A stretch of 64,000 nt of DNA from Solwaraspora sp. WMMD406 (GTDB lineage Bacteria > Actinomycetota > Actinomycetes > Mycobacteriales > Micromonosporaceae). The stretch is taken from the NCBI RefSeq assembly GCF_029626025.1, contig NZ_JARUBF010000001.1:5178001-5242000 (forward strand), in the 5' to 3' direction. A program made the translations under genes and the position numbers. Below the pieces are notes generated by a model that did not search any database, was not told the DNA's origin, and worked only from the letters and a program-made list of their open reading frames with translations. The stretch's first letter is position 1. Every line of letters starts with the position of its first letter. Below, in pieces: positions 1 through 64,000 of this stretch.

Positions 1-523
1 ACCGGGTGGGAACGTCCGGCCACGCCGTGAGCGGCCACGGCTCCTTGAAGAAGGCGGCGGACTCCTCTTTGGGCGGGTGCCGCAGCGCCTCGTCGAGTAC
101 GTCCGGCGGAAGATCGTGCAGGAACACCGAGAGCGGATCGAACGGGGCGTCCGGATCCCGGCCGGCCGCCACGTCGGCGGCCCGGCGGGCCTGTTCGACG
201 CCGGTGTTCCCCCACCAGTCGCCGGCCGTCTCACCGGGAGCCGGCACCATCGCGGCGACGAGGACCAGCAGGTCGACCGGGACCCGCTGGCAGACCACCG
301 GGGCGGTGAAGCCGGCCAGGGACTGCGCGACCACGACGACGTCGCGGCGATCGCCGATGGCCTCGACCACCAGGTCGACGTACGCCGACAATCCGGCCGA
401 GTCGTCTTCGCACGGCAGGTCGGGGGCGATCACCTCGTGGCCGCGTCCGCGCAACCGGGGAATCACCAGATGCCAGTACCACGAGTCGGACCCGGCACCG
501 TGAATGAGGACGTAGGTCGCCAT
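1..523 (-). CDS. alpha/beta hydrolase, 3'-truncated by window edge
   Basis: The reading frame starts at an ATG at 521-523, preceded by a purine-rich GGAAGGAAAGG ribosome site, and runs off the left edge without a stop, so about 174 residues are visible. The N-terminus MATYVLIHGAGSDSWYW is the usual first strand and oxyanion loop (HGAG) of EstC/salicylate-esterase-like hydrolases. AQSLAGF near residue 67 is the nucleophile elbow, with Ser in the usual place. The later acid and His lie outside the window. It is transcribed leftwards, away from the cluster, with a 211-bp gap to the next gene. Substrate cannot be told. Confidence 0.85.
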   Translation of the reverse strand, partial: MATYVLIHGAGSDSWYWHLVIPRLRGRGHEVIAPDLPCEDDSAGLSAYVDLVVEAIGDRRDVVVVAQSLAGFTAPVVCQRVPVDLLVLVAAMVPAPGETAGDWWGNTGVEQARRAADVAAGRDPDAPFDPLSVFLHDLPPDVLDEALRHPPKEESAAFFKEPWPLTAWPDVPTR

Positions 524-734
524 GCCTTTCCTTCCTACCGGTGAACGCCCGGTTAATCGCCTGATCCGGCATGGGTCGCTATTGGGCCGCCCATGATAAG
601 CAGACCGAACAGGCCCAGGTGAAGGCGCGACACGAGATTGCGCAACCTGGAAGAACAGCGCCGGCGCGTATCACCGCGCGGGACGCGCTGACCAGCACCA
701 GGACGCTGACCACCGCCACCAGCGCGCCGACCAG

Positions 735-2003
735 CTAGAGCACTTCGACGTGCTCGTCGGTGGACCGGGTCATCACACCGCGCGCGTCGAACAACAGCCG
801 AGCATTGGTGGACAATATCTCCGGTTGGTAGACGGCGTGTTCCTGCAACAGAATGCTCAGATCGGCGGCGCGCAACGCCGGCTCCAGATCACCAGCACAG
901 GTCACCGGAACGTCGTCCACCGACCAACCGCCGGCGTACGGATCGTGATAGCTGAGCTCGGCACCCTGCGTCCGCAGCTCCCGCACCACCTCGTACGCCG
1001 GAGACATCCGCAGGTCACTGATGTCGGCCTTGTAGGTGACCCCGAGCAGCAGCACCCGGGCCCCGGCGAGCCGCCGGCCGTGCCCGGCGAGCATCGCCGC
1101 GGACCGGCTGACCACGTACCGGGGCATGACGGTGTTGACCTGCTCGGCCGCCTCGATCAGCCGGGACCGCAAACCGATCCGGCGGGCCTTGTACGCCAGA
1201 TAGTGCGGGTCGACCGGGATGCAGTGCCCGCCGACGCCGGGTCCGGGCCGAAAGGGTTGGAACCCGAACGGTTTGGTCGACGCGCAGTCGATGACGTCCC
1301 AGACGTCGATGCCGAACCGGTGGCACAGGATCGCCATTTCGTTGATCAACGCGATGTTGACCTGCCGGTAGGTGTTCTCCAGCAGTTTGGCCATCTCCGC
1401 CTCGCGGGTGCTCTTGGCGTGCACCACCTCGTCGACGAACCGGCTGTAGAACTCGACCGCCCGGGTGGTGCAGCCAGGAGTGTAGCCGCCGACCACCTTC
1501 GGGGTCTTGGCCATGGTGAGCACCTTGTTACCGGGGTCGATGCGCTCCGGGGAGAAGGCGAGGTGGAAGTCGATCCCGGCGGTGAGCCCGGATCCCTGTT
1601 CCAGGATCGGGCGGACCACCTCGTCGGTGGTCCCCGGGTACGAGGTCGACTCCAGCACCACGAGCATTCCCGGGCGCAGCTGGGCGGCGACCGCGGTGGC
1701 CGCGCCCCGGACCGGTCCCAGGTCGGGTTCGCCGGCCGGGTCCAACGGCGTCGGGACGCAGATGGTCACCACGTCGGCGCGGCCCAGGGCGGCGACGTCG
1801 CAGGTGGCGGTGAAACCCGCCGTCGTCATCGCGATCAGGTCATCGTCGAGTACGTCGTCGATGTGGGAGCGACCCGCGCCGAGCGCGTCCACCACCGACT
1901 GGTCTATGTCGTATCCGGTGACCTTGAGTCCGCTCGCGCTCGCCTCCAGGGCGAGCACGAGCCCGACGTAGCCGAGGCCGCACACTGTCACATCGGCGTT
2001 CAA
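735..2003 (-). CDS. nucleotide-sugar (UDP-HexNAc type) 6-dehydrogenase
   Basis: This is a 422-residue NAD-dependent UDP-sugar 6-dehydrogenase that oxidises C6 of a UDP-hexose to the uronate. Visible are the Rossmann motif GLGYVG near the N-terminus, the STSYPGTT and FSPERIDPG family blocks, and GPGVGGHCIPVDPHYL with the catalytic Cys at 261. A KPFGFQPFRPGPG context is typical of the WbpA/WecC (UDP-HexNAc) branch, so UDP-GlcNAc or UDP-ManNAc is a likelier substrate than UDP-glucose. I chose the TTG start because it overlaps the upstream glycosyltransferase stop (TTGA) and has GAAGGGA about 8 nt upstream; a GTG four codons further in is the alternative. It is likely co-transcribed with the two genes upstream. 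Confidence 0.88.
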   Translation of the reverse strand: MNADVTVCGLGYVGLVLALEASASGLKVTGYDIDQSVVDALGAGRSHIDDVLDDDLIAMTTAGFTATCDVAALGRADVVTICVPTPLDPAGEPDLGPVRGAATAVAAQLRPGMLVVLESTSYPGTTDEVVRPILEQGSGLTAGIDFHLAFSPERIDPGNKVLTMAKTPKVVGGYTPGCTTRAVEFYSRFVDEVVHAKSTREAEMAKLLENTYRQVNIALINEMAILCHRFGIDVWDVIDCASTKPFGFQPFRPGPGVGGHCIPVDPHYLAYKARRIGLRSRLIEAAEQVNTVMPRYVVSRSAAMLAGHGRRLAGARVLLLGVTYKADISDLRMSPAYEVVRELRTQGAELSYHDPYAGGWSVDDVPVTCAGDLEPALRAADLSILLQEHAVYQPEILSTNARLLFDARGVMTRSTDEHVEVL

Positions 2004-4105
2004 CGGATCGATCCCTTCTGTTCGGGCACACCGTCGGACGTCGGCGCGCGCATGCCCACGACCTGTCCACGTGCCACGTCGATGTCGAACTCGGAGCCGG
2101 CCCACACGGCAGTCGGGTCCACCGGCGGCGGCTGTTCGGCCACCGCGTTGCGGGACTGGCGAACCCCGTCGAGCAGCCACTCGTAGCAGTCCGGGGCGAC
2201 CTGGTAGGCGGCGAAGAAGTGCCGCAGGGTGGCCGCGTAGAAGTCCATGATCTCCGGGTAGTGGTCGCCGATGATCTGTTCGGCGACCCGTTCGGCGTAC
2301 ACCTGCTTCTCGGCGTACGGGGTGTCGGCGAACTCGCGCAGCACCTTGTCGGTGAGCACCTCGTCCTCGATGCGCGCGGCGGTCGACGGGCTGAACATCA
2401 GCCGCCACACCCGCTCGCTCACGATCCGCCGTTCCTCGGCACCCTGCGCGTAGAAGCGCACCGCGTTCTGCAGCATCCACCGCAGCGGGAACAGCACCCG
2501 CTCGGGAAACGCGGTCTGCTCGAAAATCCGGTCCTCGTAGTCGCGCATCTCGCGTTCGATCGCGTCTTGGATCCGGGTCATGTGCACGTACAGGCCGGTC
2601 GCCCGCTCCAGCGCGGGACTGCGGGTCTCGCCGTAGAAGACCGACTGCTGGTTGACGAAGTTGCGGATCATCTTGATCAGCCGGTCGGTCTCGGTCTCGG
2701 CGAACACCTCGGCCGGGCCGAGCCGCACGGCCGCGCCGACCGCCTGCAGCACCCGCCCGGACTGGTAGTCGCTGCCGGTGGCGATCCGCAGACCGGGCCG
2801 GCGCAGCTGGTGCTGGCCGCCGATGGCGAACGCCCACACCCGGAAGGTCTTCAACGCGTCACTGGTGTCCGGGAAGACCATCGTCTCCGGCAGCCCCATG
2901 CCGGCGAACGACCAGTGCAGGAAGATGTCGTGGCCGACCACGGTGTGCCACCGCCACTTCTCGTCGCGGCGTACCCCACCGTTCTCCAGGAAGACCAGGG
3001 CGGCGTCGAGGCCGCTGACCGGGGCCTGCTCGACGGTCAACGTACGGTCCTCGAACAGGTATGCCCGGCGGCCCCGCGCGTCGGCCAACACACCGAACCG
3101 CCGCCCGAACTCGTCGGTGGCCGGCAACGGCACGGACAGCACCGCACCGTCGGCGGTGGTGACCTGCATGCCGTCGGCCACCCGACGCCGCTGCCAGCGG
3201 GGCAGGGCGTCGTGCGCGGCGGCGGTGGCCAACTCGACCGGGACCACGGTCGGCACGATGCCGTCGACCCGGTCGACCAGCTCCGCCGGGCGGGCCGGCT
3301 GGTAGTCGTGGAACAGCCGCAGCGCCGCGGTGAACTTGTAGGTGAGGAACGGCATCACGCCGTCGACGGTCGGACATTCGGCGAAGATCTGATCCATCGC
3401 CCGCAGCGTCTCCGGGTGATACACGGTGTCGCCGTCGGAGACCGCGATCGTCGCCGTCTGCAGGCGCTCCCAGCGGTCGTCGGCGCGGCACATCTCGTAG
3501 ACGGTGGCGATACAGCTGTCCACGCCGAACCGGGCCGCGTTGCCGGCACCGGCCATCGCCTGGTTGAGATACACGATCCGCGCGGCGCTGCGGTTGTTGG
3601 CGATCGCCGTCTTGACGATCGCGTCGGAACCGTCGGTGGAGTTGTTGTCCACCGCGACGATCACCACCCGGCCGAGGTCCACGCCGGTCTGGTTGGTCAA
3701 CGAGTGCAACGTGGCGGCCAGGTGCGGCGCCTCGTCCATGAACTTGATGACCAGGAAGATGTCACGGCCTTCCCGGGCCAGGGCGGCGACGTCGTCCAAC
3801 GGCTGGGACTGGCCGGGACCGAACCGCGCCCGCCGACCGGCGAGGAACCGTTCGACGACCCGGCGTTGACCGGCGAGGACCTCCGTACGGAGGGTGTCGG
3901 CACCGCCGTCGACCAGGTCCGCCCGCGTCGACAGCACCCGACGCGCGTCGTCGACCTGCTCCGGCAGCAACGGATCCACGTCGGAGCTACGACCCAGGGC
4001 CAGCAGCGGGCTCTCCGTCGCCGTCTGTGGCGGTTGCCGCCGGTTCAGCTCGGCCCAGAGCCGGTGGTACGGGGGCACGGCAGCCTTGCTCACAAACGGG
4101 TTCAC
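2000..4105 (-). CDS. large family 2 glycosyltransferase
   Basis: This is a 701-residue soluble protein. A GT-A type glycosyltransferase domain lies roughly at residues 115-330: VDNNSTDGSD marks the nucleotide-binding strand and VSDGDT gives the DxD metal site. The long C-terminal half (about 350 residues) is helical and has no family I recognise. No membrane helix is evident. The GTG start follows AGGAGG by 4 nt, and a second in-frame GTG four codons later is possible. It lies 13 nt after the oxidase gene and overlaps the sugar dehydrogenase, so the dehydrogenase may supply its UDP-uronate donor. The acceptor is unknown; it could be the cluster product or a surface glycan. Confidence 0.8.
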   Translation of the reverse strand: MNPFVSKAAVPPYHRLWAELNRRQPPQTATESPLLALGRSSDVDPLLPEQVDDARRVLSTRADLVDGGADTLRTEVLAGQRRVVERFLAGRRARFGPGQSQPLDDVAALAREGRDIFLVIKFMDEAPHLAATLHSLTNQTGVDLGRVVIVAVDNNSTDGSDAIVKTAIANNRSAARIVYLNQAMAGAGNAARFGVDSCIATVYEMCRADDRWERLQTATIAVSDGDTVYHPETLRAMDQIFAECPTVDGVMPFLTYKFTAALRLFHDYQPARPAELVDRVDGIVPTVVPVELATAAAHDALPRWQRRRVADGMQVTTADGAVLSVPLPATDEFGRRFGVLADARGRRAYLFEDRTLTVEQAPVSGLDAALVFLENGGVRRDEKWRWHTVVGHDIFLHWSFAGMGLPETMVFPDTSDALKTFRVWAFAIGGQHQLRRPGLRIATGSDYQSGRVLQAVGAAVRLGPAEVFAETETDRLIKMIRNFVNQQSVFYGETRSPALERATGLYVHMTRIQDAIEREMRDYEDRIFEQTAFPERVLFPLRWMLQNAVRFYAQGAEERRIVSERVWRLMFSPSTAARIEDEVLTDKVLREFADTPYAEKQVYAERVAEQIIGDHYPEIMDFYAATLRHFFAAYQVAPDCYEWLLDGVRQSRNAVAEQPPPVDPTAVWAGSEFDIDVARGQVVGMRAPTSDGVPEQKGSIR

Positions 4106-4118
4106 CAGACCTCCTAGG

Positions 4119-5201
4119 TCACGCTGGTACGGTTCGCAGCAGATCAGGACCGATGCTCGCCACGTCCGGGCAGCCACACACCGCCATGACGAGGTCGAGT
4201 TCCTCCAGGTACATCCGCAGTACGGCGCCGACGCCCGCCTCGCCGTCGGCAGCCAGCCCCCACATCACGGGTCGGCCGACGAAAGCCATCCGGGCGCCCA
4301 GGGCGACCGCCTTGAGCACGTCGGTGCCGCGCCGGACCCCGCCGTCGAGGTAGACCTCGCACCGGTCACCGACCGCGTCGAGCACCTCCGGCAGCGCCGT
4401 CATGGTGGCCACCGATCCGTCGATTTGCCGGCCACCGTGGTTGCTGACCAGCACCCCCTGCGCGCCGGCGTCGACCGCCCGGCGTGCGTCGTCGGCGGCG
4501 AGCACGCCCTTGACCACCAGCGGAAGGCTGGACAGCCCGCGTACCCATTCGACGTCCCGCCAGGTCAGATCCGGGCTGACCAGGATGTCGTTCAGTTCGG
4601 TGAGTTCGAGCCCGCCGGCCGAGTCGGCCGCGACGGGCAGGTTGACCGGCCGGATGTGCGGCGGCAGACCGAAGCCGTTGCGGATGTCCCGATCCCGGTA
4701 ACCGATCACCGGCAGGTCCACCCCCAACACGATGGCCCGGTAGCCGGCGGCCGCGGCCCGCTCGATCAGATTCCGCGTCACTGCCCGGTCCCGGAGGCAG
4801 TAGAGCTGGAACCACAGCGGGCCGGTGGCCGCCGCCGCCACGTCCTCCAACGTCACGCTGGAGAAAACACTCTGGATGGTGAGCACCCCGGCCGTACCTG
4901 CGGCCCGCACCGTCGCCAGTTCCCCGTCGGGGTGGGCCAGCACGTGGTACGACGTGGGGGCGATGCCGACCGGCGCGGCCACCGGCGTGCCGAGCGCGCT
5001 GGTCCGCGCGCTGCGGTTCGCCACGTCCACCAGGACCCGGGGCAGCACCGACAGCCGGTGGAAGGCGTCCCGGTTGGCCTGTACCGTCCGTTCCTCGCCC
5101 GCGCCGCCGGCCACGTAGTCCCACACGTCACGCGGCAGCACGGCTTCGGCGAGCCGGGCGATCTCCGCCACGCTGACGGGGCGGGTCGTCGAGGTCGTCA
5201 T
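4119..5201 (-). CDS. FMN-dependent alpha-hydroxyacid oxidase/dehydrogenase
   Basis: This is a 360-residue member of the LldD/glycolate oxidase/4-hydroxymandelate oxidase family, a TIM barrel that oxidises 2-hydroxyacids to 2-oxoacids. VSNHGGRQIDG contains the catalytic His and the substrate Arg, and VYLDGGVRRGTDVLKA plus GRPVMWG bind FMN. The N-terminal WDYVAGGAGEERT resembles Hmo of glycopeptide clusters more than lactate dehydrogenases, so a mandelate-like aryl substrate is plausible but inferred. The ATG start has GGGAGG 4 nt upstream. It is the first gene of the leftward operon and is divergent from the hydrolase at 5391, with a nested palindrome between them. Confidence 0.88.
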   Translation of the reverse strand: MTTSTTRPVSVAEIARLAEAVLPRDVWDYVAGGAGEERTVQANRDAFHRLSVLPRVLVDVANRSARTSALGTPVAAPVGIAPTSYHVLAHPDGELATVRAAGTAGVLTIQSVFSSVTLEDVAAAATGPLWFQLYCLRDRAVTRNLIERAAAAGYRAIVLGVDLPVIGYRDRDIRNGFGLPPHIRPVNLPVAADSAGGLELTELNDILVSPDLTWRDVEWVRGLSSLPLVVKGVLAADDARRAVDAGAQGVLVSNHGGRQIDGSVATMTALPEVLDAVGDRCEVYLDGGVRRGTDVLKAVALGARMAFVGRPVMWGLAADGEAGVGAVLRMYLEELDLVMAVCGCPDVASIGPDLLRTVPA

Positions 5202-5227
5202 CTGTCCTCCCGGGGCACGGCCATCCA

Positions 5228-5284
5228 GTGTGGAATCGGTGATGTGGTGATTTCCCAGAAATCAGTGACACGGCGATTCCACAC
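5228..5284. promoter_or_regulatory. nested concentric palindrome between divergent genes
   Basis: An 11-bp perfect inverted repeat (GTGTGGAATCG at 5228-5238 and its complement at 5274-5284) surrounds a second perfect one, TGATTTC-CCA-GAAATCA at 5248-5264. Both are centred on base 5256, and the 9-bp segments between them are not complementary. It sits in the only intergenic space shared by the divergent oxidase and hydrolase genes, so a multimeric repressor or activator site is the natural reading. The binding protein is unknown. Confidence 0.55.
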
Positions 5285-5390
5285 GACCGACTGTGCCTGT
5301 TGACGCTGCCCCGTGGTTCTCCGAGAATGCCCAGCTGACCCGTCGCCGTACGGCTGGTTGCTCTGCGACCGTGGGGGCCGGAGGTGGCAG

Positions 5391-6335
5391 GTGACTCTCG
5401 ACCCTTTCACGGCGGCGATGCGACGACTGATGACGGCCGCCCATCCCGACCTCGGCGGCACCGTGACCGACGCCCGCGAGGCCCGGATCATCCACGGCCG
5501 GGCCCGGTTCCCCGGCGGGCCGCCGATGGCCACGACGACCGAGCACGACCTGCCCGGCCAGCCGGGCGTACGACTTCGCGTCTACCAGCCGTACGGTGAC
5601 GACACACCCCGGCCGGTCGTGCTCTACCTGCACGGCGGCGGTTGGGTGCTGTGTGGACTGGACACGCACGACGGGGTCTGTCGGCAGCTCGCCGACCGGA
5701 CCGGCGCGGTCGTGGTGTCCGTCGACTACCGGCTGGCCCCGGAGCACCGGTTCCCGGCCGCCGCCGACGACGCGTACGCCGCGCTGCGGTGGGTCCGCCG
5801 GCAGGCCCCCGGGTGGCGGGCCGACCCGGACCGGATCGCCGTCGCCGGCGACAGCGCCGGCGGGGCGCTGGCCGCCGCGACGTGTCTGCGCGCCCGGGAT
5901 CTGGGCATCGACTGGATCCGGTTCCAGCTGCTGATCTATCCGGTCACCGACTGCCTGGCGGACCGCACCGAGATCGACGACTCGCTGCTCACCGTGGCGC
6001 ACATGCGCTGGTTCACCGAGCAGTACCTGGCCGATCCGGCCGACGGCGTCCACCCGTACGCGTCGCCGCTGCGGGCGGGCGAGCTGTCCGGGTTGCCGCC
6101 CTGCCTGCTGATCACGGCGGAACACGACCCGCTGCGGACCGAAGGCGAGGCGTACGCGGCGCGGCTCGCCGCCGCCGGGGTGCCGACCGAGGCGCACCGG
6201 GTCGACGGGATGTTCCACGGCGTGTTCGGCCTCGGCGCGTTGCTGCCGGTCGCCCGTACCGCCGAGGATCTCGCGGTCGCCGGACTACGTCGGGCGGTGG
6301 GCCGATCGACAGTCCGCACGTCTGAAGATTCCTAA
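5391..6335 (+). CDS. HSL-family alpha/beta hydrolase (esterase-like)
   Basis: This is a 314-residue hydrolase of the hormone-sensitive-lipase family: LHGGGWVL carries the oxyanion hole, AGDSAGGAL holds the nucleophile Ser, TAEHDPLRTEG gives the acid, and GMFHGVFGL the His. These enzymes hydrolyse small acyl or aryl esters; in this setting it could trim an ester intermediate or release a thioester. The GTG start at 5391 is preceded by GGAGG with 6-nt spacing, which makes it better supported than the upstream in-frame start at 5313. It begins a rightward run with the ACP, acyl ligase and methyltransferase genes. Confidence 0.87.
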   Translation: MTLDPFTAAMRRLMTAAHPDLGGTVTDAREARIIHGRARFPGGPPMATTTEHDLPGQPGVRLRVYQPYGDDTPRPVVLYLHGGGWVLCGLDTHDGVCRQLADRTGAVVVSVDYRLAPEHRFPAAADDAYAALRWVRRQAPGWRADPDRIAVAGDSAGGALAAATCLRARDLGIDWIRFQLLIYPVTDCLADRTEIDDSLLTVAHMRWFTEQYLADPADGVHPYASPLRAGELSGLPPCLLITAEHDPLRTEGEAYAARLAAAGVPTEAHRVDGMFHGVFGLGALLPVARTAEDLAVAGLRRAVGRSTVRTSEDS

Positions 6336-6398
6336 TCGGTCATTCGACAGGCAGTTTGGTGACGTCAAGGCAACAACCCAACTGGAGGGGGACCTTCC

Positions 6399-6668
6399 AT
6401 GGATCGCGATCCGGCTGACCTCTACGCCACGATCGGGCGGGTGATGGGGCAGATCCTGGTCCGGCCCGCGCTCGGTGCCGACGAGGACTTCTTCAAGAAC
6501 GGCGGCGACTCGCTGCGCGCCGTCGAACTGCTGCAACGGCTCGCCGCCGAGGACGGCTACAGCGAGCACCTGGGCCGGCCGGAGGTACAGGCGGCGATGC
6601 TGGAGCGGGTCTTCGAGAAGGCCACCCCTCGCGCCCTCGCCTCGGCCGCGTTCGCCGAGGCGGGCTGA
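6399..6668 (+). CDS. free-standing acyl/peptidyl carrier protein
   Basis: This is an 89-residue carrier protein. The phosphopantetheine attachment motif is GGDSLRA, with Ser at residue 38 and a helix-2 recognition segment after it. A GGAGGGGG ribosome site precedes the ATG. It sits 63 bp after the hydrolase and 85 bp before a separate acyl-AMP ligase, which suggests the ligase loads a carboxylic acid onto this carrier for tailoring or transfer, as discrete carrier proteins do for aryl or beta-amino acids in enediyne and related clusters. That pairing is inference from context. Confidence 0.9.
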   Translation: MDRDPADLYATIGRVMGQILVRPALGADEDFFKNGGDSLRAVELLQRLAAEDGYSEHLGRPEVQAAMLERVFEKATPRALASAAFAEAG

Positions 6669-6753
6669 CCCGCCGCTGCCGCGCCGCGTCCGGCGATTCG
6701 TCGCCGGGGCGGTGCACGGTGACCCGACGCGACCGGCGAGGAGGCAACACGCG

Positions 6754-8256
6754 ATGCTGACCGAGATTCGCCGCATTCGGCGGCGTACCCCCGACGCGGT
6801 GGCGGTGCGCTGCGGCACCGCCGGCGGAGAGTGGGTCGAGACCAGTTGGGACCAACTGTGCGACGACGCCGCCGCGGTCGCGGCCCGGGCCCGGCAGGTC
6901 ACCGGCGCCGACCCGGTGATCGTGGTGGTCGACGGCACCGCGGCCAGTGTCGCGACCGTGATCGGGGTGGTGCAGGCCGGGCTGGACGTCGTACTGATGG
7001 AGGAGAAGAGCTCGTACCTGAGCGATCCTCGCTCCCCGGTGGACGCGGTCGGCGCCACCCTGGTCGTCGGTCCGGCGGATCCGGACGCGGCCGCCGTCGC
7101 GGCGGCCAAGGGCCGGACCTACCTGGAGTACGGGCGGTTCCGGGCCCCCGACGACGGCGACGACGGGCCGCCGCCCCGGGTCAGCCGGATCCTGCAACTC
7201 ACCTCCGGCTCGACCGGGGAACCCCGGGTGGCCCGGCAGACGATGCCCGGTGTCCTACAGGGCGCCGAAGCCTACCGGGACCTGTTCGAGTTCACCGAGT
7301 CCGACGTCATCCTGGTGACCGTCCCGCTGGCCCACTCCTACGGACTGGCCGGGATGTTCGCGTCGCTGATCTCGGCGGCGACGCTCGTCACGATCCCACG
7401 GTTCAGCATCCGGTCACTGCTGGCGGCGCTCGACGACGACGTCACCGTGCTGCTCGGTACCCCGATGGTGTACCGGCTGGTGTCGCCGGTGTTGAACGCC
7501 CGCCGCAGATCCGCCCGGGTACGCACCGCGCTGTCGGCGGGCGGCCCGATGACCACCGAGGTCGCCGACGCCGCCCGGCAGGCGCTGGGCACCCCGGTCC
7601 GGCAGATCTACGGCATCACCGAGGCCGGTCTGGTGGCCTGCGTGCCCCGGTCGGTCACCCAGTGGCCGCCGGGGAGCGTGGGCCACCCGGCCCCGGGGGT
7701 GCGGCTACGCATCGATTCCGAGCCAGGCCCGGACGACGACGAACTGCCGCCGCAGCCGGCACCCGACGGCTCGCGCACCGGTCGGCTGTACGTCTGGACG
7801 CTGGCCATGTTCGAGGGGTACGTGGGCTCGACGGCCCCGCACCTGACCGAGGACGGTTTCTACGACACCGGCGACGTGGTGCGCCTCGACGCCGACGGGG
7901 TGCTCACCGTCCTGGGTCGCAAAGGCAGCTTCATCAACGTCGGCGGGCGCAAGGTCAACCCCCGGCGCGTCGAGCGGCTCCTGTCGGAGCATCCGGCGGT
8001 ACGGGACGCGTACGTCTTCGGGGTGGAACGCTCCGACGGCGAGGAGGAGATCCACGCCGCGGTGGTCCTCGACCCGCAGACCTACGTCGACCAGGTCCTG
8101 GCGCACTGCCGGGCCGGCACGCTCATGCCGTACGAGATACCGCACCACGTGCACGTACTGGAGCGGATGCCCCGGACCGGCATGGGCAAGATCGATCGGG
8201 CCGAGGTGCTCGCGGCGACCCGGCAGCCCGCCCGGGCGGCGGTCGTCCGTGGGTGA
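6754..8256 (+). CDS. acyl-AMP ligase (ANL superfamily)
   Basis: This is a 500-residue adenylate-forming enzyme. Core motifs are LTSGSTGEPR (A3 phosphate loop), YGITEAG (A5), YDTGDVVRLD (A7) and TGMGKIDR with the A10 Lys. It activates a carboxylic acid with ATP and most likely passes it to the adjacent carrier protein or to CoA. It is shorter at the N-terminus than classic acyl-CoA synthetases but complete in motifs. The ATG start at 6754 follows AGGAGG with 9-nt spacing; longer in-frame extensions run through the ACP reading frame and are unlikely. The substrate cannot be read from the sequence. Confidence 0.88.
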   Translation: MLTEIRRIRRRTPDAVAVRCGTAGGEWVETSWDQLCDDAAAVAARARQVTGADPVIVVVDGTAASVATVIGVVQAGLDVVLMEEKSSYLSDPRSPVDAVGATLVVGPADPDAAAVAAAKGRTYLEYGRFRAPDDGDDGPPPRVSRILQLTSGSTGEPRVARQTMPGVLQGAEAYRDLFEFTESDVILVTVPLAHSYGLAGMFASLISAATLVTIPRFSIRSLLAALDDDVTVLLGTPMVYRLVSPVLNARRRSARVRTALSAGGPMTTEVADAARQALGTPVRQIYGITEAGLVACVPRSVTQWPPGSVGHPAPGVRLRIDSEPGPDDDELPPQPAPDGSRTGRLYVWTLAMFEGYVGSTAPHLTEDGFYDTGDVVRLDADGVLTVLGRKGSFINVGGRKVNPRRVERLLSEHPAVRDAYVFGVERSDGEEEIHAAVVLDPQTYVDQVLAHCRAGTLMPYEIPHHVHVLERMPRTGMGKIDRAEVLAATRQPARAAVVRG

Positions 8257-8334
8257 GCGCACCCGCGACGACGGCCACCTCGACCCGTCCCACCTGTATG
8301 TGTTCAACCCACTACGTCGATCAGGAGTGAGCGA

Positions 8335-9198
8335 ATGACAACGACCATCGCCTCGCAGGAACGGTACGACCTGGGCGGGGTCGGCGACACCGCGTTGTGG
8401 ATGGCCGCCTACCGGGCTCGCGAGAGCCGTCGGCCGGACCGGCTCTACAACGACCCGTTCGCCGAGCTGCTCGCCGGGACCAAGGGTCCGAAGCTGCTGA
8501 CCCACTTCCACACCGCCCACGCCTCCGACGAGGGCAACCCGTACCTGGCGATCCGGACCCGCTGGTTCGACGACTTCATCACCGACAACGTCACCCCGGG
8601 TTCGCAGGCGGTCGGCCTCGGTGCCGGGCTGGACTGCCGGGCCTACCGCAAGGACTGGCCGGCGGACATCACGCTGTTCGAGGTGGACCAGCCGGCGGTG
8701 CTGGCGTACAAGGCGGAAAAGCTGGAGTCGATCGGCGCGCAGCGTCGGTGCGACACCCGTACCGTCCCGGTCAACCTCGGTGACGACTGGATGAGCGCGC
8801 TCGCCGAGGCGGGTCACGACCCCGCCCGGCCGACCACCTGGTTCTCCGAGGGCGTGCTGTTCTACCTGCCGATGGAGCTGGCCAAGACGGTGCTGCGCTC
8901 CGCCGCCCGGCTCTCCGCGCCCGGCAGCCGGATCGCCATGGACCTGGTCGGCACCGGGATTTTCTCCTTCCCGTACACCCAGGAGTTCCTGTCCCGGCTG
9001 AAGGCCGCGGACAGCCCGTGGCAGTGGGGCACCGACGACCTGCGGGGTCTGTTGGAGTCCTGCGGCTGGACCGACGTCACGGTGGTCGAGCCGGGCAACG
9101 AGTCGGCGAGCTACGGCCGCTGGCCCGAGGCGGCGGCGCCGAGCAACATCCCGTCGATCCCGCGTATCTACCTGGTCAGCGCCACCGTCGCGAGCTGA
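8335..9198 (+). CDS. LCM-family (TIGR00027-like) S-adenosylmethionine methyltransferase
   Basis: This is a 287-residue class I methyltransferase of the leucine-carboxyl-methyltransferase/PPM family. An N-terminal segment RPDRLYNDPFAELLAG is followed by GLGAGLDCRAYR, the SAM-binding loop, then FEVDQPAVLAYK with the ribose-binding acidic residue, and WFSEGVLFYLP. Relatives such as TcmP methylate carboxylates or hydroxyls of aromatic polyketides. The ATG start has AGGAG upstream. It ends the rightward operon and faces the leftward sugar genes across two strong hairpins. The precise substrate is unknown. Confidence 0.87.
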   Translation: MTTTIASQERYDLGGVGDTALWMAAYRARESRRPDRLYNDPFAELLAGTKGPKLLTHFHTAHASDEGNPYLAIRTRWFDDFITDNVTPGSQAVGLGAGLDCRAYRKDWPADITLFEVDQPAVLAYKAEKLESIGAQRRCDTRTVPVNLGDDWMSALAEAGHDPARPTTWFSEGVLFYLPMELAKTVLRSAARLSAPGSRIAMDLVGTGIFSFPYTQEFLSRLKAADSPWQWGTDDLRGLLESCGWTDVTVVEPGNESASYGRWPEAAAPSNIPSIPRIYLVSATVAS

Positions 9199-9223
9199 CC
9201 TCGGCGTACCCCTGCGCACCCCG

Positions 9224-9254
9224 GGTGGCCCGGCCGAACATCGGCCGGGCCACC
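9224..9254 (+). terminator. hairpin terminator after methyltransferase
   Basis: A perfect 14-bp GC-rich stem (9224-9237 with 9241-9254) has a 3-nt loop and lies 25 nt after the methyltransferase stop. There is no clear U tract, which is usual for actinobacterial hairpin terminators. Confidence 0.7.
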
Positions 9255-9387
9255 TGTCGTCGTGGCCGACGGGGTCCACGCCCGACGGACCGACAGGACC
9301 GCACCCGGCCAGAACAACAGCACCGCACCGGGCAGACGAGGCGAGCCCGGACCAGCACGGTGCCGGTCCGAGCCCAGGTCAGACGAA

Positions 9388-9425
9388 ACGGGCCCGGACC
9401 GGCGTGGATGCCGGTCCGGGCCCGT
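9388..9425 (-). terminator. hairpin terminator between convergent genes
   Basis: A perfect 16-bp stem (9388-9403 with 9410-9425) has a 6-nt loop and ends 14 nt from the stop of the leftward epimerase/decarboxylase gene. It can act from either side. A weaker related inverted repeat lies just to its left. Confidence 0.7.
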
Positions 9426-9439
9426 CGAGGCCGACGAGG

Positions 9440-10432
9440 TCAGCCGCCCTGATCCGGCAGGGCCAGCCACCACGGGTTGGCTCGGGCCCAGTCCACAGTG
9501 GCAGCGAGTCCGTCGGCCAGTGCGGTGTGGTTGTGCCAGCCCAGCACCGTACGGGCCTTGGTGTTGTCCGGCACCCGGCGCCGCAGGTCCTGGTACGCCG
9601 GACCCAGCCGGGTCGCGGTGTCCACCGCCCGTACCTCGACGTCGCAGTCGGTGAGCTTGGCGACCAGGGCGACCACTTCGCCGATCGTCGTCTCGTCCAT
9701 GCTGCCGATGTTGAACGCCTCACCGACGGCCTGGTCGCTGGCCGCCGCCAGCAGCGTGCCCTCGATGACGTCGGCGACGTAGGTGAAGGCCCGGGTCTGG
9801 CGGCCGCCGTCGTAGAGCACCGGCGCCCGGCCGTTGAGCGCCCGATGCACGGTACGGCTGACCAGGTAGGCCGGCCGCTGCCGGGGCCCGTACGCGTTGA
9901 AGTAACGCACCACCGTCGCCGACAGGCCGTGCTGGCGGGCGAAGGCGAACGTCAGATGTTCGGCGAGCGCCTTGCTCGACGAGTACGCCCACCGGTCGGC
10001 GGTGGTCGGCCCCAGCACCCGGTCGGCGTCCTCGGTCCACGGCACCGCCGGGTTGCGGCCGAACACCTCGCTGGTGCTGGCCACGATGACCCGGGCACCG
10101 ACCCAGGCGGCCTGCTCCAGCACCTGCCGCGTACCGGTGAAGTTGATGTCGATGACGTCCAACGGACGCGCCAGGTACTGGTCGACCCCGACCACGGCGG
10201 CCAGATGGAAGACGAGATCGGTGCCGGGGGTGACGGCCTGGGCGAGTCGGTCGCCGTCGCGGACGTCGCCGGCCACGTAGCGGACCTGCCCGGCCAAGTC
10301 GGCGAGGTCGGGCGGCGGGGTGTCGACGCCGTCGAAGACCGTCACCTCGTCGCCCCGGTCGACCAGTCGCCGCACCAGGTGGCTGCCGATGAAGCCGCAG
10401 CCGCCGGTGACCACGGCGCGCACGGCGCTCAC
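9440..10432 (-). CDS. NAD-dependent UDP-glucuronate decarboxylase-like SDR
   Basis: This is a 330-residue extended SDR. VTGGCGFIGSHL is the NAD-binding glycine motif, STSEVFG supplies the Ser, YSSSKALAEH the Tyr/Lys pair, and RYFNAYGPRQRP and FTYVADVIEG are sugar-nucleotide blocks. The TTADRWAYSSSK context matches CalS9/AtmS9-type UDP-glucuronate decarboxylases, and the coupled upstream gene is a UDP-glucose dehydrogenase, so conversion of UDP-glucuronate to UDP-xylose or its 4-keto form is the likely job. The GTG start overlaps the upstream stop as GTGA. A plain 4-epimerase cannot be excluded. Confidence 0.82.
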   Translation of the reverse strand: MSAVRAVVTGGCGFIGSHLVRRLVDRGDEVTVFDGVDTPPPDLADLAGQVRYVAGDVRDGDRLAQAVTPGTDLVFHLAAVVGVDQYLARPLDVIDINFTGTRQVLEQAAWVGARVIVASTSEVFGRNPAVPWTEDADRVLGPTTADRWAYSSSKALAEHLTFAFARQHGLSATVVRYFNAYGPRQRPAYLVSRTVHRALNGRAPVLYDGGRQTRAFTYVADVIEGTLLAAASDQAVGEAFNIGSMDETTIGEVVALVAKLTDCDVEVRAVDTATRLGPAYQDLRRRVPDNTKARTVLGWHNHTALADGLAATVDWARANPWWLALPDQGG

Positions 10433-11760
10433 CGCCCGATTCCCTGGTAGCGGTAGCCCGCCGCGCCCAGCTCGGCGATCTTCGGTTTGGGGAAGTAGGC
10501 GCGGCCGTCCAGGATCAGGCACCGCTGCGCCACCGGCAGGTTGACGAAGTCGACGTCGGCCAGTTCCCGGTGGTACGCCAGGATCGCCAGGCAGTGCGCG
10601 TCCTGCGCCGCTTCCTCGACGGTCACCGTCGGCCGGATGCCGAACATGTCCTTCGCCTGGTTGGCGTCGACCAACGGGTCGTGCAGGCGGACGTCGGCAC
10701 CGGCGGCCACCAGGTCGGCGACGACCTGGCGGGCCGGGGTGGCCCGCAGATCGCCGGTGTTGTTCTTGAAGGCCAGGCCGAGCACCGCGATCCGGGCGGA
10801 CCGGGCGTCGACCCCGGCCGAGGCCAGGTCCTCCAGGATCAGCCGCGCGGTGTATCCCGGCATGCCGTCGTTGACCCGCCGGCCGGCGCCGGGGGTCTCC
10901 AACAGCAGCCCCTGGTCGGCGGCGGACTGGCGCACCATCAGCGGATCCTTGGTCAGGCAGGAGCCGCCGACCCCGACGCTCGGCATCAGGATGTTGACGT
11001 TGCCGTTGCCCTTGGTCAGCGAGTTGGCCGCCGCGATCACGTCGAGTACGTCGACGTCGAACAACGCGCAGTACTTGGCCAGCTCGTTGGCGAGCGCGAT
11101 GTTCAGGTCGATCCACCAGTTGTCGGCCAACTTGGTGATCTCGGCGGCTTCCAGGGAGTCCTGCGGGATCACGTCGACACCCAACGCCGTACGCCAGAAG
11201 TCGCTGGCCGCGTCGCGGCTGGCCGCGTCGAGCCCGCCGACGACCATCGGCAGGTCGCTGAGGTCGGCGAGGGCGTTGCCCTCGGCGAGCCGCTCGGGGG
11301 TGAAGGCCAACCCGAAGTCGGCGCCGGCGGTGAGGCCACCGCTCTCCAGCAGGGGCAGCACCAGGTTACGGGTGGTGCCCGGCGGGACGGTGCTCTTGAC
11401 CAGCACGAGTTGTCCGGGCCGCAGATGGTCCCGCAGGGACAGGCAGGCGCTGCGCAGCTGGCGGTCGTCGAGCGAGCCGTCGTCGCGGACCGGGGTGCCG
11501 ACCGCGATCAGCACCACGTCGGCGGCGGACAGTGCGGCGTAGTCGGTGGTGACCCGCAGGCGTCCGGCCTGGTGCGCCCGGAAGAACGGCTCCTGCAGTT
11601 CCTGCTCCGGCCAGCGGCAGTAGCCGTGGTTCAGCTCCTCTACCAGGTCCGGGGCGGCGTCCACGCCGACGACACGCAGGCCACGATCGGCCACGGTCGC
11701 CGCGATGCAGGAACCGACATACCCCAGACCGACCACACCGACGGTTTGGTTTCCAGGCAC
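10429..11760 (-). CDS. UDP-glucose 6-dehydrogenase (CalS8-like)
   Basis: This is a 443-residue UDP-sugar dehydrogenase. VGLGYVGS is the NAD site, KSTVPPGTT and FTPERLAEGNA are family blocks, and GVGGSCLTKDPL carries the catalytic Cys at 268. It oxidises UDP- or TDP-glucose to the glucuronate, feeding the overlapping decarboxylase gene. This pair is the known entry to deoxy- or amino-pentoses in calicheamicin, AT2433 and maduropeptin pathways. The GTG start at 11760 has GAAGGAG 5 nt upstream. It differs clearly from the dehydrogenase at 735-2003, so two sugar-acid routes are present. Confidence 0.87.
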   Translation of the reverse strand: MPGNQTVGVVGLGYVGSCIAATVADRGLRVVGVDAAPDLVEELNHGYCRWPEQELQEPFFRAHQAGRLRVTTDYAALSAADVVLIAVGTPVRDDGSLDDRQLRSACLSLRDHLRPGQLVLVKSTVPPGTTRNLVLPLLESGGLTAGADFGLAFTPERLAEGNALADLSDLPMVVGGLDAASRDAASDFWRTALGVDVIPQDSLEAAEITKLADNWWIDLNIALANELAKYCALFDVDVLDVIAAANSLTKGNGNVNILMPSVGVGGSCLTKDPLMVRQSAADQGLLLETPGAGRRVNDGMPGYTARLILEDLASAGVDARSARIAVLGLAFKNNTGDLRATPARQVVADLVAAGADVRLHDPLVDANQAKDMFGIRPTVTVEEAAQDAHCLAILAYHRELADVDFVNLPVAQRCLILDGRAYFPKPKIAELGAAGYRYQGIGR

Positions 11761-11976
11761 GGTAACTCCTTCGATCGTCGCCGGGTACGGCTCGGGCGCG
11801 TCCAGACCCGCGAGCGGGGTCCGGGCACGGTCCACGACCGCCCCGACGCGCGAGCGGGTCCGGGTACGAGCCGGACCGGCCGGACGCTTCGCGGGTGGCC
11901 AGGTTGCGGGCAGGCGACCACGGCCGGCGAGCGACCGTGGTCGGCTCGCAGGCACGCGATCGGGGTCAGACGAGGC

Positions 11977-13305
11977 TCAGACCGGCCGGACGAGCCGCTC
12001 CAGCATTCCGACGATCTCGCCGGGGGTCGGCGACAGGGCCAGGTCCTGGTAGAGCCGGTTGGCGCCGTCGCGGATCGCGCCATCGGCGAGGACCCGGGCC
12101 ACCTGCGCGCGGATCGTCTCCACATCGGGCTTGCTGAGGTCGAGCACCTCGCCCGCGCCGTGGCCGGTGACGTAGCCACCGGTCACCGGTGCGAGCGGGT
12201 AGCGGGATCCGAGCATGGTGCCCTCGCCGGACGTCTGGGCACCGATCTCGAAGTCGAGGAAGTCGACGATCAGCTGCGGGACCCGCATGGATCCGGCGGT
12301 GACCATCGTGGCCAGGCCGCCGTGGTGGATCACCAGCGAGCAGGTCGGCAGGAGCTGATCGAGCGGGAAGTAGTCGACGAGCCGGACGTTGTCCGGCACC
12401 CGGGACACGTCGACCAGCTGCACGTCGTTCAACGTGGCGACGACGTCGATGTCCAGGTCGGCCAGGGCGTCGAGCAGCACCGAGACGTGGCTCCAGTCGG
12501 CCGCCATGTAGGCGCGGGTGGAGATGCCGAGGGAAACGGCGACCCGTGGACGCGGCACCGGGTAGAGCCAGTCCGGCATCGCGTTCTGCGTGACGTGCGG
12601 GATCCACCGTACCGGCAGCATCCGGGTCTGCACCGGCAGGTTGATCGCCGGCGGCATCGGGTTGATCGTCCACTGTCCGTACAACAGCTCGCGGTCGACG
12701 GTGACGCCGTACCGCTCGGCCATCGGCCGGACCGTCTCGATCAACGGGTTGTCCACCGGCGGCGCGCCGGGGACGGAGCTGAGCCGGGCGAAGGTGTCCA
12801 GCGACCAGCCGACGTAGTCGGGTCCGGTGTAGCGGGCGTGCCGCGCCCCCACGGTCTGCGCGGCGACCGCGGCCCCGGGCATGATCGGGTCCCAGATCAC
12901 CAGGTCGGGCCGCCACTCGCGGAAGAAGGCGACCATGCCTTCCATCGCCGGCATCGGGGTGTCGGCCGACGCGCGGTACGGGATGAAGTCCCACATCGAC
13001 GGGAGCAGGAACTGGCTGAAGGTGATCCAGGTCCCGATGTCCTGTGGTGGCACGTTCAACATGCCGGTGATCCGTCCGACGTCGGCCCGCTCGGTCGCCC
13101 ACACGCCGCCCGGTCCCAACGGCGGCGGCATCGCCCCGGCGTCGCACATCGGCGTGAACGGCAGCCCCTGGGCGGTGACCGCCTCGCCGATGGCCGGGTG
13201 GGAGATCACGCAGACCTCGTGTCCGGCCGCGCGCAGCGCCCAGGCCAGCGGCACGACCGGGAACAGATGAGCGGGTGCTGGCCAGATGGCGAGGGCGACG
13301 CGCAT
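11977..13305 (-). CDS. GT1 antibiotic glycosyltransferase
   Basis: This is a 442-residue GT-B fold enzyme of the UGT/MGT (EryCIII, CalG) family. The N-terminal domain opens with a hydrophobic strand followed by PAPAHLFPVVPLAWALRAAG, the acceptor domain start, and the C-terminal nucleotide-sugar site is SLVIHHGGLATMVTAG. It probably attaches the pentose made by the two downstream genes to the polyketide or core. AAGGAG precedes the ATG by 5 nt. It is divergent from the O-methyltransferase, and 216 bp separate it from the dehydrogenase, so it may have its own transcript. The acceptor is unknown. Confidence 0.88.
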   Translation of the reverse strand: MRVALAIWPAPAHLFPVVPLAWALRAAGHEVCVISHPAIGEAVTAQGLPFTPMCDAGAMPPPLGPGGVWATERADVGRITGMLNVPPQDIGTWITFSQFLLPSMWDFIPYRASADTPMPAMEGMVAFFREWRPDLVIWDPIMPGAAVAAQTVGARHARYTGPDYVGWSLDTFARLSSVPGAPPVDNPLIETVRPMAERYGVTVDRELLYGQWTINPMPPAINLPVQTRMLPVRWIPHVTQNAMPDWLYPVPRPRVAVSLGISTRAYMAADWSHVSVLLDALADLDIDVVATLNDVQLVDVSRVPDNVRLVDYFPLDQLLPTCSLVIHHGGLATMVTAGSMRVPQLIVDFLDFEIGAQTSGEGTMLGSRYPLAPVTGGYVTGHGAGEVLDLSKPDVETIRAQVARVLADGAIRDGANRLYQDLALSPTPGEIVGMLERLVRPV

Positions 13306-13444
13306 GAGGGCTCCTTCGGCGGCGACGATCTATGGAGTGTTGCTCGCTAGTCAGTTTTGTCGGGCCTCGGCGACCGGGCACCTTCGACATTGCGCACCAC
13401 CGGGCGGATCCGCGCGGCGCGCGCCGATCGCACCCGTACGGCGT

Positions 13445-13477
13445 GCGTCTGACGCCGCCCGCGTCTGACGCCGCCCG
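13445..13477. repeat. 16-bp direct repeat in divergent promoter region
   Basis: Two adjacent copies of a GCGTCTGACGCCGCCC unit (period 16) lie between the divergent glycosyltransferase and O-methyltransferase genes. Each contains the short palindrome GCGTCTGACGC. It may be a regulator site; nothing else in the 218-bp spacer stands out. Confidence 0.5.
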
Positions 13478-13523
13478 TACCCCGCACGGCGGAAGGTGCG
13501 CGCGCGGATCCGGCGCGACCACG

Positions 13524-14570
13524 ATGATCGGCATGGCGAGCAGCGAAACCATCACCCTCTCAGCGGCCGACTACCTGCGGCTCATCGTGCACGGCACCAC
13601 CGCCTACGAACTACTCCGTACGGCGCTGGAGTTCGACCTGTTCGAGAAGCTCGAGGCGGCAGGCGGCATGGAGCTGACGGAAGTGGCCGCCGCCATCGAC
13701 GTCGAGCCGCAGCCGGCCCGGGTCCTGCTGCTCGGGCTCACCAGTATCCAGCTGCTGACACTGGTCGACGGCACGTACGCCAACACCGATCTGGTCCGGC
13801 GAAAGCTGCTGCGGTCGAGCCCTCGCTTCCTCGGACCACTCGTCGACATCCAGGAGGTCATCAACCCGAGCCTGGTCGACTTCGCCGAGTCGATGCGCAA
13901 GAACACCAACGTCGGGTTGCGGCACATCGACGGGCCGGGCACCACCTTGTACCAACGGCTGACCGTCCACCCCGAACTGCAGAAGGTCTTCTACGCCAAC
14001 ATGGGTGACGCCTCCCGCAAGGCCTTCGATCAGATCCTGGAGCGGTACGACTTCTCGCACGTACGGCACGCGATCGACATCGGCGGCGGCGACGGCTCGA
14101 ACGCGGCGAAGCTCAGCGCCCGCTATCCGGATCTCACCGTCACGGTGTTCGACCAGCCGACGGTCACCGAGCTCGCCGCCGGGCGGCTGCCCGAGGCCGA
14201 GTCGGCGGTGCGGTTCCACCCCGGCGATCTGTTCGCCGACGCGCTGCCGCAGGGCGCGGACGCGATCCTCTACTTCCATATCTTCGAAATCTGGTCGCTG
14301 CCACGCAACACCGAGCTGCTGCGCAAATGCTACGACGCGCTGCCCGACGGCGGGGTGTGTCTGGTCTACAGCTTCGTCTCCGACGACGACGGGACCGGAT
14401 CGATGAGCGCCGGCCTGGTCTCGCCGTACTTCCTCACCCTTGCCTCCGGTGAGGGCATGGCGTACTCGTCGCGGGACATGGAGCAGGCCGTACGCGACGC
14501 CGGGTTCCGGCAGGTGCAGCGGTACGCGGGACTCGGTTTCAGCCACGCCCTGATCGTGGGCCACAAGTAG
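13524..14570 (+). CDS. aryl O-methyltransferase (NcsB1-like)
   Basis: This is a 348-residue SAM-dependent O-methyltransferase of the methyltransf_2 (COMT/hydroxyneurosporene) family. An N-terminal winged-helix dimerisation region (TTAYELLRTALEFDLFEKL) precedes DIGGGDGSNAAKLSARYP, the SAM loop, and FHIFEIWS, where a catalytic His lies in the usual place. It stands 11 nt before the aromatic PKS, so methylation of a phenol on the PKS product is the natural role, as NcsB1 does for the neocarzinostatin naphthoate. No convincing ribosome site is present, and ATG 13533 is an equally possible start. Confidence 0.87.
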   Translation: MIGMASSETITLSAADYLRLIVHGTTAYELLRTALEFDLFEKLEAAGGMELTEVAAAIDVEPQPARVLLLGLTSIQLLTLVDGTYANTDLVRRKLLRSSPRFLGPLVDIQEVINPSLVDFAESMRKNTNVGLRHIDGPGTTLYQRLTVHPELQKVFYANMGDASRKAFDQILERYDFSHVRHAIDIGGGDGSNAAKLSARYPDLTVTVFDQPTVTELAAGRLPEAESAVRFHPGDLFADALPQGADAILYFHIFEIWSLPRNTELLRKCYDALPDGGVCLVYSFVSDDDGTGSMSAGLVSPYFLTLASGEGMAYSSRDMEQAVRDAGFRQVQRYAGLGFSHALIVGHK

Positions 14571-14581
14571 GGAATGCTCCG

Positions 14582-17500
14582 GTGACCTCACCTGAACCGA
14601 TCGCCGTCATCGGCATGGCCTGCCGCTTCGCCGGCGGCGTCGACTCGCCCGAGAAGTTCTGGGACCTGCTGCGCGAGGGCCGGGACACCATCGGGGACCT
14701 CCCACCGGGCCGATGGGACTGGTACGCCACGCAGGGACGCGATTTCACCACCGCCGTAGCGCAGGTGACCAAGCGGGGCGCGTTCCTGGAGGACGTCACG
14801 GGTTTCGACGCCGAATTCTTCGGGATCACCCCCCGCGAGGCCGCGTTGATGGATCCGCAGCAGCGGATGATCCTGGAACTGTCGTGGGAGGCGCTGGAGG
14901 ACGCCGGAGTGCCGGCGGACCGGCTCGCCGGCACCGACGCCGGGGTGTTCATGGGCGTCGGCGCCGACGACTACGGCCGGCGGCTGCTGGAGGACCTACC
15001 CCGGATCGAGGCCTGGACCGGCATCGGCGGCGCCTACTGCGCGGTCGCCAACCGGGTGTCGTACGTGCTCGATCTGCGGGGACCGAGCATGTCGGTCGAC
15101 ACCGCCTGCTCGTCGTCGCTGGTGTCGATCCATCTGGCGGCACAGTCGCTGCGGGCCGGCGAGTGCCCGGTGGCGTTGGCCGGCGGGGTGCTGGTGATGG
15201 CGGCACCCGGCCTGTCGATGGTCCTGGACGCGGCGGGCGCGACCGCGCCGGACGGGCGCAGCAAGTCGTTCGACGCCGCCGCCGACGGGTACGGCCGCGG
15301 CGAGGGCGGCGGTGTCCTGGTCCTCAAGCGACTGACCGACGCCCGGCGCGACGGGGACCGGGTGCTGGCCGTGATCCGGGGCAGCGCCGTGCATCAGGAC
15401 GGCCGGACCAACGGAATCATGGCGCCGAGCGGTCCGGCGCAGGCACATCTGCTGCGGCGGGCGTACGACAGCGCCGGGATCGACCCGGCGTCGGTCGACT
15501 ACGTCGAGGCGCACGGCACCGGTACCCGGGTCGGTGACCCGTTGGAGGCAGGTGCGCTCGCCGCCGTGTTCGGCCCCGACCGACCGGCGGACCGGCCGCT
15601 GCTGATCGGGTCGGCGAAAACCAACGTCGGTCATCTGGAGGCCGGTGCCGGGGCGACCGGGGTGATCAAGGCGATCCTGGCGTTGCGGCACGGCGAGATC
15701 CCGCCGAGCCTGCACTTCGACACCCCGAACCCGGAGATCGACTGGGACGCCGGACTGCGGGTGGTCACCGAACACACGTCGTGGCCGGTGGGGTCCGGCC
15801 CGCGCCGGGCGGGCGTCTCCGGGTACGGCTACGGCGGCACCATCGCGCACGTGATCCTGGAGGCGGCCGAATCCGAGACGCCCACGGTCAGCGACGCGGC
15901 GGCCGACCTCGACCCGACGGCCCAGCGGCCCGACCACCTCGACCCGACGGCCCAGCGGCCCGGCGACCTCGACCCGACGGCCCAGCGGCCCGACCACCTC
16001 GACCCGACGGCCCAGCGGCCCGACGGCCCGGCGCTGTTTCCGATCAGTGGGGCGAGCCCGGCGGCGGTACGAGCGTACGCGGACCGGCTGGCGGACCGGC
16101 TGGCCCGACCCGAGCGCCCCACCCTGGCCGACGTCGGGCACACGCTGGCGCACCGCCGCACCCACCTGGCGTACCGCGCGGCGGTGGTAGCGGCCGACCA
16201 CGCGCAGCTGGTGTCCCGGCTGAGGGCGCTCGCCGCCCCGGACGCCGCCCCGCCACCGGCCCGGACGCTCCCCCACGCCGGGCGCGGCGTCGTCTGGGTG
16301 TTCTCCGGGCACGGTTCACAGTGGATCGGCATGGGCCGCGAACTGTCCGCCCACGATCCGGCCTTCGCCGACGTGATCGACGCGCTGGAGCCGGTGTTCC
16401 GTACCGAGCTGGGCGTCTCACCAGGGGAGGTCCTGCGGCAGGACACCGCCCAACCGGTCGACGTGATCCAACCGATGATCTTCGCGGTGCAGGTGGCGCT
16501 CGCCGCGTCGCTGCGCGCCCGCGGAATGCGACCGGCCGCCGTCATCGGCCATTCGGTCGGGGAGATCGCCGCCGCCGTGACCGCCGGGGCGCTGACCATG
16601 GAGCAGGGTGCCCGGCTGGTCTGCCGACGCTCGGTGCTGTTGCGCCGGGTCGCCGGGCAGGGCGCCATGGCGATGGTCGACCTGTCCGCCGACGAGACCG
16701 CCCGGCTGATCGGTGACCGCCCCGACGTGAGCGTGGCGATCGTCGCCGCACCGACGTCGACGGTGATCTCCGGCGCGGCGGCGGCGGTCGAGCAGGTCGC
16801 CGAGTCGCTCCGGGCGACCGGCCACGAGGTCCGCCGGATCGACTCCGACGTGGCGTTCCACAGTCCACAGATGGATCCGCTGCTGGAGCCGTTGGCAGCC
16901 GCCGCGCACGATCTGCCCCCCGCCGCGCCCGCGATTCCGCTCTACACCACGGCGCTGGCCGATCCACGCTCCCCCGCCGCCCGCGACGGCGGGTACTGGG
17001 CGGCCAACCTGCGCCAACCCGTACGGCTGGCGCAGGCGGTCACCGCCGCGCTGGACGACGGACACCGGCTGTTCCTCGAAGTCGCGCCGCACCCGGTGGT
17101 CAGCCATTCGATCACCGACACCATCGACCAGCTCGCGATCACCGACGCCCACGTCGCCCACACGCTGCGCCGGCACCGCCCGGAGCGGGAGACGCTGCTG
17201 ACCGCCGTCGGCCGGCTGTTCTGTCACGGTGCGCCGATCGACTGGACGGCGGTCTGGCCCGACGGCGGCCTCACCGGGCTGCCGACCACGGTGTGGCAGC
17301 ATCGCCCGCACTGGTACGAGGAGCCGGTCGGCCGGTCGTTCCTCACCGAGCAGCACGACCCGCAGAGCCACACGCTGCTCGGCGGGCGGATCAACGTACA
17401 CGGCACCACCGTCGCCCAGGCCTGGTTGACCTACCTGGACCGCGACTCCCGCCCCTACCCCGGCGACCATCCGGTCCGGTCGGTGGAGATCGTTCCGGCG

Positions 17501-19945
17501 GCGGTGCTGCTGAACACCTTCCGGAGCGCGGCGGCGTCCGACTCGGGCGCGCCGGACCTGACCGACGTCGCGCTGCGCGTACCGGTCAGCGTGACCAACC
17601 CGCGCTACCTGCAGACCGTCCTGCAGGACGGCACGATCCGGCTCTCCTCCCGGATCGCCGACGACCAGGCCAACGACGACCTGGGCTGGCTGACCCACAC
17701 CACCGCGACCATCGAACCGCCGTCGAACCCGCAGATCGAGCCGCCGTGGGCGGTGAACGTCGACGAGGAACTACCCGACGGGTACGTGATCGACCGGCTG
17801 GCGACCCTCGGCGTGGCCGCGATGGGTTTCGCCTGGACCATCGACCAGATCAGTCGGGGCGCCGGCACACTGCTCGCCACGGCCCGTACCGCGGCCCCGC
17901 CGCCGGGTGCCCCGGCCAGCTGGGCCCCGATGCTCGACGCGGCACTGTCGACCGCGTCGGTGGTCTTCGCCGGCGCGCCGATCCTGCGGATGCCGGCCGG
18001 GATCGACCGGGTCTCACTCAGCGCGCGACCGCCGGACCAGGCACGGATCGCGGTCCGGGTCAGCGGCGAGGACACCGTCGAGGTACAGATCGTCGACGTC
18101 AACGGCGAGGTCCGTGGGCGACTGCGCGGGCTGCGGTACGGCACCCTCGACTCCGACAGCGACGGTGTCGCCGATCCCCGCCGCCTGGTTCACCACATCC
18201 GGTGGCGGCCCTGGACGGCACCGGATCCGACCCCGCCCCGCGCGGTGCTGCTGGTCGGGCCCGAATCACCACTGGCCGATCGGATCACCTCCGAGCTGCG
18301 CCACCGTGGTCTGCCGTACCGCCAGGTCGCCGACGCCGACGACCTGCGCGACGTCACCGTGGCGGGCGGCCACCGCGTCGTCGTGGTGCCACCGGCGACC
18401 GGGGCACCGGCCGAGACGGCGGTCGCGGCCGGGCTGCTGTTGGTCCGGGTCGCCCAGTGGCTCGGCGCGACCGCCCGGGACGGGACTGACCCGGTGGACC
18501 GGCCCCGGCTGTGGTGCGTCACCGAAGGCGTCCGGGAAGGTCGCGCCGGCTCCGCGCTCGGCCACAGCCCCCTGTGGGGTCTGAGCCGGATCATCCGAGG
18601 CGAGCACCCCGACCTGTGGGGCGCACTGCTCGACATCGGCGACGCGCCGTCCGACCTCGCGACGGTGGTCGACATCGTCGGCGCGGGTGGCGGCGGCGAG
18701 GACGTGCTGGTGATCCGCGACGGCGAGCCGACCGTACCTCGACTGCACCGCCTCACCGGTCCGGCGACCCGACCGACACTGGCCTGTGAACCCGACGGAA
18801 CCTACCTGGTCACCGGCGGACTCGGCGCCCTCGGGCTGGAAATCGCCCAGTGGCTGACCGGGCGGGGCGCCCGGCGGATCGTGCTCGCCGGACGTCGGAC
18901 CCTGCCGCCCCGGGACACCTGGGACGACCTGTCAGACCCCCACGACCGGGCGCGCGTCCGCACCATCCGGGCGCTGGAACGGCTCGGCGTCACAGTGGCC
19001 ACCGTCCAGGTCGACGTCGCCGACGCCGACGCCGTGGCGAAGCTGCTGTCCCCGGCCGCGCTGGGTCTACCGCCGATCCGGGGCGTGGTCCACGCCGCCG
19101 GGGTACTCGACAACCGTACGGTGGCCGACCTGGACGAGGAGTCGCTGCGTACCGTGCTGCGTCCGAAGGTGGACGGGGCGATGGCGCTGCACGAGGCGTT
19201 CCCGCCGGGCAGTGTCGACTTCTTCGTCCTCTTCTCCTCCTGCGGCGGGCTGCTCGGCCTGCCCGGACAGGCCGCCTACGCGGCCGGCAACGCGTTCCTG
19301 GACACCCTGGCCGCTCATCGGCGGGCGCGAGGTGACCAGACAGCGGTCAGTTTCGGCTGGACCTCGTGGCGCGGACTCGGAATGTCCACCTCGTCGGAGA
19401 TCATCGACCTGGAGTTGGCCGCCCGGGGCACCGGCGACATCACGGTGGCGGAGGCGTTCGGCGCCTGGGAACTGGCCACCCGCCACGGGCTGGCGTACGC
19501 AGCCGTGCTGCGGACCCTGCCGCCCGCGCCGGGCGCGTTGCGCCTGCCGCTGCTCAGCGAACTGCCCCGGGACGCGCAGGCCGAGTCGGCACCGCCGACG
19601 CCGGCCGTGTCGCCGTGGGCCGGGTTGTCCGGACCGGGACTTCGGACGGCGGTCGCCGCCGAGGTACGCCGCGAGGTGGCGGCCGTCGCCGGGCTGCCGG
19701 CCGACGAGGTGGACCCGCTTCGCCCGCTCAGCGAGATGGGCCTGGACTCGGTGATGACGGTACGGATCCGTCGGGGCCTGGAGCGCCGCTTCGACCTGCC
19801 GTTGCCGGCGACCCTGTTCTGGGACCGGCCGACGATCGACGCCGTCGCCGCGCTGCTCGCCGGAGAACTGCCCGACGCGGCCACCGCCCCGACAGCCGAA
19901 CCCACCAGTCCCACCACAGGTCGACCCGAGGAGGCCGGCGCATGA
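14582..19945 (+). CDS. iterative type I PKS, KS-AT-DH-KR-ACP (6-MSA/naphthoate type)
   Basis: This is a 1787-residue single-module PKS. The KS (about 5-430) has the triad Cys176 (DTACSSS), His311 (EAHGTGT) and His351 (KTNVGHLE). The AT has GHSVGE with Ser658 and is malonyl-type by context. The DH/thioester-hydrolase domain has His963 in HPVRSVEIVP. The KR has VTGGLGALG and the Tyr at 1566 (AAYAAGN). The ACP has LDSVMTV with Ser1723. Domain order and length match 6-methylsalicylate and naphthoate synthases (ChlB1, NcsB, MdpB), so the product should be an aryl carboxylate made by repeated condensations and at least one ketoreduction. There is no TE domain. Four tandem 10-residue repeats occupy the KS-AT linker. 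The GTG start has AGGGA upstream. Confidence 0.93.
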   Translation: MTSPEPIAVIGMACRFAGGVDSPEKFWDLLREGRDTIGDLPPGRWDWYATQGRDFTTAVAQVTKRGAFLEDVTGFDAEFFGITPREAALMDPQQRMILELSWEALEDAGVPADRLAGTDAGVFMGVGADDYGRRLLEDLPRIEAWTGIGGAYCAVANRVSYVLDLRGPSMSVDTACSSSLVSIHLAAQSLRAGECPVALAGGVLVMAAPGLSMVLDAAGATAPDGRSKSFDAAADGYGRGEGGGVLVLKRLTDARRDGDRVLAVIRGSAVHQDGRTNGIMAPSGPAQAHLLRRAYDSAGIDPASVDYVEAHGTGTRVGDPLEAGALAAVFGPDRPADRPLLIGSAKTNVGHLEAGAGATGVIKAILALRHGEIPPSLHFDTPNPEIDWDAGLRVVTEHTSWPVGSGPRRAGVSGYGYGGTIAHVILEAAESETPTVSDAAADLDPTAQRPDHLDPTAQRPGDLDPTAQRPDHLDPTAQRPDGPALFPISGASPAAVRAYADRLADRLARPERPTLADVGHTLAHRRTHLAYRAAVVAADHAQLVSRLRALAAPDAAPPPARTLPHAGRGVVWVFSGHGSQWIGMGRELSAHDPAFADVIDALEPVFRTELGVSPGEVLRQDTAQPVDVIQPMIFAVQVALAASLRARGMRPAAVIGHSVGEIAAAVTAGALTMEQGARLVCRRSVLLRRVAGQGAMAMVDLSADETARLIGDRPDVSVAIVAAPTSTVISGAAAAVEQVAESLRATGHEVRRIDSDVAFHSPQMDPLLEPLAAAAHDLPPAAPAIPLYTTALADPRSPAARDGGYWAANLRQPVRLAQAVTAALDDGHRLFLEVAPHPVVSHSITDTIDQLAITDAHVAHTLRRHRPERETLLTAVGRLFCHGAPIDWTAVWPDGGLTGLPTTVWQHRPHWYEEPVGRSFLTEQHDPQSHTLLGGRINVHGTTVAQAWLTYLDRDSRPYPGDHPVRSVEIVPAAVLLNTFRSAAASDSGAPDLTDVALRVPVSVTNPRYLQTVLQDGTIRLSSRIADDQANDDLGWLTHTTATIEPPSNPQIEPPWAVNVDEELPDGYVIDRLATLGVAAMGFAWTIDQISRGAGTLLATARTAAPPPGAPASWAPMLDAALSTASVVFAGAPILRMPAGIDRVSLSARPPDQARIAVRVSGEDTVEVQIVDVNGEVRGRLRGLRYGTLDSDSDGVADPRRLVHHIRWRPWTAPDPTPPRAVLLVGPESPLADRITSELRHRGLPYRQVADADDLRDVTVAGGHRVVVVPPATGAPAETAVAAGLLLVRVAQWLGATARDGTDPVDRPRLWCVTEGVREGRAGSALGHSPLWGLSRIIRGEHPDLWGALLDIGDAPSDLATVVDIVGAGGGGEDVLVIRDGEPTVPRLHRLTGPATRPTLACEPDGTYLVTGGLGALGLEIAQWLTGRGARRIVLAGRRTLPPRDTWDDLSDPHDRARVRTIRALERLGVTVATVQVDVADADAVAKLLSPAALGLPPIRGVVHAAGVLDNRTVADLDEESLRTVLRPKVDGAMALHEAFPPGSVDFFVLFSSCGGLLGLPGQAAYAAGNAFLDTLAAHRRARGDQTAVSFGWTSWRGLGMSTSSEIIDLELAARGTGDITVAEAFGAWELATRHGLAYAAVLRTLPPAPGALRLPLLSELPRDAQAESAPPTPAVSPWAGLSGPGLRTAVAAEVRREVAAVAGLPADEVDPLRPLSEMGLDSVMTVRIRRGLERRFDLPLPATLFWDRPTIDAVAALLAGELPDAATAPTAEPTSPTTGRPEEAGA
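15905..16024 (+). repeat. 4 x 30-bp in-frame tandem repeat in PKS KS-AT linker
   Basis: Four near-identical 30-bp units encode the decapeptide pattern xLDPTAQRPx at residues about 442-481 of the PKS. The units differ at only a few bases, so the expansion is recent. The phase is kept and the linker is expected to be flexible, so function should be preserved. Confidence 0.92.
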
Positions 19946-21606
19946 CAGCGGACCAGTTCGTTCCCTGGCCGGCCGACCTGGCGCACGCCTACCGGGTGGC
20001 CGGAGTGTGGCGTGGTCGCCCGCTCGGTTCCTACCTGTGGGAGTGGGCCGACCAGCACGGCGACTGGATCGCGGTCCGCGACGGCGCGCACCGGCTGACC
20101 TACCGGGAACTGGCCACCGCCACCGATCTGCTCGCCGAGCGGGTGGCCCGGCTGGGCCTGGGACGCGGCGACACCATCCTGGTGCAGTTGCCCAACTGCT
20201 GGCAGTTCGTCGTACTGACCCTGGCCTGCTTCCGACTCGGGGTCCGGCCGGTGATGATGCTGCCGCCGCACCGTGAGTACGAGATGGGGTCCATCGCCGC
20301 GCACGTGCGGGCCAAGGCACTGGTCGTGCCGAGTGTGTGGCGCGGCTTCGACCACCAACGGATGGCTCACCAGATCGCCGCCGGCCTCGCCGAGCCCGCA
20401 CGGGTGCTGGTCGTCGGGGACGACGTACGCCCGGACAGCGTCGACCTGCTCGGCCTGCTGGATTCGCCGGCGGACGGCGACGACGACGGACAGCGGCGGC
20501 GACGCTGGCTCGACGAACGGGCGCCGGACGGTGCCGACATCGCCCTGTTCCTGCTCTCCGGCGGTACGACCGGAGTGCCGAAGCTGATCGGTCGGACCCA
20601 CGACGACTACGAGTACAACATCCGTCAGGTCGTGGCCGCCTGCGGCTTCGGGCCGGACACCCGATACCTCGCGGTGCTACCGGCCGGGCACAACTTCCCC
20701 CTGGCCAACCCCGGAATCCTCGGGGCGCTGTTCGCCGGTGGACAGGCCGTCCTGGTGCCGTCGCCGAGACCGGACGTCGTGTTCGAGGCGATCGAGACAG
20801 CCCGGGTGACCGCCACCTCGGCGGTGCCCGCGGTCGCGCTCAAGTGGATGGAGACCGCCGCCACCTGCGGTCGGGACCTGTCCAGCCTACGATTCGTCCA
20901 CGTCGGCGGCTCCATGCTCGCCCCGGAGGTCGCGGCGCGGATCGGTCCGGCGCTCGGTTGCCGCCTCCAGCAGGTGTACGGAATGGCCGAGGGCCTGATC
21001 TGCTACACGCCGATCGACGCGTCGGACGAGGTGGCGCACGGCACCCAGGGCATGCCGATCAGCGCCTACGACGAACTGCTCATCGTCGACGACGACGGAC
21101 GGCCGGTGCCCCCGGGAGCGGTGGGCGAGTTGCTCACCCGTGGCCCGTACACCCCACGCGGCTACTACGGCTCACCGGCGCAGAACAGTCTGTCGTTCAC
21201 CACGGACGGCTGGTATCGCACCGGGGACCTGGTCCGACGTACCGCCGAGGGCGCCGTCGTGGTCTGCGGCCGGGTCAAGGACCTGATCAACCGGGCCGGG
21301 GAGAAGATCTCCGCCGGCGAGGTGGAGGCGTTGGTCCAGGAGTTGCCGCAGGTCGCCGAGGCGGCGGCGGTGCCACAGCCCGATCCCGAGGTCGGCGAGC
21401 GGGTGTGTCTGTTCGTCCGGCTGCACGCGCCGGGTCAACTCACCCTGGCCGACGTCGCGGCGGCCTTCGCCCGCCGCGGGGTGGCCGCGTTCAAGGTTCC
21501 GGAACGGCTGGTGGTGCTGCCGGAGCTGCCGCAGACCGCGGTCGGCAAACCGGACAAGAAGGTGCTGCGGGAGCTGCTGCGTACCGAGGTGCCGGTCGCT
21601 GGCTGA
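19942..21606 (+). CDS. aryl-acid AMP/CoA ligase (EntE/DhbE, NcsB2-like)
   Basis: This is a 554-residue stand-alone adenylation enzyme of the 2,3-dihydroxybenzoate-AMP ligase family. It shows LLSGGTTGVPK (A3), the aryl-acid hallmark HNFPLANPG, YGMAEGLICYT (A5), YRTGDLVRR (A7) and QTAVGKPDKK with the A10 Lys. HN in the acid pocket is shared with MbtA/DhbE, which bind ortho-hydroxy benzoates, fitting a salicylate-like product of the overlapping PKS gene (ATGA overlap, GAGGAGG upstream). It most likely activates the methylated PKS acid for attachment elsewhere, as NcsB2 does. No dedicated aryl carrier protein adjoins it, so transfer to CoA is plausible. Confidence 0.9.
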   Translation: MTADQFVPWPADLAHAYRVAGVWRGRPLGSYLWEWADQHGDWIAVRDGAHRLTYRELATATDLLAERVARLGLGRGDTILVQLPNCWQFVVLTLACFRLGVRPVMMLPPHREYEMGSIAAHVRAKALVVPSVWRGFDHQRMAHQIAAGLAEPARVLVVGDDVRPDSVDLLGLLDSPADGDDDGQRRRRWLDERAPDGADIALFLLSGGTTGVPKLIGRTHDDYEYNIRQVVAACGFGPDTRYLAVLPAGHNFPLANPGILGALFAGGQAVLVPSPRPDVVFEAIETARVTATSAVPAVALKWMETAATCGRDLSSLRFVHVGGSMLAPEVAARIGPALGCRLQQVYGMAEGLICYTPIDASDEVAHGTQGMPISAYDELLIVDDDGRPVPPGAVGELLTRGPYTPRGYYGSPAQNSLSFTTDGWYRTGDLVRRTAEGAVVVCGRVKDLINRAGEKISAGEVEALVQELPQVAEAAAVPQPDPEVGERVCLFVRLHAPGQLTLADVAAAFARRGVAAFKVPERLVVLPELPQTAVGKPDKKVLRELLRTEVPVAG

Positions 21607-21661
21607 CCGTCGCTCGCCGACCGTGGTCCGCTGACCGCCCCTCGCTCGCCACCGCGCTGAT

Positions 21662-21689
21662 AGGCCGGGTCGTCCCGACGACCCGGCCT
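21662..21689 (+). terminator. hairpin terminator after PKS operon
   Basis: A perfect 12-bp stem (21662-21673 with 21678-21689) with a 4-nt loop lies 55 nt after the ligase stop. Confidence 0.65.
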
Positions 21690-21813
21690 CGCGCGTGTCC
21701 GTGGATCCGTACGGGGTGGATCCATCCGTACGAGCAGGTGGCCGACGACCGAAGATCCCACGACCGGTCGCACCGGTCGCACCGGTCGTCGGTTCCGGCG
21801 GGGCCGGACCCGA

Positions 21814-21848
21814 CGACGCCGCTGCGCCCTCAGGCGGCAGCGGCGTCG
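21814..21848 (-). terminator. hairpin terminator after SgcJ-like gene 3
   Basis: A perfect 12-bp stem (21814-21825 with 21837-21848) with an 11-nt loop lies 21 nt beyond the stop of the leftward gene ending at 21870. It would serve the leftward operon. Confidence 0.6.
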
Positions 21849-21869
21849 ATCGGTCGGCACGATACCGGT

Positions 21870-22349
21870 TCAGTTCTTGATCGGGCTGCTCTGGTGCGAC
21901 ATCAGTTCCAGCCGGCCGTCGGGCCGTTTGGCGATCACCCAGCAGGCCCGGATCAGGTTCTCCGGGGCGATGTCCGACTCCCCGGCATGGATGATCCCGC
22001 CCTCGGTCACCACCATCACCGCCTCGTCGGAGAGGAAGGTGATCTCGATGGGCCAGCCCTTGACGCGCGCGCCACGGTGTGGGCCCGCGAACGCCTTCGA
22101 CATGAACTCCCGGATCTCTTCCCGGCTGGTCAGTTGGTCGTCGCGCATGAGCAGGCTGCCGTTTTCGGCGAACAGGTCGGCGAAGGCGTCGGCGTCGTTC
22201 GCCGCCCACGCGGCCTGGATACGCATCGGTACGGTGAGCGCGGCCCGCTCGTCCGGGTCCTCGTAGTTCCGGTAGTAGCTGGTGTCCTCCTCGATCCCGG
22301 CTTCCGCGAGAATCGTCGAGGCGTCACCCCACCCGGTCTTCGTCGTCAT
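21870..22349 (-). CDS. SgcJ-like NTF2-fold protein, copy 3 of 3
   Basis: This is a 159-residue SnoaL/NTF2-like protein of the SgcJ/EcaC group. Shared landmarks are RIQAAWAANDADAFADLFAENGS (the start of the cone-shaped fold), GWPIEITFLSDE, and a C-terminal HQSSPIKN. SgcJ and NCS-Orf16 are NTF2-like proteins conserved in enediyne clusters with a proposed but undefined role in core formation. Here the function is unproven; a cyclase, hydrolase or chaperone-like role would all fit the fold. It is the last gene of a leftward run and the most diverged at its N-terminus, which is about 8 residues longer than its paralogues. Confidence 0.85.
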   Translation of the reverse strand: MTTKTGWGDASTILAEAGIEEDTSYYRNYEDPDERAALTVPMRIQAAWAANDADAFADLFAENGSLLMRDDQLTSREEIREFMSKAFAGPHRGARVKGWPIEITFLSDEAVMVVTEGGIIHAGESDIAPENLIRACWVIAKRPDGRLELMSHQSSPIKN

Positions 22350-22376
22350 GGTTCTCTCCCTGGTTGCCGAGATGGT

Positions 22377-22417
22377 CCGGACCTGCCGGGCACCGGTCGG
22401 TGTCGCGGCAGGTCCGG
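22377..22417 (-). other. inverted repeat between SgcJ-like genes 2 and 3
   Basis: A perfect 12-bp inverted repeat (22377-22388 with 22406-22417) has a 17-nt loop in the 83-bp spacer between two paralogous genes. It could attenuate or stabilise the downstream part of the transcript. Confidence 0.5.
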
Positions 22418-22432
22418 TCGGGTCGTGCCGAA

Positions 22433-22888
22433 TCAGTTGCGGATCGGGCTGGTCTGCTGGCTGGCGACCATCCACACGCCGTCGCGCAGCACGAGCACCC
22501 ACATGGCCCGGGCCTCGCGCTGCGGCGGCGGCTCACTCTCCCCCGCGAGCACGACGGCGCTCTGGGTGATCACCGTGGCGACCTCCGGAGTCACGAACCG
22601 GACGTCGACCGGCTCCTCGACCAGGCGCGCGCCCTTGTAGACACCCTGGAACTGCTCGGCCATGAAGGTCCTGATGGCCTCGCGCCCGTCGAGCTGCTCG
22701 TCGCCGACGAGCAGGCTGCCGTTTTCGATGAAGACGTCAGCGAACGCGTCGGCGTCGTTGTCGTCCCACGCCGCCCGCAACCGTAGTGGGGCGCTGAGGG
22801 CGGCGCCTTCCGCGCCGTTGGGGAAGGCACCGTAGTGCCCTGCCCACTTCTTGGCCTGATCGACCAATGATGCCGCCGTTCCGGACAT
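22433..22888 (-). CDS. SgcJ-like NTF2-fold protein, copy 2 of 3
   Basis: This is a 151-residue paralogue of its neighbours: RLRAAWDDNDADAFADVFIENGS, then EPVDVRFVTPE and a C-terminal QQTSPIRN line up with copies 1 and 3. The ATG has AGGAG upstream. All three copies keep the same length and spacing, which argues for tandem duplication followed by divergence and for three retained roles or a hetero-oligomer. No catalytic residues can be assigned safely. Confidence 0.85.
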   Translation of the reverse strand: MSGTAASLVDQAKKWAGHYGAFPNGAEGAALSAPLRLRAAWDDNDADAFADVFIENGSLLVGDEQLDGREAIRTFMAEQFQGVYKGARLVEEPVDVRFVTPEVATVITQSAVVLAGESEPPPQREARAMWVLVLRDGVWMVASQQTSPIRN

Positions 22889-22932
22889 CCTTGTCTCCTC
22901 CTGTTCGTGACGTGTCTCGCCGGGGCGCCGGT

Positions 22933-23388
22933 TCACCAGCGCAGGGTCGCGCCCGCACCACGCGGGCTGTTCTGGTAGCCGGCGAGCTGCCACTCGCCGT
23001 CGCGCTTGACGACCACCCAGGTCGACCGGACCGCGAGCTCCGGCGCGATCTCGGTCTCGCCGGGCGCGAGGATCCCGCCGTGGGTGCGCAGCAAGGCGAC
23101 GTCGTCGGAGATGAACCGGACGTCCACCGGGGCACCGGTGACGCCGGTGCCCTTGAACGGTCCGGCGTAGGCGGCGGCCATGAAGTTGCGAATCTCGCCG
23201 CGGCCCTTCTTGTAGACGTCACCGGGCAGGATCAGGGTGCCGTCCTCGGTGAAGGTGTTCGCGACGCCGTCGGCGTCGTTCTTCGCCCAGGCGGCCACGA
23301 GCCGCAGCGGGACGCTGAGGGCTTCCTTCTCCCGATCGCTGGTGAACGGTCCGTAGTAGGCATCCAGGGTGGAGGTTGCGGTGGACAT
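22933..23388 (-). CDS. SgcJ-like NTF2-fold protein, copy 1 of 3
   Basis: This is a 151-residue NTF2-like protein, first of the tandem trio in transcription order. It shares RLVAAWAKNDADGVANTFTEDG, APVDVRFISDDVA and the YQNSPRG C-terminus with the others but has an extra short tail. The ATG has AGGAG upstream. It follows the peroxiredoxin gene by 126 bp and is probably in the same leftward operon. Family members include polyketide cyclase-like SnoaL proteins and enediyne-associated SgcJ; which applies here is unknown. Confidence 0.85.
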   Translation of the reverse strand: MSTATSTLDAYYGPFTSDREKEALSVPLRLVAAWAKNDADGVANTFTEDGTLILPGDVYKKGRGEIRNFMAAAYAGPFKGTGVTGAPVDVRFISDDVALLRTHGGILAPGETEIAPELAVRSTWVVVKRDGEWQLAGYQNSPRGAGATLRW

Positions 23389-23514
23389 GGGGTCTCCTTG
23401 TCGCGAAAGGGGTGGTGCATTCTTGCCTCGGATCCGGGTGCCGGGCGCGATCGGCGGCGGTGGCGAGCCGCGCCCCGGTGACCTGGTCGGGTGCCGTCGG
23501 TCGGGTGCCGTCGG

Positions 23515-23985
23515 TCAGCCGGCGCCGCCGATCTCCGCCAGCGCCTTGCGCCAGCCCTGCTGGTCACGGGGCTGCCGTGGGCTGTTCATCTCGACGAAGC
23601 GGACGACGCCGATACGGTCGATGAGAAAGGTGCCGCGGTTGGCGATCCCGGCGTCGTCGTTGAAGACACCGTAGGAACGGGCCACGGCTCCGTGTGGCCA
23701 GAAATCCGACAGCAGCGGAAAGGTGAACTTCTCCCGTTCGGACCATGCTTTGTGTGTCGGCCCGGCATCGACGCTGACGGCCACCAGCTGCGCCTCGTCG
23801 TTGACGAAGTCACCGATGTTGTCCCGGACCTCGCACAGTTCGCCCTGGCATATCCCGGTGAACGCCAAGGGAAAGAAGACCAGCAACACCGATCGCTTGC
23901 CCCGGAAGTCACTGAGCCGGACCTCCGCGTTGTTCTGGTCCCGCAGGACGAAATCTGGCGCTTGGGCGCCTACCTCGATCGGCAT
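23515..23985 (-). CDS. AhpE-like 1-Cys/atypical peroxiredoxin
   Basis: This is a 156-residue thioredoxin-fold peroxidase. PLAFTGIC places the peroxidatic Cys at residue 46 in the PxxxTxxC motif, and a second Cys at 51 (CQGELC) could resolve it. It reduces hydroperoxides. The N-terminal VGAQAPDFVLRDQNN is typical of the AhpE/AhpC-TSA family. AGGAG lies 6 nt before the ATG. Its place between an epoxide hydrolase and the SgcJ-like genes suggests protection during oxidative steps or a tailoring role; plain redox housekeeping is the alternative. Confidence 0.9.
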   Translation of the reverse strand: MPIEVGAQAPDFVLRDQNNAEVRLSDFRGKRSVLLVFFPLAFTGICQGELCEVRDNIGDFVNDEAQLVAVSVDAGPTHKAWSEREKFTFPLLSDFWPHGAVARSYGVFNDDAGIANRGTFLIDRIGVVRFVEMNSPRQPRDQQGWRKALAEIGGAG

Positions 23986-24020
23986 TGCCGCTCCTCTTGT
24001 CAGACGTTGTCAATGAATGG

Positions 24021-25178
24021 TCAGCCGGTCAGGACGTGCCGGAAACGACGAAGGTCCGCGACGACGAGGTCGGGTTCCTCGACGGCCGGGAAGTGGCCGC
24101 CCCGGTCGTGTTCGGTCCACTGGGCGATGGTCGGAAACATCTGCTCCGCCCAGGACCGGATCGGGCGTGCCGGGTCAGCGGGAAACACCGCCACTCCCAG
24201 CGGCACCGCGACCGGCGGCGGGGCGGGCGGCGAGGCAGCCAGCGGCAACAGATCAGCCGTTTCGAAGTAGAGCTGCGCCGCGGTGCCCGCGGTAGCGGTG
24301 AACCAGTAGATCGAGGCGTTGGTGAGCAACCAGTCCCGGGCGATGGCGTCCTCGGGGAGCTTGTCGGTGTCGGTCCATTCCTTGAACTTCTCGATGATCC
24401 AGGCCAGCTGGCCGACCGGCGAGTCGGCCAGCCCGTAGGAGACGGTCACCGGCCTGGTGGCCTGGACCTTCATGTAGCCCGACTCGTCGGCCATGAACCG
24501 GGAGAGCCGGCCGAGCCGACGGAGATCGTCTGGATCGAGGATGGACATCGCCTGCGGGTCCGACGGCGGTGGGGTGATCAGGAAATTGACGTGGGCGCCC
24601 GATACCCGGTCTGCGTCGAGTGCGGCGAGGGCCAGGGTGATCATGGCCCCGAAGTCGGTGCCCTGGGGCACGTACCGCTGGTAACCGAGGCGCCGCATCA
24701 GTTCGGACCACGCAGCCGCTATCCGGGCCACTCCCCACCCCGGCCCCGGGGGCGGCCCGGAGAAGCCGTAGCCGGGCAGCGAGGGAATCACGACATGGAA
24801 CGCGTCGGCCTGTTCACCACCGTACGCGACCGGGTCGGTCAATGGCCCGATCACGTCGATGAATTCGACGAAGGAGCTTGGCCAGCCGTGTGTCAACAGC
24901 AACGGCGTCGCGTCCGGGTACGCCGAACGGACATGCAGGAAGTGCAGGGTGGTCCCGTCGATTTCCGTGGTGAACTGAGGTATCTGGTTGATCCGTGATT
25001 CCGCCGCCCGCCAGTCGAACTCGTGCTGCCAGTAATCGACCAACTCGCGCAGATAGGACGCTGGTACGCCGCGCTCCCAGCCGACATCCGGCACCTGGAG
25101 CGGCCAGCGTACTCGCGCGAGCCGACGCCGGAGGTCGACCAGGTCGTCCTGCGGAACGTCAATGCGGAACGGCTTCAT
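24021..25178 (-). CDS. epoxide hydrolase (EHN domain, alpha/beta fold)
   Basis: This is a 385-residue epoxide hydrolase with the N-terminal EHN meander (PFRIDVPQDDLVDLRRRLARVRWP) and an alpha/beta hydrolase core. LTHGWPSS forms the oxyanion loop, and QGTDFGA holds the nucleophile Asp at 175 where QGGDWG is more usual. The base His lies in HDRGGHFPAVEEP near the end. Such enzymes (NcsF2, SgcF and KedF types) open epoxides to vicinal diols and in nine-membered enediynes prepare the core for attachment of side groups. The ATG at 25178 has GGAGG 8 nt upstream; longer in-frame starts reach 25244. Confidence 0.88.
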   Translation of the reverse strand: MKPFRIDVPQDDLVDLRRRLARVRWPLQVPDVGWERGVPASYLRELVDYWQHEFDWRAAESRINQIPQFTTEIDGTTLHFLHVRSAYPDATPLLLTHGWPSSFVEFIDVIGPLTDPVAYGGEQADAFHVVIPSLPGYGFSGPPPGPGWGVARIAAAWSELMRRLGYQRYVPQGTDFGAMITLALAALDADRVSGAHVNFLITPPPSDPQAMSILDPDDLRRLGRLSRFMADESGYMKVQATRPVTVSYGLADSPVGQLAWIIEKFKEWTDTDKLPEDAIARDWLLTNASIYWFTATAGTAAQLYFETADLLPLAASPPAPPPVAVPLGVAVFPADPARPIRSWAEQMFPTIAQWTEHDRGGHFPAVEEPDLVVADLRRFRHVLTG

Positions 25179-25848
25179 TCGCTGCGCCTCCATACGGGCG
25201 GTGGCATTCAATGACATCGTGTCTCGGCCGGAGAGCTGGGACATCTCCTACGTTGCGGTCCCGGAACGGATTCGACGGACGTGACGACAACCGATGGCGG
25301 AAATGGACGGTGCGCGAGCCGCGCGGACGGGGCGACGGCGGCTGCCGGCCGACGGCGGTTGCCGGCCCGGACGGCGGTTGCCGGCGCGGGCGGGCGGGCG
25401 GGCGACGGCAGGATCCGGACCGCCGCCGGCAGCCGAAGAGCCCACACGCACGCCAGAACCCGGGCGGGCCGGAGACGACGGGTCCGCGCGTGTCCGACCA
25501 GGTCGTCCCGATGACCGGAAATGATCATGGTTGCCAGCGAACATCGGCCGCACCGCCGGCGCGACGGACATGTCCGACGAACCGATGGACCGCGCGGCGG
25601 CCACGAGCATCACGGTCAAAAGGAGCGCTTCGGCCGACCGTATCCCCGGAAATGGGACTGGGTCTTATCGATCAGCGATCACACCCGCCCTATTGCCCAT
25701 CCCCCGAGCAGGCGCTAGCATCGACACCGTTCGTCCGGTGATCGTGTCCGAAATGCTTACCCATTCCACAACAACGCACCCACCAACATTTCCTTCACGT
25801 GACGATCGACCGACGGATCCCAGCACAGCGGAAGCCACGGGGGGAGAC
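25179..25848. other. 670-bp divergent spacer upstream of epoxide hydrolase and AraC genes
   Basis: No protein-coding frame with plausible composition is visible here. The middle (about 25330-25420) is a GC-rich low-complexity stretch with repeated GACGGCGGTTGCCGG-like units, and the right end (about 25660-25830) is less GC-rich and may hold promoters for the AraC gene and the leftward operon. No clear consensus promoter was found. Confidence 0.5.
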
Positions 25849-26634
25849 ATGGCGGCGGATCCGATCGAACGCGCTGTCGAACGCTCCATTGTCACCATGT
25901 ACGAGAACATGACCTCATCGGTGACAATAGATGTCATGGCGCGGGCGGCGATGTTCAGTAAGTTCCACTTCGCCCGGGTCTTCCACCGGACCACCGGTGT
26001 GTCACCCGGCAGGTTCCTCTCCGCCATACGACTACAGCAGGCCAAGCATCTGCTCGTGACCACCTCCCTGAACGTGACCGAAGTCAGCATGCGGGTCGGA
26101 TACAACAGCGTCGGCACCTTCAGTTCGCGGTTCACCAGCAACGTCGGCCTGTGTCCCAGCAGCTTCCGCCGGCAGGGCGGCTTCACCCCGCAGATCGCCC
26201 CGGCGACCCCGATCGAGACCCGCCACCCCGTCGGCGGACAGGTGACCGGCAGCGTCTGCACTCCCACTGGTCGGCCAGGGCTGATCTACCTCGGACTGTT
26301 TCCCGATCGACTGCCGGCCGGCCGGCCGATCCGTTGCACGATCCTGGACCGGCCCGGACATTTCAGCCTCGACGACGTGCCCGACGGCCAGTGGCACCTG
26401 CTGGCCCATTTCGTCGGAACGACCCGGCTCGTGGACGCCGCCAGCCGCCCGTTCGGCGACGACGACGGGTTGGCGGTCGCCGCACACGGCCCGATCACCG
26501 TACGGGCGGGTGCGGTGTGCGTGGTCGATCTGCCGCTGCGGCCGATCACGCTGTTGGACCCGCCAGTCCTGATGGCACTGCTCGACCAGCGCAAGTTCGC
26601 GCTGGAGCTGGTGGCCGGACGACACGCCGCCTGA
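25849..26634 (+). CDS. AraC-family regulator with C-terminal beta-sandwich-like domain
   Basis: This is a 261-residue protein. The N-terminal ~105 residues are a two-helix-turn-helix AraC DNA-binding domain (FSKFHFARVFHRTTGVSPGR and VGYNSVGTFSSRF). After it, GGQVTGSVCTPTG begins a ~130-residue region rich in beta strands resembling a carboxypeptidase-regulatory-like or transthyretin-like fold. DNA binding at the N-terminus with a sensor after it is the reverse of classical AraC. GGGGGGAGA precedes the ATG. It is divergent from the epoxide hydrolase operon and likely regulates it; the ligand is unknown. Confidence 0.85.
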   Translation: MAADPIERAVERSIVTMYENMTSSVTIDVMARAAMFSKFHFARVFHRTTGVSPGRFLSAIRLQQAKHLLVTTSLNVTEVSMRVGYNSVGTFSSRFTSNVGLCPSSFRRQGGFTPQIAPATPIETRHPVGGQVTGSVCTPTGRPGLIYLGLFPDRLPAGRPIRCTILDRPGHFSLDDVPDGQWHLLAHFVGTTRLVDAASRPFGDDDGLAVAAHGPITVRAGAVCVVDLPLRPITLLDPPVLMALLDQRKFALELVAGRHAA

Positions 26635-26669
26635 GCCGTCGCGGATCCGATGACCGCCGAGCACGCCGT

Positions 26670-27662
26670 TCACTGGGGCGCGTCCAGCCGATCGAGGCAG
26701 CGCGTGCGGACCCGGTCGCGCCAGATCTCGTACGCGGGCAGCCGGCCGGCGGCGGACTCGTCCACGGCGACGTCGTCGGCCAGTCGCGCGGCGGCGGCGA
26801 CCGACATCGCGGCCAGGGCCGAGACCGCGGCCTCGGTGTACGCCGGTACGACCCCCGAGAACGACCGCGCCTTGGCCGCGAAGACCGAGCCCTGGGCGAG
26901 GTCACCCCGATGCCGCCCGGCCCGGTCGACCAGGATGGCCAGGCCTGACGGTTCGCATCCCCCGGCGAAGGTGGCCGCGAGGCCGACGCCGCTCCACAGG
27001 TCGGCCTGCCGATCACCGGCGAAGCGGTCCACCGCGTCGGCGGCCTGACCAGGATTTCCACCGTGGATGAACCAGAGGGCGCGCCCGATGCCTTGATCGA
27101 TCGCGCGCGGGAAGTAGTCCTCGGCGCCGGCCCACGGGTAGCTGGGTATCCGTTCCTGGCGGTCCACCCAGCGCGCGGTCTCGAAGTACGCACGATCGAA
27201 CCCGTAGCCGTCGACCGCGAGCCAACTCATCGTCGGGTAGTACGGTGTGCCGGTCAGGTCCGGCAGCACCTTCTTCCACAGCACGCGCGGCAGCCGGGCC
27301 ATGGCGAAGCCGATGCCGATGTAGGTGAGGAACGTGTGCGGCACACCTGGTCCCCGCAGCAGATCCCGGGACCAGTGCCGGTATCCACCGGGCATCGCGT
27401 CGCGGACGGTGAAGGCCATCGTCGCGCCTTCGTACGCGAAGCCGCGCAGCTCGGGCTCGACGAGCTCGAGCCGCCGTTCGACCTCCCAGAGGTCACGCCC
27501 CTCGATGCCCCACTCGAAACCGCAGATGACGGCCTGAGGAATGGCTTCCAAACGACGGGTCGCGTCACTCGATGCAACAGGGAAACCACGTGCAGCGAAG
27601 GAAACCTCGGACAGGGACGGCGTCAACATCATCCGGCGCATCGCACCGAGTGCGCTCGACAT
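26670..27662 (-). CDS. DUF1702 family protein (enediyne-associated)
   Basis: This is a 330-residue protein whose blocks GFEWGIEGRDLWEVERRL, TYIGIGFAMARLPR, DGYGFDRAYF, QGIGRALWFIHGG and ADLWSGVGLAATFAGG match my memory of the DUF1702 family. Members are often encoded next to the enediyne PKS, though some occur elsewhere, and their activity is undefined. The ATG at 27662 has AAGGAG 6 nt upstream and gives the usual family length. It is convergent with the AraC gene (35 bp apart) and follows the SCP2 gene by 120 bp, so it may share that transcript. No enediyne PKS is present beside it. Confidence 0.8.
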   Translation of the reverse strand: MSSALGAMRRMMLTPSLSEVSFAARGFPVASSDATRRLEAIPQAVICGFEWGIEGRDLWEVERRLELVEPELRGFAYEGATMAFTVRDAMPGGYRHWSRDLLRGPGVPHTFLTYIGIGFAMARLPRVLWKKVLPDLTGTPYYPTMSWLAVDGYGFDRAYFETARWVDRQERIPSYPWAGAEDYFPRAIDQGIGRALWFIHGGNPGQAADAVDRFAGDRQADLWSGVGLAATFAGGCEPSGLAILVDRAGRHRGDLAQGSVFAAKARSFSGVVPAYTEAAVSALAAMSVAAAARLADDVAVDESAAGRLPAYEIWRDRVRTRCLDRLDAPQ

Positions 27663-27782
27663 CGCGTGCTCCTTGCTGTCGGTGTCCACTGTGATTCGGC
27701 AACGGGGTCGCCCCGGAGAGGTGACTGGCGACGGCGCCCGATCGCGCCGGACGATCAGGGTTTCGGCACCTCCGCCGGACGA

Positions 27783-28232
27783 TCAGGGTTTCGGCACGTC
27801 GAACAGGCTCGGGAACTTGGCGGTCAAGGCCATGTCGCCCTTCGTCTTGAGTTTTCCCTTCATCACCAGCATCACCGCGCGGGCGTTCCCGGTCACCAGG
27901 TGCAGGAAGTCGACGGCGCCGAGCGACAGGGTGAGCTTCGGTTCCCTGTCTGGCTGGTCGGACAGCTGACATACACCATCGGCGATGACCAGTTCATAGA
28001 CGTCCGTCCCCCCGTCCGGACGATCACCGATGTTCCAGTGGATGACGGCGTTCATCGCGCCGGCCCGGTCCGGTCGAAAGACACCGGGCATCCGGCGTAC
28101 CAGTTCGTCCAGAACGTGACCGCGTCGATCGCCGTGCATCACGGCTCTGAGTTCGTCGACCGGGGTCCTTTTGACCAGGCGCGAGAACTCGCGGGGTTCC
28201 ATGATGACCGGGTCGATCTGGTTGCCGGACAT
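27783..28232 (-). CDS. SCP2 sterol-carrier-like domain protein
   Basis: This is a 149-residue protein. The C-terminal half contains the SCP2 lipid-binding fold signature: VIHWNIGDRPDGG, LTLSLGAVDFLHLVTG and VMKGKLKTKGDMALTAKFPSLF. Such domains bind hydrophobic ligands and often accompany lipid or polyketide metabolism. The ATG start at 28232 has GAGGAG upstream; an internal ATG ten codons in is possible. It is divergent from the MerR regulator and upstream of the DUF1702 gene, so it may carry a hydrophobic intermediate, which is speculation. Confidence 0.82.
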   Translation of the reverse strand: MSGNQIDPVIMEPREFSRLVKRTPVDELRAVMHGDRRGHVLDELVRRMPGVFRPDRAGAMNAVIHWNIGDRPDGGTDVYELVIADGVCQLSDQPDREPKLTLSLGAVDFLHLVTGNARAVMLVMKGKLKTKGDMALTAKFPSLFDVPKP

Positions 28233-28625
28233 ACGGCTCCTCACGCAGCAGCGGACTGGTTCGATGGTCCCAGTCCCGGTCTGCCGGCTGCCACTTCCAC
28301 AGTGCCCCACACGGTCGGGTGCCCGCGCCGTACCGTGGGTTCGTCGACGGTGCCGGGTGAGCGGCCAGACAGGAAACGGCCTAGACTCACGTGATGATCA
28401 TCTTGCCCCGTCGACGGCGTCGACGGCGTCGACGGCTGGTCGTCGACGGCGGACCAGAGGCTGATCACGTGTGGTCCACGCTCCGCCCGGGCGGGTACGG
28501 TGTGGTCCGGGGCGACGAGCGGCGCTCTGCCGTGGATGACCCATCAACAGCTGCAACGGCCTCGGACGGCACCGGTCCGTCCTCGCCCTCCAACCAGGCC
28601 GGCGCAGGGACGGCAAGGGGATTCG
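28233..28625. other. divergent spacer between SCP2 and MerR genes
   Basis: This 393-bp spacer holds no convincing gene. Three tandem copies of GTCGACGGC (28410-28436) and further GTCGACG motifs just after form a short palindrome-rich cluster, which could be a MerR-type or other regulator site. Confidence 0.45.
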
Positions 28626-29279
28626 ATGCGCATTTCAGACCTCAGTCGGCATACCGGCGTGCCCGTCGCCACGATAAAGTTCTATCTACGGGAACGCTTG
28701 TTACCACCCGGCACTCCGACCGGCCGCAACCAGGCCACATACAGCGACATGCATCTTCGACAGCTCCTCCTCATTCGGGCATTTACTAATATTGCCGATC
28801 TGGATCTGTCCACGGTCCGTGAGTTGCTGGACGCCATCGACAATCCCGCGCTCTCCCTGCCGGATCTCTACGACGTGACGGACCGCGCGTTGTTCGCCGA
28901 CTGCTCGGCCAGTCGGGATCCCGACGGCGTGCAGCAGGCCCGGGGAGACGTCGACCAGCTGGTCGGCCTGATGGGATGGACCGTCGGCGACGACGCCCCC
29001 GGCCGGGATCGGTTGGCGGTGGTGCTAGCGGCGCTGCGCCGGCTCGGCTGCGACAACAAGATCACCTTCTTCGTTCCCTTCGCCAACGCCGCCGAGGGCC
29101 TGGCCGAGCAGGAGCTGGATCTGCTGCCCAGCGAGTGCGCCGACGACGACCGGGCCGCCGCGGTGATCCGCAGCGTGCTGTTCGGAGTGGTCTTGGCGAC
29201 GATCCGCCGGCTGGCCCAGGAGCACGTGGTGGCGCAACGGTTCGGTGCGGCACAGTCCGCCGCCGCCCAGCCCAGCTGA
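28626..29279 (+). CDS. MerR-family transcriptional regulator
   Basis: This is a 217-residue regulator. The N-terminal winged helix is MRISDLSRHTGVPVATIKFY followed by the MerR wing and a dimerisation helix (LSTVRELLDAI). The C-terminal ~130 residues form an effector region without Cys clusters, so a small-molecule ligand is likelier than a metal. AAGGGG lies 5 nt before the ATG. It is divergent from the SCP2-DUF1702 pair and convergent with the MFS gene. A hexanucleotide repeat begins 13 nt after its stop. Confidence 0.88.
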   Translation: MRISDLSRHTGVPVATIKFYLRERLLPPGTPTGRNQATYSDMHLRQLLLIRAFTNIADLDLSTVRELLDAIDNPALSLPDLYDVTDRALFADCSASRDPDGVQQARGDVDQLVGLMGWTVGDDAPGRDRLAVVLAALRRLGCDNKITFFVPFANAAEGLAEQELDLLPSECADDDRAAAVIRSVLFGVVLATIRRLAQEHVVAQRFGAAQSAAAQPS

Positions 29280-29292
29280 CCGCGACAGGATG

Positions 29293-29334
29293 CTGGCACT
29301 GGCACTGGCACTGGCACTGGCACTGGCACTGGCA
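29293..29334. repeat. 7 x CTGGCA hexanucleotide microsatellite
   Basis: Seven perfect copies of CTGGCA lie in the convergent spacer after the MerR gene. Perfect short repeats of this length are uncommon in actinobacterial chromosomes and are prone to slippage. Confidence 0.95.
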
Positions 29335-29487
29335 CCGAAAGCTCCGCGACGAGCCGCCAACCGTACGCCGATCCATCGCCTCGGCGCCCGTATCTGATCA
29401 GGCTCTCGGCCGAAGAAGCCCGAAGGCCGTCCCGCTGCTCCCACCGCCGAGACCCTCCCCCATCACCGCACACCTGCCCCAGCCACG

Positions 29488-30753
29488 TCACACCTGCGCG
29501 GCCTGCTTCGCCGGCCGCTGCGGATCATCCACCGTCGGCAACTCGCGCATCGTGCGCAGCGGAGACAAGAAGGTCGGCAGGAACACCAGGGTCTGACAAA
29601 TCGCCGCCACCACCAGGGTGGTCCGGGCACCGAGATACTGTCCGAGCACCCCGCCAGCGAGCGCACCCAGCGGCATCGTCCCCCAGACGAGAAATCGCAT
29701 GCTGGCGTTGACCCGTCCGAGCAGCCGGTCCGGGGTCAACCGTTGCCGGAAGCTCAGCTGCGTGATGTTGTAGATGACCGAGCCGAACCAGGCGATCGCG
29801 GCACCGGTCGCGGCGAGCCAGAGCAGCCAGCCGCGCTGCGCCAACGGGATCAGCAACTCGAACGGCGAACTGGCGGCCATCGCGATCCAGATCGTCCGCC
29901 CGTGGCCCAGCCGATCGGCGACGCGCTGGGCGGCGAGCGCCCCGACCAGAGCTCCGGCGCTGCAGAGGGAGAAGAACACCCCGATCGTACCCGCCGACAA
30001 CCCGAGGTCCCGGGCGAGTAGCACGATCAGCATCGCGTTCGTCATGGCGGCGAGGAAGTTCGCCGCACCGCTGCACGCCGCGATCGGCCGGAGCAGCCGG
30101 CTGCGAAGGACGAACCGCAGACCCTCCATGATCTCGCGCCGCAGGTTCGCGTCCGGGGCCGGAGCCGGTTGCTGCTCGACCTGCCGGATCCTGGTGACGA
30201 CGAACGCCGACGCGAGGTAACCCACGACGTTCACGACGACGGCGAAGGGAGCGGTGATCCACTGCACCAGCAGACCGGCGACGGTCGGACCGGCGATCTG
30301 GTTGACGCCTCGGGCTCCCTCCAACTTGGCGTTGCCCTCGAGAAGGTGATCGGCGCCCACCAGGTACGGCAGGTAGGTCTGGTGCGCCACGTCGAAAAAG
30401 ACCGTCAACCCACCGGCCAGCAGGGCCACCACGTAGAGCTGGGGCATCGTGAGCAGCCCGGTCCACCACGCCAGCGGCACGCTGGCCAGGATCACCGCTC
30501 GGCCGAGGTCGGCGGCCACCAGGACGCGACGGCGGCGCAGCCGGTCGACCCAGGCCCCGGCGGGCAGACCGATGAGCAGAAACGCCGCGGTCTCGAACGC
30601 GGCCAGCAGACCGACCTCGAACCTGCTGGCCTCCAGTGACAGCACCGCGACCAACGGAAGCGCCAGACTGCTCACCTGCACGCCCAACTGACTGATGACG
30701 TCGGCCATCCACAGCTGCCGATAGTCGAACTGCCGCAACAGACCGAGGCGCAT
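29488..30753 (-). CDS. MFS exporter (MFS_3/EntS-like)
   Basis: This is a 421-residue major facilitator with about twelve hydrophobic segments; LRQFDYRQLWMADVISQLG is the typical first helix, WVDRLRRRRVLVAADL the cytoplasmic loop motif, and FRQRLTPDRLLGRVNA the central loop seen in EntS-like exporters. It likely expels a small molecule in exchange for protons. Being divergent from the ycaO operon it could export that product. The ATG at 30753 fits the family; an in-frame GTG at 30804 would add 17 residues. Confidence 0.87.
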   Translation of the reverse strand: MRLGLLRQFDYRQLWMADVISQLGVQVSSLALPLVAVLSLEASRFEVGLLAAFETAAFLLIGLPAGAWVDRLRRRRVLVAADLGRAVILASVPLAWWTGLLTMPQLYVVALLAGGLTVFFDVAHQTYLPYLVGADHLLEGNAKLEGARGVNQIAGPTVAGLLVQWITAPFAVVVNVVGYLASAFVVTRIRQVEQQPAPAPDANLRREIMEGLRFVLRSRLLRPIAACSGAANFLAAMTNAMLIVLLARDLGLSAGTIGVFFSLCSAGALVGALAAQRVADRLGHGRTIWIAMAASSPFELLIPLAQRGWLLWLAATGAAIAWFGSVIYNITQLSFRQRLTPDRLLGRVNASMRFLVWGTMPLGALAGGVLGQYLGARTTLVVAAICQTLVFLPTFLSPLRTMRELPTVDDPQRPAKQAAQV

Positions 30754-30858
30754 CTTCACGAAAGCAGCCTCGCCACTGATCAGCCAGACGTCAAGTATGT
30801 CCACTCAGCACCATTCAGCGCGTCGCGCTCGGGCAGCCCGCAGAGAGCAACCTCGAAG

Positions 30859-32202
30859 ATGCGAGCCGGCTGCCGCGCCATTCAGGATTGGCCGCAGGTC
30901 GATGACAGGTTGTTGACGGATCGTTGCGGCACATTGTGTCCGCTCGATTTCATGGAGGCGGTTGCCCTGGACGCAATGGTGGAGTTCGACGCCAACAAGT
31001 CCTATCGCGACGGCACCGATCGGGCAATCTCCCCAGCGGAAACCCTGCGCCGAATCACACCTCATCTGCCGGCAATGGGAATTACCCGAGTCGCCAACGT
31101 GACTGGCTTGGACCACATCGGCGTACCGGTCTACATGGCCGTACGACCCAACTCCCGCGGCCTCGCTGTCGCGCAGGGAAAAGGACTCACCACCGAGGCC
31201 GCCAAGGTTTCGGCAATCATGGAGTCGATCGAGTCCCACCACGCCGAGCGAATCAGCGCGCCGCTGGTCCTCGCGTCGTGGGACGAACTCAGTCAGGACC
31301 GACGTCTGATCGACGCCGATCTGCTGCCGACCGTGAACGGTACGCCGCTGCGACCCGACCGGCGGATCCTGTGGATCGAGGGTAGCGACCTGATGAGCGA
31401 CGAGCCCGTCTGGTTGCCCTTCGACGTGGTGCACAACGACTACAGCGGTGCCTCGTTGGCCGTCCAGTCGCCGTTCCCGATCACCTCGAACGGTCTCGCC
31501 TCGGGCAACCATCTGCTGGAGGCGACCAGCCACGCGATCTGCGAGGTGATCGAACGCGACGCCGAGGCTCTGTGGCTGATCACACCGCCCGACGTCCAGG
31601 ACCGCATGCGGATCGACCTGAACACCGTGGACGACCCCGCCTGCCAGCACGTACTCGCCCTGCTGCAACGGGCCGGCCTCGCCGTCTCCGTACGGGACAT
31701 GACCACCGACATCGGCCTGCCGTGCTTCATCGCCGACATCGCCGAGAACCCGCGAATCGCGGTGAGTCCGGTCGCCGTGTCGCAAGGACAGGGCTGTCAT
31801 CCGCGTCGCGAGATCGCGTTGCTGCGAGCCCTGACCGAGGCGGTCCAGAGCCGGCTGACGGTCATCGCCGGCTCCCGCGACGACTTCTTCCGCAGCGAGT
31901 ACCTGCGGGCGACCGATCCGCGCAACCGGGAAGCCGCGTGGACGGCCTGCGCCAAGGGCGACACCCCACGGCGCTTCACCGACGTGGCGACCCGCAACAA
32001 CACCAGCTTCGAAGCAGACCTCGCGCACGAGTTGGCCGCCCTTCGGGCGGCGGGGATCCAGCAGGTCGTCCGGGTACGGCTCGGCGGCGAGCAGCTCGGG
32101 ATCTCGGTCGTCCGGGTGTTCATCCCCGGGGTGGAACACGCGGTGACCCCGGACTCCTACCACCCCGGCCCGCGCGCGCGACGACTGCAGGAGGTCGCAT
32201 GA
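30859..32202 (+). CDS. YcaO-domain ATP-dependent cyclodehydratase/thioamide synthase
   Basis: This is a 447-residue YcaO protein. ATP and Mg residues are recognisable in MESIESHHAER, ICEVIERDAEAL and ALTEAVQSRL. YcaO enzymes phosphorylate a peptide backbone amide so that a nucleophile can attack; those paired with TfuA install thioamides using sulfide. It lacks the C-terminal PxPxP of azoline-forming YcaOs, in line with TfuA partnership. The start is uncertain: ATG 30859 is given, while ATGs at 30952 and 30976 also fit because homologous sequence begins near SYRDGTDRAISPAETL. Its stop overlaps the tfuA start (ATGA). Confidence 0.9.
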   Translation: MRAGCRAIQDWPQVDDRLLTDRCGTLCPLDFMEAVALDAMVEFDANKSYRDGTDRAISPAETLRRITPHLPAMGITRVANVTGLDHIGVPVYMAVRPNSRGLAVAQGKGLTTEAAKVSAIMESIESHHAERISAPLVLASWDELSQDRRLIDADLLPTVNGTPLRPDRRILWIEGSDLMSDEPVWLPFDVVHNDYSGASLAVQSPFPITSNGLASGNHLLEATSHAICEVIERDAEALWLITPPDVQDRMRIDLNTVDDPACQHVLALLQRAGLAVSVRDMTTDIGLPCFIADIAENPRIAVSPVAVSQGQGCHPRREIALLRALTEAVQSRLTVIAGSRDDFFRSEYLRATDPRNREAAWTACAKGDTPRRFTDVATRNNTSFEADLAHELAALRAAGIQQVVRVRLGGEQLGISVVRVFIPGVEHAVTPDSYHPGPRARRLQEVA

Positions 32203-33566
32203 CCGTGCACGTGTTCCTCGGCCCCACGCTCAGCGTCGACCGGGCCCGGGAACTGCTCCCCACCGCCACCTTCCTGCCCCCGGTGAGTCAAGGCGACGTA
32301 CTGCGCTCGACCGCGCGCCGACCGTCCGCCATCGGCATCGTCGACGGCCGGTTCCACGACGTGCCGGCGGTCTGGCACAAGGAGATCATGTGGGCGATCA
32401 GCCGGGGCATCCCGGTGTACGGCAGTGCCAGCATGGGCGCGCTGCGCGCCGCCGAGCTGGCGCCGTTCGGGATGCGCGGCGTCGGTGAGGTCTTCGACGC
32501 CTACCACAGTGGTGCGTTGAACGACGACGACGAGGTCGCGGTGGCCCACGGCGACGCCGAGGACGGCTATCAACCGCTCAACGAGGCGATGGTCAACATC
32601 CGGGCCACCCTTGCCCTGGCGGTGACCCAGCGAGTGCTGACCGAGGCGACCGCCGCCGAGCTGGAGCGGATCGCCAAGGCGACCTACTACCTGGAACGCG
32701 GCTATCCGCAGATGCTGCTCGACGGGGCACAGGCCGGGCTGCCGACCGACGAACTCGACGCGCTGCGGGCCTGGCTACCGGGCAACCGGGTCAATCAGAA
32801 GGCCCGCGACGCCGAGGAGATGCTGCGGCTGATGGCGCGGGAAGCAGACGTCAAACCGGCACCGGCGACCTTCACCTTCGAGCACACCGCTTTCTTCGAA
32901 CAGGCTCGGCAGACCGCCGGCGAACTCAGCGAGGCGGCTTCCGGCGACGGTGAGACACCGGCCGGGCCCGCCGCCGTCAACGCGTTGGAGATCCTCGACG
33001 AGCTGCGCCTGGATCCGGTGCGCTACCGGGCGGTCTGGGAGCGCGCCGGGCTCCGCGCGGTGGTGGACGGCTCCCATCCGGGCGCGCCGGACAACCTGCC
33101 GCAGGCGGCGGCACGGTTCCGGCGGGAACGCGGGCTGACCGGCACCGCCGAGACCCGGGAATGGCTGACCGCCAACGATCTCGACGTCGAGCACTTCGGC
33201 ACGATCGTCGGGATCGAGCAACGGGTACGGGACGCAATGGATCAGCTCGGCGAGATCATGCCGCTGGCCGTCGTCGACCTGCTCCGCGTCGACGGCGAGT
33301 ACGCCGCGATGATGCGACGGATCATCGAGAAGCGCGAGATCCTCGCCGCGCACGGCCTCGATCGGCCGGCCGACGTCACCGACGACGACACCACCCGGCG
33401 GGAACTCCGCTGGTATTTCGACGCGATCGGTCAACCGCAGCCGGAGGCGCTGGACAGCCACTGGCGCCCGCTCGGTTTCGCCGATCAGCGAGGTTTCCTG
33501 CGAGCCGTACGGCGGGAGTTCAACTACCGCCGGCTCGCCTGTTCAAACGGAGGGAGGGAATCATGA
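32199..33566 (+). CDS. TfuA-like protein, YcaO partner
   Basis: This is a 455-residue protein. The N-terminal ~200 residues are the TfuA core (VHVFLGPTLSVDRARELLP, then IGIVDGRFHDVPAVWHKEI and YGSASMGALRAAEL), which assists YcaO in thioamidation, probably by sulfur delivery. The C-terminal ~240 residues are mostly helical and of no family I recognise. It is translationally coupled on both sides: ATGA with ycaO before it and ATGA with the small peptide gene after it. Sulfur would have to come from a general cellular source, since no rhodanese or sulfurtransferase gene adjoins. Confidence 0.9.
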   Translation: MTVHVFLGPTLSVDRARELLPTATFLPPVSQGDVLRSTARRPSAIGIVDGRFHDVPAVWHKEIMWAISRGIPVYGSASMGALRAAELAPFGMRGVGEVFDAYHSGALNDDDEVAVAHGDAEDGYQPLNEAMVNIRATLALAVTQRVLTEATAAELERIAKATYYLERGYPQMLLDGAQAGLPTDELDALRAWLPGNRVNQKARDAEEMLRLMAREADVKPAPATFTFEHTAFFEQARQTAGELSEAASGDGETPAGPAAVNALEILDELRLDPVRYRAVWERAGLRAVVDGSHPGAPDNLPQAAARFRRERGLTGTAETREWLTANDLDVEHFGTIVGIEQRVRDAMDQLGEIMPLAVVDLLRVDGEYAAMMRRIIEKREILAAHGLDRPADVTDDDTTRRELRWYFDAIGQPQPEALDSHWRPLGFADQRGFLRAVRREFNYRRLACSNGGRES

Positions 33567-33736
33567 AGGACATCACCGTACCGGCGTGGGCGGAGGAGCC
33601 GGTCGCGCTCGTCGCGGCCAAGGGCAACTACGCGGTCATGGCGGGCAAGGGCCAGGCCACCCGCATGCGGGTGGCGCCGGGCGCTGCCGAGCTGGCCGCT
33701 GCCGACGCTGAGGCGCTTCTCGCGCCGCTGAGCTGA
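33563..33736 (+). CDS. 57-residue peptide coupled to ycaO-tfuA (candidate RiPP precursor)
   Basis: This is a 57-residue, Ala-rich (17 Ala), Cys-free peptide. It starts MKDITVPAWAEEP, has a central Gly-rich segment KGNYAVMAGKGQATRM, and ends in an Ala/Leu/Glu helix-like tail. The GGAGGGAGGG ribosome site is the strongest in the operon, and the ATG overlaps the tfuA stop (ATGA); a perfect terminator follows 9 nt after its stop. High predicted translation and coupling fit a RiPP substrate, with the Gly-rich middle a candidate thioamide region. No leader/core boundary or Cys/Ser/Thr-rich core is visible, so it might instead be a small accessory protein. Confidence 0.72.
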   Translation: MKDITVPAWAEEPVALVAAKGNYAVMAGKGQATRMRVAPGAAELAAADAEALLAPLS

Positions 33737-33745
33737 CGCAACGTC

Positions 33746-33777
33746 TGAAGCCCGGGCGGGACGCCGCCCGGGCTTCA
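33746..33777 (+). terminator. strong hairpin terminator of ycaO operon
   Basis: A perfect 14-bp stem (33746-33759 with 33764-33777) with a GACG loop begins 9 nt after the small peptide stop. It marks the end of the three-gene operon. Confidence 0.85.
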
Positions 33778-34361
33778 GCTTGCTCTCGCGTCCCCGGTAC
33801 CGAGCACCGCGTCTGAGCTGCTTATCCTCGTCAAGCAGACGATCCTGGCGTCGGTGCTCGGTGCCGGGCGGGGCATCGCGACTGCCGATGATCACGGGAT
33901 CGGCGGCCAGTAACCCGATCGGGTAACTCCGCCGAAAAGCTCGCCCGGCGCGGACGGCCGGTCGCCGTCGTCGTCGTCGGGGTGCCGGAACGATCGACAA
34001 CGACATCCCGTACATCGATCAGAGTTCCAGGCCCATCCCACCGGTGACGACGGTACCGCTGAGCCGGCCACCGACGAACGAGCCGCCCGTCGGGTAGAGG
34101 ACGCGACGACGGCCGTACGGGGGTGACACCCACATCGCGGATGGCACCGAGTTGGACGGTGACTCATAGCACGAGCCGTCCCCGCGTCGGCGACCCGTCG
34201 GCACCGGGCATCCGCTACCTCCGGCGTGCGTCGGGCCGCTGGCGGTGGCGGTGGCGGGTGCCAGCGGCTCCAGGACCGCGGCGCCCCGAGGTTGACGCAG
34301 GGGCACATGACGAAGGCCCGGTCGGGGTCACCGAATCCGGACCTTTGCCTAGTGATGTTCA
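33778..34361. other. 584-bp spacer between ycaO operon and tRNA genes
   Basis: I see no credible protein gene here. A hairpin with one G-U pair at 34313-34345 (9-bp stem) lies downstream of tRNA-Val in its direction of transcription and may end the tRNA transcript. The side next to the tRNA 3' end would be the expected position for integrated elements, but no integrase or obvious att duplication is in view. Confidence 0.45.
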
Positions 34362-34436
34362 TGGTGGGCGATACTGGGTTTGAACCAGTGACCTCTTCCG
34401 TGTCAAGGAAGCGCGCTCCCACTGCGCCAATCGCCC
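34362..34436 (-). tRNA. tRNA-Val (GAC)
   Basis: On the minus strand the molecule starts GGGCGAT and ends ATCGCCC-A with an encoded CCA. The D stem is GCGC/GCGC, the anticodon stem CTTCC/GGAAG with loop TTGACAC (anticodon GAC), and the T arm ACTGG-TTCAAAC-CCAGT. It is the last of three tRNAs in one transcript. Confidence 0.97.
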
Positions 34437-34445
34437 TCGTCTGAG

Positions 34446-34516
34446 AGGTGGAGACGGGATTTGAACCCGTGTACACGGCTTTGCAGGCCGTTGCCTCGCC
34501 TCTCGGCCACTCCACC
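34446..34516 (-). tRNA. tRNA-Cys (GCA)
   Basis: On the minus strand the acceptor is GGTGGAG/CTCCACC with a T discriminator and no encoded CCA. The anticodon loop CTGCAAA gives GCA, and the T loop is TTCAAAT. It lies between tRNA-Gly and tRNA-Val. Confidence 0.97.
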
Positions 34517-34551
34517 GAGGTTGCCCCCGACGTGCTGTGGCGGCATCTCCG

Positions 34552-34624
34552 AGCGGACGACGGGATTCGAACCCGCGACCCTCACCTTGGCAAGGTGATG
34601 CGCTACCAGCTGCGCTACGTCCGC
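34552..34624 (-). tRNA. tRNA-Gly (GCC)
   Basis: On the minus strand the acceptor is GCGGACG/CGTCCGC with a T discriminator. The anticodon stem TCACC/GGTGA has loop TTGCCAA (anticodon GCC), and the T loop is TTCGAAT. It is first of the three-tRNA operon. Confidence 0.97.
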
Positions 34625-34675
34625 TTGTCTTGCTCGACCGGATCACCCGGAGGTGTTCCTGCCGACGGATGAGAA

Positions 34676-34705
34676 CTCTAGCCGAGTGCGCGGGCAAGTG
34701 CCAAC
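34676..34705 (-). promoter_or_regulatory. putative sigma-70-type promoter for the tRNA operon
   Basis: On the minus strand TTGGCA (34700-34705) and TAGAGT (34676-34681) are separated by 18 bp. Initiation would fall about 45 nt before tRNA-Gly, as expected for a processed tRNA precursor. Confidence 0.55.
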
Positions 34706-34832
34706 TCGGGGGTCGACCCGGCACGCCAGCACCCCAAGACCCATCAAAAGGAACAAAAACCTCCAGCACCCGGCCGGCACAGGTGAGGCCGACTCACGAT
34801 ACCCTAAGCGATCGATTGCCTGAGTCAGGAAA

Positions 34833-34863
34833 TTGACTGGTAACTCATCGTATCGATGATAGT
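34833..34863 (+). promoter_or_regulatory. putative promoter for TetR gene, leaderless
   Basis: TTGACT (34833-34838) and GATAGT (34858-34863) are separated by 19 bp. Initiation would fall at about 34870, directly at the GTG start of the TetR gene, so a leaderless mRNA is likely. The absence of a ribosome site agrees. Confidence 0.45.
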
Positions 34864-34871
34864 GCGTTACC

Positions 34872-35483
34872 GTGTTCGCCGTGACAAGACGTTCGGCCGA
34901 GGTGCGCCTTGACTCGCTGCTACGGACCGCCTGCGAAGTGATCGTGGAGCGCGGTCTGGCCAACACGCGTACCGCTGACGTGGCGGAGGCGGCCGGAGTG
35001 AGTCAGGCGCTGGTCTTCTACCACTTTTCCACCAAGGATCGGCTGCTGGCGGAGGCCTTCGCCTACGCCGCCGAGCAGGATCTGGCCCGCCTCGAAACGG
35101 TGGTCAGATCCTCCGTCGCACCACTGGAGAAGCTCAAGAAGATCATCCGGCTGTACGCGCCGACCGGACGGTCGAAGTCCTGGGCGTTGTGGATCGACGG
35201 CTGGTCGGAGTCGCTACGAACGCCCGCGCTCAGCCGGGTCTGTCGCAATCTCGACCTGCGATGGAAGGAAGCGCTGACCGGCGTGATCGCCGCCGGGTGC
35301 GCCGACGGCACCTTCCAGTGCCCCGACCCGAAGGGGGCCGCTTGGCGGATCAACGCGTTGATCGACGGACTGGCCGTGCAGGCCACGATGCACGACCGGA
35401 CCGTCCCCCGCCGACAGCTCGCCGAATGGATCCGGCTGGCAGTCGCCCGCGAAATCGGCTGCGAGCCACACGAACTCGGCTGA
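34872..35483 (+). CDS. TetR/AcrR-family regulator
   Basis: This is a 203-residue regulator. The N-terminal HTH is RTADVAEAAGVSQALVFYHFSTKDRLLAEA, and a BetI-like ligand domain follows (WALWIDGWSESLRTPAL, then INALIDGLAVQATMHDR). Start choice lies between GTG 34872 and GTG 34881; the likely promoter favours the first as a leaderless start. It stands alone, next to the tRNA operon and convergent with the PmoA-like gene. Its target is unknown, though short autoregulation is usual. Confidence 0.88.
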   Translation: MFAVTRRSAEVRLDSLLRTACEVIVERGLANTRTADVAEAAGVSQALVFYHFSTKDRLLAEAFAYAAEQDLARLETVVRSSVAPLEKLKKIIRLYAPTGRSKSWALWIDGWSESLRTPALSRVCRNLDLRWKEALTGVIAAGCADGTFQCPDPKGAAWRINALIDGLAVQATMHDRTVPRRQLAEWIRLAVAREIGCEPHELG

Positions 35484-35541
35484 ATCGGGACCCGGAGGAC
35501 CTGCTGCCAACCGCCCCGGCGGCAGCCAGACGCCGTACTGG

Positions 35542-36417
35542 TCAGCCGAACGACGCCAGCGTCGACACCACGCCGTCACGGGTCGACCTCCCGTCGACGA
35601 CCAGCACCCGGTGCCGGCGGCGCACCGTCTGCCCCGCCGGCACCGACAACGGCTCTTCGAAGGCGAGCGCGACGCACACACCGGGATAGATTCCGGTACG
35701 GACGAACCAGTGGTCCCCCGGGGACAGACCGGTGAAGATCACGCTGTACGGCTCACCGGCCGACCCTTCTCCGTTCACCGCCACCCAGGGCTCGGTGCTG
35801 CCGTTGACGGCGTCCTCCCCGTCCGCCGCGCTGGTGAACGCGAACGGACTCCCCGGGGCGAGCCGCCAGAAGAACCCGCCGTACCCCGCGCCGCCCGGAC
35901 GGCCGTTCGTCGCCGGGCTGCCCAGGCTGATCTCCCGGTCCGCGCCGGCGGACAGCTCGTACGCGATGTCGAGGCACCACGCGTCAGACCGTCCCGGCAC
36001 CGCACCGGCGGCGACGACACGCTCCTCGGTCAGCAAGGTGGCGCCGGTCGGGTCACACCAGCGCAGGCGCTGCCGGAACCCGGCTGGGCCACGATCGAGC
36101 CAGGCGTCGTGAGTGATTCGGCCGTGGTCGTCGCGCCAGGTGTAACCGGCGTCCCGGACATAGGTCCGCCCACCCCACAGGTTGGTGCCGGCGACGTCCT
36201 GCATGGTCACCGAGACCCCCAGATGCCAGCGGTGGTCCTCGGGAAGGGTGTCGGTGACCGGTACCCCGGCGAGGGTACGAACCGGGTGCAGGTACGGACG
36301 GGGCGAGTACCGGGGATCCACGTCGGGCCAGACCACATACTCGGCCACGGTCCGCCCATGCACCGCGAGGGTCACCGGGTCCGCCGATTCGTCCGTACCG
36401 TTTGTCGACACTGCCAC
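35542..36417 (-). CDS. PmoA-like (DUF6807 type) protein
   Basis: This is a 291-residue protein with the beta-sandwich blocks of the 'methane oxygenase PmoA' family (not methane monooxygenase itself): RPYLHPVRTLAGVPVT, HRWHLGVSVTMQDVAGTNLWGG, then GYGGFFWRL and the C-terminal VRRRHRVLVVDGR. Such proteins usually accompany carbohydrate-utilisation genes, and their role is unclear. The GTG start at 36417 has GGAGG 7 nt upstream. There is no signal peptide, so it is probably cytoplasmic. It is convergent with the TetR gene and 278 bp from the divergent FUSC gene. Confidence 0.78.
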   Translation of the reverse strand: MAVSTNGTDESADPVTLAVHGRTVAEYVVWPDVDPRYSPRPYLHPVRTLAGVPVTDTLPEDHRWHLGVSVTMQDVAGTNLWGGRTYVRDAGYTWRDDHGRITHDAWLDRGPAGFRQRLRWCDPTGATLLTEERVVAAGAVPGRSDAWCLDIAYELSAGADREISLGSPATNGRPGGAGYGGFFWRLAPGSPFAFTSAADGEDAVNGSTEPWVAVNGEGSAGEPYSVIFTGLSPGDHWFVRTGIYPGVCVALAFEEPLSVPAGQTVRRRHRVLVVDGRSTRDGVVSTLASFG

Positions 36418-36498
36418 GACACCACCTCCGGAAAGCGCTTGCCCAGATCGTCGAGCGTACCCGCTCAGACCAGACCTGCAGCCGGACCGCCGCCCGGA

Positions 36499-36618
36499 CC
36501 CGCGGGCAGACCGCAGCCCGGACCCGCGGGCGGGCCGTAGCCCGCACCCGCGGGCAGACCGCAGCCCGGACCCGCGGGCGGGCCGTAGCCCGCACCCGCG
36601 GGCAGACCGTAGCCGGGC
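36499..36618. repeat. 5 x 24-bp intergenic tandem repeat
   Basis: Five 24-bp units starting CCCGCGGGC alternate between two sub-variants (…AGACCGCAGCCCGGA and …GGGCCGTAGCCCGCA), so the higher-order period is 48 bp. Each carries the palindrome CCCGCGGG. It lies between the divergent PmoA-like and FUSC genes. Confidence 0.9.
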
Positions 36619-36695
36619 CGGCGACATCGGCCCGGACCGCTCCGGACGGGTGCTGGGTCGGCGCATGAGCGCCGCCGGGCAGGGTAGGTGGCGGG

Positions 36696-37868
36696 ATGCG
36701 GCTACCGGACGGGGGCGAACTGGTCGCCCGGTTCCGCCGGGCCGCGCCGGACGGTGCCCGACTCGCCCGGCGACGGCTGCGGCATCTCGGCGGCCGAGCG
36801 ATCATCCCGGCGCAGGCCGGGGTCGCCGCAGCGCTGGCCTGGCTGCTGGCCAACGACGTGTTGCGTAATCCGGATCCGGTGTTCGCCCCGGCGGTGGCGG
36901 TCGGCACCATCGTCTCCGCGCTCGGCCAGCGGCTACGACGCACCGTCGAGACGGTGGTCGGCGTGGCGGTCGGTATCGGTGCGGGGGACCTGTTGATCCT
37001 GGTGATCGACACCGGCCCGTGGCAGACCGGACTGATCGTGGCGCTCGCGGTGGCGGTGGCCATCCTGCTGCGGGGTGGCAGCACGCTGTTGGTACAGGCC
37101 GGCGGCACCGCCGTACTAGTCGCCACGCTGGCTCCGGCCGACGCCGACATCGAGATCCCCCGCTTCGTCAACGCGGTCGTCGGCGGCCTGGCCGGGCTCG
37201 CCGTGGTGCTCGTCCTGCTGCCCCTGAATCCGCTGCGCCTGGTGCAACGGGCGGTCGGGCCGGCTCTGGACGCCCTCGCCGGTCAGTTCGATCTGGCCGC
37301 CGAGTCGCTGGCCAGCCGGGACCGGGACCGCGCCCAGCGGGCCTTGGACCAGGTTCGCGCGATGGGACCGCAGCTGTCCCGGCTGCGAGAGGCTCTGGAC
37401 GCCGCCAACGAGGTGGTGACCCTGGCACCACGCCGCTGGTCCAACCGGCACGTGCTGGAGGAGCTGACCGACGGCAGCGAACACCTCGACCGGGCGGCCC
37501 GCAACACCCGGGCGATGGTACGGCGGATCCTGTCGATGATCGACGACGACGAACCGGTACCCACCCGGCTACCCACCGCGGTACGGCAGCTGGGTGCGGC
37601 GATCCGGGCCATGCACCGGGAACTCGACCGGGGACAGGAGTTCCGGCGGACCCGGGAACGGGTGCTGCGGGCGGTCAGCGAGGCCGGCGAAGCGTACGCC
37701 GAGGGGATCGGCTACTCCGGCAACGTGGTCGTCGCTCAGATCCGGACCGCCGGCAGCGACCTGCTGCGAGCGACCGGGATTCCGCAGCGGGAGGCCAACC
37801 GGATGGTCCGGCGGGCCGCCGGCCGGAGCCGGCCGCCGTCACCGCCACCGGCTCCGCCCCGACCGTGA
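36696..37868 (+). CDS. FUSC/aromatic acid exporter family membrane protein
   Basis: This is a 390-residue protein. Residues about 35-175 contain five to six hydrophobic helices (GVAAALAWLLANDVL, PAVAVGTIVSALGQ, VVGVAVGIGAGDLLILVI, LIVALAVAVAILL, VVGGLAGLAVVLVLLPL), and the rest is a helical cytoplasmic domain with a proline-rich C-terminus. It matches the half-size FUSC/ArAE exporters, often linked to efflux of aromatic acids. The ATG follows AGGTGGCGGG. Its last 30 bp overlap the convergent membrane-anchored gene. Confidence 0.82.
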   Translation: MRLPDGGELVARFRRAAPDGARLARRRLRHLGGRAIIPAQAGVAAALAWLLANDVLRNPDPVFAPAVAVGTIVSALGQRLRRTVETVVGVAVGIGAGDLLILVIDTGPWQTGLIVALAVAVAILLRGGSTLLVQAGGTAVLVATLAPADADIEIPRFVNAVVGGLAGLAVVLVLLPLNPLRLVQRAVGPALDALAGQFDLAAESLASRDRDRAQRALDQVRAMGPQLSRLREALDAANEVVTLAPRRWSNRHVLEELTDGSEHLDRAARNTRAMVRRILSMIDDDEPVPTRLPTAVRQLGAAIRAMHRELDRGQEFRRTRERVLRAVSEAGEAYAEGIGYSGNVVVAQIRTAGSDLLRATGIPQREANRMVRRAAGRSRPPSPPPAPPRP

Positions 37869-38828
37869 TCCGGACAGCTGGTCGTCGAACGCGGCGGAGA
37901 GCTGGTCGTCGTACGCAGCGGTGTCGACCCGGTTCCACCCGTCGGCGGCGCGGCCGACGCCGCGTACCGGCGACCGGGTCGGCATCGGCCAGCAGGTGAG
38001 GCGGGGCTGGCCGGTGAGGCGGGGCTGGCTGGCCACTGGCAGCGGAGAGTCCGGATCGGCCGTGGCCCGCAGCAGCCGGGCGCGGACCCGCAGTAGCAGC
38101 CCGAAGCCGACGAAGACCATCGCGCCACCGGCGACGAACCACGCCACCGGAATCCCCGACGCGTCTCCGGCCGGGATCGCGTCGACCGGCTGGCCGGCGC
38201 CGCCGCCGATCCCGTCGTCAGCCGAGCCGCCGGTGGCGGACCCGCCCGCCGGTGGTTCGATCCCCGGTTCCTCGGTCGCCTCGGCCGAGGGCGACGGTGT
38301 GGCGTCGGCCGCGCCCGACTCCGCGACCACCGGCACGGTCACCCCGGTATCGGCGAGCAACCGCAGATCGACGGTGTACGCCTCGGCCGTGAAGGTGACC
38401 TTGCCGCCCGCGGTGTCCTCGGCGAAGCTGAACTGGTATTCGGCGGTGACCGTCCGGTCGCCGCAGAGGGTTCCCGGATCGAGCCGCACATCGGTCAGCC
38501 GGGCGCTGTCCCCGTCCGTGCGCACGTCGATCGCGAACGCCTGGCCCTGTTCGATCCGTGCCGCGCGGACCTGCTCGAGACCGAGCCCTTCGGTACGCAG
38601 CACCAGCGACCAGCGCACCTTCTCGCAGTCGCCGCCGAAGTCACGGCTTACCACGACGGTGAACGGGACCGGGCCGCCGCCGGCGAGCGCCTCGTCCGGC
38701 ACCTCGGCGATCTCCAGGCGGTAGCCGGGCTGGGCGAGGACCGGCCCGGCGGTGGTGACCAGCAGTCCGGCGGCACCGGCCAACCCGAGGACCGCACGAG
38801 CCGCGAACCGTCCCACCGTGACCACCAC
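37839..38828 (-). CDS. secreted, membrane-anchored protein of unknown function
   Basis: This is a 329-residue protein. It has a signal peptide (AARAVLGLAGAAGLLVTTAGPVLA), an extracellular beta-rich domain with two Cys that could pair (GGDCEKVRW and PGTLCGDRT), a Pro/Ser/Gly/Glu linker, one transmembrane helix (VAWFVAGGAMVFVGFGLLL) near residue 240, and a basic cytoplasmic tail. The GTG start has GGAGGG 6 nt upstream. The layout resembles sortase-independent surface proteins of actinomycetes. The tail is coded over the end of the convergent FUSC gene. I do not recognise the domain. Confidence 0.75.
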   Translation of the reverse strand: MVVTVGRFAARAVLGLAGAAGLLVTTAGPVLAQPGYRLEIAEVPDEALAGGGPVPFTVVVSRDFGGDCEKVRWSLVLRTEGLGLEQVRAARIEQGQAFAIDVRTDGDSARLTDVRLDPGTLCGDRTVTAEYQFSFAEDTAGGKVTFTAEAYTVDLRLLADTGVTVPVVAESGAADATPSPSAEATEEPGIEPPAGGSATGGSADDGIGGGAGQPVDAIPAGDASGIPVAWFVAGGAMVFVGFGLLLRVRARLLRATADPDSPLPVASQPRLTGQPRLTCWPMPTRSPVRGVGRAADGWNRVDTAAYDDQLSAAFDDQLSGSRSGRSRWR

Positions 38829-39046
38829 GTTCGTCCCTCCGTAGCTGGAGCGATGTCCCGCCGGCACCGCCGGATCCGGTCCCGTCGGATCCTGTCCATC
38901 GGCAACGGTACGGGCGTACCGCTGTGCCGGACAGTGCCCTTTCTTCTCACCCACCGCAAAGGAAAGGGCGGGTTTTGACTACCAGTGGTGAACCGGTGAC
39001 ACCGACCCGGTGCCAGTGTGTTCCGGCGGGCCGGGACAATCCCTGG

Positions 39047-39718
39047 GTGTCCACTGATCCGGTCGATTTCGTCCGTGCCCACGCCCGCCTCGCCCCGGTC
39101 GCTCACCTGCCGGAGTTGCGGCTGTACCAGGCCGACGAGCCGATCGGGCTGTGGGAACTGACCGAGGGCGAGTTCCGCGGCGAGCAGCCGCCACCGTTCT
39201 GGGCATTCGCCTGGGCCGGCGGCCAGGCGCTGGCCCGCTACGTGCTGGACCAGCCGGACACCGTGGCCGGGCTTCGGGTGTTGGACCTCGCCACCGGCTC
39301 GGGGCTGGTCGCGATCGCGGCGGCCAGGGCCGGCGCGGCACGCGTACGGGCGGTGGACGTCGACCCGGTCGCGGTGGCCGCCGCCGAGCTCAACGCCGAG
39401 GCCAATGAGGTACGGCTGGCCGCGACGGTGGCCGACCTGCTCGACGGTGACCACGGCGACGCTCAGGTCGTGTTGGCCGGCGACGTGTTCTACAGCGAGG
39501 CGATGGCCGCGCGGATGCTGCGGTTCCTCCTGCGCGCCGCCGCCGACGGCGTACGGGTGCTGGTCGGTGACCCGGATCGGGCGTTCCTGCCCCGAGACCG
39601 CTTCACCGAACTGATCGGCTACCAGGTGCCGGTGCCGACGGCGTTGGAGAGCGTACGGGTCCGCCACGCCCGGGTCTGGCAGCTGCGCCCACCGGTCCGT
39701 CGGCCGGCGCTCCGATAG
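39047..39718 (+). CDS. class I methyltransferase (nicotinamide N-methylase/ETFB-like)
   Basis: This is a 223-residue protein. PPPFWAFAWAGGQALARY precedes the SAM site VLDLATGSGLVAIAAARAG and acidic VRAVDVDP, then LAGDVFYS. This resembles predicted nicotinamide N-methylases and ETF-beta lysine methyltransferases. The GTG at 39047 is chosen because it begins the conserved region; upstream extensions to 38924 are of unlike composition. The P450 gene follows after only 9 bp, so the two are probably co-transcribed. The substrate is unknown. Confidence 0.8.
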   Translation: MSTDPVDFVRAHARLAPVAHLPELRLYQADEPIGLWELTEGEFRGEQPPPFWAFAWAGGQALARYVLDQPDTVAGLRVLDLATGSGLVAIAAARAGAARVRAVDVDPVAVAAAELNAEANEVRLAATVADLLDGDHGDAQVVLAGDVFYSEAMAARMLRFLLRAAADGVRVLVGDPDRAFLPRDRFTELIGYQVPVPTALESVRVRHARVWQLRPPVRRPALR

Positions 39719-39727
39719 CGTGCGTCC

Positions 39728-40975
39728 GTGCTGTTTCGCAACTGGGAGCTGGTCGACGAGGCGCGGTGGCCGCCGGCCGCCTGGGTGACCGACCACACCG
39801 GGGTGGCGCACCTGCTGGTCACCCGGCACGCGCTGGTCCGTCGGGTGCTGGCCGACCCGGCCACCTTCCGGCCGGACAACGCGCTGGACGCGGTCACCCC
39901 GATCCCGGTGGCGGCGCTGCGGATCCTCACGTCGTACGGTTTCCGGCTGCCGCCGACGCTGGCCAACAACGGCACCGCCAGCCACCCGGCGATCCGGGCG
40001 CTGGTGGCCGACGCGCTGCATCCGGTGCGGGTCGCCGGGCAGCGGGAGTGGTTGACCGGGCTGGTCCGCGACCGGGTGGCCGCATTGTCCGCCGAGCTGT
40101 CCGCTGGCGGGTCGGTGGACCTGCACGCCGGACTCGCCGCCGACCTGCCGCTGCTGGTGCTGGCCCGGATGATCGAGTTGCCCGCCACGACGACCGCGAC
40201 GGTGAAGGCGTTCGCGCGGGCCGCGCTGGAGCTGTTCTGGGCTCCGGTGGACACCGACCGGCAACGCCACCTCGCCCACGTGGTCGGGCGGTTCCACACC
40301 GTACTGCGGGACTTCGCCGCCACCGGGGGTGGTCTGGCCGCGGCGCTGCGCGCCGACGGACACCGACCGGACACCGTCGTCGGCGTGTTGTTCTTCCTCC
40401 TGGTGGCCGGGCAGGAGACCACCTCGCAGTTCCTGACCCTGTTGTTGCATCGGTTGGTCGGTGAGCGGTCGGTGATCGCCGGGCTGCTCGACGATTCGGT
40501 TGAGGTCGACGACGTGGTGGAGGAAGGGCTGCGGTTGGTGCCGCCGATCGTCACCTGGCGCCGTACCGCCGCCGTCGACACCACTGTCGACGGAGAGCCG
40601 GTGCCCCGGGGGACCAGTCTGGTGCTCTGGTTGGCGGCGGCCGGGCGGGACCCGGCGGTGGTGGCCGATCCTTGTCGGATGGTTCCGGGTCAGCGCGGAT
40701 CCCGCCGGCACCTGGCCTTCGGGGCGGGCGCGCACCGCTGCGTCGGGGCGCAGTTGGCCCGGATGGAGAGCGCGGTGGTGCTGGCCGAGGCCGCGCCGCT
40801 GCTGGGACCCGCCGAGGTGGTACGGGCACCATGGTCACCGGACAACCTGTCGTTCCGGATGCCGGACACGTTCGTGATCCGTTGGCGGGCCGGCCATGGC
40901 GGACCGGTCGGTGACGCACCGACCAGCGGCGGACCGGTCGGTGACGCACCGACCAGCGGCGGACCGGTCAGCTGA
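39728..40975 (+). CDS. cytochrome P450 with repetitive C-terminal tail
   Basis: This is a 415-residue soluble P450. AGQETTSQF is the oxygen-activation I helix, EEGLRLVPP holds ExxR, and FGAGAHRCVGAQLARME is the haem loop with the Cys ligand. The last ~25 residues are two and a half copies of GGPVGDAPTS, outside the fold. Its end overlaps the convergent bioD stop by 8 bp. Neighbouring biotin genes raise the idea of a BioI-like role in making a pimelate unit, but no carrier-protein recognition feature can be seen, and a tailoring or catabolic role is as likely. Confidence 0.9.
   Translation: MLFRNWELVDEARWPPAAWVTDHTGVAHLLVTRHALVRRVLADPATFRPDNALDAVTPIPVAALRILTSYGFRLPPTLANNGTASHPAIRALVADALHPVRVAGQREWLTGLVRDRVAALSAELSAGGSVDLHAGLAADLPLLVLARMIELPATTTATVKAFARAALELFWAPVDTDRQRHLAHVVGRFHTVLRDFAATGGGLAAALRADGHRPDTVVGVLFFLLVAGQETTSQFLTLLLHRLVGERSVIAGLLDDSVEVDDVVEEGLRLVPPIVTWRRTAAVDTTVDGEPVPRGTSLVLWLAAAGRDPAVVADPCRMVPGQRGSRRHLAFGAGAHRCVGAQLARMESAVVLAEAAPLLGPAEVVRAPWSPDNLSFRMPDTFVIRWRAGHGGPVGDAPTSGGPVGDAPTSGGPVS
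40898..40972 (+). repeat. 2.5 x 30-bp repeat at P450 3' end
   Basis: Perfect 30-bp copies at 40898-40927 and 40928-40957, with a partial third, encode GGPVGDAPTS in the P450 tail. The repeat also reaches into the bioD stop region on the other strand. Confidence 0.93.
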
Positions 40976-41693
40976 CGTCCTCAGCCCAGGCCCGCCAGTC
41001 GTCCAGCACACCGTAGAGCGCCGGGGTCAGCCACCCCGGGGCGGATCGGCGGAACACGCCCGGGTCGAGGCCGCCCGCGCCGTCGGGCAACGCGCCGACC
41101 ATCGTCGGCACCAACTCGCTCAGGTTGGCCCAGTGCACCAGTTCGGGTTCGGCCGGCCAGGCCCCGAGCACCACCCCGGCGGGGATCGCCCGGCGGTCCA
41201 GCGCCTCCAGGGTGAGCGCCGTGTGATTGAGGGTGCCGAGACCGGCCCGGGTCACCACGACCGCGGGTGCGCCCAACGACACCGCCAGGTCGGCGATCGT
41301 CCAGGGCTCACCCGACGGACGGAGTCCCATCGGCACCAGCAGCCCACCGGCGCCCTCGACGAGAACCAGGTCGTGCTTGTCCGCGTCGGCCCGGACCGCG
41401 TCGACCGCCGCGTACAGCTCCAGCGGCTCGGCCTCGGCGACCCGCGCGGCGGCCAGCGGCGCCAGGGGTTCCGGATAGCTGGCCAGGGTCCGTACGGTGC
41501 TCGGTTCCGCCAGTCGGCCGACGATCTCGGCGTCCGGCCGTTCGCCGGTCACCGTACCGGTCTGCCCGGGTTTGATCATGGCCACCCGCAGACCGGCGGT
41601 CTGCGCCGCCGCGACGATGGCCGCGGTGACCACGGTCTTGCCGACCCCGGTGTCGGTGCCGGTGACCACCACCGGGCCGCGCCAGCCGGTCAC
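40968..41693 (-). CDS. bioD: dethiobiotin synthetase
   Basis: This ATP-dependent enzyme closes the ureido ring of dethiobiotin. VTGTDTGVGKTVVTAAI is the P-loop, KPGQTG the substrate lysine segment, and VEGAGGLLVPM the Mg/carbamate site. I use the GTG that overlaps the bioF stop (GTGA), giving 241 residues; an in-frame GTG three codons upstream (41702) is possible. The adjacent bioF supports the call. It ends convergently with the P450 gene. Confidence 0.94.
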   Translation of the reverse strand: MTGWRGPVVVTGTDTGVGKTVVTAAIVAAAQTAGLRVAMIKPGQTGTVTGERPDAEIVGRLAEPSTVRTLASYPEPLAPLAAARVAEAEPLELYAAVDAVRADADKHDLVLVEGAGGLLVPMGLRPSGEPWTIADLAVSLGAPAVVVTRAGLGTLNHTALTLEALDRRAIPAGVVLGAWPAEPELVHWANLSELVPTMVGALPDGAGGLDPGVFRRSAPGWLTPALYGVLDDWRAWAEDVS

Positions 41694-42829
41694 GGCGCGC
41701 ACTTCGCGATCACGTCGAGTGCCTGTTCGAAATCGGCTCGGGCGATGCCCACGTTGACTGTCAGCCGCAGCCGGGCTCGCCCGTCCGGCGTGGACGGCGG
41801 ACGAAAGCAGCCGACCGCCACGCCCTCCTCCCCGCAGCGTCGCGCCCAGTCGAGCGCCGCCTGCGATCCGGGTGCCGCCACCGAGACGACGCCACCGGCG
41901 GGTGGGCCGCCGACGGTCAGACCGGCGTCGGTCAGTCGGGACACCGCGAGGTGGACCCGGGCGGCGAGTTCGGTGCGCAGCGACTCGCCGGAACGCGCCA
42001 GGTCGACCGCCACCCGCACGCCGGCTGCCACCGCCGGTGGCAGCGCCGTGTCGAAGATGAAGGTCCGGCCGGTGTCGATCACGTGCCGGATCAGTGGCTC
42101 CGGGCCGGCGAGCAGGCCGCCGGCGCCGCCGAGCGCCTTGGACAAGGTGGCCGTCACCAGCACGTCCGGCGCGCCGGACAGCCCGGCGGCGGCCACTCCG
42201 CCCGCGCCGTGCGGGCCCATCACCCCGAGCGCGTGGGCGTCGTCCACCAGCAGCAGCGCGCCGTGGCGACGGACCACCGCGTGCAGGTCGGCCAGCGGCG
42301 CGAGGTCGCCGTCGACGGAGAAGATCGACTCGGTCACCACCACCGCCGGGCGTCCGGGGTGCGCGGCCAGCACCGCCTCGACCGCCGCCGGATCGGCGTG
42401 CGCGACGACCTCGGTCCGCGCGCCGGAGAGCCGGCAGCCGTCGATCAGTGAGGCGTGGTTGTGCGCGTCGCTGATCAGCAGCGTACGGGGCTGTGTGACG
42501 GCCCGGACCGCGCCGAGGTTGGCCAGGTAGCCGGACGAGTACACCAGCGTGGCGTCCGCGCCCAGCCAGTGGGCCAGGGCGGTTTCGACGGCGGTGTGCG
42601 CAGCGGTCGAACCACGGACCAGCCGGGAGCCGGTGGCGCCGAGTCCGTACTGCCGCAGCGCGTCAGCGGCGGCGGCGGCGACCTGCGGGTGCCGGGCCAG
42701 ACCCAGGTAGTCGTTGCCCGCCAGGTCGACCCCCGCGTCGGTCGCGGCGCGGGGACGCAACTCACGGGTCAGCCCCGCCTTGGCGCGCAGGGCGGCGCGC
42801 CGCCGCAGGCTGTCCAACCAGTCCGCCAC
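41690..42829 (-). CDS. bioF: 8-amino-7-oxononanoate synthase
   Basis: This is a 379-residue PLP enzyme joining pimeloyl thioester and alanine. GNDYLGLARHP, YGLGATGSRLVRGS, SDAHNHASLIDG, DDAHALGVMGPHG and TATLSKALGGAGG (PLP lysine) are family landmarks. The GTG start at 42829 has GAGGGGG about 5 nt upstream. It is divergent from bioB with only 40 bp between, so both operons share a compact control region. No bioA or bioC/H is in the window. Confidence 0.95.
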   Translation of the reverse strand: MADWLDSLRRRAALRAKAGLTRELRPRAATDAGVDLAGNDYLGLARHPQVAAAAADALRQYGLGATGSRLVRGSTAAHTAVETALAHWLGADATLVYSSGYLANLGAVRAVTQPRTLLISDAHNHASLIDGCRLSGARTEVVAHADPAAVEAVLAAHPGRPAVVVTESIFSVDGDLAPLADLHAVVRRHGALLLVDDAHALGVMGPHGAGGVAAAGLSGAPDVLVTATLSKALGGAGGLLAGPEPLIRHVIDTGRTFIFDTALPPAVAAGVRVAVDLARSGESLRTELAARVHLAVSRLTDAGLTVGGPPAGGVVSVAAPGSQAALDWARRCGEEGVAVGCFRPPSTPDGRARLRLTVNVGIARADFEQALDVIAKCAP

Positions 42830-42869
42830 GTGTCCCCCTCGTCGTCGCACCGCCTTGTAGGGTACGACC

Positions 42870-43865
42870 ATGGCTGAGATCCTCGACCTAGCCCGCGCTC
42901 AAGTCCTGGAGCGTGGCGTCGGCCTGGACGAGGCAGGCGTACTCGCGGTGTTGCGCCTCCCCGACGACCAGTTGCCGGCCGCCCTGCAACTCGCCCACGA
43001 GGTCCGCATGCGCTGGTGCGGTCCGGACGTCGAGGTGGAGGGCATCGTCTCGGTGAAGACCGGGGGCTGCCCGGAGGACTGCCATTTCTGTTCACAGTCC
43101 GGCCTGTTCGCCTCGCCGGTACGGGCGGTGTGGCTCGACATTCCCTCCCTTGTGGAGGCAGCGAAGCAGACCGCCGCGACCGGCGCGACCGAGTTCTGCA
43201 TCGTGGCCGCGGTCCGTGGTCCGGACGCGCGGTTGATGCGCCAGATGCGCGAGGGCGTCGCCGCGATCAAGGCCGAGGTGGACATCCAGGTCGCCGCGTC
43301 GCTGGGCATGCTCACCCAGCAGCAGGTCGACGATCTCGTCGAGATGGGTGTGCACCGCTACAACCACAATCTGGAGACCTGTCGGTCGTTCTTCCCCAAC
43401 GTGGTCAGCACGCACACCTTCGAGGAGCGGTGGGAGACGCTGCGGATGGTGCGCGAGTCGGGCATGGAGGTGTGCTGTGGCGGCATCCTCGGGCTGGGCG
43501 AGACAATCGAGCAGCGCGCCGAGTTCGCCGCCCAACTCGCTGAACTCGACCCGCACGAGGTGCCGCTGAACTTCCTCAACCCGCGGCCGGGCACGCCGCT
43601 CGGCGACCGCCCGGTGGTCGACGCGCGGGACGCGCTGCGGGCGATCGCCGCGTTCCGGTTGGCGATGCCCCGCACCATTCTGCGGTACGCCGGCGGTCGG
43701 GAGATCACCCTCGGCGATCTCGGCACCCGGGACGGTCTGCTCGGCGGGATCAACGCCGTGATCGTGGGCAACTATCTGACCACGCTCGGTCGCCCGGCGA
43801 GCGAGGACCTCGCCCTGCTCGACGACCTGAAGATGCCGGTCAAGGCCCTGTCCGCGACGATCTGA
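42870..43865 (+). CDS. bioB: biotin synthase (radical SAM)
   Basis: This is a 331-residue radical SAM enzyme inserting sulfur into dethiobiotin. [13 protein letters not shown] carries the cluster cysteines 67, 71 and 74 (CxxxCxxC). [23 protein letters not shown] and LRYAGGREI, the last with the Arg of the auxiliary cluster, follow. The small gene after it is a BsaP-like partner, the arrangement known from mycobacteria. ATG start; there is no riboswitch or clear operator in the 40-bp divergent spacer. Confidence 0.95.
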
Positions 43866-43873
43866 GCGGTGCC

Positions 43874-44086
43874 GTGGACGTCGACGTGCTCTGGTGCGAC
43901 CGGTGCGGCGAGGCCGCCGACACCGGTACGCACGATTCCTGCGCGGCCGCGCGTGCCTGGGAACCACCGCGTTTCTGTGTCCGGTGCCGGCGCCGGATGA
44001 AGGTGCAGGTACTGCCGGCCGGCTGGTCGGCCCGGTGCGTCGCCCACGGCGAGAGCCGACACGACGGCACGGGCGCCGGTCGTTGA
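43874..44086 (+). CDS. bsaP: biotin synthase auxiliary protein (BsaP-like)
   Basis: This is a 70-residue Cys-rich protein starting with GTG 8 nt after bio[39 protein letters not shown] supply six cysteines suited to a metal or Fe-S site. Small proteins of this type encoded after bioB in mycobacteria (BsaP) are needed for BioB activity. Order and sequence both support the call; biochemical evidence in this organism is not available. Its stop overlaps the next gene (TTGA). Confidence 0.83.
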
Positions 44087-44589
44087 CGACCGTACGGTTG
44101 TCGATCCGGGCGGCGCGTGACGCGGACTGGCCGGGTATCTGGCGATGCCTGGCTCCGGTGATCGCCGCCGGGGAGACGCTCGCCTGTGATCCGGCGATGT
44201 CCGAGGAGGCGGCCCGCGACTATTGGCTGGTCGTGCCGGCACGTGGCCGGGTGGTGGTGGCGGTGGACGACGACGGCACCGTGCTGGGCACCGCCCGGAG
44301 TCTGCCCAACCAGGGCGGCGGCGGCGATCACGTGGCGAACGCGTCGTTCGTGGTCGGCCCGCACGCGGCCGGGCAGGGAGTGGGCCGGGCTCTCGGCCGG
44401 CGGGTGATCGATCAGGCCCGGCTCGACGGTTTCCGGGCTATGCAGTTCAACGCGGTGGTCGAGACGAACGCACGGGCGGTCCGGTTGTGGCGCTCGCTCG
44501 GGTTCCAGGTGTTGACCACCGTGCCGGAGGCGTTCCGTCATCCCCGGCATGGTCGGGTCGGACTGCACGTGATGCACCGACGCCTCTGA
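44083..44589 (+). CDS. GNAT-family N-acetyltransferase
   Basis: This is a 168-residue acyl-CoA N-acyltransferase. [17 protein letters not shown] opens the fold, [19 protein letters not shown] is the pyrophosphate-binding loop, and [16 protein letters not shown] the final helix. The TTG start overlapping the bsaP stop is inferred from coupling. The acceptor is unknown; the setting after bioB-bsaP may be positional only. Confidence 0.85.
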
Positions 44590-44797
44590 TCTGTGCCCAC
44601 CACCGGCTCCAGCCGTCGCGGCACCGGGACGGGGACGTCCCATGACGCCGACGCCGACCCGGGCAGACCCTCGACAACGACGATTACCATCGATGTTGAT
44701 CTATCGCATAGCCGACACGAAGAGCCACCGACCGATAGTTTTGCGTCACCCTTCCTCTGGCGGACCGCCCGGCCCGCCAGAGCCACGAGGAGGAGAC

Positions 44798-46096
44798 GTG
44801 ACAGGTCACCGAGGCCCGACCCGCACCAGGACGCCGGGCAGCGTCCTGCGCATGCTCGGCAGTGTCGGCGCCAGCGCACTACTCGTCACCGCACTGGTCG
44901 CCGTCCCGGCCGGAGCGGCACCGTCCACCAGCGCGAAGGCACCGCTCGCCAGTGACACCGGCCGGTCCACCGACCTGACCGCCGCGATGGCACAGGCGTA
45001 CCGCAACACCTACCCCGGGCTGAGCGCCGACGCCGCCGCCAGGGCCGCCACCGTCCAGTCCAGCGGCGAACAGCTCAAGGCCGAACTCGTCAAGCGCGCC
45101 GACACCTTCGGCGGTGCCTGGTTCGATCCCTTCTCGGCCACCTACCAGGTGGCGGTCACCACCGCCACGGCGGAAGCCGAGATCGCCACGATCAGCCGGG
45201 ACCTGCGCGTCCCGGTCCGCACCCACCGGGTCACTCGCACCTACGCCCAACTGGAACAGCTGGCGGAATCGCTGCGGACCGGCACCGACGCGTTCAGCCG
45301 GGCCGCCGCGGGTCTGGTCGGCATCGACGTGGAGACCAACCAGGTCGTCGTCGCGATTCCATCCCGCCAGCGGGCCGCCCTGGCCGGAGCCGTCCCCGCC
45401 GGGGTCAGCCTGGTCGACGCCCAGAACCGACCGTTCGACCTCGACGTCTGCAACTCCCGCAACGACTGCAACGACAGCCTCCGGTCCGGACTGGTCATCC
45501 GACGGTCCGGCGGTTCCTGCTCGGCCGGATTCACCGCCCGGGGCAGCACCGGCATCCGGTTCCTGCTCACCTCCGGACACTGCGCCGGACTCAACGCCGC
45601 CTGGTCGACCGGCACCACCACCCCCACGACGATCGGTACGATGACCGACGCGATCGACTCCGGAGTGGTCGACGCCGGCGCCATCCAGGTCACCAACGCC
45701 AGCTACAGCGCCGACACCGTCGGCCGGATCTACATGCACAACATGGCCGGCCGCTTCGTGGGCGTCAACGGCGCCGCTCCGTCGATGTCCTTCATCCTGC
45801 AGGGCGAGACGGTCTGCCTCGCCGCCCGGATCATCGACCCGGCCAACCCGGGCAACCCGTGCGGCACCATCACCTCGGTCAGCGACCCGAACAAGCGCGG
45901 CATGGTCCGCGTCGGCGGTTACGACGCCTGCCCGGGTGACAGTGGCGGCGGCTGGTACTGGCTCAGCTCCAGCGGCAGCCGCTGGGCGTACGGGCTGCAC
46001 AGCCGCAGTGAGAGCGGGTGCAACGCCGCTCCGAACAACTCCTGGTTCAGCCCGCTACCGTCGTTCTGGACCGGCCTGACCTACGAACTCGGCTGA
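44798..46096 (+). CDS. secreted trypsin-like serine protease (S1, streptogrisin-like)
   Basis: This is a 432-residue preproenzyme. A signal peptide (LGSVGASALLVTALVAVPAGA) is followed by a ~170-residue propeptide and an S1 catalytic domain: TSGHCAG gives His261, SGVVDAGAI Asp292, and CPGDSGGG Ser382. Paired cysteines and the spacing match alpha-lytic protease and streptogrisins. It has no binding module after the protease. The GTG has GAGGAGGAG 4 nt upstream. Secretion and autocatalytic removal of the propeptide are expected. Confidence 0.9.
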   Translation: MTGHRGPTRTRTPGSVLRMLGSVGASALLVTALVAVPAGAAPSTSAKAPLASDTGRSTDLTAAMAQAYRNTYPGLSADAAARAATVQSSGEQLKAELVKRADTFGGAWFDPFSATYQVAVTTATAEAEIATISRDLRVPVRTHRVTRTYAQLEQLAESLRTGTDAFSRAAAGLVGIDVETNQVVVAIPSRQRAALAGAVPAGVSLVDAQNRPFDLDVCNSRNDCNDSLRSGLVIRRSGGSCSAGFTARGSTGIRFLLTSGHCAGLNAAWSTGTTTPTTIGTMTDAIDSGVVDAGAIQVTNASYSADTVGRIYMHNMAGRFVGVNGAAPSMSFILQGETVCLAARIIDPANPGNPCGTITSVSDPNKRGMVRVGGYDACPGDSGGGWYWLSSSGSRWAYGLHSRSESGCNAAPNNSWFSPLPSFWTGLTYELG

Positions 46097-46114
46097 GCTC
46101 CCGCCGGCTGACAG

Positions 46115-46156
46115 CCGGGCCGGCCCGGGCGGGTGAACCCCGCCCGGCCGGCCCGG
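46115..46156. terminator. bidirectional hairpin between convergent genes
   Basis: An 18-bp stem with one bulged base (46115-46133 with 46138-46156) and a TGAA loop lies between the protease and nSTAND stops. It probably ends the protease transcript. Confidence 0.65.
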
Positions 46157-46246
46157 CCACGTCCGGGCTCCGATCGTCGTGGCCTGCGCTCGGCCCAGCA
46201 CCCGGCTGTCATCGCCGCTCGGCGACCCGTCGGCCCTGGCTGCTGC

Positions 46247-49200
46247 TCAGCGACACGACGCCGGCGGATGGTCCCCGACCGTCCGGGCCGCCGGGCCGAC
46301 CACGTCGCACACCATCCGGACGGCCTGTCCGGCGTCGAGCCGCCACAGCGCCAGGGTGGTGTCCGTGGAGCCCGACAGCAACACGCCGTCCGGGGTGAAG
46401 GCGAGCGTGTTGATGTCGCTGGCGTGCCCGCTCAGTACGCCGGTCAGCTGGGTGCTCCCGGTGTCCCAGAGCCGCACCAGGTCGTCGGCGACCAGGCTGC
46501 CGGCCAGCACGGTACCGTCCGGGGAGAAGGTGATCCGCTCGACGGTCGCGGTCTGCGGCGCGGTGGCCCGCAGCAGCCGGAACCCGTCGACGTCCCGCAA
46601 CTCGACCCGCCGGTTGGTGCCGGCCACCGCCACCAGCCGTCCGTCCGGGCTGACCACCAGAGCGGTGATTCGCTGCGCGCCGACCGACTGGGAATCCAAC
46701 GGCGACAGGTCGGTCGAACGCCAGGACCAGATCTCCGCCCGCGTTTCCGTGTCGAAGCCGGCGACCGTGGTGTGGTTCACGGCGGCGAGCAGCCGGACGC
46801 CGTCCGGAGTGAAGGCCAGCGCGCCCACCGTACCGTCGCCGGTCGGCAGGAACGTCGCCACCGGCGCCCCCGGATCGGCATCGGGCTCACCCGCGGCACC
46901 GCCTGGCCCCCGCGCGCCGAGGTCCCATACCGCGACGCCGACCTGCTCCGTACCGTCCGGCCCGGTCCGGGTCACCCGCGCCGCCAGCTGCCGGCCGTCC
47001 GGGGAGTACACCGGCCACCGCGCGTCGGTCACCGGTCCGTCCGGTCCCTCCGTTTCCTCCCGACCGTCCGCGATCCGCAGCGCGTCACCGGCGGTGCCGT
47101 CGGCCGTGTAGCGCAGCACTCGTCCATCAGTGGTGGCGACCGCGACGGTGCCGTCCGGGGCGGCGGCGAGACCGGTCACCGTCGCGTCGGGGCGGACCGT
47201 CGCCACCGTCCGGCGGCCGGGGAGATCCCAGATCCGCAGCGCACCGTCCCCAGCGGCGGTGGCCAGCCGGTCCCCGGCCGGGTCGACCGCCAGATACCGC
47301 ACCGACTCGGGATGCGGCAACCGGCTGGCACCCCGGCGAAACAGCATTGTCGGCGCGTCCGGGCCGGTGACGGCCACGACCCGCCCGTCGGCGGAAACGG
47401 TCAGATCCATCAGCGCCTGTCCGGCGAATCCGACGTACGCCGGGCCGACCACGTCCGCGCCGATCGACCAGCCGTCCACCCGGCCCGGTTGCCAGCCGCC
47501 AGGGGTGAGCAGTGTGCCGTCCGGGGTCATGGTCAGCGGCGCCGCCGGCCGCTGCGGTCCGGTCGTCAACGGTCGCGCCGGTTCGGCGGAGCCGATGGTC
47601 CAGACCGCCAGGTCGCCGTCCGAGCCGCCGACCACCAGGGTGCCGGCGGTGCCGAACGCCACCTGACTGACGGCGGGAATCGCCCCCACCTGCACCTGGT
47701 CGGCGAGCCGCCATACCTGGCCGCCGCCGTCGGCGGGGTTGGCGATCGCCAGGAACCTGCCATCGCCGCTGACACTCAGGTCGAACGCCAACATGCCGGT
47801 GGGTAGCGCGAGGACGAGTTCCCCGCTGGTCACGTCCCACCCGCCGACCTGGAGTTCCGGGGTGAGGTCGGCACCGACCCGGCTCGCCACCACGGTCGTG
47901 GTGCCGGGCAGCCACCCGAGCGCGCCAGCGGCGGGCAGCCGACGCAGTAGGTCACCCGTTGCCACGTCCCACACCTGCACCCCGTCGGCGGCGAACGAGC
48001 CGGACGCCAGGAACCGGCCGTCCGGGGAAAACGCCAACGACACCACCGCCGCCCGGTCCGCATGCCACAGCACGACGTCCCGCTGACGCAAGGTGGCGAC
48101 CTCCCAGAGCCGTACCGTGCCGTCCGGGTGCCCGACCGCGGCCACCGATCCGTCCGGGCTCACCGCGACCGACAGCCCACCCGGTTCGGTGCCGAGCGGC
48201 CCCAGCGTGACGGCGGACTGCGCCGAGACCAGTGCGCCGTACGCCTCGATGGTCGGTGCCTGTGCCCACGCGTCGAGCGCCTTGCGCATGGCCAGCAACT
48301 CGTCGCTCTCGGCGGCGATCAGCGACTCGGCGGCGTACTGCCGGGAGGTCGCCTGCCGACGTTGCTCGTTCGCGGTCGACTGGAGGTCCAGTGCGACGAG
48401 ACCGCCCGCGACGGCCAGCAGCAGCGCCACCGCCAGCCCGACCGTCAGCCGGCGCAACCGGCGGACCCCGCTACGCCGGGCCGCCTCGGCGGCGTCGGCC
48501 GCCGCGACACTGGCGTGCAGGTAGTCGGTCTCGGGGGGTCTCAGGTCGTCACGGCCCGCGGACCACTCCCGGACAGCGACCAGCCGGGTCCCCCGCAACA
48601 ACAGGTCCGGGTCGCGATCGGCGGCCTGCCAGTCGTGGGCCGCGACGACGAACCGTTGCCGCAGGACCAGCTCGTCGCGGGCCTGCGCCAGCCAGCCGGT
48701 GAGCCGGGGCCAGCTCGTCAGCAGGGCCTCGTGAGTGATCTCGACCGTGTCCTCACCGGCGGTGACCAGCCGGGCCGCGACGAGCCTCGACAGCACCCCG
48801 GGTTCGATCGCGGCGCGGTCACCGCGCCGACGCAGCACCGTGCCGGTGTCCGCGACGGTCACCAGGGTGAGCAGGGCCGACCGCAGCGCCCGTCGGCCGG
48901 GCTGGTCGAGGTCGAGGTAGATCCGTTCGGCGGTCTCGGCGACCGCGCGATGAATCCCGCCAGTCGCGCGATACCCATCGACGGTCAGCCGACGGCCGTC
49001 CCGCCGCACCCAGGTGGCGCGCAGCGCGTGGCCGAGCAACGGCAGCGCGCCCGGTTCGTAGCCGGCCGGGTTCGCCGCCCCGAGATCGGCGAGGAGCAGT
49101 TCGACCAGGCCCGGGTCGATGTCGAGTCCGGCGCGCTCGGTCGGCCGGCGCACAGCTCGCCGCAGCTGGTCGATGGTCAACGGGCCGAGCACCAGGTGAC

Positions 49201-50620
49201 CGGCGGACAGTACCCGCGCCAACGGGGCCAGTTCCGCGCAGTCGGCGTAGAAGTCGGCCCGGACCGCGATCACCACCAGGGCGGGAGCGGCGTTGGTCAA
49301 CGCCGTCACGTACGCGAGCCGCTCGGCCGGGTCGGTGCAGTGGGTGAACAGTTCTTCGAACTGGTCGACGACGATCACCAGGCGGTCGGCCGCCGCCGGA
49401 CCGACCATGGTGTCCGCCGCCGGCTGCTGGATCACGTCAGCCGTCTCGGCCGCGATCGCGTCAGCCGGGTCCGCCGCGATCGCGTCAGCCGCCTTCGCGG
49501 CGATCGCGTCAGCCGCCTTCGCGGCGAGTTCGCCGAATCGGGTCGGTTCGGCGCGGACCGTCTCGATGCCCGGCTCGTCGGGATCGACGCCGGCCCTGGC
49601 GACGGTCCGGGCGAGCAGCTCGTCGAGCGGGTCGGAGCCCGGTGTCACCAGGATCCAGGGCCATCCGGACGACTCGCCGAGCGCGCCGCCGGCGACGGCC
49701 GGCAGCACCCCGGCCCGCAGCAGCGAGGACTTACCGACCCCGGAAACGCCGGTCACCACCAGCGGCGGTCCGCCGGCGGCCTGTTCGGCGAGATGCCCGA
49801 GGACCTGGGCTATCTGCTCCTCACGGCCGTGGAACCAGGCCGCGTCCTCGGGCTCGAAGCTCGCCAACCCCGGGTACGGACAGACCGGTGCCAACCCGTG
49901 CGGGTCGGTGCCCGACCCGGTCGTTCCGGTCGGCTCGACGGTGCCTGCCGTACCGCCCGGGTCGTCGGCCCGATCCCGGTCGATCCGCGACGTCAGGTAG
50001 GTGATCGTAATCAGCTGTCGCCGGATTCGTTCCATCTCGGCACGTTGCTCATGGCTGCGTTCGGCGAGCTGACGCCGTACGTCACCGAGCACCCGGTGCA
50101 CGTCGGTCACCATCCAGCGCAGCGCGCCGATGTCCTCGCCGAGCAGGTGGAAGGCCGCGGCCAGCTCGTCGCGCAACCCGGGATCCCCGCGTACGGCCTC
50201 GGAAAGGGCGACCTCGACCGCGTCGACGGCCCGCAGCAGCCGTCCGACGTCGGCGCGAAGGGCCTCGGACTGCTCGTCGCCAGCGTCGAGCCGGGACAGC
50301 AGCTCCTCGGCAACCGCGTCGCGCCATTGCTGCTCGGTGACCGCACGTCCCCGCATCCGGCCGGCCGTACGGGCGAGTACGTCCGAGAGGTAGCCGCCAC
50401 CGACGTCGCCGAGCTGGTCAAGGGTGGCCGCGAAGACCCCCGAGGCGCCCAGGCCGGCCCCGGCCACCGGGGCGACGGCCGACGCGGCGAGAAAGGCGAG
50501 GATCCCGTACGGTGTGACGAGGCCCAGCCCTCGTCCGGTCCGACGGCCCAGCTCCCGGACCCAGCCCCGTACCCCGCGCCTGGCCCGGTCGACCGGGGCG
50601 TCACCGTCCTCGACAGACAT
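46247..50620 (-). CDS. nSTAND1 NTPase with WD40 repeats
   Basis: This is a 1457-residue protein. A hydrophobic segment (GILAFLAASAVAPVAGAGLG) and a helical region come first. CPYPGLASFEPEDAAWFHGRE, the nSTAND1 hallmark, then precedes GVSGVGKSS (P-loop, about 291-299) and VIVVDQFEELF (Walker B). A transmembrane helix near residue 725 (VGLAVALLLAVAGGLVAL) leads to a C-terminal WD40 propeller region (about 800-1457; FSPDGRFLASGS-type blades). Such proteins act as NTP-driven signalling or defence switches; the ligand is unknown. An 8-residue repeat (AKAADAIA) is inserted just before Walker B. The ATG follows GGACGGAGCAGC. Confidence 0.88.
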   Translation of the reverse strand: MSVEDGDAPVDRARRGVRGWVRELGRRTGRGLGLVTPYGILAFLAASAVAPVAGAGLGASGVFAATLDQLGDVGGGYLSDVLARTAGRMRGRAVTEQQWRDAVAEELLSRLDAGDEQSEALRADVGRLLRAVDAVEVALSEAVRGDPGLRDELAAAFHLLGEDIGALRWMVTDVHRVLGDVRRQLAERSHEQRAEMERIRRQLITITYLTSRIDRDRADDPGGTAGTVEPTGTTGSGTDPHGLAPVCPYPGLASFEPEDAAWFHGREEQIAQVLGHLAEQAAGGPPLVVTGVSGVGKSSLLRAGVLPAVAGGALGESSGWPWILVTPGSDPLDELLARTVARAGVDPDEPGIETVRAEPTRFGELAAKAADAIAAKAADAIAADPADAIAAETADVIQQPAADTMVGPAAADRLVIVVDQFEELFTHCTDPAERLAYVTALTNAAPALVVIAVRADFYADCAELAPLARVLSAGHLVLGPLTIDQLRRAVRRPTERAGLDIDPGLVELLLADLGAANPAGYEPGALPLLGHALRATWVRRDGRRLTVDGYRATGGIHRAVAETAERIYLDLDQPGRRALRSALLTLVTVADTGTVLRRRGDRAAIEPGVLSRLVAARLVTAGEDTVEITHEALLTSWPRLTGWLAQARDELVLRQRFVVAAHDWQAADRDPDLLLRGTRLVAVREWSAGRDDLRPPETDYLHASVAAADAAEAARRSGVRRLRRLTVGLAVALLLAVAGGLVALDLQSTANEQRRQATSRQYAAESLIAAESDELLAMRKALDAWAQAPTIEAYGALVSAQSAVTLGPLGTEPGGLSVAVSPDGSVAAVGHPDGTVRLWEVATLRQRDVVLWHADRAAVVSLAFSPDGRFLASGSFAADGVQVWDVATGDLLRRLPAAGALGWLPGTTTVVASRVGADLTPELQVGGWDVTSGELVLALPTGMLAFDLSVSGDGRFLAIANPADGGGQVWRLADQVQVGAIPAVSQVAFGTAGTLVVGGSDGDLAVWTIGSAEPARPLTTGPQRPAAPLTMTPDGTLLTPGGWQPGRVDGWSIGADVVGPAYVGFAGQALMDLTVSADGRVVAVTGPDAPTMLFRRGASRLPHPESVRYLAVDPAGDRLATAAGDGALRIWDLPGRRTVATVRPDATVTGLAAAPDGTVAVATTDGRVLRYTADGTAGDALRIADGREETEGPDGPVTDARWPVYSPDGRQLAARVTRTGPDGTEQVGVAVWDLGARGPGGAAGEPDADPGAPVATFLPTGDGTVGALAFTPDGVRLLAAVNHTTVAGFDTETRAEIWSWRSTDLSPLDSQSVGAQRITALVVSPDGRLVAVAGTNRRVELRDVDGFRLLRATAPQTATVERITFSPDGTVLAGSLVADDLVRLWDTGSTQLTGVLSGHASDINTLAFTPDGVLLSGSTDTTLALWRLDAGQAVRMVCDVVGPAARTVGDHPPASCR
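49452..49523 (-). repeat. 3 x 24-bp repeat inside nSTAND NTPase domain
   Basis: Two perfect and one diverged 24-bp copies encode AKAADAIA/ADPADAIA at about residues 367-390. The frame is kept, and the segment is a helical insert between the P-loop and Walker B. Confidence 0.92.
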
Positions 50621-50871
50621 TGCTGCTCCGTCCTGAGAGGGCATCACTCACTGGCGGTCGAACCCAGACCCTACGCAACGAAGACCGATTGGACAGCAAC
50701 GACGCGCGAACCGGACGTAGTTGTCCAGCTACGATGCCGCGCGCAGGCGCGCCCGTGAGCCGGACGGCCGGGACGAGGCCTCCGCGCCGAAACGCCGCCT
50801 CGCGCCCGCGCCGGCGAGGTGGCCCCGCCGTCCGCACCGGCACCATAACACCAGGCATATATCGAAGCTGG

Positions 50872-50898
50872 TTGGTAGTCAGATCGCTACCAATAGCG
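50872..50898 (+). promoter_or_regulatory. overlapping inverted repeats before subtilase gene
   Basis: TTGGTAG-8 nt-CTACCAA (50872-50893) overlaps a second hairpin CGCTA-CCAA-TAGCG (50885-50898). Only one of the two can form at a time, just 12 nt before the start codon. It may be an operator or a translation switch. Confidence 0.45.
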
Positions 50899-50909
50899 AC
50901 AATAGACGA

Positions 50910-52130
50910 ATGACCAATTCCGCGTCACGGAGACTGCTCGCCGTCGGTCTCCTCGCCCTGCTGACCACCGTCGGCCACCCCGCCCCCGCCCAGGCCGCCG
51001 AACCGGTCGGTGAGATCCGCCGGGCCGGCGGTGCCACCGCCATAGCGGACAGCTACATCGTCGTCCTGAGGACCAACGCCGCAGCCGCCGCAGTCGGCAC
51101 GACATCGCCGGCCACCGCGAACAACGCCACCGTCAACCGCCTCAGCCGGCAGTACGGCGCGACCGTCGAACGCGTCTACGACAGCGTCATCACCGGATTC
51201 TCCGCCCGCATGAGCGCGGCGACGGCCCGCCGGCTGGCCGCCCACCCGGCGGTGGCCTACGTCGAACAGGACCATGTCGTGGCACCCCTGACGGCCGGCG
51301 TACAGCTCAACCCGCCGTCCTGGGGCCTGGACCGGATCGACCAACGCAACCTGCCGCTGAACCAGCGGTACGCCTACCCGAACACCGCGCCGAACGTGCG
51401 CGCCTACGTGATCGACACCGGAATTCACCGTACCCACAGCGACTTCGGTGGCCGGGTGAGCACCGGATTCGACGTGGTCGACGGCGGCCCGGCCGACGAC
51501 TGCAACGGACACGGTACCCATGTCGCCGGGACGATCGGCGGACGGGCGCACGGCGTCGCGAAGGCGGTACGACTGGTGCCGGTCCGGGTGCTCAACTGCA
51601 GCGGCTCGGGCTCGATCTCCGGAGTGATCGCCGGGATCGACTGGGTGACCGCCAACGCGGTCAAGCCCGCCGTCGCCAGCATGGCCCTCGGCGGTGGCGC
51701 CAGCGCCACGCTCGACGCGGCGGTCGTCGCCTCGATCCGGTCCGGTGTGACGTACGCGGTGGCGGCCGGCGGCTCCAACTCCAGCGCCTGCAACACCTCA
51801 CCTGCCCGGGTGCCGGAGGCGTTGACCGTCGCCGGCACGACCATCACCGACGCCAGGATGAGTTCGGCCAGTTACGGCTCCTGCCTCGACCTGTTCGCCC
51901 CGGGCGCGAGCATCACCTCGACCTGGCACACCGGCAACTCCGCCGTCCGGGTGCTCAGCGGCAGTTCGATGGCCACCGCACACGTCGCCGGCTGCGCGGC
52001 GGTCGTCGCCTCGGCTCATCCGACCTGGACCCCGGCCCAGGTCAGCGCCCACATCACGAGTACGGCCACCACCGGCGTCGTCAGCAATCCCGGCACCGGC
52101 TCCCCCAACCGCCTGCTCTACTGCGCCTGA
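50910..52130 (+). CDS. secreted subtilisin-like (S8, proteinase K type) protease, atypical oxyanion site
   Basis: This is a 406-residue preproprotein. A signal peptide (RRLLAVGLLALLTTVGHPAPAQA) leads to an I9-type propeptide (SYIVVLRTN to VAYVEQDHVV) and an S8 domain with Asp169 (VIDTG), His201 (NGHGTHVAG) and Ser353 (SGSSMATAHVAG). The expected oxyanion Asn of AAGN is Gly288 here (VAAGGSN), with Asn290 two places on, and the usual GTSMATPH is GSSMATAH. It may be slow, altered in specificity, or inactive. No clear ribosome site is present. The muramidase gene follows after 17 bp. Confidence 0.88.
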   Translation: MTNSASRRLLAVGLLALLTTVGHPAPAQAAEPVGEIRRAGGATAIADSYIVVLRTNAAAAAVGTTSPATANNATVNRLSRQYGATVERVYDSVITGFSARMSAATARRLAAHPAVAYVEQDHVVAPLTAGVQLNPPSWGLDRIDQRNLPLNQRYAYPNTAPNVRAYVIDTGIHRTHSDFGGRVSTGFDVVDGGPADDCNGHGTHVAGTIGGRAHGVAKAVRLVPVRVLNCSGSGSISGVIAGIDWVTANAVKPAVASMALGGGASATLDAAVVASIRSGVTYAVAAGGSNSSACNTSPARVPEALTVAGTTITDARMSSASYGSCLDLFAPGASITSTWHTGNSAVRVLSGSSMATAHVAGCAAVVASAHPTWTPAQVSAHITSTATTGVVSNPGTGSPNRLLYCA

Positions 52131-52147
52131 CGAATCGAGGATCAGCG

Positions 52148-52927
52148 ATGACGGAGACCTTCTCCACCGACCTGTCCGGATCCCGCCGGACCCGATGGCT
52201 CCGCCGGTTGCTGGCCAGCGGCACGGCGCTGGCCATGACGACCGCCGCCCTGGTCGCCGGGACCACGGCACCGGCGCAGGCGGCAACCGTCGCGGGGATC
52301 GACGTATCCCACTGGCAGGGCACGATCAACTGGGCCAGCGTACGCAACAGTGGGGTCGAGTTCGCCTACATCAAGGCCACCGAGGGCACCAGCTACAGGG
52401 ACCCCCGGTTCAACACCAACTACGTCGGCGCCTACAACGCCGGGGTGATCCGGGGCGCCTACCACTTCGCGCTACCGGACCGCTCCTCCGGCGCTGTCCA
52501 GGCCAACTACCTGGCCAGCAACGGCGGCGCCTGGTCGGCGGACAGCCGTACCCTGCCGGCCGCCCTGGACATCGAGCACAACCCGTACGGGGCGATGTGT
52601 TACGGCAAGAGCCAGTCGGCGATGCGTACCTGGATCAACGACTTCCTGGCCACCTACCGGTCCCGGACCGGCCGGTACGCGGTCATCTACACCACGACGA
52701 GTTGGTGGACCAGCTGCACCGGCAACTGGACCGGGCCGTGGGGCAACCATCCGTTGTGGATCGCCCGCTGGGCGAGCGCTCCGGGGACCCTGCCGGCCGG
52801 CGCGCCGTACTGGTCGTTCTGGCAGTACACGGCCACCGGGCGAGTGTCCGGCGTCTCCGGTGACGTCGACCGTAACCACTGGAACGGAACCCGGGCCCGG
52901 CTGATCGCCCTGGCCAACAACACCTGA
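52148..52927 (+). CDS. secreted GH25 muramidase (lysozyme)
   Basis: This is a 259-residue protein. A long twin-Arg-like N-terminus (RRTRWLRRLLASGTALAMTT) is a signal peptide ending at AQA. The GH25 barrel follows: GIDVSHWQGTINW with the first catalytic Asp, AYIKATEG, and AALDIEHN with the DxE pair, then YWSFWQYTATG. It cleaves beta-1,4 bonds of peptidoglycan outside the cell. GAGGAT precedes the ATG. It probably shares a transcript with the protease and ends in a strong hairpin. Confidence 0.93.
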   Translation: MTETFSTDLSGSRRTRWLRRLLASGTALAMTTAALVAGTTAPAQAATVAGIDVSHWQGTINWASVRNSGVEFAYIKATEGTSYRDPRFNTNYVGAYNAGVIRGAYHFALPDRSSGAVQANYLASNGGAWSADSRTLPAALDIEHNPYGAMCYGKSQSAMRTWINDFLATYRSRTGRYAVIYTTTSWWTSCTGNWTGPWGNHPLWIARWASAPGTLPAGAPYWSFWQYTATGRVSGVSGDVDRNHWNGTRARLIALANNT

Positions 52928-52941
52928 CCCGACCCCCGGTC

Positions 52942-52985
52942 GGCACCGGATCGCACCGGCTGGGCAGCCGGTGCGATCCGGTGCC
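52942..52985 (+). terminator. 20-bp perfect hairpin terminator
   Basis: A perfect 20-bp stem (52942-52961 with 52966-52985) with a GGGC loop begins 15 nt after the muramidase stop. A partial direct copy of the right arm follows at about 52988-53015. It can also serve the convergent LtrA gene. Confidence 0.85.
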
Positions 52986-53021
52986 CACCAGCCCGGTGCG
53001 ATCAGGTGCCCACCAGCCCGG

Positions 53022-54206
53022 TCACAACGGTGGGTCGGGGGGCACCGGATTGCGCCGCCCCCGCATCGACAGGTCGAAGGCGACGATCGCGACCAGCACC
53101 AGATTCGCGCCGCCGGCGACGACCAGCGGAGACGACCGGGCCAGGGCCGGCGTGGCGACCAGCAGCGACGCGACCGCGACCAGCAGCGGCCAGGCGATCC
53201 GGCCGAACACCTCGTATTCGAGCCGGCTGCGGCCGATCAGGAAGATGACCGGGCCGCCGACGATGACCACCACCCAGGCCGGCGTAGTGGTCCCGGTCGG
53301 CTGGTCGATGATCAACTTGGCGCTGGTCGCCGTGGCCACCACGCCGGCGATCATCAACAAATGGGTGTACGGGGCGGTCCGGCTGAACCGACCCGGGGTC
53401 GCGGCCGCCTCGATGGCCCGGGGAAGTTGTGCTCCGGCGCAGTGCACGTAGATCCGGAACAGCAGCGCCGCGCTGAGGAACGCGACCACGAAACCCAGCG
53501 ACCGGGCGGTCGTGATCTCGTCGCGGCTGAACGCCATTCCCGCGACCAGGATGATGTCGCCGAGAGCGATGATGAAGAACTGGTGATAACGCTCGGCCAG
53601 GTGCTCGGCGGTCGGGTTGAACTGCGCCGCCGGGATCCGTCGCCGGCCGGGGAACGGGTAGCCGATCGCGAAGATCAGATAGTCGATGGCGAGGCCGAGC
53701 CCCCAGAGTGCCAGTCGAAGGTGTTCGTCCGCGAGCCCGCCGACGATCCAGGGCACCGCCGAGATGGCGAACCAGGCCCAGATGCGCAGGGCCCGCTGCC
53801 GCGCCTGTCGTTCGTGCAACGCGACGTAGAAAAACAGCCCTCGGCCCAGGTGGATCACCACGTACGTGCCCGCGAACAGCAGCGCCCGGTCACCGAATGC
53901 GTGCGGCAACGACGCCGCCATGAGCAGCGCACCGAACATGATCCCGACAGTGACCACCTGGATGGCCCGGCTGTCCGGGTTGTAGAGGTCGGTGACCAGG
54001 GTGGTGATCACCCACACCCACCAGATCGCCAGCAGCAGGATCCCGGCCTCGGCGGCACCGATCCAGGTGAGCCTGGCGACGAGGGTCTCCGACAGCAGCG
54101 CCAACGCGACGACGAAGACCACGTCGAAGAAGAGTTCCAGGAGGGTGGCCCGGCGTGGCGCCGCAGGGTCACGCAGCAGTTGCGTACCCCTGGCTACGTC
54201 GGTCAT
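53022..54206 (-). CDS. low-temperature-requirement A (LtrA) family membrane protein
   Basis: This is a 394-residue protein with about eleven hydrophobic helices. TLLELFFDVVFVVALALLS near the N-terminus, HLAERYHQFFIIALGDIILV in the middle and the LFRIYVHCAG segment are hallmarks of the LtrA family. Its molecular role is not established; the name comes from Listeria growth at low temperature. The ATG at 54206 begins the conserved part, with no strong ribosome site. It is convergent with the muramidase gene. Confidence 0.85.
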   Translation of the reverse strand: MTDVARGTQLLRDPAAPRRATLLELFFDVVFVVALALLSETLVARLTWIGAAEAGILLLAIWWVWVITTLVTDLYNPDSRAIQVVTVGIMFGALLMAASLPHAFGDRALLFAGTYVVIHLGRGLFFYVALHERQARQRALRIWAWFAISAVPWIVGGLADEHLRLALWGLGLAIDYLIFAIGYPFPGRRRIPAAQFNPTAEHLAERYHQFFIIALGDIILVAGMAFSRDEITTARSLGFVVAFLSAALLFRIYVHCAGAQLPRAIEAAATPGRFSRTAPYTHLLMIAGVVATATSAKLIIDQPTGTTTPAWVVVIVGGPVIFLIGRSRLEYEVFGRIAWPLLVAVASLLVATPALARSSPLVVAGGANLVLVAIVAFDLSMRGRRNPVPPDPPL

Positions 54207-54429
54207 CCGGGTCCGGCGCCGGTCAGGGCGTGCCGTGCACCGGGCACGCCGTATCGGACATCCACCGCCATACACCGCACGTTACGGAGGACGGAGGCGG
54301 CCGGCACCCGATCGACCTGATTTCACCCGCGTCAGAACGCGCTCGGTCCGCGCTGCCGGGCGTCAGGCGCCCACGGCGCTGGTGGTGATCGCCGGCTGCG
54401 AACGATTAGTCGGACCCGGCGAGGAACAG

Positions 54430-54463
54430 CCGGGGCCGGCGAGGAGTTCCTCGCCGGCCCCGG
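54430..54463 (-). terminator. hairpin terminator after cellulase
   Basis: A perfect 16-bp inverted repeat (54430-54445 with 54448-54463) with minimal spacing forms at least a 15-bp stem downstream of the cellulase gene. It directly adjoins an 11-bp tandem repeat. Confidence 0.7.
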
Positions 54464-54529
54464 CCCGGGTACGGCCCGGGTACGGCCCGGGTACGGCCCG
54501 GGTACGGCCCGGGTACGGCCCGGGTACGG
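54464..54529. repeat. 6 x 11-bp tandem repeat
   Basis: Six perfect copies of CCCGGGTACGG lie between the hairpin and the cellulase stop, in the 339-bp spacer between the LtrA and GH9 genes. The unit is not a multiple of three and is not coding. Confidence 0.95.
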
Positions 54530-54545
54530 CCCGGCCGTGGACGAC

Positions 54546-57071
<2,526 letters not shown>

Positions 57072-57170
57072 TCACCTCGTCGTACCCGTGTCGAGAGCGG
57101 GTATCGGGCCGCGATGCCCGTACGGGACGGCGGCCTGGTCAAGGGTCGTTTTCGCAGGCAGAACCACACG

Positions 57171-57184
57171 TGGGAGCGCTCCCA
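57171..57184 (-). promoter_or_regulatory. CebR operator (perfect palindrome)
   Basis: TGGGAGCGCTCCCA matches the 14-bp CebR consensus exactly. It lies 184 bp upstream of the GH9 start. CebR binding would repress the cellulase until cello-oligosaccharides appear. A cebR-like gene lies 2.5 kb away in the window. Confidence 0.85.
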
Positions 57185-57280
57185 TCGATAGGGAGCGATC
57201 ACCCCGTACCGATGATTTAACCGCCTCGTTTCGACTTTGTGAAGAGCTACCGAGCCAGTGGTTACGCCGCGCACGAAAGA

Positions 57281-57322
57281 GGCGGGGTCTCCTCCTGCCG
57301 TCCTACAGGAGGAGACCCCGCC
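57281..57322 (-). terminator. 17-bp perfect hairpin terminator
   Basis: A perfect 17-bp stem (57281-57297 with 57306-57322) with an 8-nt loop lies 67 nt beyond the stop of the ACT-GNAT gene. The rest of the 402-bp spacer 56988-57389 holds only the CebR site and the cellulase leader. Confidence 0.85.
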
Positions 57323-57389
57323 ATGCCACCAGGATCCAGCCGTCCGGCGCACCAGCCCCGCACCAGGACCGGGCCGCCAGGGCAACCGA

Positions 57390-58463
57390 CTAGGTCGTGG
57401 TGGCGGGAGTCGGTGCCGCGACGTCGATCGGCCGATCGACCAACGGCACCGTGACGCTCATCAATTCTCCATCACGGTCCACCGAACCCGGACGGCGCAG
57501 CCGGGCCAACGTCCGCAGGATGCCGAGATCATCGGCGGCGACGTGCGCGACCAGCGCCACCTGACCGGACCGGCCAGCGTGCGCGGCCAGCCGCCGCAGC
57601 AGAGCCGTACCGACGCCTCGACGCCGCCAGACGTCTTCGACCAGCAGCGCCACCTCACCGACGGCGCCTTCGACCACCAACTGTCCGACGCCGACGATCC
57701 GGTCACCGTCGCCGGTGCCGCCGGACTCCACCGCGACGAGCAGCAACCCACGCGGCTGGTGCACCAACCGCCGCAGCCGGACCATCGTCGCCGGCACGGA
57801 CCTGCCGAACGCTCCCACGGTGCCTTCCGGTGCGGAGCAGCGGTCGAGCATGGCACGCAGCGCGCCGAGGTCGTCCGCGCCGGCCGGCCGGAGCACCAAC
57901 TCGGCGCCGTCGGCGAGCAGCAGCGTCGCGTGGTCACCCGAACGACGGCTGACGGCGGTGGCCAGCTCGACGAGCGCCTGCGCCCGGGCGAACTCGGCGG
58001 GCGTGAAACTCGGCTCCCGCCGGACGACGTCATAGCAACCGCCAGCGGGATCCGGCAGGCGCATGGTGTCGGCGGCCCGCCCGGCGGTCGCCGTGGTGGG
58101 TGCCGGACGCCACGTCACCGAGCTGGCACCGAGCATCGTACGTAGGACGTCACCGAGCGCCTCCGGGTCGCGGACCAGCCGGTTGGCCAGCGCCAGCGCC
58201 CGGGTCGGCTGATCCGCCAGACCTCGGGCCTCGGCCCGAGAAACCCACGAATCCCGGCCCCGGCCGCGCTCCACGGCGGCGATCAGGTCGGCTTCGGTCA
58301 TCGATTCCGGCGCGTCGACCAGGAAGTCGTCCACCGCGCCAGCCTCGGTGGTGTGTACCTGTACAGCGAGGATGTTGACCGCACGCAGTGCGAGGCTCGC
58401 GGTCAACACGGCCAGGTAGCCCGGCCGGTCGTCCACCGTTGCCCTGATCCGCCACAGCGCCAT
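57390..58463 (-). CDS. ACT domain + GNAT acetyltransferase fusion
   Basis: This is a 357-residue protein. Residues 1-80 form an ACT-like ligand domain (WRIRATVDDRPGYLAVLTASL and LAVQVHTTEAGAVDDF). A middle region follows, then a C-terminal GNAT fold (about 195-340; LRPAGADDLGALRAML and VEDVWRRRGVGTALLRRLAA with the acetyl-CoA loop). Such fusions may be amino-acid-regulated protein acetyltransferases. GAGGAG precedes the ATG. A second ACT protein lies 120 bp upstream in the same direction. The target is unknown. Confidence 0.8.
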   Translation of the reverse strand: MALWRIRATVDDRPGYLAVLTASLALRAVNILAVQVHTTEAGAVDDFLVDAPESMTEADLIAAVERGRGRDSWVSRAEARGLADQPTRALALANRLVRDPEALGDVLRTMLGASSVTWRPAPTTATAGRAADTMRLPDPAGGCYDVVRREPSFTPAEFARAQALVELATAVSRRSGDHATLLLADGAELVLRPAGADDLGALRAMLDRCSAPEGTVGAFGRSVPATMVRLRRLVHQPRGLLLVAVESGGTGDGDRIVGVGQLVVEGAVGEVALLVEDVWRRRGVGTALLRRLAAHAGRSGQVALVAHVAADDLGILRTLARLRRPGSVDRDGELMSVTVPLVDRPIDVAAPTPATTT

Positions 58464-58583
58464 CGGCTGCTCCTCTCCCCCATCGGCTCGGTGCCCGCTT
58501 CGTCAGCGCCACGCCGCGCCCAGATCCCAGCTTGCCGGCCCGCTGTTTCCCTCAGATTGCCCGGCGGTGACTTCTGGCTCGGC

Positions 58584-59438
58584 TCACTGCCGCAGCGGCA
58601 CCGGATCGGCCGTGACCAGATCGAGCCGGTCACCCAGGATCACGGTCGCCGCCCGAACGAGCTGGGCGATCCGGTCCACCTCGGTGACGTGGAACGCCGC
58701 CGCCGGCACACCGTCGCCGCCGTCGGACCGGGCCACCATCAGCACCAGGCCGGCGCGGCCGAAGGGCACCGAGGCATACCGGACACCGTCCGGTCCGTCC
58801 ATCGGACGGGCCCGCAACGGAGTGACCTCGGGCAGCCGCAGCGGCACTGGAGCCCGCCAGCTGGCATAGGCGACCGCTGGCTCGCCGCCGGTCGGCGCAT
58901 CGTCGATCGGTAGCACCAAGGCACCGAGAAAGGCATCACCGACCGGCCCGGGATCGTCGAAGCGGAGCTCGGCACCGGCCGCTGGATGCTCCCCACCGAC
59001 CACACCGGTCGCGGTCGGGGCACCGGCCGGCGACCGGGAACCGCTCCGGATCGCCCAGTCCGCCGGTACCACCGCGGCGGCGGCCCAGTCCGCCGCGAGC
59101 AGTCCGGGTACGGCGTCGACCAGGGTGGCCAGTCCGTCGATCGGGTTGGCCGCCACCTGGGCGAGCAGTTCGGCGTCCTGGCCACCGGTGACCGGCGTGC
59201 CGATCGCCCGCCAGACCCCGTCCACCTGCACGCCCGGAATCGCGGCCAGGCCGGCGAGCAGCCGGTCCACCCGGGCGGCTCCCGGCCAGACGACGGTGAA
59301 GTCGTCAACGGCGCGCCCGCCCAGACGTTCCAATACCGTCACCTGGACGATGTCCGCGCCCGCCACGCCCAACGTACGGGCGATCTGGCCGAGTGCACCG
59401 GGCCGGTCCGGCAGGGTCACGCGAACCCTCAGCAACAT
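58584..59438 (-). CDS. ACT-domain protein of unknown function
   Basis: This is a 284-residue protein. The N-terminal ACT domain (LLRVRVTLPDRPGALGQIAR and ADIVQVTVLERLGGRAVDDF) binds amino acids in relatives, and a second half (about 150-275) has weak GAF-like character ending VDRIAQLVRAATVILGDRL. GGGAGG lies 6 nt before the ATG at 59438. Its N-terminus is similar to that of the downstream ACT-GNAT protein, so the two may form one sensing unit. No enzymatic motif was found. Confidence 0.75.
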   Translation of the reverse strand: MLLRVRVTLPDRPGALGQIARTLGVAGADIVQVTVLERLGGRAVDDFTVVWPGAARVDRLLAGLAAIPGVQVDGVWRAIGTPVTGGQDAELLAQVAANPIDGLATLVDAVPGLLAADWAAAAVVPADWAIRSGSRSPAGAPTATGVVGGEHPAAGAELRFDDPGPVGDAFLGALVLPIDDAPTGGEPAVAYASWRAPVPLRLPEVTPLRARPMDGPDGVRYASVPFGRAGLVLMVARSDGGDGVPAAAFHVTEVDRIAQLVRAATVILGDRLDLVTADPVPLRQ

Positions 59439-59646
59439 GTCAGTCCTCCCGTCGCGCAGGCCGGCCCTCCCCCGGTCGTCAATCAGCCTGCCCGATGACC
59501 ATTTCATCCCTGTTGCAATGCCATGACCCGGCAGGAAACCCCCTCTGGAACAAGGTCACACGAGGGCCGCTATCACCCGTTCGGATGATCTTCGAGATCC
59601 ACGTTCTGCGGCCGGGCCGGCCACCCGCGCCGGCCACCCGAACCGG

Positions 59647-60693
59647 TCACGCCGACGCGCGCGGCACCATGTGCGTTTGCAGCAGGACATAGGGCACCGG
59701 GAGTTCGTCGCGGCGAATTCGCGACAACAGCAGCCGGGCCATCTGCCGGCCCATCTCCTCCACCGGCTGGTAGACGGTGGTCAGCGGCGGATCCGACTGG
59801 CGGGCGATCGGCGCGTCCTCGAACCCGACCACCGCCACGTCGTCGGGGACTCGACGGCCCGCCTCCCGCAGTGCCCGTAACGCCCCGCAGGCCATCAGGT
59901 CGGAGGCGACGAAAACCGCGTCCAGGTCCGGGTTGTACTCCAGGAGCCGGCGCATCGCGGCGGTGCCGCTGCCCTCACTGAAGTCGCCGTACGCGATCAG
60001 GCTCGCGGTGGCCGGTTGACCGTTGTACCGGATCGCCTCGTGGTAGCCGGTCAACCGGGCCACCCCGACGCCCATGTCCTGCGGCCCGGCGATGGTCGCC
60101 ACCCGACGACGGCCCCGGGCGAGCAGGTACTCCACCGCGAGTCGCGCGCCCCCGGCGTTGTCCACGTCGACGAAGTATGCCGGGCGGGCGTCCGGATGCA
60201 GCATCCGCGCCGGCCGCCCGCCGAGCACACTGGGCAGTCCACGCTGTTCGAGCAGGGTCGGCAACGGATCGGAGTCGTGCAGCGACAGCAGCAGGACCCC
60301 GTCCACGTGCTGATTGGTCAGGTGATGCTCGACCCGCTCCCGTTCGGCCGGCGACTGGGCCATCGCCAGCCAGAGCTGCATCGTAGTGTCGAGCAGACCG
60401 GAGCTGATCCCCCGGACGATCCCGGCGAAGAACGGCTCACCGAACACCCGTTCCTCGGACTCGGACACCACCAGCGCCACCGAGTCGGTCCGCTGGGTCA
60501 CCAGCGCCCGGGCGGCCCGGTTCGGCACGTACCCCAACTCGGCGATCGCCTGCTGGACCGCGGCTCGCGCCTCCGGACTGACCTGGGGCGAACCGTTGAC
60601 GACGCGGGACACCGTACCCCGTCCCACCCCCGCCCGCGCGGCGACCGCGTCGAGGGTGGGCCGCCCGAGTGACCGGGTGCGCTGGGTTGTCAT
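59647..60693 (-). CDS. cebR: LacI-family repressor CebR
   Basis: This is a 348-residue repressor. The HTH and hinge are PTLDAVAARAGVGRGTVSRVVNGS and YVPNRAARAL, and a periplasmic-binding-protein-like sensor follows. It adjoins bglC and cebGF, and the CebR palindrome upstream of the cellulase fits its expected site; the known inducer is cellobiose or cello-oligosaccharide. GGAGGAA precedes the ATG. It is downstream of bglC in the same direction with an 85-bp gap, so it may be read with the operon or alone. Confidence 0.9.
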   Translation of the reverse strand: MTTQRTRSLGRPTLDAVAARAGVGRGTVSRVVNGSPQVSPEARAAVQQAIAELGYVPNRAARALVTQRTDSVALVVSESEERVFGEPFFAGIVRGISSGLLDTTMQLWLAMAQSPAERERVEHHLTNQHVDGVLLLSLHDSDPLPTLLEQRGLPSVLGGRPARMLHPDARPAYFVDVDNAGGARLAVEYLLARGRRRVATIAGPQDMGVGVARLTGYHEAIRYNGQPATASLIAYGDFSEGSGTAAMRRLLEYNPDLDAVFVASDLMACGALRALREAGRRVPDDVAVVGFEDAPIARQSDPPLTTVYQPVEEMGRQMARLLLSRIRRDELPVPYVLLQTHMVPRASA

Positions 60694-60778
60694 CGTGTGT
60701 TCCTCCGACCCTGGACCGGCCGCGCCGGCCCCCTCGCGGGGACCGGCACCGCCGCCCGTTATTGCTGGCTGACCACGC

Positions 60779-62200
60779 CTATTGTGCGGCCAGACCGTTA
60801 CGTCGGATCACATCGGCGTACCACCTGGCGCTCGACTTGGGGATCCGAAGCTGGCTGTCGTAGTCGACGTGGATCATGCCGAAGCGCTTCGAATAGCCCC
60901 AGGCCCATTCGAAATTATCCATCAAAGACCACGCGAAGTAGCCCCGCACCGGCACTCCGGCCGAGATCGCTTCGTGACAGGCCCGCAGATGCGCGTCGAA
61001 ATACGCCAGCCTGTCCGGATCATCAACTTTGTCGTTGGTCACCTCGTCGACGTAGGCCGACCCGTTCTCGGTGATGTAGATCGGCACCTCGGGGTACTCG
61101 TCGTGCACCCGCCGCAGGACCTCGACCAGTCCCGGCGCGTCGACCTCCCAGCCCATGTCGGTGACCGGCAGCCCACGGGCCACGAACCGGACCTGTTCGC
61201 TGCCCGGCCAGTTGGACGGCTCGTCCCCGTCCGGCGATCCGGTTGGCGCGGCGACCACGTGCCGGGTGTAGTAGTTGATCCCGAGCACGTCGAGCGGGGT
61301 GGCGATGACGTCGAGATCCCCGTCGCGGACGTGCGCCAGATCGGTCACCGGACGCAGGTCCTCCACCACGTCCTGCGGGTACCGCCCGTGCAGGATCGGG
61401 TCGAGGAAGATCCGGTTGGCCAGGCCGTCGATCCGGCGGGCGGCATCCCGATCGGCGTCGGAGTCCGTCTGCGGCGACACCGCGTACAGATTCAGGGTGA
61501 CGCCGAAGTCGTGGTCCGGCCGCGCCGCTCGCATCGCCTGCACGGCGAGGCCGTGGCCGAGCATCAGGTGGTGCGCGGCGCGGACCGAGTCGCCACCGTC
61601 GGTACGCCCCGGGGCGTGCACCCCGGAGCCGTACCCGAGGAACGCCGAGCACCAGGGCTCGTTCAACGTGGTCCAGTACCGCACCCGGTCGCCCAGCGCG
61701 CCGTGCACCAGTTCGGCGTAGTCGGCGAACCGGGCCGCCGTGTCCCGCTCGGGCCAGCCACCCGCGTCCTCCAACGGCTGCGGCAGATCCCAGTGGTAGA
61801 GGGTAAGCCACGGCTCGATGTCGTGCTGCAACAACTCGTCCACGAGCCGGCGGTAGAAGTCGAGCCCGGCCTGGTTGGCCGCCCCGCTGCCACCGGGCTG
61901 GACCCGCGGCCAGGACACCGAGAACCGGTAGGACTTGAGCCCGAGCTCGGCCATCAGCCCGACGTCGTCGCGGTACCGGTGGTAATGGTCGCAGGCCACG
62001 TCACCGCTGTCGCCGCCGAGCACCTTCCCCGGGGTGTGACTGAAGGTGTCCCAGATCGATGGTGTCCGGCCGTCGACGCTCGCGGCCCCCTCGATCTGGT
62101 AAGCCGCAGTGGCGGCACCCCAGAGGAATCCGGGTGGGAAGAAAAGCTGCCCGGAACCCTCCCCGAGCTCAGCTGCCTGCGGACTCGTTGCTTTTGTCAC
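60779..62200 (-). CDS. bglC: GH1 beta-glucosidase
   Basis: This is a 473-residue intracellular beta-glucosidase. [19 protein letters not shown] opens the barrel; TTLNEPW has the acid/base Glu181 and YITENGSAY the nucleophile Glu378. It splits imported cellobiose or cello-oligosaccharides to glucose. No signal peptide is present. The GTG start overlaps the cebG stop (GTGA), making it the fourth gene of a cebEFG-bglC layout, with cebE expected outside the window. Confidence 0.95.
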
Positions 62201-63096
62201 GACTTGACGGCACCTTCCATGATGCCACCGATGATCTGGCGGCCAAAGATGATGAAGACGACGAACAGCGGAAGCGTGGCGATCAGCGTTCCCGCGAAAA
62301 TCTGGGAGTTGTCGGCGAAGTACGCCGAGTTCAGACTGCGCAGGGAGATCTGCACGGTCGGGTTGGTCGGATCAGCGAGCACGACGAACGGCCAGAAGAA
62401 CTGGTTCCACTGCTCCATGAAGGTCAGCAGACCGAGCACGGCCGCCGCCGGCCGCAGCGCCGGAGCGACCACGTGCCAGAAGATGCGCCAGGTCGAACAG
62501 CCGTCCACCCGGGCCGCTTCGATCAGCTCGTTCGGCACCGCCTGTTCGGCGTACTGCCGCATCATGAAGATCCCGAAACCGCCGATGAGGAACGGCACGA
62601 TGACCGATGGCATCCGGTTGAGCCAGCCGAGCTCGGACATCAGGATGTACAGCGGGAGCACGCCGAGCTGGATCGGGATCATCATCGACGCGAGCACGAT
62701 CAGCAGCATGGCGTTCTTGCCCCGGAACCGCAGCTTGGCGAAGGCGAAGCCGGCGAGCGAGCCGAAGAAGACCGTGGCGATGGTGATCGTGCCCGACACC
62801 AGGACCGAGTTCATCAGCCCCTTGAGGATGTTGGCGTCCTGGTTGGCCAGCACCCGGCCGATGTTCTCACCGAGGTTGCCGCCGGGCAGGAACGGCGGCG
62901 GCCAGGCGTTGGCCGCGTCGTTGGTCCGCGAGGCGATGACGATCATCCAGTAGAACGGGAAGAGCGACAGGATCACGCCCATGACGAGCCCGATCCAGGT
63001 CAGCGGGCTGGCCTTGAACAGCCGCTCCGAGGTCGACGACGGGCCCTTGCCACGGCGGGGTTTGCGCGACACGGGTTGCAGGGTTGCGGTGGTCAT
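62197..63096 (-). CDS. cebG: cello-oligosaccharide ABC permease CebG
   Basis: This is a 299-residue inner-membrane permease with six helices. The ATPase-docking EAA loop is [20 protein letters not shown], and the MalG-type C-terminus ([17 protein letters not shown]) places it second in the permease pair. With CebF, a CebE lipoprotein and the shared ATPase MsiK it imports cello-oligosaccharides. ATG start, 6 nt after the cebF stop. Confidence 0.92.
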
Positions 63097-63102
63097 CGTG
63101 CC

Positions 63103-64000
63103 TCACTTGTCCGAGCTGATTCGACGGGCCAGCAGATAGTTGACGAGCGACATGCCCGCGATCAGCAGGAACAGCAGCAGCGACACCGCCCCGGCGTAGC
63201 CCCACTGGAAGCGCTGGTTCATGACGTCGAGCAGATACATCGTGATCGTCTGGAACTGCCCCTGTGACCCACCGGAGATGCCGCCGGGCCCGCTGGTGAA
63301 CAGCAAGGGTTCGGTGAACAGTTGCAGGCCACCGATCGTCGAGATGATCAGCGTGAAGATGATGGTGGGCCGCAGCTGTGGCACGGTGATCGACCAGAAC
63401 TGCCGCATCCGGGTCGCGCCGTCGAGCGCGGCGGCCTCGTACATGTCCTTGGGGATGGCCTGCATTCCGGCGAGGTAGATCAGGGCGTTGTAGCCGACCC
63501 ACCGCCAGTCGACCATCGTGGAGATCGCGAACCAGGAGGCGAGCTTGCTGGCCCGGAAGTCGATCGGATCGACACCGAAAATCGACAGCAGCCAGTTGAC
63601 CAGGCCGAAGTCCCGGGCGTAGATCATGGAGAAGATCAGCGCGACGACCGCCGTGGAGGTGATGATCGGCATGGCGATGGCCATCCGGAAGAAGGTCTGG
63701 CCCTTGATCCGCCGGTTCAGCGCGTTGGCCAGCATCATCGCGATCACCAACTGCGGCACGGTGGCCATGACGAACATGCCGAAGGTGTTGTAGACGGCGT
63801 TCCAGAACTGGGGATCGTCGGTCAGCAGCCGGACGAAGTTGTCCAGGCCGACGAAGCTGATCTCGGCGTTGAGCGGTGACCGGTCGGTCAGCGCGATCCA
63901 GACGGTGTAGACGATCGGATAGACGCCGAAGATCGCGAAGATCACGAAGAACGGCAGGACGTAGAGGTATGGGGAGAATCTGAGGTCCAGGCGGGTGAAC
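63103..64000 (-). CDS. cebF: cello-oligosaccharide ABC permease CebF, 5'-truncated by window edge
   Basis: The frame is open to the right edge, so the N-terminus is missing; about 298 residues are visible, starting within FTRLDLRFSPYLYVLPFF. It is a MalF-type permease with hydrophobic helices and the EAA loop EAAALDGATRMRQFWSITVP. An internal GTG at 63945 could be mistaken for the start, but the upstream residues continue the first helix. It pairs with CebG downstream; cebE should lie beyond the edge. Confidence 0.92.
   Translation of the reverse strand, partial: FTRLDLRFSPYLYVLPFFVIFAIFGVYPIVYTVWIALTDRSPLNAEISFVGLDNFVRLLTDDPQFWNAVYNTFGMFVMATVPQLVIAMMLANALNRRIKGQTFFRMAIAMPIITSTAVVALIFSMIYARDFGLVNWLLSIFGVDPIDFRASKLASWFAISTMVDWRWVGYNALIYLAGMQAIPKDMYEAAALDGATRMRQFWSITVPQLRPTIIFTLIISTIGGLQLFTEPLLFTSGPGGISGGSQGQFQTITMYLLDVMNQRFQWGYAGAVSLLLFLLIAGMSLVNYLLARRISSDK

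Follow-up and report, generated by a model that had tools for sequence, protein, structure and literature searches.

In the thiovarsolin system, the genes for a precursor peptide, a YcaO protein and a TfuA protein (varA, varY and varT) are described as sufficient for production of thiovarsolin B, without a protease encoded in the cluster (PMC6511847). Does TfuA aid binding in such pairs, or does it deliver sulfur? This question was raised in the discussion of an eLife paper (PMC5589413), and a later paper describes TfuA as doing both, in that it cleaves ThiS and raises the affinity of YcaO for its substrate (PMC8939145). A Ser-Lys pair of TfuA is reported to cleave ThiS-COSH and to pass sulfide on to YcaO (PMC13185837). 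For the graspetide rosaritide, modification of the precursor is reported to depend on the partner protein MirC, both domains of which are required (PMC13097080).

Solwaraspora sp. WMMD406 carries a compact unit composed of a ycaO gene, a tfuA gene and a small open reading frame (ORF), all on the forward strand of the 64,000-nucleotide stretch analysed here (the window). The ycaO gene (30952..32202, 416 residues) and the tfuA gene (32199..33566, 455 residues) are followed by the gene for a 57-residue candidate precursor peptide (33563..33736). As originally predicted, the three genes are joined by ATGA overlaps, which lie at 32199-32202 and 33563-33566, and the assignments of the two enzymes are sound (Pfam PF02624 at 1.6e-77 for YcaO and PF07812 at 7.6e-47 for TfuA). 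The start of ycaO had been placed at 30859, a reading that adds 31 residues. Although this start is possible, the ATG at 30952 is likelier, because the longest ORF for the ycaO copy of another genome of the same family (G009) starts at the equivalent codon; a good ribosome-binding site is missing at both positions.

The small gene had also been credited with the best ribosome-binding site of the three, which is arguable when AGGAGG before tfuA is set against GGAGGGAGGGA before the peptide gene. Similarly, the perfect terminator said to close the unit is a perfect hairpin with a 15-bp stem and a 4-nt loop (33745..33778, forward strand, 3′ of the operon), but it lacks a tract of T residues and is absent from the list produced by a terminator scan. 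The 64-nucleotide stretch that includes this hairpin folds at -40 kcal/mol (z -4.3).

In the 7.16-Mb genome, we found no members of PF02624 and PF07812 other than YcaO and TfuA, respectively; ThiS-family proteins are encoded there at five places. For both enzymes, the nearest NCBIfam models describe thioamidation of a glycine in McrA: YcaO scores 234.8 bits with TIGR03266 (cut-off 365 bits) and TfuA scores 205.1 bits with NF033432 (cut-off 235.2), so that neither reaches the equivalog cut-off of its model. YcaO aligns to the solved protein MJ1094 at 1.1e-33 over residues 49-426, as numbered on the longer reading from 30859, and stretches corresponding to the ATP motif are found in it. The first part of TfuA, the TfuA domain proper (residues 1-212, 32199..32834, forward strand), matches the solved structure 6xp8 across profile positions 5-212. 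Within it, Ser78 and Lys201 are kept in all 87 aligned full-length relatives, a set that includes the window copy and was obtained by removing the seven of 94 TfuA proteins that fall outside 420-490 residues. These two residues probably correspond to the Ser-Lys pair reported for TfuA. The 94 loci from which the proteins were taken omit one (L046) that lies on the same contig as another (L033).

The remainder of TfuA is a second domain (residues 213-455, 32835..33563, forward strand) of about 240 residues, which is predicted to be all-helical (pLDDT 86.9, pTM 0.73). The statement in the original prediction that no extra modifying enzyme is present overlooks this domain. The NCBIfam profile TIGR04500 matches 33 of 69 such domains, with 4.9e-6 for the window copy and 5.5e-14 for the best; these 69 remain from the 87 TfuA proteins after removal of four by domain length and 14 as near-identical. 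When the second domain is compared with TIGR04500 proteins by hhalign (94.6%, 7.2e-8), TfuA residues 265-348 align with residues 112-196 of those proteins, in which Pfam places SurA_N_3 at residues 118-194 with an E-value of 5.4e-4, a match too weak to pass the Pfam cut-off. The TIGR04500 proteins matched in this manner belong to graspetide loci, where the precursor is of family TIGR04497 and the maturase of family TIGR04187. The curated cut-off of TIGR04500 (PpiC_rel_mature) is 180 bits, whereas the window TfuA reaches only 26 bits over profile positions 140-187. Thus, as judged by profile comparison, the second domain of TfuA is kin to part of the family that includes MirC, but it is no member of TIGR04500. 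TfuA proteins of this two-domain form are present in many phyla, next to unrelated small ORFs, and our searches of open-licence papers returned no description of a two-domain TfuA or of a TfuA with a SurA-like domain. In our view, this protein is the main novelty of the locus and is more important than the new precursor sequence.

The small ORF has the codon pattern of a gene of high GC content, with GC fractions of 0.77, 0.54 and 0.91 at the three codon positions. Its product matches no family in Pfam, NCBIfam or PHROGs, including the NHLP-leader models of NCBIfam and Pfam. As had been claimed, the peptide contains no Cys and a single Ser. The further claim that azole chemistry is thereby ruled out is too strong, since the peptide has two Thr residues. 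Likewise, the description of the middle of the peptide as Gly-rich, and as a possible site of modification, is overstated, and a Gly-rich core finds no support: only three Gly fall within residues 20-36, and Ala accounts for 17 of the 57 residues. Two apparent copies of a nine-residue unit at residues 14-31 are not claimed here as a repeat, because 258 and 508 of 5,000 shuffled sequences score equally well.

Is there a homologue of this peptide beside another ycaO-tfuA pair? TfuA has a counterpart at 1e-20 or better in 66 of 300 genomes of the same family (its own included), the closest being those of G009 (68%) and G094 (50%). At the G009 locus, from another genus, ycaO and tfuA are followed by a further ycaO that a frame change interrupts, and then by an ORF of 46 residues with AGAAGGGAAG just before its start. 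The window and G009 peptides have in common the C-terminal stretch AEL..A...ALLAPL, which falls within residues 42-57 of the window peptide. Their Smith-Waterman score is 62, whereas the maxima for shuffled sequences are 55 and 51 (0 of 20,000 each way), and the 46-residue ORF ranks first among the 145 ORFs of 20-120 residues in a 19-kb stretch around this locus. When the entire G009 genome is searched directly, the same ORF comes only second, at an E-value of 0.86, and is preceded by a chance match (0.40).

A profile built from the two peptides matches 84 of 354 genomes of the same family at E-values of 0.1 or less, but none of these matches is convincing beyond its two sources; the best of the others, at 0.0047, lies within a long ORF. 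In Hamadaea, the 57-residue ORF between ycaO and tfuA is unrelated to the window peptide (10,625 of 20,000 shuffled sequences score as well). Near the pair of Streptomyces fuscichromogenes, whose TfuA falls in the window TfuA clade (support 98/85, in a tree from which 22 of 94 near-identical sequences had been removed beforehand), the 99 ORFs score at most 42, and the one with this score lies on the opposite strand about 4 kb away, so a homologue is absent there. The expectation that the peptide would recur beside ycaO and tfuA is therefore borne out narrowly, in one other genus, but the family is known from two genomes only and is missing from both other members of the clade. As for relatives of TfuA itself, a threshold of 1e-60 is passed by no genome other than its own among 394 genomes of the class. 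In a wider scan of contigs, which demanded one of two short peptide patterns and thus was not exhaustive, 243 relatives of TfuA were found; among the best 80 of the 243, the first is from Hamadaea at 47%. Plasmids yield 256 records that match TfuA, of which two cover at least 80% of the protein, the better one at 40%.

At other loci, the same enzyme pair is accompanied by other small ORFs, as called there with an ORF scorer of our own rather than a published gene finder. Thirteen of the 94 loci, belonging to Myxococcota, Pseudomonadota and Chloroflexota, encode upstream of ycaO peptides of one family, marked by a C-terminal stretch resembling CYLINL..IR. We considered membership of the window peptide in this family and rejected it, because its score against the family profile is -0.7 bits, a value that 1,609 of 5,000 shuffled sequences reach; the G009 peptide scores 1.2 bits (294 of 5,000). 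A bin of Solirubrobacterales carries an ORF of 79 residues after tfuA. In Actinopolymorpha rutila, tfuA is followed by an NHLP-type precursor, with scores under the NCBIfam cut-off and over the Pfam cut-off (NHase_alpha). Located 2-5 kb further along that locus are another NHLP peptide and a YcaO cyclodehydratase of the SagD type, so the precursor may belong to the SagD-type enzyme and is weak support for the action of two-domain TfuA on RiPP precursors. This combination of a steady enzyme pair and a changing small ORF agrees with an arm that binds substrates without strict requirements on their sequence, but it leaves room also for substrates that are encoded elsewhere.

We consider it fairly probable that the unit is a minimal locus for a thioamidated RiPP with a new precursor sequence. 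The thioamide assignment made originally remains the best reading, given that the nearest models for both enzymes are those for thioamidation of McrA (although below their cut-offs), that Ser78 and Lys201 are present, and that the peptide has a homologue at the G009 locus. According to this reading, the 57-residue peptide would be the substrate, and YcaO would use ATP to activate at least one of its backbone amides. The N-terminal domain of TfuA would supply sulfide, probably through cleavage of a ThiS-type thiocarboxylate by Ser78 and Lys201. We propose that the C-terminal domain of TfuA, which is putatively SurA-like, takes over the role that an RRE has in many other RiPP systems: it would recruit the precursor, and would either bind it or keep the enzyme complex together. 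The modified peptide could then be trimmed by housekeeping peptidases and might be exported.

A more general view is tentative, and we hold it to be possible rather than probable. The two-domain TfuA may be a portable chassis for thioamidation, wherein the SurA-like arm, and not an RRE, recognizes precursors. This arrangement would explain why one YcaO-TfuA pair occurs across phyla with unrelated peptides encoded upstream, between or downstream of its genes. In the window peptide, the arm would grip the AEL..A...ALLAPL stretch as a follower, with the core placed in the N-terminal half. If true, this would be the reverse of the usual order of leader and core.

An alternative is that the target of the YcaO-TfuA pair is a cellular protein, encoded elsewhere and thioamidated as McrA is in methanogens, with the small ORF acting as a regulator or being a passenger. 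The nearest models for the two enzymes are indeed those of the McrA-modifying pair, and the peptide has been found in two genomes only. Moreover, at several loci, such as those of Ruegeria and its kin, our ORF scorer identified nothing convincing as a small gene up to 700 bases from the pair. In contrast, the distribution of the pair is that of a strain-specific trait, which is ill-suited to a housekeeping modification.

This distribution is seen from the genomic setting. All six other genomes of the genus share a block of sequence that starts where a tRNA-Val gene (34362..34436, reverse strand) has its 3′ end, at 34362, and extends to the right. To the left of this tRNA gene in the six genomes, 8.6-9.2 kb of sequence has no match to the window except for short stretches, corresponding to 33.9-34.2 kb, in three of them. 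Because the shared block starts only at tRNA-Val, the operon is accessory and lies beside a tRNA hotspot. A phage-type integrase directly adjoins the tRNA gene in one of the six genomes. A repeat of the tRNA-Val end that might mark an attachment site was sought, but the window contains no second exact match longer than 11 bases. Given this setting, the overlap of the peptide gene with tfuA and the homologue of the peptide at the G009 locus, we consider modification of a protein encoded elsewhere to be unlikely.

The divergent gene on the other side of the operon encodes an MFS transporter (29488..30804, reverse strand; PF07690 at 1.3e-35), the best match of which in the six other genomes of the genus is 48%. 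The suggestion that it exports the product finds no support: the genes called around the G009 locus include none of the MFS type, and in the thiovarsolin cluster, deletion of the MFS gene is reported not to have altered production (PMC6511847).

Less likely still is that the product of the small ORF serves the two enzymes as a binding partner or accessory subunit rather than as the substrate. Its most conserved part is a Leu- and Ala-rich C-terminal stretch that could be a contact helix, and the homology to the G009 peptide spans no obvious hypervariable core. However, TfuA already has a partner-like domain, and the small genes beside the pair vary among loci, as expected of substrates.

YcaO proteins make azolines as well as thioamides, and either of the two Thr residues might in principle undergo such a different backbone change. 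We judge this to be very improbable, because YcaO scores 234.8 bits with the thioamidation model compared with 117.8 bits for the SagD type, its partner is a TfuA protein with the conserved Ser and Lys, and neither a flavin dehydrogenase nor an RRE partner is among the genes called beside it. Equally slight is the chance that the small ORF is spurious, as the failure of the whole-genome search to single out the G009 ORF and the non-significant nine-residue repeat might suggest, when set against the shuffling result, the first rank of that ORF in its stretch, the ribosome site and the codon pattern.

Thioamidation of the 57-residue peptide thus remains the favoured reading of the locus. The partner-like domain fused to TfuA makes the choice of substrate by thioamidating YcaO-TfuA pairs testable. 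If our reading is true, it would connect thioamide RiPPs with the recently described graspetides that depend on a partner protein, and it would offer a compact system of three genes for the production of thioamides.

The thiovarsolin cluster of Streptomyces varsoviensis, as described in PMC6511847, shares with the window the trio of precursor, YcaO and TfuA and the lack of a protease in the cluster, and an MFS gene is located near both. Because this trio suffices for thiovarsolin B, minimality is not new, and the window unit should, by precedent, be enough for a product. The description of the locus as a new type therefore holds for the precursor sequence and the two-domain TfuA, but not for the minimal trio. 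The thiovarsolin cluster differs in its repeating APR core and in the additional genes varO, varL and varS, whereas the window peptide, taken by itself, has no significant repeat. In the std cluster, the StdGH pair of YcaO and TfuA is described in a 2026 preprint as thioamidating a small precursor, and an MFS gene is again present, but this cluster has five further enzymes or domains and the thioamide is placed on the Asn of SNKEWQE, a motif that is absent in the window peptide (PMC13174530).

The McrA-glycine thioamidation pair of methanogens (PMC5589413) provides the nearest curated models for both window enzymes. Its substrate, however, is described as a large protein encoded elsewhere (PMC5589413), and the TfuA chain of 6xp8 has 217 residues without a second domain, compared to 455 residues for the window TfuA. 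For that second domain, the closest described counterpart is MirC/TIGR04500 of the rosaritide system, a SurA-like protein to which it is related. According to the account of that system, MirC is a separate protein with a weakly RRE-like N-terminal domain that serves an ATP-grasp enzyme, whereas the domain in the window is fused to TfuA and is found beside YcaO (PMC13097080).

Small open reading frames (ORFs) located upstream of YcaO-TfuA gene pairs fall into more than one group. One is a peptide family that ends in a CYLINL..IR-like stretch, which lies upstream of ycaO in 13 of the 94 compared loci carrying a YcaO-TfuA pair like that of the window, and which spans several phyla (loci L047, L058, L068, L071, L073, L074, L080, L083, L084, L085, L087, L116 and L121). 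Two of these peptides, those of L074 and L087, were scanned and have no NCBIfam or Pfam name; the group likely constitutes a precursor family. A further candidate precursor family is formed by ORFs of 49-54 residues from three genomes of the window's own family, which carry the C-terminal sequence V(D/E)PADVHG(A/E) and reside directly upstream of ycaO-tfuA (L037, 7320-7469; L039, 7458-7622; L041, 9823-9981). In addition, small NHLP-looking proteins are encoded upstream of the pairs at L038, L040, L042, L044 and L045, and in each set one such protein bears a Cys-rich, CACCCPCC-like tail.

Gene arrangement also varies among relatives. In G009, which has the closest TfuA among 300 same-family genomes, a second ycaO (L032, 7128-8370) is situated between tfuA and the small ORF. 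This gene resembles the first ycaO and is interrupted by a frame change, which would reflect either a duplicate that has been broken or a fault in the assembly. In Hamadaea, a 57-residue ORF (L033, 4753-4926) is present between ycaO and tfuA, and is unrelated to the window peptide.

Within the window, the tRNA-Val/Cys/Gly cluster (34362-34624) can be read as an insertion hotspot: a block shared genus-wide ends at tRNA-Val and an integrase gene (PF00589, 2e-12; L158, 2988-4163) adjoins the cluster in G034, another genome of this genus. Separately, the ORF list includes simple-repeat ORFs of the ALALAL and TARTRGQ types (29245-29397 and 36402-36668), a sign that the underlying DNA contains short tandem repeats.

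On an Azospirillum oryzae plasmid (L163), ycaO is accompanied by a 250-residue TfuA, for which the match is 63% across residues 3-214. Directly upstream lies a gene for a hypothetical protein of 65 residues (4405-4602).
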